From a virus: DNA of 23,252 nt. A program made the position numbers and the translations under genes. Below are positions 1 through 23,252 of the stretch, one piece after another (within the stretch, counting starts at the first letter, position 1; every line of letters begins with the position of its first letter). The notes beneath the pieces are model-generated. The model saw only the letters and a program-made list of their open reading frames with translations, made no database searches and had not been told where the DNA came from. The stretch covers positions 1 through 23,252 of the IMG/VR virus record IMGVR_UViG_3300020466_000020. One strand, given 5' to 3'.

Positions 1-634
1 TCACAGCAGGCGCGGATGAATATCCATAGCCTGGGTTTGTGATTGTGATTGCGGTTACAGCACCACCAGATACAGTAGCAGTACCAGTTGCAGTAATACC
101 ACCATTAGCAGGGGTAATTGCAGTTGGGTCAGCGAATGTAACAGTAGCGGATGAGTATCCAGAACCACCAGCAGTTACAGTTCCACTTCCTACACCTAAT
201 CCAGATGCAGAAGTAATGTCAGCGATTTCTACTTTAAGAGCATTACCTCGCGTGCCGGGATATTTCGCAGCCCAAGGCCCAACTGAACCTTCTCCAGCGG
301 AGTAGTTCTCGTTGTATGCTTCTCTGTTTTTGATTGCGACAGCAGTTCCAGTTGAGACTGCGTTTCTAGCAGCAGCTCCAACTTCCCTCACAGTTAACAA
401 TTGTGAACCGTAAGCCAAGAAACTTGATGCCACCATATGGTCATAATATACACTTGATGTTGGTTTGCCAAACCTTTCAACGAGATTATTCTCACTAGTT
501 ATAGCGATAATCTCATGAGCAGGCCCCCACTGGAAATCTCCCACGATTCCACCAATAGTGGTGGCTACAGCGGGGACAACATTAGTGAGGTCTTTTTCTT
601 GTATTAAGACGCCAGGCGATAATTGGAAAGCCAT
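1..634 (-). CDS. 18: Tail sheath protein gp18, N-terminal part (cut by window edge)
   Basis: This is the contractile tail sheath subunit, which polymerises around the tail tube and drives injection by contracting. The 211 visible residues start MAFQLSPGVLIQEKDLTNVV, the hallmark sheath N-terminus, followed by GDFQWGPAHEI and a VREVGAAARNAV segment typical of T4-like gp18. The frame stays open to base 2, so the C-terminal part (T4 gp18 is about 660 aa) is missing. From about residue 150 there are glycine-rich segments (GGSGYSSATVTF and PGYGYSSAP) that resemble the GGxGY beta repeats in gp15 and in the giant virion protein of this window; they look like a domain insertion relative to T4. The ATG at 634 has an AAGGAG ribosome site at 641-646. 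The gene follows gp17, as in T4, and has its own late promoter at 696-703. Confidence 0.95.
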   Translation of the reverse strand, partial: MAFQLSPGVLIQEKDLTNVVPAVATTIGGIVGDFQWGPAHEIIAITSENNLVERFGKPTSSVYYDHMVASSFLAYGSQLLTVREVGAAARNAVSTGTAVAIKNREAYNENYSAGEGSVGPWAAKYPGTRGNALKVEIADITSASGLGVGSGTVTAGGSGYSSATVTFADPTAITPANGGITATGTATVSGGAVTAITITNPGYGYSSAPAV

Positions 635-640
635 TTTGTT

Positions 641-646
641 CTCCTT
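641..646 (-). promoter_or_regulatory. Ribosome binding site of gp18
   Basis: The minus strand reads AAGGAG six bases ahead of the ATG at 634, a near-perfect Shine-Dalgarno site. Strong translation fits a protein made in high copy number. Confidence 0.8.
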
Positions 647-695
647 CGTATTTCGTTTTTAATCTATCTTGACTAAATAGTTATTCCTTGACAAT

Positions 696-703
696 TATTT
701 ATA
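696..703 (-). promoter_or_regulatory. T4-type late promoter of gp18
   Basis: The minus strand reads TATAAATA, the T4 late promoter -10 element used by gp55-type sigma factors. It lies 62 bases ahead of the gp18 start and overlaps the gp17 stop codon (699-701), so sheath can be transcribed separately from the packaging genes. Confidence 0.75.
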
Positions 704-2327
704 AAAATTTTTCTTTCTCATCTGCCCATATCCAATAGTCACCATCCATAACCTCCGCTTCTGGTTCATGTCCGTCTACCACAAGCCCAAATGGTGTCAA
801 ATCATTTTCTATCATTCTCATCTGTGAATTGTATAAATTGTCACGAATATCTACATTAGTCAAATCCTTAAAGAATGTATTAGTTGATAACCAAGCAAAT
901 AGTACCATACACATGGCAAGGTCATCGTGGTATCCCTCATCAGCAGCAAATGTACCACTCCTTTCAACAAAAGTTGATAGTTCACTTATACATTCAGCAT
1001 CAAATAGTAAGAACTTCTGTTCCTCAATCAAACTTTTTAGTGCCAAACACCCCTGTCTTTTTACTGCTTTTGATGTTCGCACTCCTAGAGTACTTTGTTT
1101 TCCGAAGCCAGGCGAAACATATTGTTTGTTTTTTTCCTGTACACAACTAAAAATGTTCTCATACTCTAGTTCTTGGTGTAGTATATCGACTACCTGTTGA
1201 CCAATATCGTTTGTCTCAAGTAACACATACGCACCATTATAATCTTTTGCGACTTTATTAATAAAGTCTGGGTATAATAATGGTGAGATTTTGTTATCTC
1301 TATACTTACCAACAACTTTAAACGGCATTTGTGTGATATCAACCACAATAAAAGCCGAATAATCTCCACCGATACCTCTCGCGGTATCAGCTGAGATTAC
1401 ATAATATTTATCTTCTTGAGGTTCTTCATAAATATCCAGACCATCCTTCTTATATACTGGGTCAACTGAAGACATAGTAGAGAGAGCCTTACCACTAATC
1501 AAAGTATTCGTTGACCCCAAGAAGTCACACAACACCTCTTGATTGAACTTTACTTCACCCAATAACTTAAACTGTTCCTCTATCCACGCATCATCTCGGC
1601 CTGGAATTTCAGTATGAGGAATGAACATATTTTCAAATCCATTCGTACCCTTTTCCGATTCGTTCCAGAATTTCCAGAAGTGATTGTATCCTAGTGGAGT
1701 AGATGTCAATAGAATCTTTGTGGTTTCACCAGCAGAGATAGTAGGATATACAGATGCAAAAAACTCATCTGCTATGTTGTTTGGTATGATTGCAGCCTCA
1801 TCGATATACAACCAGTTAACTGATTTACCCCGAATACCAGATGATGTGGTTGCAGATGTAAACACGCGAGAACCATTCTCTAAGTCCACATCCCCCTTGT
1901 TCCATGTCTTAACACCCTGTTGCATCCAAATAGGAAGATGTTCATACATGGTTTGATATCTGTTTAATACTTCACGGGCAGCAGCAGTCTTGTTCGCCAT
2001 AATAGCAATGTTCTTATCTGCGTTAAATATAGAATAATGCAATATACACGCGGCTGCTGTTACTGTCTTACCTTGCTGTCTACCTTCCATGAGAATAGTC
2101 TTTCGATTATTCATGATGAAATCAACCTTCTTTTTCTGACAGTCGTACAGTTTAAAAGGTTGTAGACCTTTATCCAAGGTTACTATTTGACAGTAATTTT
2201 CTATAAAATAAACTGGGTCACTTTCACATTTTACAAATTCCTCAAATTCATCCTTTGTAAAATTGTGTTCGTACCCAATTGGTTTTAGATTGGGATTACC
2301 GTGATATGATTGTTCAACCCCAGCCAT
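699..2327 (-). CDS. 17: Terminase large subunit gp17 (DNA-packaging ATPase/nuclease)
   Basis: This is the motor that pumps phage DNA into the prohead and cuts the concatemer. At 542 aa it is somewhat shorter than T4 gp17 (610 aa), mostly at the N-terminus. The Walker A motif is EGRQQGKT at residues 81-88 and Walker B is LYIDEA with D176 and E177. The coupling motif III is TSTP at 208-211. The C-terminal RNase H-like nuclease has its acidic residues in ISADTARG (D314), LLETND (E371) and GYHDDLA (D468/D469). All catalytic residues appear intact. The start overlaps the end of the inserted glycosyltransferase-like gene by 14 bases, suggesting translational coupling. In T4 the gene directly follows gp16; here another gene intervenes. 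Confidence 0.98.
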   Translation of the reverse strand: MAGVEQSYHGNPNLKPIGYEHNFTKDEFEEFVKCESDPVYFIENYCQIVTLDKGLQPFKLYDCQKKKVDFIMNNRKTILMEGRQQGKTVTAAACILHYSIFNADKNIAIMANKTAAAREVLNRYQTMYEHLPIWMQQGVKTWNKGDVDLENGSRVFTSATTSSGIRGKSVNWLYIDEAAIIPNNIADEFFASVYPTISAGETTKILLTSTPLGYNHFWKFWNESEKGTNGFENMFIPHTEIPGRDDAWIEEQFKLLGEVKFNQEVLCDFLGSTNTLISGKALSTMSSVDPVYKKDGLDIYEEPQEDKYYVISADTARGIGGDYSAFIVVDITQMPFKVVGKYRDNKISPLLYPDFINKVAKDYNGAYVLLETNDIGQQVVDILHQELEYENIFSCVQEKNKQYVSPGFGKQSTLGVRTSKAVKRQGCLALKSLIEEQKFLLFDAECISELSTFVERSGTFAADEGYHDDLAMCMVLFAWLSTNTFFKDLTNVDIRDNLYNSQMRMIENDLTPFGLVVDGHEPEAEVMDGDYWIWADEKEKFL

Positions 2328-3351
2328 TTACTTCTCCATCTGCTTGTCTTTTGATATGCTCAAAAAATCCTGGCTCCTCTATATTTGGTAGTGTGGGTAT
2401 ATCTTCTGTCTCTAATATCATTTCAAAACATCTTTGTCGATTGTGTTCTCTTTCTAACTTTGTACCCTTTACCAGTTCTTTTAAAGGATACTGCAATAAA
2501 TTTTTAAATTGTTTATAGAATTCTTTAAATCTTTCCTCTTCATCTTGTATATCATCAAACTGATAATCTATAAACCCATCATGTAACATGAACCCCATTG
2601 ACTTCAATTCTTTATACATTCCCTGTCCACCAAACCCCATACATAATTTTCTATGTAGAAGAGGTTTAAAAGTTTTTTCAGTAAACCTTACATGACTAGT
2701 TCTAGTCTCAACAAATAAATCTATAAGTATCTTGTCATAGAATTCTGCTGGACTCTGTGTTACTGCCCATCCACCTTTTTTATGTAAAGGATGAGTATTG
2801 TGGTCAATGTTTCCAACTGTTGACCAATCTAACATATACTTCTGTTGGATGTCAGTGTATATTCCTTTACGCAAGTTAGAACAGTAATTATTAATTAAGT
2901 TATCTCTTTCTAACAACTCCCATAACTTTACTCTGTATGGTCTCATTGAATGATTTAAACAACAAAAGTGTGTGTCCTCATTCCCAGAGTAATCTTTTAT
3001 ATTAGTTCTTTTTAATTCTTCATCAAAGTATGAACCATGTCCAATAACTTGCCACAAAAAATATAATCCATATGGTTCATGCACGACATTTCTTGGTAAC
3101 AAACTACTGGAATCGATATATGAACTATCGATAATAGTGAAACTTAAAGAAGGAAACTCCGAAAAAACATTTAAGTTTATTAATTCTTTTCGGGGTAAGA
3201 AGGGATTTAAAACTTCTTCTTTTAGATTATGAACCACTAACCTATTTATCTTATTCTCAGAAAGATGTTCTTCTAGTTTGGGAACAGTAAGGGGTTTTCT
3301 AAAGTGTTCCATTAACCAGTATTCAGCTGGATTCTGGGTCAATTGAGTCAT
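2314..3351 (-). CDS. Glycosyltransferase-like protein inserted between the terminase genes
   Basis: A 345-aa protein with no signal peptide or membrane segment. Residues 222-260 contain RFTEKTFKP, then GGQGMYKELKSMGFMLHDGF. This pattern (TEKTxKP, then a G..., then L..LxSxGF) recalls a nucleotide-sugar-binding half seen in phage and bacterial glycosyltransferase-like or fucosyltransferase/exostosin-like proteins. An upstream FCCLNHSMRPYR segment (129-140) also fits that family. The substrate is unknown. The gene overlaps terS by 29 bases and terL by 14, so it is woven into the packaging operon. No strong ribosome site is seen ahead of the ATG at 3351. A second ATG at 3312, 11 bases after the terS stop, would give 332 aa and is a real alternative start. 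Assignment rests on motif recognition only. Confidence 0.6.
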   Translation of the reverse strand: MTQLTQNPAEYWLMEHFRKPLTVPKLEEHLSENKINRLVVHNLKEEVLNPFLPRKELINLNVFSEFPSLSFTIIDSSYIDSSSLLPRNVVHEPYGLYFLWQVIGHGSYFDEELKRTNIKDYSGNEDTHFCCLNHSMRPYRVKLWELLERDNLINNYCSNLRKGIYTDIQQKYMLDWSTVGNIDHNTHPLHKKGGWAVTQSPAEFYDKILIDLFVETRTSHVRFTEKTFKPLLHRKLCMGFGGQGMYKELKSMGFMLHDGFIDYQFDDIQDEEERFKEFYKQFKNLLQYPLKELVKGTKLEREHNRQRCFEMILETEDIPTLPNIEEPGFFEHIKRQADGEVNGWG

Positions 3352-3781
3352 GGTCTATAATTTTTTCGTTTTCTTTCTTTAGTGCCTTCAACATATCAGA
3401 AGTTGTACCAGTAAATACTAGGTTATTTGTTGTCTTACTGATAGTCTTTGGTTCATCTGAATTCTTTTCAATGCGATGTTTCTTCTCTTGGACTTCCATC
3501 ATGTCTTTGGCTTGTTCACCCATAGTCTTAATGATTTGTCCAGCGACTTCATAGGCCCGAGGGTTGTCACTATTGGTAGCAACATTTAGAATACCTTGAG
3601 CAGCTTCTTCCGCGTACTCAGCAGAGCGTTTCAAAAGATTTCTTGCTTCCTCAAAATCTTTGTCTAGTTTCTCGTCCTCTTTTTCAGGCACAGTGATAGC
3701 ACCACCTTTCTTTTCAGCAAGTTCTGTAGTTACGGTGTTAAATGTTTTATCAAGTGCATCAAATACTTTATTTTTTGGCAT
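3323..3781 (-). CDS. 16: Terminase small subunit gp16
   Basis: This is the small terminase subunit, which recognises the packaging substrate and regulates the gp17 motor. It has 152 residues against 164 in T4. The central segment follows the T4 gp16 pattern: a coiled-coil helix pair around residues 40-105 with NSDNPRAYEVAGQIIKTM matching the T4 'SPR..EV...L..M' core. A C-terminal NLVFTGTTSDMLKAL corresponds to the T4 'VFxGSxxEL' tail. The N-terminus begins MPKNKVFDALDK, common in marine T4-like homologues. It lies two bases after gp15, as in T4 order, but is followed by an inserted gene instead of gp17. Confidence 0.88.
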   Translation of the reverse strand: MPKNKVFDALDKTFNTVTTELAEKKGGAITVPEKEDEKLDKDFEEARNLLKRSAEYAEEAAQGILNVATNSDNPRAYEVAGQIIKTMGEQAKDMMEVQEKKHRIEKNSDEPKTISKTTNNLVFTGTTSDMLKALKKENEKIIDHDSIDPESS

Positions 3782-3783
3782 AG

Positions 3784-4779
3784 TTATACATAAGTTTGGT
3801 CAAACTCCTCCACGAACCTATATGGGTCATCCTTATAGGGGTCTGCATTATAATTAGGTGGTTCTTCAAATGTCACGGTAGGTGCTTCTGAATAACCACT
3901 TCCAGCGTCATCTATAACAATGTTGGTTACCACTCCATCTGTTAACTCAGCATGTGCTCTCGCGTTACCAGTAAGAGTAATGTTAGGTGGACTTACATAT
4001 CCTGCCCCACCATATGTTATAGTGAATCCTGTTACCGAACCACCACTTATTGTAGCAGTTGCGGTTGGTAGTGTTGTTCCAACTGAAATTGTATTTGTAA
4101 CCTTCGGGCCAGCGAAACTACTGTTTTCATATGTTTCTGCAATTGCCTTTTTGATGAAGGATTGTTTGTCTACAAATCCATAATAATTTAATTTCATGGT
4201 AAAGTTCAGTGTCCAGTTAATACTTTGTCTATCTGCAAATGCACCTTCAAATGTATCTTCGTAACTAACACTATCCAAAGTTATTTTTATATCTCTTTTA
4301 ATACCCAACTCAGGCAAATCATTTATTGTAACATTGAAGTCTGGGTTAAAGTATGGAAAAATCTGTTCTACTATCTGTAATGCATCCTCTTGATTCTTTG
4401 CAAACACATACAAAGATATGTTCATATCATATGGGGTGGATACAAAACTTGTCCTATATGAATTTGTTTCCGCACCAGATGTAGTTATATTCTTTTGTAC
4501 AGGCGAAACCTTTCTTGATGGGTCATATTGAAACCCAACAATCTCAAATCCCATGCGTGGCAAACTAATCGCAACCTCACCACGAGACTCAGTATTCGGA
4601 ATTGCCTCAATCCTAGTTAAAAACTTTTGTTTTGTGGAGTATGAAAGAGGAACCCGAATCACCTGTTCAGTAACACCACCAGCGTTTGACCTGTTTATTT
4701 GGATATTATTAAAGATAGTACCAAATGCAATTATGGCCTTGCGTGTGTGTTGATTGTAAAACTGTTTATTCTTAAACAT
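3784..4779 (-). CDS. 15: Tail sheath stabiliser / completion protein gp15
   Basis: The T4 gp15 homologue forms a ring capping the tail sheath and tube and joins the tail to the head-neck. The core (residues 1-225) has the expected FYNQHTRKAIIAFGTIFNNI start and an FADRQSINWTLNFTMKLNYYGFV segment. T4 gp15 is 272 aa, while this one is 331. The extra length is a C-terminal extension at about 240-305 made of two beta repeats ending GGAGYVSPPNITL and GSGYSEAPTVTF. These match the GGxGY modules in gp18 and in the giant virion protein here. The start codon overlaps the gp14 stop (TAATG), showing tight coupling. Confidence 0.9.
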   Translation of the reverse strand: MFKNKQFYNQHTRKAIIAFGTIFNNIQINRSNAGGVTEQVIRVPLSYSTKQKFLTRIEAIPNTESRGEVAISLPRMGFEIVGFQYDPSRKVSPVQKNITTSGAETNSYRTSFVSTPYDMNISLYVFAKNQEDALQIVEQIFPYFNPDFNVTINDLPELGIKRDIKITLDSVSYEDTFEGAFADRQSINWTLNFTMKLNYYGFVDKQSFIKKAIAETYENSSFAGPKVTNTISVGTTLPTATATISGGSVTGFTITYGGAGYVSPPNITLTGNARAHAELTDGVVTNIVIDDAGSGYSEAPTVTFEEPPNYNADPYKDDPYRFVEEFDQTYV

Positions 4780-5531
4780 TATATTTCACCAAATGGATTC
4801 TTCTCTGTGAAGTCTAGTATGTTAGATGCAGTCTGCCATGAGTCAAAGTCCTCATTGTCCACACCAACATTTCCTCTACTGGTTTGGAAACTCTCTAATA
4901 TAAGAGTATCGTTGTCTTCTAATTTCAATAGGTCTCCATTCTCCAACTGGAACTGGAACTGTAAAATGTCAAGACTTTGTAAGTCTTCGATTCCATCGAT
5001 ATCACTATCACCAGTATCAAGTCTTTCTGAACTGTACTCAAAGAGTTCGCATTGAAGTCTGAATGTGTAAATCTTTCCTAACTGATAGAATGGGTTCTGA
5101 AACTCCACCATCTTAATCTCAAATAAAGATTTTGTTTTTGGGAAGAATAGTAAGTCCCCTTCAGCTGGTCTTGCCTTTAACTGGAATGTACCACCAGCAT
5201 CTTCTTCTCTATCAACCATCTGTTCCCACCTTCTCTTGGAAAGAACAAATGTTGCTTGGTCTCTGATTTCTATTCCAAACCTAGTAAATAGTTCTCCTTC
5301 ACCCTCATATCCCTCGACATTTTCCATATACATTTCGAGTGGATACTGTTGCGTGAACTTAGACAATTCATCTTCATCAAAGATAGTGTCCCTGTTTACC
5401 AAAGTCCTAGGCATATAGTGAACATCGTGTCCATATATCTTTAGACTTTCAATAACCAAGTCTTCTACTAAACGCTGTTCGTTAGCAGTTCCACTTGTAT
5501 TGCCAGATTGGAAGTAAACATTAGTTGCCAT
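4779..5531 (-). CDS. 14: Neck protein gp14
   Basis: The T4 gp14 homologue (250 aa against 256 in T4) is a head-completion/neck protein that, with gp13, seals the portal after packaging and forms the tail-docking site. The visible signature is the N-terminus MATNVYFQSGNTSGTANEQR followed by VEDLVIESLKIYGHDVHYMPR, and a central FFPKTKSLFEIKMVEFQNPF beta segment. No domain insertion or truncation is seen. It lies four bases after gp13 and overlaps the start of gp15 by one base. Confidence 0.93.
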   Translation of the reverse strand: MATNVYFQSGNTSGTANEQRLVEDLVIESLKIYGHDVHYMPRTLVNRDTIFDEDELSKFTQQYPLEMYMENVEGYEGEGELFTRFGIEIRDQATFVLSKRRWEQMVDREEDAGGTFQLKARPAEGDLLFFPKTKSLFEIKMVEFQNPFYQLGKIYTFRLQCELFEYSSERLDTGDSDIDGIEDLQSLDILQFQFQLENGDLLKLEDNDTLILESFQTSRGNVGVDNEDFDSWQTASNILDFTEKNPFGEI

Positions 5532-5535
5532 TTAT

Positions 5536-6492
5536 TTACCCTGTCATCATCATTGGGGGTAACTCATACTTCATCTGCATTTCATCTTCTATGATAGAAA
5601 TTTCTTGAATTGCTTCTCCGTATATTTGGTCACCATTAAGTGTTACTCCGCCTGGCAACGCGATTCCCCCGAACTTTTTCATATTCTCGCCCCACTGTCT
5701 CTTGATAAGAGCAGTCGCATATCTTTTTAAGAACATATCATCATAGACTTCTGTAAATGTAGCGGGGTCTATAATTGAATATGCTTCCGCGACAATGTAG
5801 TTATCAATGTCAAATGTTCCATCCATATCTGTATCAAGATATAGTCTGTTTGTTTTTCTATTGAACCTAATAGGTCTTTCATTTCTGAAAATGTTTTCCA
5901 ACAAATTCATATGTGTTTTGACCATTGAGTAGTATGTAATATCAGCAGAAAGTAGATTATATAAGTCATTCAATGCAAACTGATAATCTACATCAAATAA
6001 TCCATCTGATTTACTACCAACTAATGCACCAAACTTAAATGCTCTAACTACATTCAATACTTCGTTACCTATTGGGATGTATCCATTTTCTATATCCCCC
6101 TTTGATATACTTTGTATCGTAGCAGTTGTACCAGAATTTGAACCAGTAATAACCTCATTCGCCTCAAATACTTCTGCTGTACTTGGTTTCTCATATACTA
6201 CTGAAGTACCAGAACTTGATTTGTGTACTGTTGTTTTTGCACCAGATGTTCCACCAGTAATGGTCTCTCCAGCTTCAAAAGTAGCACTACCAGTTAAGGT
6301 TAATGTTGAACCAGTTAGTTTATGTTTGATGTACGCCCTCTCGACACCATCGAAATGGTACTCATTCCAGTGTTGAAAGGCATCATCTATTCTGTCTGAT
6401 ATTTGGTCTTCATCGACATTGATTTCGATTACAGGATGTCCTAATCTTCGCAAACAATAGTCAATGAGTCCTTGTCTTGTGGATAACGCCAT
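5536..6492 (-). CDS. 13: Neck protein gp13
   Basis: The T4 gp13 homologue (318 aa against 309) acts with gp14 in head completion. The N-terminus MALSTRQGLIDYCLRRLGHP and the following EDQISDRIDDAFQHWNEYHFDG segment are characteristic of the family. Residues about 64-130 hold a tandem beta repeat: FEAGETITGGTSGAKTTV (72-89) and FEANEVITGSNSGTTATI (109-126). It looks like a small decoration domain inserted between the N-terminal helices and the conserved remainder (GNEVLNVVRAFKFGA onward). A late promoter (6527-6534) sits 35 bases ahead of the ATG, so this gene likely heads the gp13-to-gp17 transcript. Confidence 0.92.
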   Translation of the reverse strand: MALSTRQGLIDYCLRRLGHPVIEINVDEDQISDRIDDAFQHWNEYHFDGVERAYIKHKLTGSTLTLTGSATFEAGETITGGTSGAKTTVHKSSSGTSVVYEKPSTAEVFEANEVITGSNSGTTATIQSISKGDIENGYIPIGNEVLNVVRAFKFGALVGSKSDGLFDVDYQFALNDLYNLLSADITYYSMVKTHMNLLENIFRNERPIRFNRKTNRLYLDTDMDGTFDIDNYIVAEAYSIIDPATFTEVYDDMFLKRYATALIKRQWGENMKKFGGIALPGGVTLNGDQIYGEAIQEISIIEDEMQMKYELPPMMMTG

Positions 6493-6526
6493 GTGGACTC
6501 CTAAAAATAATTTTAATTTCTTCGAC

Positions 6527-6534
6527 TATTTATA
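6527..6534 (-). promoter_or_regulatory. T4-type late promoter of the gp13-gp17 group
   Basis: The minus strand reads TATAAATAGTC, an exact TATAAATA late element, 35 bases ahead of the gp13 ATG. It lies across the end of the upstream fibre gene in the 46-base gap. Confidence 0.75.
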
Positions 6535-6538
6535 AGAC

Positions 6539-8263
6539 TTAGGATTGGTCGTATGCGTATAACAAGGCTTTGAGGGCGTCAATTTCCTGTTTTACAAATG
6601 CTGTAGTAGCAATTTGTGTTGTATTTGTACCAGTAGACGCGGTTGGAGCAGTTGGTGTTCCTGTCAAAGCCGCACTAGCAAGAGGTGCCTTGGTAGCAAT
6701 ATTATTTGTTACCGTGGTAGAAAAGTTTGCATCATCACCCAAAGCAGCTGCAAGTTCATTTAAGGTATTTAAAGTTCCCGGCGCAGAATCAACAATATTC
6801 GCAACTGCTGTATCAGTATAGGCAGTTGTAGCAATCTTTGTACTATTATCACTCGCGGATTGTGTCGGCGCAGTTGGGTTACCAGTAAGCGCTGGACTAG
6901 CAAGGTCTGCCTTTGCAGATAAATCTGGCGGAGTATATGTAAATACACCTGTACTATTATTATATGATATACCACCATCACCAGACGCAGATGCTTCTGA
7001 ACCTACCGATAGACTAGTTAAAGATAGTGCGTCTGATATTCCATATCCAGAAACAGTAGTTGGTTTAGATGTTATATCAGAGAAAGCGATATTAGCACTA
7101 ATTGTTTTCTTACTACCACCACTATCCTTTACTTCTAGGTTATTACTTCCGTCATTGGTAAGTTTCATACCACCAATATCAACGGTGCTACCAGAAACAT
7201 ATACATCCCGCCATCTCAATGAAGATGAACCAAGGTCATATGTATCATCTGCTGAGGGAATTACATGTGAAGTTACTCTATCTAATCCAGATTCTTCGTG
7301 TGCGTCTACACCCTTCCACTTTTGAATAGTGGAATCATACATCAAGAACTTATTATTAACCTTCGCGGTAGACCTGTCAATGTCATCTAAGAACTCTAGT
7401 CGAACCTCACCACCGCCACCGATACCTTGCATAGCAAGAATCATTTGTCGAATGTTTGTATTGATTTCGTTTATTTGTTTCTGAACACTTGCAGTTTCGT
7501 CAACTTGTTCCTGTACAGCTTCTTTTCTTTCCGCGAGATATTGTACTGCGAGTTCTTGCAGTTGTCTTTCATCCTTGTCTTTCTTCTCTGCTGTAGGTTT
7601 GAGACTAAGAACATCCATAACTGCACTATAAGCATCTTTACTTACATTGAATGACTCTGGTTGTGCTTCTTCTGTTATTTCTTCTACTTCTTCTATTGTA
7701 CCAGCATATTTCATTTCTAACTTATTAACTTTTGCTTCTAAGGCAGAAATGTCTGGGTCTAAGATTCCTGTAGAGACAGTAGATTCTTCTTGTGGTAATT
7801 CTGGCGGCCACTCTTTTTCTGGCATTTCTATCAATGTAGTGGGGTGGTCTTTTAATTGATATGGTTCAGACTGTGTAGACATATCACTTTCTGATATCTG
7901 ACTCACTGGTCGAATATCAAACTCTGATGCCATTTTTTCTGGGTTAATACCAGCAAAGAAGTCAGGCGTTTCTTTTGTTGTTATTTCTTCTTCTTGTTCT
8001 TCATATAGTATTGGAGTTACATCTTTAAATTCATCTCTGATTTCTTCTAACTTTTGTAATTTATTTTTATTTTGTTCTTCAACTTCTGAAAGTTTTTGGA
8101 GCTCGCCCGTAAATACACCCCAGAAATCCTCTTGGACTTTTTTACTATGAGACTTTCTTTTTTGAGATTTTTCAACTTGTTTGAGAACTTCTTCTTTTTG
8201 CAACTCTAGGTTTCTAGTTTTTTCTTTTGCAATAGCCTCAAAAAGTTTTTTTAACTCATCCAT
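6539..8263 (-). CDS. Coiled-coil and tail-fibre-like virion protein at the fibritin locus
   Basis: A 574-aa elongated structural protein. Residues 1-80 are highly charged and helical (probable coiled coil), followed by a low-complexity acidic linker (80-165). More coiled coil lies at 166-275, ending in a GIGGGGE hinge. The C-terminal half is fibre-like. ADDTYDLGSSSLRWRDVYVSG (339-358) is a motif common in phage fibres. Two repeats, SPALTGNPTAPT...STKIATTAYTD (456-484) and SAALTGTPTAPT...TTQIATTAFV (530-557), match the classic phage tail-fibre repeat. In T4 the gene just before gp13 is wac (fibritin, whiskers), also a coiled-coil fibre, so this may be a positional replacement. No sequence identity to fibritin is claimed. 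A role in host binding or as a neck fibre is inferred. Confidence 0.75.
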   Translation of the reverse strand: MDELKKLFEAIAKEKTRNLELQKEEVLKQVEKSQKRKSHSKKVQEDFWGVFTGELQKLSEVEEQNKNKLQKLEEIRDEFKDVTPILYEEQEEEITTKETPDFFAGINPEKMASEFDIRPVSQISESDMSTQSEPYQLKDHPTTLIEMPEKEWPPELPQEESTVSTGILDPDISALEAKVNKLEMKYAGTIEEVEEITEEAQPESFNVSKDAYSAVMDVLSLKPTAEKKDKDERQLQELAVQYLAERKEAVQEQVDETASVQKQINEINTNIRQMILAMQGIGGGGEVRLEFLDDIDRSTAKVNNKFLMYDSTIQKWKGVDAHEESGLDRVTSHVIPSADDTYDLGSSSLRWRDVYVSGSTVDIGGMKLTNDGSNNLEVKDSGGSKKTISANIAFSDITSKPTTVSGYGISDALSLTSLSVGSEASASGDGGISYNNSTGVFTYTPPDLSAKADLASPALTGNPTAPTQSASDNSTKIATTAYTDTAVANIVDSAPGTLNTLNELAAALGDDANFSTTVTNNIATKAPLASAALTGTPTAPTASTGTNTTQIATTAFVKQEIDALKALLYAYDQS

Positions 8264-8432
8264 TGTCTTTGCCTTTTTCTTTTGGTTTTTCCAAATCTAC
8301 TGTAACCCCAGAGTCATTCCAAGTCTTCTTTTCTTCTATGCTATAGTCTTCACCATACCTACCTCTCTCGCGGTTACCATCTCCGTTCAATTCGGTTAAG
8401 TCTTGTTGTTGTTCTTTGAAATCTCTGCTCAC
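8256..8432 (-). CDS. Small conserved-type phage protein with GTG start
   Basis: A 58-aa hydrophilic, charged protein beginning (GTG)SRDFKEQQQDLTELNG and ending KPKEKGKDNG. The start is GTG at 8432. It is chosen because AAGGAAG lies at 8437-8443, overlapping the stop of the upstream gene, and no ATG lies nearby in frame. The end overlaps the ATG of the 574-aa fibre gene by 8 bases. It fills the only gap between its neighbours, and both junctions look like translational coupling, which supports it as a real gene. Its position suggests a structural or assembly role. Function unknown. Confidence 0.7.
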   Translation of the reverse strand: MSRDFKEQQQDLTELNGDGNRERGRYGEDYSIEEKKTWNDSGVTVDLEKPKEKGKDNG

Positions 8433-8436
8433 TGGT

Positions 8437-8443
8437 CTTCCTT
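8437..8443 (-). promoter_or_regulatory. Ribosome binding site that decides the GTG start at 8432
   Basis: The minus strand reads AAGGAAG, overlapping the TAA stop of the upstream gene (8442-8444) and four bases ahead of the GTG at 8432. Confidence 0.65.
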
Positions 8444-8777
8444 ATGATTTAGTTACTTGCGGTGTTACCGTTATTATGCCTTCTTGTACTCTCAATACTT
8501 CTGGTGAATTTGCGATTTCAACATCGTAAACATATCTACCAGACTTCAATGCGGTTGTTTGTGCTGCTGTTAAAGACAAAGTTATAACACCAGTAGCGTC
8601 AACTTGAGCGGTTGTAAAACTTGTATAAGTAGTACTGTCATAGCTTTTTCGGAACTGTGATGTTGTTGTATAGCCTGTAAGGTTTTTAGCAGTTGACCCA
8701 TCTGTAGTTACAGTTAGGGTCTCACTAAAAGTAGCACCTTGGTCTATCGTTATATTTTTAATTACTTTTTTTGCCAT
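8442..8777 (-). CDS. Small beta-rich virion protein
   Basis: A 111-aa protein starting MAKKVIKNITIDQGATFSETL, with alternating short beta segments (NLTGYTTTSQFRKSYDST, VITLSLTAAQTTALKSGRYVYDVEI) and ending in EGIITVTPQV. This resembles small Ig-like or jelly-roll virion proteins found near fibre and baseplate genes in many phages. It is the first gene of the leftward structural group and has a late promoter 79 bases upstream, inside the divergent glycosyltransferase gene. AAGGT lies about 10 bases before the ATG. Its exact location in the virion is unknown. Confidence 0.65.
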   Translation of the reverse strand: MAKKVIKNITIDQGATFSETLTVTTDGSTAKNLTGYTTTSQFRKSYDSTTYTSFTTAQVDATGVITLSLTAAQTTALKSGRYVYDVEIANSPEVLRVQEGIITVTPQVTKS

Positions 8778-8796
8778 GGAATATACCTTTTAAATT

Positions 8797-9447
8797 ATGA
8801 GAACAATTGTTACACTAAAATACGGAAACAAATACTCTTCCAATGATGTAAACACTATTTATAATATGTGCAAACATCAATGTCAGAACTTCTGGTGTCG
8901 TACCGATGACCCAGAAGGATTGGAACAGGGGATACTAACCTCACATATCAAGCACTCTATGGGGAACTGGGAAAAAATCTTACTTCTTGGTAAAGATTTT
9001 GGTGGCCCAACCATATATTTAGACCTTGATGTTATAGTTCAAGGTAACCTTACCCCCTTATTTAACCTTTGCGATGAACCTACCATATGCGAAACATACT
9101 GGAAAGACTTCGGTGGCGCGTGGAACTCTAGTGTTATGGCATGGAGTTGTAAGAATGCCGCCTATATACCAGAGGCATTTTTTAAAAACTTTGATTATAA
9201 CTTGCATAAATACGATGGTAAGGATGATAACTTTTTATATGATGGAAGGTTCTTCAAACGAACATTTCCAAAAGGATTAATATATTCTTTTCTTGCTGGG
9301 GTAGACATGGAAACAGATACCTCACCAAGAGCTCATCAAATAAAACCAGATTATCCAATCGTCTTGTTAAACGGACAAAATGAAGTCAATTACAATTTGA
9401 GACAAAAATATTATGATGCACTTTCTTTGCATGAAATGGGGCAATAA
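8797..9447 (+). CDS. DxD glycosyltransferase-like protein (copy 1 of 4)
   Basis: A 216-aa protein, first of the plus-strand block. It opens with IVTLKYGNKYSSNDVNTIYNM, matching the K[WY]GxKYxxxxVNxxY start shared by the next three glycosyltransferase-like genes. YLDLDVIVQGNLTPL carries DLD at residues 76-78, the metal and nucleotide-sugar-binding DxD motif of GT-A fold enzymes (GT8-like). WNSSVMAW follows at about 111. It likely moves a sugar from a nucleotide donor to an unknown acceptor. No clear Shine-Dalgarno site precedes the ATG. It overlaps the next gene by 35 bases and is the shortest copy, lacking the 'HPxxWFG' insert of copies 2 and 3. Confidence 0.75.
   Translation: MRTIVTLKYGNKYSSNDVNTIYNMCKHQCQNFWCRTDDPEGLEQGILTSHIKHSMGNWEKILLLGKDFGGPTIYLDLDVIVQGNLTPLFNLCDEPTICETYWKDFGGAWNSSVMAWSCKNAAYIPEAFFKNFDYNLHKYDGKDDNFLYDGRFFKRTFPKGLIYSFLAGVDMETDTSPRAHQIKPDYPIVLLNGQNEVNYNLRQKYYDALSLHEMGQ
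8856..8863 (-). promoter_or_regulatory. Late promoter for the leftward group, inside the divergent gene
   Basis: The minus strand reads TATAAATAGTG, an exact late element 79 bases ahead of the ATG at 8777. It lies within the first 70 bases of the plus-strand gene that starts at 8797, so the divergent genes share sequence. Confidence 0.7.
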
Positions 9448-11929
9448 GTACTCTCCAGAATATGTAAACAATTTATACAAAATGGTTCAACAGAACTACA
9501 CCAAAAGGTTTAAGTTCATATGTTATACAGACGAACCAGAAGGCATACACAAAGATGTTAAGATTAGGTCTATTCCAAATGTAGACCCTCTACATCCACG
9601 GCACTGGTTTGGTCAAGAAAACTTTTGTTGGGATAGAGCAAAGTTTCTTGTACTAAACTCCCACCACTGGTTGAGAACCAAAGGCCCTTTTTGTTATTTG
9701 GATTTGGATGTTATCATTCAGAATAACATCGATGACATATTTGAACTATCTAAAACTCCTCACATGATTTATTCTAATTGGGAGAATCCAAAAGTTCTCA
9801 AAGACAGAAGATTTACAGACATGCGTGGCACATTATATAACTCTAGTGTCATGTTATGGTGTACTGACCAAGGGGAAAAGATTTACAATGATGTAATCAA
9901 ACACAAGGACACAGTGTTTAAAACCTTTTGGAAGGGAACCGATAACTACTACCCATACAGAGAACATCAAGCAGTAGGTGATAACTACTGGTCGTTCTTA
10001 CCAAATGATTGGGTATACTCCTACAATAGAGGAAGACAACATCCCAATGATGTCACGCAACACCTGTACAGAGAAGATGCAAAGTTCTGTATCTTTGAAG
10101 CATCCGTTGGTGGTAGAAATAAAAACAATCTTAAACCACATGAGTTGAGAGATTACAATCTACTCACGCATTGGCATGGCAAAACAGAATTTGAAAGATT
10201 GTGGTTACCCAAGTTTCCAGATAACTTCTTTGATAAAAATAAACACACCAATAAAATATCTCAGTTGTTGCGTACCAAGGACTACGATACACTAGAAGAA
10301 AAATTTCTCAAAGACTTACCACAACTAAAACAGGATTGGGAACAATATTCAAAAGAGTTTGAAACACTACGCGAGTGGATTGGATTTGAATCTTTGACAG
10401 ATAGTATGCTACAAGAAAACTATATGGACAAGGATACAATATCAGATATAAAAGAACTTATCGAAACAAATGACTTACAATCCCTTTCAGAGAAAATGAT
10501 TAATGACTTCCCAGAGTTGAAAGAATATTTTAAAGGTACAATTTCTGAAGTGAAGGTACATGTACCAGAATTGGAAAGAGAGATATCTGACCTTATCTTT
10601 ATACGACAAATAGAACCACACCACAAAGATATTATCAAAGAACTATATGACTCTGGTGATATGATTTCAATGCACAAGAAGTTTCTCGCTGACTATCCAG
10701 ATGACCCTGTACTATTACAAGGTGATGAGTCTTTGTATTGGAATAAAGATGCAAATGAGATATATGACTTATACAAACAGAGGTACATATACAAGTCTCA
10801 CCTAACCGCGTTTGATGAAGCGAAAGAACTGGGGCCTGTTAGGTATTTCTGGAACATAAGTTTCCTACAATGTTTCGCGTTGTACAAAAGACTATGGGAT
10901 AAGAACACACTACCACAAATTAAAAAAGATGTTATGAGTAACATCAAAGAACATGGGATGCAAAGGGTGTTCTGGGATGCATCAATTGAAGATGTTCAAT
11001 CACTGTACAAGAAATACTATCTACAGAACCTAAAAGAGTTATTTTATAAAGAGGATTATGAGAAAGTATTTGAAAGACTATACAATATCATGCCCAAACA
11101 AGAACTCATATCCATTATAAATCAAGATAGTGTAAAAGATAATGACACTCTTGTCAAGTATTTCCAAATGCATGGAGAACAATATAGTGACTTATACACA
11201 GGATTGTATGATGATGGCAATCCAGAAGGTGCATTAATACAACTATCTACCAAACAAAATGATACTGGGAATGAATTTAATGATATTTTTGTCAATGGAA
11301 AAGAACATACACTAGATTCTCTCAAGACCGTAGTTGAAAACTTCAAGTTACAATGGGTTACATTTATGTGTGAAATCACAGACCCGACAAACTGTGACGA
11401 AATTGAGTCCATTTGTCGGTATTTTAAAGAAAAATTAGGTTGTACAGTCACCGTTCAAACATTCAAGGCATATATAAAAGACCTACCTTTTGTTGATAGG
11501 GTTGAACATGTACTTCCTACACAACCAACCGAGAACGAAATAAAGGTAAATGATAGTATTGCTAGTGATATTCCAGTGAGTCTGGAAACATTGAAACGGT
11601 TTAAGAAGGATGAGGAAGTACGAACCAAGAAACCCAAGATGAAAGAGAAGGAACCAGTATGGTGTGACGCGAGGAAAAGTGAATATTTTTATGTGAATTC
11701 GCAAGGCAACCTTTTTCCGTGTGCGTACATTGCTAGAGATGTAATGGAACACAAATTATTTCCTTATCATCCTATTGACTATACATACAATTTCAAGTAT
11801 AATGATGGGACGAAATTTAATATCGGTGAGATAATTTATAACCATGACTTTGAGAATATAAGTCAACACTTGAAGAGGAAACCCCTCAGCGTTTGTACCA
11901 GAAATTGTGGAGATTGCCATGCGAGTTAA
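9413..11929 (+). CDS. Glycosyltransferase / helical repeat / SPASM-like iron-sulfur fusion
   Basis: An 838-aa three-part protein. Residues 1-265 are a DxD glycosyltransferase-like domain (KWGNKYSPEYVNNLY; DLD at 97-99; NSSVMLW) related to copies 1, 3 and 4. Residues about 265-640 are helical with degenerate repeats such as DYDTLEEKFLKDLPQL, DLQSLSEKMINDFPEL and DMISMHKKFLADYPDD. The C-terminal part (about 640-838) first has VTFMCEITDPTNCDEIESI, resembling the late barrel part of radical SAM proteins. It then has a SPASM-like cysteine set: CX13GX4C (WCDAR...GNLFPC) and a terminal CTRNCGDC. No CX3CX2C radical SAM cluster motif is seen anywhere, so it appears to keep only the auxiliary iron-sulfur domain. 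ATG 9413 or 9416 is chosen to match the paralogue N-termini. Substrate unknown. Confidence 0.7.
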   Translation: MMHFLCMKWGNKYSPEYVNNLYKMVQQNYTKRFKFICYTDEPEGIHKDVKIRSIPNVDPLHPRHWFGQENFCWDRAKFLVLNSHHWLRTKGPFCYLDLDVIIQNNIDDIFELSKTPHMIYSNWENPKVLKDRRFTDMRGTLYNSSVMLWCTDQGEKIYNDVIKHKDTVFKTFWKGTDNYYPYREHQAVGDNYWSFLPNDWVYSYNRGRQHPNDVTQHLYREDAKFCIFEASVGGRNKNNLKPHELRDYNLLTHWHGKTEFERLWLPKFPDNFFDKNKHTNKISQLLRTKDYDTLEEKFLKDLPQLKQDWEQYSKEFETLREWIGFESLTDSMLQENYMDKDTISDIKELIETNDLQSLSEKMINDFPELKEYFKGTISEVKVHVPELEREISDLIFIRQIEPHHKDIIKELYDSGDMISMHKKFLADYPDDPVLLQGDESLYWNKDANEIYDLYKQRYIYKSHLTAFDEAKELGPVRYFWNISFLQCFALYKRLWDKNTLPQIKKDVMSNIKEHGMQRVFWDASIEDVQSLYKKYYLQNLKELFYKEDYEKVFERLYNIMPKQELISIINQDSVKDNDTLVKYFQMHGEQYSDLYTGLYDDGNPEGALIQLSTKQNDTGNEFNDIFVNGKEHTLDSLKTVVENFKLQWVTFMCEITDPTNCDEIESICRYFKEKLGCTVTVQTFKAYIKDLPFVDRVEHVLPTQPTENEIKVNDSIASDIPVSLETLKRFKKDEEVRTKKPKMKEKEPVWCDARKSEYFYVNSQGNLFPCAYIARDVMEHKLFPYHPIDYTYNFKYNDGTKFNIGEIIYNHDFENISQHLKRKPLSVCTRNCGDCHAS
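11909..11912 (+). promoter_or_regulatory. Ribosome binding site that decides the start at 11919
   Basis: GGAG six bases ahead of the ATG at 11919 favours it over an in-frame GTG at 11907. Confidence 0.6.
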
Positions 11930-12731
11930 TGTAGTTTGTAGTAAATGGGGAGAAAAATATGGCCCGCACTTTGTTAACCGTCTTTATAACATGTCTAAGC
12001 GTAATACACCTTCGACAATGGATTTTCATTTCTACTGTTATACCGACAATGATAAGGGACTATTACCAGATATTAAGGTTATACCATTTCCCGATATCCC
12101 TACCATCCATCCTAAATACTGGTTCGGCGCTGATGAGTTTAAGTATGGCATGGCTCGTTGTTGGGACAGGCCTAAAACTTTCGTCTTTAATACTCACAAT
12201 TTCGGCCCAGATAAGCCGACAGGACGCTTCATCTTCTTTGATTTGGATGTAATTATCCAGAATGATATTACACCACTTCTAACTTACAACACAGAACAAC
12301 CAACTAAAATGCGGTCTTGGTGGCAAGACCCGAAACCCATGCAGACTAGACAATTTAAACTAGCACATGGCGCGTACACGAATGGAAGTTGTCAAGTATG
12401 GAGTGATGACCAATGTGAACCTATATGGGAAGATGTATTAGAGAATCAAGAAAAGATATGGTTCACATACACGGATGGAACTGATAACTATCACTCTTGG
12501 AGATGGGGTGAATATGGTGCTAAACTGTGGGATTACTTTCCATCATGGATGGCGTACTCATATAATAGAGGTAGGTCATGGGATGAAGATGATTTGAATG
12601 TGGGTATATACAGACCCAATTGTATTTTGTGTGTATTTAATGTAGATTTATTACCGTTTGAGGATGAAAGCAGAGGACATACTAAACAAGATGACCTCGC
12701 AGACCCCAAACTATTAGAACATTGGAGGTAA
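11919..12731 (+). CDS. DxD glycosyltransferase-like protein (copy 3 of 4)
   Basis: A 270-aa protein starting MRVNVVCSKWGEKYGPHFVN, aligned with the other copies. DLD lies at residues 108-110 in FIFFDLDVIIQNDITPLL, and PTIHPKYWFG (61-70) parallels HPRHWFG of the 838-aa fusion. Later YTDGTDNYHSWRWGE and SWMAYSYNRGR segments also match the fusion's N-terminal domain, so these two are the closest pair. It looks like a complete single-domain GT-A enzyme. The start at ATG 11919 overlaps the end of the fusion gene by 11 bases. The stop overlaps the strong ribosome site of the next small gene. Acceptor unknown. Confidence 0.75.
   Translation: MRVNVVCSKWGEKYGPHFVNRLYNMSKRNTPSTMDFHFYCYTDNDKGLLPDIKVIPFPDIPTIHPKYWFGADEFKYGMARCWDRPKTFVFNTHNFGPDKPTGRFIFFDLDVIIQNDITPLLTYNTEQPTKMRSWWQDPKPMQTRQFKLAHGAYTNGSCQVWSDDQCEPIWEDVLENQEKIWFTYTDGTDNYHSWRWGEYGAKLWDYFPSWMAYSYNRGRSWDEDDLNVGIYRPNCILCVFNVDLLPFEDESRGHTKQDDLADPKLLEHWR
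12724..12729 (+). promoter_or_regulatory. Ribosome binding site of the 52-aa membrane peptide
   Basis: GGAGGT, a near-perfect Shine-Dalgarno sequence, overlaps the preceding stop codon by one base and lies four bases ahead of the ATG at 12734. It supports the short gene. Confidence 0.75.
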
Positions 12732-12733
12732 AG

Positions 12734-12892
12734 ATGAAAAAATTATGGAAACTATGGGCAATGTCTTTAGGTGAAAAAGCCTCGGACAATTCAAAAGAGG
12801 CAGATGCAGTTGCAGTAATGAGAACTGTAGTTGTCTTGGTAAACTTTTTTACTTGTTTCTTTATCATATCTGGAGTATTAAGACATTGGTAG
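12734..12892 (+). CDS. 52-aa single-helix membrane peptide
   Basis: The protein reads MKKLWKLWAMSLGEKASDNS, then a charged stretch, then a hydrophobic helix (about residues 29-47, rich in V, L, F and I) and ends GVLRHW. The layout suggests a cytoplasmic amphipathic N-terminus and one transmembrane segment. The gene has an excellent GGAGGT ribosome site and sits between the third glycosyltransferase-like gene and the oxygenase gene, with 5 bases to the latter. Short proteins with a similar MKKLWKLWA...GEKAS start and ...RHW end are, to my recollection, widespread in marine T4-like phages with no assigned role. Membrane anchoring of the cassette is conceivable but unproven. Confidence 0.75.
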   Translation: MKKLWKLWAMSLGEKASDNSKEADAVAVMRTVVVLVNFFTCFFIISGVLRHW

Positions 12893-12897
12893 GATAC

Positions 12898-13530
12898 ATG
12901 GCAATGATGAGTCCCAACTGGTTCATAGCAGAAGAACTAATATCAAAACATAACTGCATATGGACAGGTGAGGTGAGTCCCGAAACCTTGGAGTATTATA
13001 GAAACTTTGTTGGTGATACTTCAAACAATTATAATTTAGCAGGACATCTGGAAAGGCAAATAAGAATAGAAGACATGCCTTCATCTGTGAAAGTAGATAT
13101 CATGAATAACTTTTACAGACCAGAAATAGAACACTATATGAAGGTGCAAAAAGATACTAGTCATCCCCTACTTCCAATAGGATTAGAAAGTGTGTGGATA
13201 AACTATCAGAAGAAACATGAATTCAATCCCATGCATAATCATGGCGGATTGTTTTCATTTGTTATCTTTATAAATGTACCATATGATTTAGATGAGGAAG
13301 ACAAATTCTTTCCAGAAAAGAAAGACCCCAAAACATCAAGACTTTGTTTTGTGATGAACTCTCCAATGGGTGTCCCAGAAGAAGTAGCGATACCAGTTGA
13401 TAAAGGATTTGAAGGGAAGATGATTTTATTTGATGCGAAACTACCACATATGGTTTATCCTTTTTACACTTCAGATGAAGAAAGAATTACCGCGTCTGGT
13501 AATGTAGTTTATGTGAGGGAAGGGTTTTGA
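12898..13530 (+). CDS. 2OG-Fe(II) oxygenase
   Basis: A 210-aa putative 2-oxoglutarate/Fe(II)-dependent oxygenase (double-stranded beta helix). The candidate iron-binding pair is H113-N-H115 in NPMHNHGGLFSFVIFINVP. The distal histidine is H184 in MILFDAKLPHMVYPF, and R196 in ERITASGNV is the likely 2-oxoglutarate-binding arginine. This order fits the Pfam 2OG-FeII_Oxy_5 type family common in marine myophages. The reaction would be hydroxylation of an unknown protein, sugar or nucleotide. ATG 12898 is chosen because AGGA lies just before it and the MSPNWF region is family-like. The open frame extends back to an ATG at 12853, but that overlaps the 52-aa gene and lacks a ribosome site. Its stop overlaps the TTG start of the next gene. 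Confidence 0.8.
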   Translation: MAMMSPNWFIAEELISKHNCIWTGEVSPETLEYYRNFVGDTSNNYNLAGHLERQIRIEDMPSSVKVDIMNNFYRPEIEHYMKVQKDTSHPLLPIGLESVWINYQKKHEFNPMHNHGGLFSFVIFINVPYDLDEEDKFFPEKKDPKTSRLCFVMNSPMGVPEEVAIPVDKGFEGKMILFDAKLPHMVYPFYTSDEERITASGNVVYVREGF

Positions 13531-14201
13531 ACATATACACAGTAAAGTGGGGTGACAAGTATAACCATCAACATGTAAATAATATCTATGAGGCTTGTCT
13601 ACAATATCTCCCCCAAGATTTTCGTTTCTATTGCTTAACAGAAAATCCAAAAGGATTAGATGAGAACATTACGCCACTCGCATTGCCGGGCGGAAACAAG
13701 TTGGTAAAGTGGTGGAATAAAATGTACCTCTTCGATGAAACTATTGTTACACAGAAGGGTGAAAAGATGTTCTTTGATATTGATACTATCATTCAGAAAG
13801 ATATAACTCCTATCGCAAACTATGACCCAGAGGATTGTCTTTGTTTCGTAAAGACATACTGGCACGATTTAGAAACTCAATTTAAAAACACTAGACACAT
13901 TCCACATAAATATACAGATCTAAACTCTTCGGTTCTGAGGTGGAATGATAACTTAAACACAGAAGAGATTACAGAATACTTTAATAAATATCAGAAACAA
14001 ATACTATGGTACTATCGTGGTCTTGACAACTTCTTTTATAACAGAAGAATAACCAAAATCAAATTGTTTCCTATAGGTTGGGTATATAGTTTTAACCAAG
14101 GCTATATCTTCCCACACGATATAGATAAACATACATACCGCGAACTACCTTATGTTTGTATTTTTGACTCAATGGGGAAAGGTGAAGATGTTAAATTTTA
14201 A
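13527..14201 (+). CDS. DxD glycosyltransferase-like protein (copy 4 of 4), TTG start
   Basis: A 224-aa protein, N-terminus NIYTVKWGDKYNHQHVNNIYEA, matching copies 1-3. The DxD motif is DID at residues 84-86 in MFFDIDTIIQKDITPI. NSSVLRW (132-138) and WVYSFNQGY match later conserved blocks. The start is TTG at 13527, whose last two bases begin the TGA stop of the oxygenase gene. The conserved N-terminal residues begin right after this codon, and no ATG is available that would keep them. AAGGG lies four bases upstream at 13520-13524. One of the window's three GATC sites lies at 13917. The substrate is unknown. Confidence 0.75.
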   Translation: MNIYTVKWGDKYNHQHVNNIYEACLQYLPQDFRFYCLTENPKGLDENITPLALPGGNKLVKWWNKMYLFDETIVTQKGEKMFFDIDTIIQKDITPIANYDPEDCLCFVKTYWHDLETQFKNTRHIPHKYTDLNSSVLRWNDNLNTEEITEYFNKYQKQILWYYRGLDNFFYNRRITKIKLFPIGWVYSFNQGYIFPHDIDKHTYRELPYVCIFDSMGKGEDVKF

Positions 14202-14871
14202 TTTTTTAAATAACTTTAAATACTGGGGTGAAGCATTACATGTTATAGAAAACAAAATGCCTCACAAACTCGTAGACTTTAGACAGTCTCTACAAGAAAA
14301 TAATATGGATGCTTCAATCTGGTTGGTTGAAGAGTTGAAGGAATACTTGGAAGAATATTATACCAAACAAGGCAATCTTAGAATATTAGTTCTTAATTCT
14401 TGGTTGGGTCTTCCTATGGTTCCACTCCTATGTGAAAACTTAGATGTCGCACAAATACATTTAGTAGACATGGATGAAGAAAGCATCAATCTTTCTAAGT
14501 CATTCCACAAGTATTACGCACAAGAAAAGTTTGTAAATATTCGTCACTGGAATCTGGACATACCATTTGAGTTTGAGAATCTAAACAAAATAGATGTTGA
14601 CATAATAATCTGTATTCACACCGAACAAATGTATCCCCTAACAGAACTAGTAGGTAAGAATCCTAATGCCGTCTACGCGATGCAAAACTCAAATGTCGTT
14701 GAAGAGATGTATGGTATCAATTGTGTGAACTCAATAGAGGCACTAAAAGAACAAATAGGAATAGAAGAGTGTGGATATGAGGGAACCAAACAACAGATAT
14801 ATTATTCTTGGGACGGTAAGAAAGAGTTTGACCGATTCATGGTCATAGGACAGAGGGAAGGATTCTTCTAA
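14188..14871 (+). CDS. SAM-dependent methyltransferase-like protein
   Basis: A 227-aa protein, last of the plus-strand block. It has the outline of a class I Rossmann methyltransferase: ILVLNSWLGLPMVPLL (66-81) in the motif I position, IHLVDMDEESINLS (100-113) with an acidic residue ending beta-2, and IDVDIIICIHTEQMYPL (135-151) in the motif IV position. The glycine-rich loop is atypical (SWLGLP in place of GxGxG), so SAM binding is not certain. ATG 14188 is chosen because AAAGGTGA lies at 14178-14185; this overlaps the preceding gene by 14 bases. An earlier in-frame ATG at 14152 lacks such a site. The stop shares two bases with the stop of the convergent gene. Confidence 0.6.
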   Translation: MLNFNFLNNFKYWGEALHVIENKMPHKLVDFRQSLQENNMDASIWLVEELKEYLEEYYTKQGNLRILVLNSWLGLPMVPLLCENLDVAQIHLVDMDEESINLSKSFHKYYAQEKFVNIRHWNLDIPFEFENLNKIDVDIIICIHTEQMYPLTELVGKNPNAVYAMQNSNVVEEMYGINCVNSIEALKEQIGIEECGYEGTKQQIYYSWDGKKEFDRFMVIGQREGFF

Positions 14872-15506
14872 AAATCTAATAGTGGATATTCACTCATATC
14901 AATATCTGCTACCATCTGTTTCCATAGGTATTCGTCTGGTATAACAAAACCAAATGTTTGACGCGGGCCTCTACTTCCAGCAGTATGCCAGTATGGAGTT
15001 TCGTCTTTACCACCATAATATCCTATCTTCACATTCCACCCCACTGGGTCATGGATAGTCACAACATTTCCATCTTCATCTAAGTGTTTAAAGAATCCAC
15101 AACCATCACTATAAGACATTAAAATGTTGTAGCCGGGACAATCCCAGTTATTATGCCACGACATGAAACCACCAGCAGGATAATAAACATGTACCGCATT
15201 GAACTTAGCACATAACCACGCGGATAAATCAGCACATGTTTTCATAGACTCTCTTCTAACTTCTTTCGGTACACCGTGTGTCAAATGAAAATCACACACC
15301 TTTGCGAACTCTGGCGGCCCTTTGTGGTCTTCACCTTTTGCCTGAACTTCTTTAAGATACTCTTCTGAACAATAGTAATCCATATCCCTGTCACCAAACC
15401 TTCTCTCATCCATTGGTAAAGGTTGTGGACAGTTTTCATTATAGAAGTCCATCCATTTGTCGAGGATTTCTATTAACTCTGGATTTACTAATTCTATTGT
15501 TTTCAT
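14868..15506 (-). CDS. Dioxygenase-like (2OG-Fe(II) type) protein
   Basis: A 212-aa protein. The C-terminal half has the look of a double-stranded beta-helix oxygenase. VYYPAGGFMSWHNNWDCPGY has H118 with D122 (or N120) as possible iron ligands. GYYGGKDETPYWHTAG gives H174 as candidate distal ligand, and SRGPRQTFGFVI gives R182 as candidate 2-oxoglutarate-binding arginine. The ligand spacing (HxxxD rather than HxD) is unusual, so catalysis is uncertain. The N-terminal half (DERRFGDRDMDYYCSEEYL) is unrecognised. Its ATG overlaps the stop of the upstream glycosyltransferase gene (ATGA), suggesting the two act together. Its stop overlaps that of the convergent methyltransferase-like gene. Confidence 0.5.
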   Translation of the reverse strand: MKTIELVNPELIEILDKWMDFYNENCPQPLPMDERRFGDRDMDYYCSEEYLKEVQAKGEDHKGPPEFAKVCDFHLTHGVPKEVRRESMKTCADLSAWLCAKFNAVHVYYPAGGFMSWHNNWDCPGYNILMSYSDGCGFFKHLDEDGNVVTIHDPVGWNVKIGYYGGKDETPYWHTAGSRGPRQTFGFVIPDEYLWKQMVADIDMSEYPLLDF

Positions 15507-16207
15507 CTTAACTGAAAGGATTCTTGTTCTTTATATACTCTATTCAAAGTATAGTGTGTTATGATAATAGGCATTCCCGCCAACTCTTCTGGTCGTTGTC
15601 CCATGCAAAAGTTCCATCTAGCATCTGGCCATGGGAAGTCTCCAACTTTAATTTTATCTTTATACTTTTTCTCTAAGAGATACCACATACTAAATGTATC
15701 CCACTTACATACTTCTCTAGGATATGGCGATGGGTCATATTCTGGTCTAATCTGGTCACAGTATTGTTGAAACCAATCCGCCATCAAATCCATCACAATC
15801 GGTTTCTTCTTATATACAAAGATACCACAATGATATATCATCTCTTCAGTATCGCTTAGTTTAGTTATCTTTGCATTGTACGGTCTGTTTCGCGTGAATA
15901 TTATATCATCTTTTCCTAGAAAAGTAAAGACTTTTTTTATATCTTCGTGTTGAATATAGGTGTCACAATCTATATACATTGTCTTGTCGTATGGTGTTCT
16001 GGATAATGCCCAGAGTTTTGCCCTCACATGGTCATCACAATAAATGATATTATCAAAAAGTTTTCTGTCATATGTTCCATCCCACCTTTCTTCTGTAAAA
16101 AGTGTAATCTTTGCTTTAGGATGAAAGTCTAATAATGATTCAGCGGATTGGACAGCAGCTTTTAGATATCTTTCATCACGAGATGCGACATAAAGATATC
16201 CGTTCAT
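15503..16207 (-). CDS. GT8-like glycosyltransferase (distinct from the plus-strand family)
   Basis: A 234-aa protein, start MNGYLYVASRDERYLKAAVQ. Residues 79-86 are IDCDTYIQ, with D80-C-D82 as DxD motif. YHCGIFVYKK (125-134) and IIITHYTLNRVY near the end fit GT8-like enzymes, where a late histidine helps bind the metal and diphosphate. It lacks the KWGxKY start, so it belongs to a separate family from the four plus-strand copies. The substrate is unknown. It starts in a TAATG overlap with the 170-aa gene and ends in an ATGA overlap with the dioxygenase-like gene. Confidence 0.75.
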   Translation of the reverse strand: MNGYLYVASRDERYLKAAVQSAESLLDFHPKAKITLFTEERWDGTYDRKLFDNIIYCDDHVRAKLWALSRTPYDKTMYIDCDTYIQHEDIKKVFTFLGKDDIIFTRNRPYNAKITKLSDTEEMIYHCGIFVYKKKPIVMDLMADWFQQYCDQIRPEYDPSPYPREVCKWDTFSMWYLLEKKYKDKIKVGDFPWPDARWNFCMGQRPEELAGMPIIITHYTLNRVYKEQESFQLR

Positions 16208-16719
16208 TACGGTTCCGTTGGGGGTTCTGGTATATCTGGAGCAAACTCTGGATGTGTACCGTCTGGTTTAAACATATTTGGAGTGGCATACAATGCTTCT
16301 GCTTGAAGTAATGTGGTTACCCATGCCTGTACTTCCAATTGAGTTTTTGCTTTACGAATTAGTTTTTTGATTCGTTTGTCTTCTGAGTTCTTGATGGCAG
16401 GAATTTCAAAAGCTTCTAGTTTCATATTGAACAATGCTTCTTGCATCACTCTGTTCCTGTGAACCTCGCGTTGTTCAGCATCTTTCTCTTCTTGTTCTAT
16501 GACAACATCTTTGTGTGCCTCAGTATTTGTATCGATTTCTTCTTCGGTGAAGATTTCCATGATGGCATTAAAGTCTTCGTTAACAAGACCTTCTTCGATA
16601 TTACCAACATTAATTTGTGCTGGACGATAACTTTGCCCAACCAAAATCTCGCAGAATAGCGATCGGTTTTCTTTATCTATCCATCGGGGGTTGCGATATT
16701 TCGCATTTTCTTCGGTCAT
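16207..16719 (-). CDS. Hypothetical protein
   Basis: A 170-aa protein I do not recognise firmly. The N-terminus (KYRNPRWIDKENRSLFCEIL) recalls the 'YRNPxWxD' start of proteins encoded beside phage tail-fibre genes. The middle is acidic and helical (NEDFNAIMEIFTEEEID to about residue 100), then come a basic helix (KRIKKLIRKAKTQ) and a proline-rich C-terminal tail. No signal peptide or membrane helix is seen. GAGGAA lies at 16725-16730 ahead of the ATG, directly after a hairpin that probably separates it from the upstream fibre gene. The location downstream of two fibre-like genes would fit a fibre chaperone or minor virion protein, but that is a guess. One GATC site lies at 16661. Confidence 0.55.
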   Translation of the reverse strand: MTEENAKYRNPRWIDKENRSLFCEILVGQSYRPAQINVGNIEEGLVNEDFNAIMEIFTEEEIDTNTEAHKDVVIEQEEKDAEQREVHRNRVMQEALFNMKLEAFEIPAIKNSEDKRIKKLIRKAKTQLEVQAWVTTLLQAEALYATPNMFKPDGTHPEFAPDIPEPPTEP

Positions 16720-16740
16720 AATATTTCCTCATGATTAAAT

Positions 16741-16765
16741 GGGTAGGCTTATTGTACACCTACCC
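16741..16765 (-). terminator. Hairpin, possible terminator after the fibre gene
   Basis: A perfect 7-bp inverted repeat (GGGTAGG with CCTACCC) with an 11-base loop lies 19 bases after the stop of the 324-aa gene. It is followed on the minus strand by ATTTAAT, not a proper T run. It may be a weak terminator or an mRNA-stabilising 3' hairpin. It sits in the 64-base gap before the 170-aa gene. Confidence 0.5.
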
Positions 16766-16783
16766 CACTATATATGTCAAGTC

Positions 16784-17758
16784 TTAAGCGGTTCTAATGA
16801 ACAACTGTTTTGTTTCTTGCGTAGAACTCGATGATTGTACGGTGTTACCAGCATAATATCCAGTATATGTACCAGAGTATGAACCAGCATATGCACCATT
16901 TAAGAATCCAGCAAAGAATCGGTCATAGTACCCAGTATATGACCCTGTGTAGTCTCCAGCATAGTTCTGTGATGACACATCTTTTAATTGGTCAGTCATC
17001 GTTGACCCCATCTGTACCCATGTTCCAGTGGCAGATGGTGAACCAGTTTGAAGTAGATATGTTCCTACTCCACCAGCAATAATTCTGTTTCTAAATGCAG
17101 GCACCATTGTCTGTAAGTTTGCGGTTGACATTTCGTTTGGTTGACCTTCGTCACCAACTTTTAATAGTATGTTTGAATCTGTTCCAGCATTTGTAGTTGG
17201 TGCGGTTTTTTGATAGAGATAGTATGCAACATCTGTTCCGTCAACCTGTGTTTCTGTGATAGTATATCTTGAAGTCCATGTTCCACCAGAAGGTGAAGAT
17301 GTTCCGATTTTATATTGTCCAACTGTGTTCGCGTCTTCAGCAGCCATTGCAGTTATAACTAAGTCTAATACTTCAGTATCTAATTCTGTATCTGTAGCAG
17401 TCTCTAAAGCGGTTCCTGTCCATCTAAGAGGATTGATTTGTCCAGACTCACTTACAGAAGCAGTTGGTTGATTAAATCTGTAAACAGTATCAGTAGTACT
17501 TCCACCAGAAGGGTGAGTACCTACAGAATCAGTTCTCTCTCTGTTTGTAAATGTTCCGATTTCATCACCACCAGCAGAACCACCAGTGACAACATTTAAT
17601 TCAGCAGTTCCAGAACCATCCGTATCAGCAGCAAATTTTGCCGTGATTACACCAGCTACTTGGTCTTTAATCTCAGTAGCTGATAACTCTCTGAGACCTT
17701 GTAGTCCCCCAACGGGCGCCGGGTATGATCCTGCTTTTAGTGTGACTGGCCCTGCCAT
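16784..17758 (-). CDS. Tyr-Gly repeat fibre-like virion protein
   Basis: A 324-aa low-complexity structural protein rich in T, G, S and A with few basic residues. The N-terminus (MAGPVTLKAGSYPAPVGGLQ) and body resemble marine phage fibre or baseplate-attached proteins. Residues 266-304 hold a Tyr-Gly array of YAG, YTG and YSG units: YAGDYTGSYTGYYDR, a short FFAGFLNG break, then AYAGSYSGTYTGYYAG. Such arrays are seen in phage fibre tips and likely form a stacked aromatic beta structure. The start is clear: AAGGAG at 17766-17771 overlaps the upstream stop. One GATC site lies at 17727. A role in adsorption is inferred. Confidence 0.65.
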   Translation of the reverse strand: MAGPVTLKAGSYPAPVGGLQGLRELSATEIKDQVAGVITAKFAADTDGSGTAELNVVTGGSAGGDEIGTFTNRERTDSVGTHPSGGSTTDTVYRFNQPTASVSESGQINPLRWTGTALETATDTELDTEVLDLVITAMAAEDANTVGQYKIGTSSPSGGTWTSRYTITETQVDGTDVAYYLYQKTAPTTNAGTDSNILLKVGDEGQPNEMSTANLQTMVPAFRNRIIAGGVGTYLLQTGSPSATGTWVQMGSTMTDQLKDVSSQNYAGDYTGSYTGYYDRFFAGFLNGAYAGSYSGTYTGYYAGNTVQSSSSTQETKQLFIRTA

Positions 17759-17765
17759 TCAATTT

Positions 17766-17771
17766 CTCCTT
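17766..17771 (-). promoter_or_regulatory. Ribosome binding site of the Tyr-Gly repeat protein
   Basis: The minus strand reads AAGGAG, overlapping the preceding gene's TAA (17770-17772) and seven bases ahead of the ATG at 17758. Confidence 0.75.
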
Positions 17772-18615
17772 AGTTTAGCAACGAACCAGATGAATTGTAG
17801 ACTGCAAGTCCCCTGTGTTTCACCCAATTAGTCGCGTCTTGACATGTTAAAGTAATAGTAGTTTTTGCAGGCAGCGTTACAGCGGCGTTTGCAGAACCAC
17901 TTTCAATAGTATCCGATGTAGCAGGATATAAGTTGCAATCAGTTGTAGTGATATTAGCGACAACTACATGAAGTCCAGCAGCAGCGGTTGGTAAAACCAC
18001 TCCTTGTGAACTACCACCAACTGTTCCAATCACATTGATTGTTTCAGTTAAAGCAGTTGCATCTCCTTGTCCAGAACCAGCAGTTGAAACTGAAGCAGTA
18101 ACTCCATATTTCAACGAACCTAGCAATTCTGCGGAATCGTTTACTGTTAAACTAGCGATATTACTTCCACCAGAACCTACTTGTCTCCACCCACCAGTAC
18201 TAACACCAACCAACTCAGCACCGTTTGAAGTTACTACTTCGATTGGTGCGTTTGCAGAACCACCATCGATGGTTTCTGTAGAAGCGGGATATACTTTAAT
18301 AGTATTACCACTTACATTGTAGAGGTTGATTACTAGACCAGCAGCGGCAGAAGGGAGTACTACTCCTTGGTTAGCAGATGCGGTAGATATAATGTTGTAT
18401 GTTTTGGTTAATGCGGTTGCAGTACCCTGTGTACTACCAGCAGCGGATACCGTGGCAGCGATGCCAAAAGTAACATTGCCACTCGCAGTAAGAGTACCAA
18501 CTGACACATTATTACCCGACTCATACTTGTCGTTGTTGAGGTTACTAAAGTTAGTATCCACCTCAGTGTTAGTGAGGGGTGAACCCTTAGATGCTCTTAG
18601 TGTTATAGTTGACAT
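17770..18615 (-). CDS. Fibre-like virion protein with a duplicated domain
   Basis: A 281-aa structural protein. The N-terminus MSTITLRASKGSPLTNTEVD plus NFSNLNNDKYESG (23-35) is a common opening of phage fibre/appendage proteins, followed by TLTASGNVTF. Residues about 51-145 and 171-265 are two copies of one domain: VSAAGSTQGTATALTKTYNI with QGVVLPSAAAGL in copy 1, and VSTAGSGQGDATALTETINV with QGVVLPTAAAGL in copy 2. The predicted fold is beta-rich with no catalytic motif. A late promoter lies 72 bases upstream at 18687-18694. It is probably a fibre or decoration protein. Confidence 0.65.
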   Translation of the reverse strand: MSTITLRASKGSPLTNTEVDTNFSNLNNDKYESGNNVSVGTLTASGNVTFGIAATVSAAGSTQGTATALTKTYNIISTASANQGVVLPSAAAGLVINLYNVSGNTIKVYPASTETIDGGSANAPIEVVTSNGAELVGVSTGGWRQVGSGGSNIASLTVNDSAELLGSLKYGVTASVSTAGSGQGDATALTETINVIGTVGGSSQGVVLPTAAAGLHVVVANITTTDCNLYPATSDTIESGSANAAVTLPAKTTITLTCQDATNWVKHRGLAVYNSSGSLLN

Positions 18616-18624
18616 GTCTCTTCC

Positions 18625-18849
18625 CTATCTTTTATTTATCAATGTTGTTAACAATTCTTTGATTTCTTGGAAATCTTGTTTAAGACTATTTATATCATCT
18701 GACATTTCAGATATTTCATTAGCCCTCTGATTGGCAAGAAATTTTCTCCTTTTGTAAGCATATAGACCATTGTTATCTACACTTACTAAAGCACTCGACT
18801 CTGGGTCTCTATTAAACTCTAAACTCGATACTTGGTATTTACTCGCCAT
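18625..18849 (-). CDS. Small coiled-coil protein of the virion gene cluster
   Basis: A 74-aa protein starting MASKYQVSSLEFNRDPESSA. It has a basic stretch (KRRKFLANQR, 34-43) and a C-terminal heptad-rich helix (EISEMSDDINSLKQDFQEIK, 45-64, and on to the end) likely to form a coiled coil, perhaps a trimer. It lies between the giant virion protein and the duplicated-domain protein with gaps of about ten bases. Short proteins of this make-up accompany fibre genes in marine T4-like phages. A role as connector or chaperone is possible but unknown. Confidence 0.65.
   Translation of the reverse strand: MASKYQVSSLEFNRDPESSALVSVDNNGLYAYKRRKFLANQRANEISEMSDDINSLKQDFQEIKELLTTLINKR
18687..18694 (-). promoter_or_regulatory. 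T4-type late promoter of the two fibre-like genes
   Basis: The minus strand reads TATAAATAGTC, an exact late element inside the 74-aa gene and 72 bases ahead of the ATG at 18615. It would add transcription of the 281-aa and 324-aa genes. Confidence 0.7.
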
Positions 18850-18859
18850 ATTCTATTTA

Positions 18860-21800
18860 TTACGCCTGTAGGGCGATAATCCTCAATTGTTTTGCTTCTG
18901 GAATTACAGAAGTATTTGATGAAAGCATTACTAACTTACTTGAGAAATACTTAAATCGTTTAAATTCTACATCCTGTACAGTAGCAGTTACAACTGGTCG
19001 CGTTCCAAGGTAAGTCCATGTAATCGTTCCATCCGTTGCAGTTCCACTACCATGTGTAGGTGCAGAAGAAGCAGACGAAGCACCAGATGTACCAGCGACT
19101 GTCGCCTGATATATGTTACCAGCATTACCAACAATTGTATTTGTTGCATAAAATTTACTTACTTCATGGTCTCTAAATACTTTAACTGTTGGTGCGGTTG
19201 TGTATCCGCGGCCTGGGTCTACAATTTCTATGGTTGCGATACCACCAGCGGATAATGCGGTTGCTTTTAGAGCGGGGACTCTGGTCGGTGTTCCACCACC
19301 AGTGAAGAAAAATTCTACATCACTTGTGTTGGAGATACCACTTCCAGCAGTACCAATACTTAAACTAGCAACCCTCTTAGTACTTTGAGTAAATACTCCA
19401 TTAGCGTCAAGAGCAGTACTTGGTAACTTAAAGTTAAAATCAATGAACTGACTCTGTGACATTGCGATACCTTTTGGATTGGTATCATCAAGTTCCATTT
19501 CTATCCAAGGCAAATCTTCATAGAAATCTCCGTCATCCTCTTGCGACTGTCCTTTGAAGTAAACCTTAAATGAAGAACCAGATGGTTGTCTTAAAGCAAC
19601 TGAAAGTCTTACATCTTCTGCTTCTTGTCCATCAGCAAGACGAACTCTCCTTGAGATAAATTTAGAAGTCGCGTTACCGTTATTTGTTGTTTCATTTGTA
19701 CTATCATTGTTAATATCATACTGTCTAAGTATAGCAGCATTACGATATGTCGGTACAACAGGACTTAAATCTTCGATAGTAGTATTTAAAGTATACCTAT
19801 GTCGGTAACTCTTAGATTCAAATTGACCACTGTTAGAAAATGCATACTCATTTGATGCAGAGTAAATAGCACATTCTTGTACAGTAGGTGTTCTAACCAC
19901 TGGTAGAATATCAGTAAATGTTGAACCAGCTGCACCAGCACCTATTGAATTTGTAACACATGCTTTGTATGTAATTGGCGCTTCTGGGAACTCCTTAATT
20001 GTCATGTTAGTTCTAAGATTGTTAAATACTTTGTTGTAGATACTCGCAATCTTAAATGAAGTATTTCTGTTAAATCCTTGTTCCGCGTCAGCAGTAACTA
20101 AATCTCCAGTTCCTACGACATCACCGACTGCAAAGAATCTATCTGAGTCACTATGAGCAGCTTGAATAGTTAGTTTATCATAGACGATTTCCATCTTTTC
20201 TGTTCGTGGGTCTATTTCATCTATCTGTCCGTGTTTTATTTTCAATGTAAATGTAGCACCAGAACCACCAGTAGGAGCGACACTAAGTTGTCCTGTAGTA
20301 TCTGGGTCAACAATAGCAGGAGAATCAGAAGCAGCTTGGATTCTAAATCCTATACCAGCATCATAGATTTCTACTCCATCAATCACACCAGAACTTACTG
20401 AAGTTACTTTTAGTTTGATTCCACTTCCAGAAAGTTTATTAGAAGAAGCGGCAGTAGCAACTGATTTGAGAACATTATTCAATGTTATAATATCACCTAC
20501 ACTATATCCAGAACCACCACCAGCGATACCAACTTTAAATGTATGAACATCTTGTCCATCAATCGGTCTACCGTTTAGATAATCTGAAGCAGTAATAAAT
20601 TCTAAATCCTCGTTAACAAATTCTACGGTTCCACTTCCTAGAGTAAACTGTTCAAAGAATGCTGTGTATTTAATATCTTCAGTTTGATGAGGACTCCATG
20701 CCCTGTTGTTTGAAGATGTGAATAACATTCCATCAATAGTAGTCTCTTCTGAAGTAACCCTTTCATTGGTTCCTATTTTATTTTCACCCAGTTTAGAACA
20801 CCAAACATTGTAGTTGGGGTCGTTTCTCTGAGGCATAAGAACGAAAGCATATTCTTCGTTTGGTGCAACATAAATTGGTTCATCGAACTCAAAGTCTGTC
20901 GCGTATTGTTCAGTAAAGGCGTAATTGGTTTGTGCGCCTCCAGAAATATCTGCGGTTGTTTTTACCTCAGATGCTTTTAAGAACTTCCTACCACCAGCAA
21001 GAATAGTATTGGTTGGGAATCCATTTAGAACTTTACGGATTTCCATAGTGATACCCTGTCCAGTATCAGTGGCTGAATTTGCAACATTAGCACTTTGGCC
21101 TGGCCTGTCTCTAAAGAATACTCTTATCTTTTTAACAAATGCTCCGTTTGGTGCATCACCTATACCAAATGTCTGAGCAATTGGGTCACCTCTAAATCTC
21201 GGTGGGTGATTAACAAACGATGGGTTGGTGATATCGAGACTTGCATCCAAATCTGTATTAACAGTCATCGTACCTGGCTGAATGTCTATATCTGTAACAA
21301 CCTCACCTTTCTTCTCGACTTTTGTTTCGCCTTTAGTAGTTCCAAGTACCATAGTATGTTGTTCGTAAACAAGGTCTATTTTTTGTTTGAATACTTGCAT
21401 GGCAAATGCAGAGTAAATATTTTCTGCTTGAGTTGTTACGAAATTAAATCTATCTGTTGGGTCATCTGTTACTCGCATCCTTCTCGTACCAACAGCAAAA
21501 GTAGGTAGTCCAGCAGCTTCAGATGAACCATCATTACCTCTTGGTAACCAGTAAACAAAAGCAGCATCACCGTTTTGGTCTGTAACAATAGGTGACCCTA
21601 TGTCAGCAGGAGCAGCAGCACTAAACAAATAGTTTTTCGTTGGGTCTTCAACACCACCCAAAGGAGCAGCATTTAACCTAGACCTCAAGAATATGTGACC
21701 TGTCCTCGAACCAGATGCTTTCCATTCTGGAATCAGAGCATCGAATCCGCCTGGGTCACAAGGACAACATCTTTCATCCTGTCTTACATCGTCAAAGTAA

Positions 21801-23252
21801 AAATATATCCTTGTATTAGGTTTCATTCTACTTACCCTAACACCTATTCTGTTTCCTCTCATGTTTGGTAGTAGAGAAACATCTCTAACAAAGTTGCCCA
21901 TACCATGTACTTCACTAGTAGAAGGCCCCGCTTCTGCGGTTTGAATTATTGAGGTTGTGGATTGTACAATATCCTGTACTTCCATAGTAGTTGTAGCTTC
22001 AGCACTTCCAGATACAGTTCCACTGATATTGCCACTAACACTGCCGGGCCCAGTTTGTTCAAACCATCCGTTTCTTGCACCACCATTTAGTGTGGTAATA
22101 CTCTGTGATACATCACCAGCAATCGTACCAGAAGCATCTCCACCTACATCAAATGTAATCGATTCGTTTTCTACAGTACGCGAGCCTGGTGTTACAGTTT
22201 TATTTTCTTGGTTGAATTGTCCCATTTCTACTTGGGTTTCAAATCCAACAACATTCTTACTTGCGTTAACTTGGTTAATTTGAGCAGCAACAGCACCAGC
22301 GTTTGAAAGTGTTATTGTTTGTTTCTGTTGTTGTGTTTTAAAAGTAGCACCGTTATCTGAACGAGGATATAAATCCATATCCCCATCATAGTTAAACTGC
22401 AACTCACCGACACAGTTTCTTACTTTAGTTGCAAATCTATTTTCAACTCCAGCCTCTAGGATATAAGGTCGAGTAATTGAACTACCCTGTCTTACCCACC
22501 CAGAACTGTTGTGATTTGGATTAAGTTTCAAGTCTACTTGATAGTCATCAAAGTTAGGCCCTAACCTTTTTCTTGATGAATCGTATGAAGCAGCATAACT
22601 TGGGTCTGTCAAGTCACTTAACAAATCTCCATCAAATGCGTTTACATAGATTCCGTTTTTAAATCTGTCATTTCCGTTAGAGTCTAAAATAACTTGGTCT
22701 TTCGCCTGCATTTCCATCAAACTTAAAGCGAGGTAGTATTCTAGGCGATTAATTCTTTTCTCAATAGCACCGATGTCTTGCATGGTGTATCGTCTATGTT
22801 GTCCTGCCAATCTATGAAATACAGCATTTAGTTCTGCACCATATCGTTCTGCAAGGCCTGGCGACAATGATGGGAAAGGTGGTACTTGTATTTCAGCAAT
22901 TTGCATCGCGTCATCCATACTAGGAGCTCTAGCAGGAATTGCAGAAATACCTTCAACAACTTTCATGTCACCAGATTTACTGATAACAAGTTTATCTATT
23001 CTTGGTAAATAGTATTCTACATCTGTGGTAAAACTACTATTTGGAGTTGGGAACTGAATACCATTAGCAGGCAAATCAAAATCTTCAGTTGGATATGGAT
23101 TTTCAGTAGCAGCGGCCAAGGTTGTAGCAGACACAGCGGTCTGTTTAACTCTCGGTCTAAAATCAATTGCATCGCGTAGATTAAATACTCCTAATTTCTT
23201 AGAAACAAATTTTGGAATCTCAAATGTGTAGATACCAGTAGCACCAGTATCG
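18860..23252 (-). CDS. Giant DUF4815-like virion protein (start beyond right edge)
   Basis: At least 1463 residues are visible. The frame is open to the right edge, so the N-terminus is missing. An in-frame GTG at 23134 is not the start, because the upstream codons read on as GIYTFEIPKF, KLGVFNLRDAIDFRPRVKQT, typical of this family. The region around PNTRIYFYFDDV and the later PIAQTFGI, GAFVKKIRVFFRDRP and APNEEYAFVLM blocks match large virion proteins annotated DUF4815 in marine myophages, probably fibre or baseplate-associated. After the FYFDD segment comes a Cys-rich RCCPCDPGG. The C-terminal third carries glycine-rich beta modules (AGGGSGYSVGDIITL; VDPGRGYTTAPTVKV) like those in gp15 and gp18. 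No enzymatic motif is seen. Confidence 0.8.
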   Translation of the reverse strand, partial: DTGATGIYTFEIPKFVSKKLGVFNLRDAIDFRPRVKQTAVSATTLAAATENPYPTEDFDLPANGIQFPTPNSSFTTDVEYYLPRIDKLVISKSGDMKVVEGISAIPARAPSMDDAMQIAEIQVPPFPSLSPGLAERYGAELNAVFHRLAGQHRRYTMQDIGAIEKRINRLEYYLALSLMEMQAKDQVILDSNGNDRFKNGIYVNAFDGDLLSDLTDPSYAASYDSSRKRLGPNFDDYQVDLKLNPNHNSSGWVRQGSSITRPYILEAGVENRFATKVRNCVGELQFNYDGDMDLYPRSDNGATFKTQQQKQTITLSNAGAVAAQINQVNASKNVVGFETQVEMGQFNQENKTVTPGSRTVENESITFDVGGDASGTIAGDVSQSITTLNGGARNGWFEQTGPGSVSGNISGTVSGSAEATTTMEVQDIVQSTTSIIQTAEAGPSTSEVHGMGNFVRDVSLLPNMRGNRIGVRVSRMKPNTRIYFYFDDVRQDERCCPCDPGGFDALIPEWKASGSRTGHIFLRSRLNAAPLGGVEDPTKNYLFSAAAPADIGSPIVTDQNGDAAFVYWLPRGNDGSSEAAGLPTFAVGTRRMRVTDDPTDRFNFVTTQAENIYSAFAMQVFKQKIDLVYEQHTMVLGTTKGETKVEKKGEVVTDIDIQPGTMTVNTDLDASLDITNPSFVNHPPRFRGDPIAQTFGIGDAPNGAFVKKIRVFFRDRPGQSANVANSATDTGQGITMEIRKVLNGFPTNTILAGGRKFLKASEVKTTADISGGAQTNYAFTEQYATDFEFDEPIYVAPNEEYAFVLMPQRNDPNYNVWCSKLGENKIGTNERVTSEETTIDGMLFTSSNNRAWSPHQTEDIKYTAFFEQFTLGSGTVEFVNEDLEFITASDYLNGRPIDGQDVHTFKVGIAGGGSGYSVGDIITLNNVLKSVATAASSNKLSGSGIKLKVTSVSSGVIDGVEIYDAGIGFRIQAASDSPAIVDPDTTGQLSVAPTGGSGATFTLKIKHGQIDEIDPRTEKMEIVYDKLTIQAAHSDSDRFFAVGDVVGTGDLVTADAEQGFNRNTSFKIASIYNKVFNNLRTNMTIKEFPEAPITYKACVTNSIGAGAAGSTFTDILPVVRTPTVQECAIYSASNEYAFSNSGQFESKSYRHRYTLNTTIEDLSPVVPTYRNAAILRQYDINNDSTNETTNNGNATSKFISRRVRLADGQEAEDVRLSVALRQPSGSSFKVYFKGQSQEDDGDFYEDLPWIEMELDDTNPKGIAMSQSQFIDFNFKLPSTALDANGVFTQSTKRVASLSIGTAGSGISNTSDVEFFFTGGGTPTRVPALKATALSAGGIATIEIVDPGRGYTTAPTVKVFRDHEVSKFYATNTIVGNAGNIYQATVAGTSGASSASSAPTHGSGTATDGTITWTYLGTRPVVTATVQDVEFKRFKYFSSKLVMLSSNTSVIPEAKQLRIIALQA

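Follow-up and report, generated by a model that had tools for sequence, protein, structure and literature searches.

Millard et al. are said to have described, in 2009, the gp15 to gp18 stretch of marine cyanomyoviruses as a hyperplastic region. Between gp16 and gp17, phage S-ShM2 carries eight genes, and pelagiphage HTVC008M has a 2OG-Fe(II) oxygenase and a tryptophan halogenase gene between terS and terL, the last of which overlaps terL by 23 nt. Excerpts of two cyanophage studies report that four hot spots, one of them between gp16 and gp17, hold clusters of the genes enriched in Synechococcus phages (PMC3037559), and that the g15–g18 region is hyper-variable, with 4 to 14 inserted genes at a position called unique to cyanophages (PMC2984593).

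The DNA analysed here, a 23,252-nt stretch of a viral record from IMG/VR (hereafter the window), has a candidate enzyme gene between terS and terL as HTVC008M does, whereas the enzymes differ and the two TerL proteins are 49% identical; no record in the phages collection has more than about 51% identity to the terL of the window. As far as the cyanophage excerpts go, the arrangement also resembles the cyanomyovirus region in placing accessory genes between gp16 and gp17 within a T4-like structural module, yet it consists of a single gene with tight overlaps instead of 4 to 14 genes. Like other cargo of the gp15–gp18 region, the insert is an extra gene absent from close relatives. The suggestion in the original prediction that the site is an insertion hotspot is supported by presence and absence of the gene, by allele swapping and by the published variable region, and is already known in kind; its view that an accessory gene is unexpected at this position does not stand, since marine T4-like phages with genes between gp16 and gp17 are documented. 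The site is thus ordinary for such phages, and what is new here is the cargo family, its allele exchange and the clean empty sites.

The operon, its insertion and allele exchange

The minus strand of the window reads, nearly free of spacers, gp13 (head-tail adaptor, 5536-6492; phrog_211, 2.7e-40), gp14 (neck protein or head closure, 4779-5531; Pfam T4_neck-protein, 1.7e-34), gp15 (tail sheath stabiliser, 3784-4779; Pfam T4-gp15_tss, 6.6e-74), terS (gp16, small terminase, 3323-3781; phrog_445 terminase small subunit, 7.5e-30), the inserted gene and terL (gp17, large terminase, 699-2327; Pfam Terminase_6N 8.7e-18 and Terminase_6C 1.5e-15, PHROGs terminase large subunit). The insert (2314-3351, ATG start) encodes a predicted GT-B glycosyltransferase of 345 aa from an unnamed phage family, as judged from the ORF list, homologues and a structural model. 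From the coordinates, its start shares 29 nt with the end of terS (3323-3351) and its end shares 14 nt with the start of terL (2314-2327), confirming the initial report of a gene that overlaps both neighbours, and its position and overlaps are conserved in its clade.

Motif matches to TATAAATA, which we take to be the T4-type late promoter consensus, lie upstream of gp13 (6527-6534, minus strand) and at the end of terL (696-703, minus strand), and a scan of the window found none between these two. There are four such boxes in the window, every one on the minus strand, where 1.98 would be expected; 15 of 100 shuffles had at least four. The upstream box is the probable promoter of the unit from gp13 through gp14, gp15, terS and the insert to terL. 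Since boxes flank this unit with none inside it, late co-transcription of the insert with the neck and terminase genes is likely, not proven, and the previously proposed late co-expression with the packaging motor is probable.

The same slot is occupied by the insert in six IMG/VR contigs (L002-L007) at 85-100% identity, of which L007 stops within the insert gene so that no terL is visible there. Contig L104 carries a diverged version, only 46-48% identical, in the same slot among flanking genes that are 91-96% identical, and four relatives with terL 90-94% identical to that of the window (L129, L130, L131 and L132) have an empty terS–terL site. We reject the possibility that 2314-3351 is a chance ORF, as it is kept in L002-L007, present in diverged form in L104 and of low dN/dS. 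The survey of terS–terL junctions that had been proposed covered 80 terL relatives among the matches listed, with terS measurable in 79, and is not a random sample in that the carriers L002-L007 are absent from these matches. Most junctions proved empty: among the matches listed, 75 of the 79 have a gene-free spacing of -35 to +13 nt and two more (L187 and L204) a spacing of 74-80 nt with no gene seen, leaving two carriers: L128, which is the same contig as L104 and whose gene is related to the insert at 46%, and L157 with a different ORF. That other single gene of L157, in a gap of 550 nt, is methyltransferase-like by eye (LEVGSYLGRSALAF). Two further contigs, L184 and L203, have an extra small gene, alike in both, just before terS in the gp15–terS interval.

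In the empty-site relatives, the ATG of terL lies inside the end of terS, e.g., ATAGACCATGAGCCAGATTGAAC in L132. The window, L005 and L003 have the ATG of the insert at exactly this point, and a new terL ATG is overlapped by the stop of the insert in the same out-of-frame register as before; the register of the insert's TGA is that of the terS stop in most empty-site relatives shown. L104 retains a short terS end, and from the printed junctions it looks as if the terS tail of the window, L005 and L003 had lost one base relative to the empty sites, extending terS beyond its old stop. The insert is a cassette gained in the terS/terL overlap, and empty sites and swapped alleles in near-identical backbones make a clean natural experiment on the entry of accessory genes, addressing how an essential pair of overlapping genes can take up another gene and stay intact.

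Synonymous divergence was estimated by a simple Nei-Gojobori method with codon bootstrap, using gp14, gp15, terS and terL as flanks. Between the window and L104, dS is 1.58 [1.09-2.91] for the insert, a value near saturation, against 0.44 [0.38-0.51] for the flanks, and between L005 and L003 the order is reversed (insert 0.20 [0.13-0.28], flanks 0.53 [0.46-0.62]). The intervals overlap for the window versus L005 (0.62 and 0.44 for insert and flanks) and versus L003 (0.52 and 0.58). Since insert and flanks differ in dS in the first two pairs, the cassette is able to move on its own, and it recombines separately from its flanks. Near copies of the insert have a dN/dS of 0.13-0.14, from which we infer purifying selection; the value is 0.29 versus L104, and 0.06-0.07 for the flanks.

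Predicted fold and donor site

AlphaFold2 run on a 148-row alignment gave a model with pTM 0.79 and pLDDT 74.6, exceeding 90 over about residues 211-310 and poor (pLDDT <50) over most of residues 1-20 and about 160-198; a single-sequence model (pLDDT 37) was discarded. In a Foldseek search of PDB, ranks 1-13 are all GT10 fucosyltransferase chains, with a best E of 1.2e-3 (no match in this search reached E 0.001) and a global TM to GT10 structures of 0.26-0.38, and the remainder of the best 50 rows are mainly other GT-B enzymes and then unrelated folds. The top rows of VIA are EXT2 (Z 9.4; 217 residues, rmsd 6.3), FUT11 (Z 8.4; 194 residues, rmsd 5.3) and H. pylori FucT (Z 8.4; 231 residues, rmsd 4.5), and a Z of 8-9 barely exceeds what VIA itself calls common. 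Both lists consist mostly of GT-B enzymes, with an aligned range of 1-319, and two Rossmann-like domains match GT-B over most of the chain in this predicted model, the N-terminal half of which is less certain. Structure prediction, the check envisaged originally, thus yielded a fold that matches glycosyltransferases instead of an unrelated one, and the glycosyltransferase reading is well supported at the level of the predicted fold.

The best 20 matches in BFVD have E values of 2.9e-6 or better, down to 1.7e-13, and comprise 19 proteins of uncultured Caudovirales phages (e.g., A0A6J5L755) that have no assigned function and one protein assigned to Mimivirus LCMiAC02; from rank 23 on, the list has named fucosyltransferases and glycosyltransferases. 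The Mimivirus entry, A0A4P6VPA8, ranks third among the structural matches (E 1.0e-10), which means either that the family extends to giant viruses or that the bin is of mixed origin.

GT10 was compared with the family through a reference alignment of phage GT10 proteins and PDB segments. The hhalign score of family against GT10 is 27.2 (P 0.0017) at a probability of only 15%; none of 150 column shuffles reached this score (maximum 23.7), and the reversed alignment scored 14.2, eight other families 11.1-22.1 and terminase 17.0. This alignment pairs R140, E215 and T224-E225-K226 of the insert protein with the Arg, Glu-Asn and TEK of GT10. In H. pylori FucT, the residues in contact with GDP-fucose include Tyr246, Glu249 and Lys250 (PMC11468063), and with that numbering matched through a chain alignment, E225 and K226 align with the donor-site residues Glu249 and Lys250.

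The signature that had drawn attention to the protein, TEKTFKP...MGF, corresponds to residues 224-230 and 252-254. Conserved positions of the family are R140 (143/147), E215 (148/148), T224-E225-K226 (E225 147/148, K226 148/148), G253, D266 and N304 (147/147), and all 15 paralogues found by profile keep R140, E215, E225, K226 and N304. Conservation inside the TEKTFKP motif is partly by construction, since the family was gathered mainly by that pattern. Tyr246 of GT10 is not kept: at this position the family mostly has Phe (71) or His (33), and the window protein has Arg. PF00852 matched neither the window record (the same model matched S-SKS1 and not the control genomes) nor the insert nor any of ten family members scanned. 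The GT10 alpha-1,3/1,4-fucosyltransferases (PF00852; H. pylori FucT 2NZW) are the top structural matches and share aligned Arg, Glu and Glu-Lys donor residues with the insert, whereas the members scanned lack a PF00852 match and the family does not keep Tyr246 and has its own G253, D266 and H303-N304. Because the donor residues align but Tyr246 is not kept, we call the protein GT-B and GT10-like, not a member of GT10. Predicted fold and aligned donor motif together bear out the initial suspicion of a glycosyltransferase-like protein, with the motif supporting it moderately.

Family distribution and candidate functions

An IMG/VR scan for DNA encoding TEKTFKP found at least 120 stretches, and iterated profile searches over the ORFs of the loci retrieved bring the family to at least 196 members. 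The insert protein has no relevant match in Pfam, PHROGs or NCBIfam; ten members gave only marginal rows against Pfam and PHROGs, and seven others only chance rows against NCBIfam. PDB sequence searches with the insert protein and with another member (A3) likewise returned chance-level rows only. In the phages collection, tblastn found nothing with the full insert protein or with two other members, and three records with the C-terminal part of the insert at E 5-9 that we judged to be chance. Bacterial and archaeal genomes, searched with a single motif pattern and a single tblastn query (member A4), gave 39 pattern stretches and no relative, and the family is, as far as these searches reach, apparently confined to viruses. 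Our literature search found no title or abstract opening that names it. This is a common phage family without a Pfam, PHROGs or NCBIfam model among the tested members, so its members would go without a name in phage annotation; once the family is recognised as GT-B, many hypothetical genes of marine phages would become candidate glycosyltransferases.

The family profile matched the whole records of six of eight relatives, with 3, 1, 3, 5, 3 and 4 matches. Two contigs (L232 and L233) each have two paralogues in an island with UDP-glucose/GDP-mannose dehydrogenase, carbamoyltransferase and SPASM radical-SAM genes, named by Pfam in L232 and by likeness of their starts in L233; the L232 island also has a GDP-mannose-dehydratase-type epimerase. 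In a third group (L234, L236 and L108), the copy lies upstream of a putative primase-like, zinc-finger gene recognised by eye, for which Pfam gave no match, and a query for this primase-adjacent slot found no match in the L005 record (137 kb, possibly incomplete). The tree unites the insert and L104 in a clade of eight rows (100/99) with L234, L236, L108 and L235:12380 and places the island copies of L232 and L233 outside it. Because of this separation, and with the insert clustering with the primase-adjacent copies, we do not favour an origin by recent duplication from the glycan-island paralogues of the phage itself.

We are fairly confident in an overall reading of the insert as a GT-B glycosyltransferase cassette, nearest to GT10, expressed from the late operon and without a role in packaging. 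The gene would have arrived in a marine T4-like phage as a compact cassette lacking a promoter and settled in the terS/terL overlap so as to overlap both neighbours, an arrangement by which it would be transcribed, and probably also translated, together with the genes of the late neck/terminase operon. The conserved set of Arg140, Glu215 and Glu225-Lys226 may then bind a nucleoside-diphosphate sugar, which would be transferred late in infection, with terS–terL serving as a tolerated landing site inside the known gp15–gp18 variable region. The product is most likely a late-expressed GT-B glycosyltransferase. Of the putative acceptors, a virion surface protein is the likeliest, though at somewhat less than even odds; the envelope of the host, or a surface glycan directed by the phage, is less likely. 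Also tentative is the broader proposal of an unclassified, virus-confined GT-B family with several paralogues per phage, one of which would be a swappable late-operon cassette, translation-coupled to the packaging motor and acting as an allele-exchange locus for virion glycosylation.

A GT-B enzyme could instead act on the host surface and remodel LPS, capsule or a phage-made glycan, e.g., blocking superinfection or aiding release. Paralogues of the same group do adjoin sugar-nucleotide and carbamoyltransferase genes, the usual company of polysaccharide synthesis, but the inserted copy sits in a late head-neck/terminase operon and not in that island, and we regard this alternative as possible without favouring it. 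It is improbable that the GT-B fold was kept as a sugar-binding or scaffold protein with enzyme activity lost: no catalytic base is assignable in the insert protein and Tyr246 of GT10 is replaced, yet the Arg, Glu and Glu-Lys of the donor site hardly vary and the low dN/dS of near copies (0.13-0.14) speaks against it. The T4 alpha- and beta-glucosyltransferases are also GT-B enzymes, and the GT-B fold of the insert together with its linkage to packaging genes would fit glycosylation of phage DNA before packaging. We consider this quite unlikely, as the structural neighbours shown are sugar transferases acting on proteins, glycans and small molecules and five of the eight records have 3 to 5 relatives each, mostly away from packaging genes. 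Among the best 50 rows of the Foldseek-PDB and VIA lists neither T4 enzyme appears, and a match to one may lie further down. The least probable reading by far, a dedicated packaging factor working with terminase, could appeal to the position and overlap with both subunits conserved in the clade and is rejected on the empty sites, including those of the very close relatives L129-L132, and on homologues that, far from being always terminase-linked, mostly lie elsewhere, next to the primase-like gene or in glycan islands. The GT-B cassette without a packaging role is the reading that we retain.

Other genes in the window

Residues about 58-131 of gp13 match tail-fibre families of PHROGs, as though this neck protein had taken up a fibre-type repeat. 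In gp15, the Gly-rich repeat at the C-terminal end has a further match in phrog_460 (head closure Hc2) and another in a stretch that lies downstream of terL in L002 (8940-9221), L004 and L005; in L005, this stretch lies within the ORF after terL.

Within 8797-16207, several ORFs with DxD-like GT-A motifs adjoin a tail-fibre-like gene, suggesting a further glycosylation module. Among them, 8797-9447 and 15503-16207 have weak Glyco_transf_8 matches in Pfam, and 11907-12731 and 13527-14201 are similar by eye. An 838-aa ORF on the plus strand (9413-11929) combines a DxD GT-A-like N-terminal part with a cysteine-containing C-terminal end, has only a weak DUF6557 match in Pfam and is possibly a fusion of a glycosyltransferase with an iron-sulfur domain. 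The plus-strand gene at 12853-13530 encodes a putative 2OG-Fe(II) oxygenase (Pfam 2OG-FeII_Oxy_5, 3.4e-9) and adjoins the glycosyltransferase-like genes.
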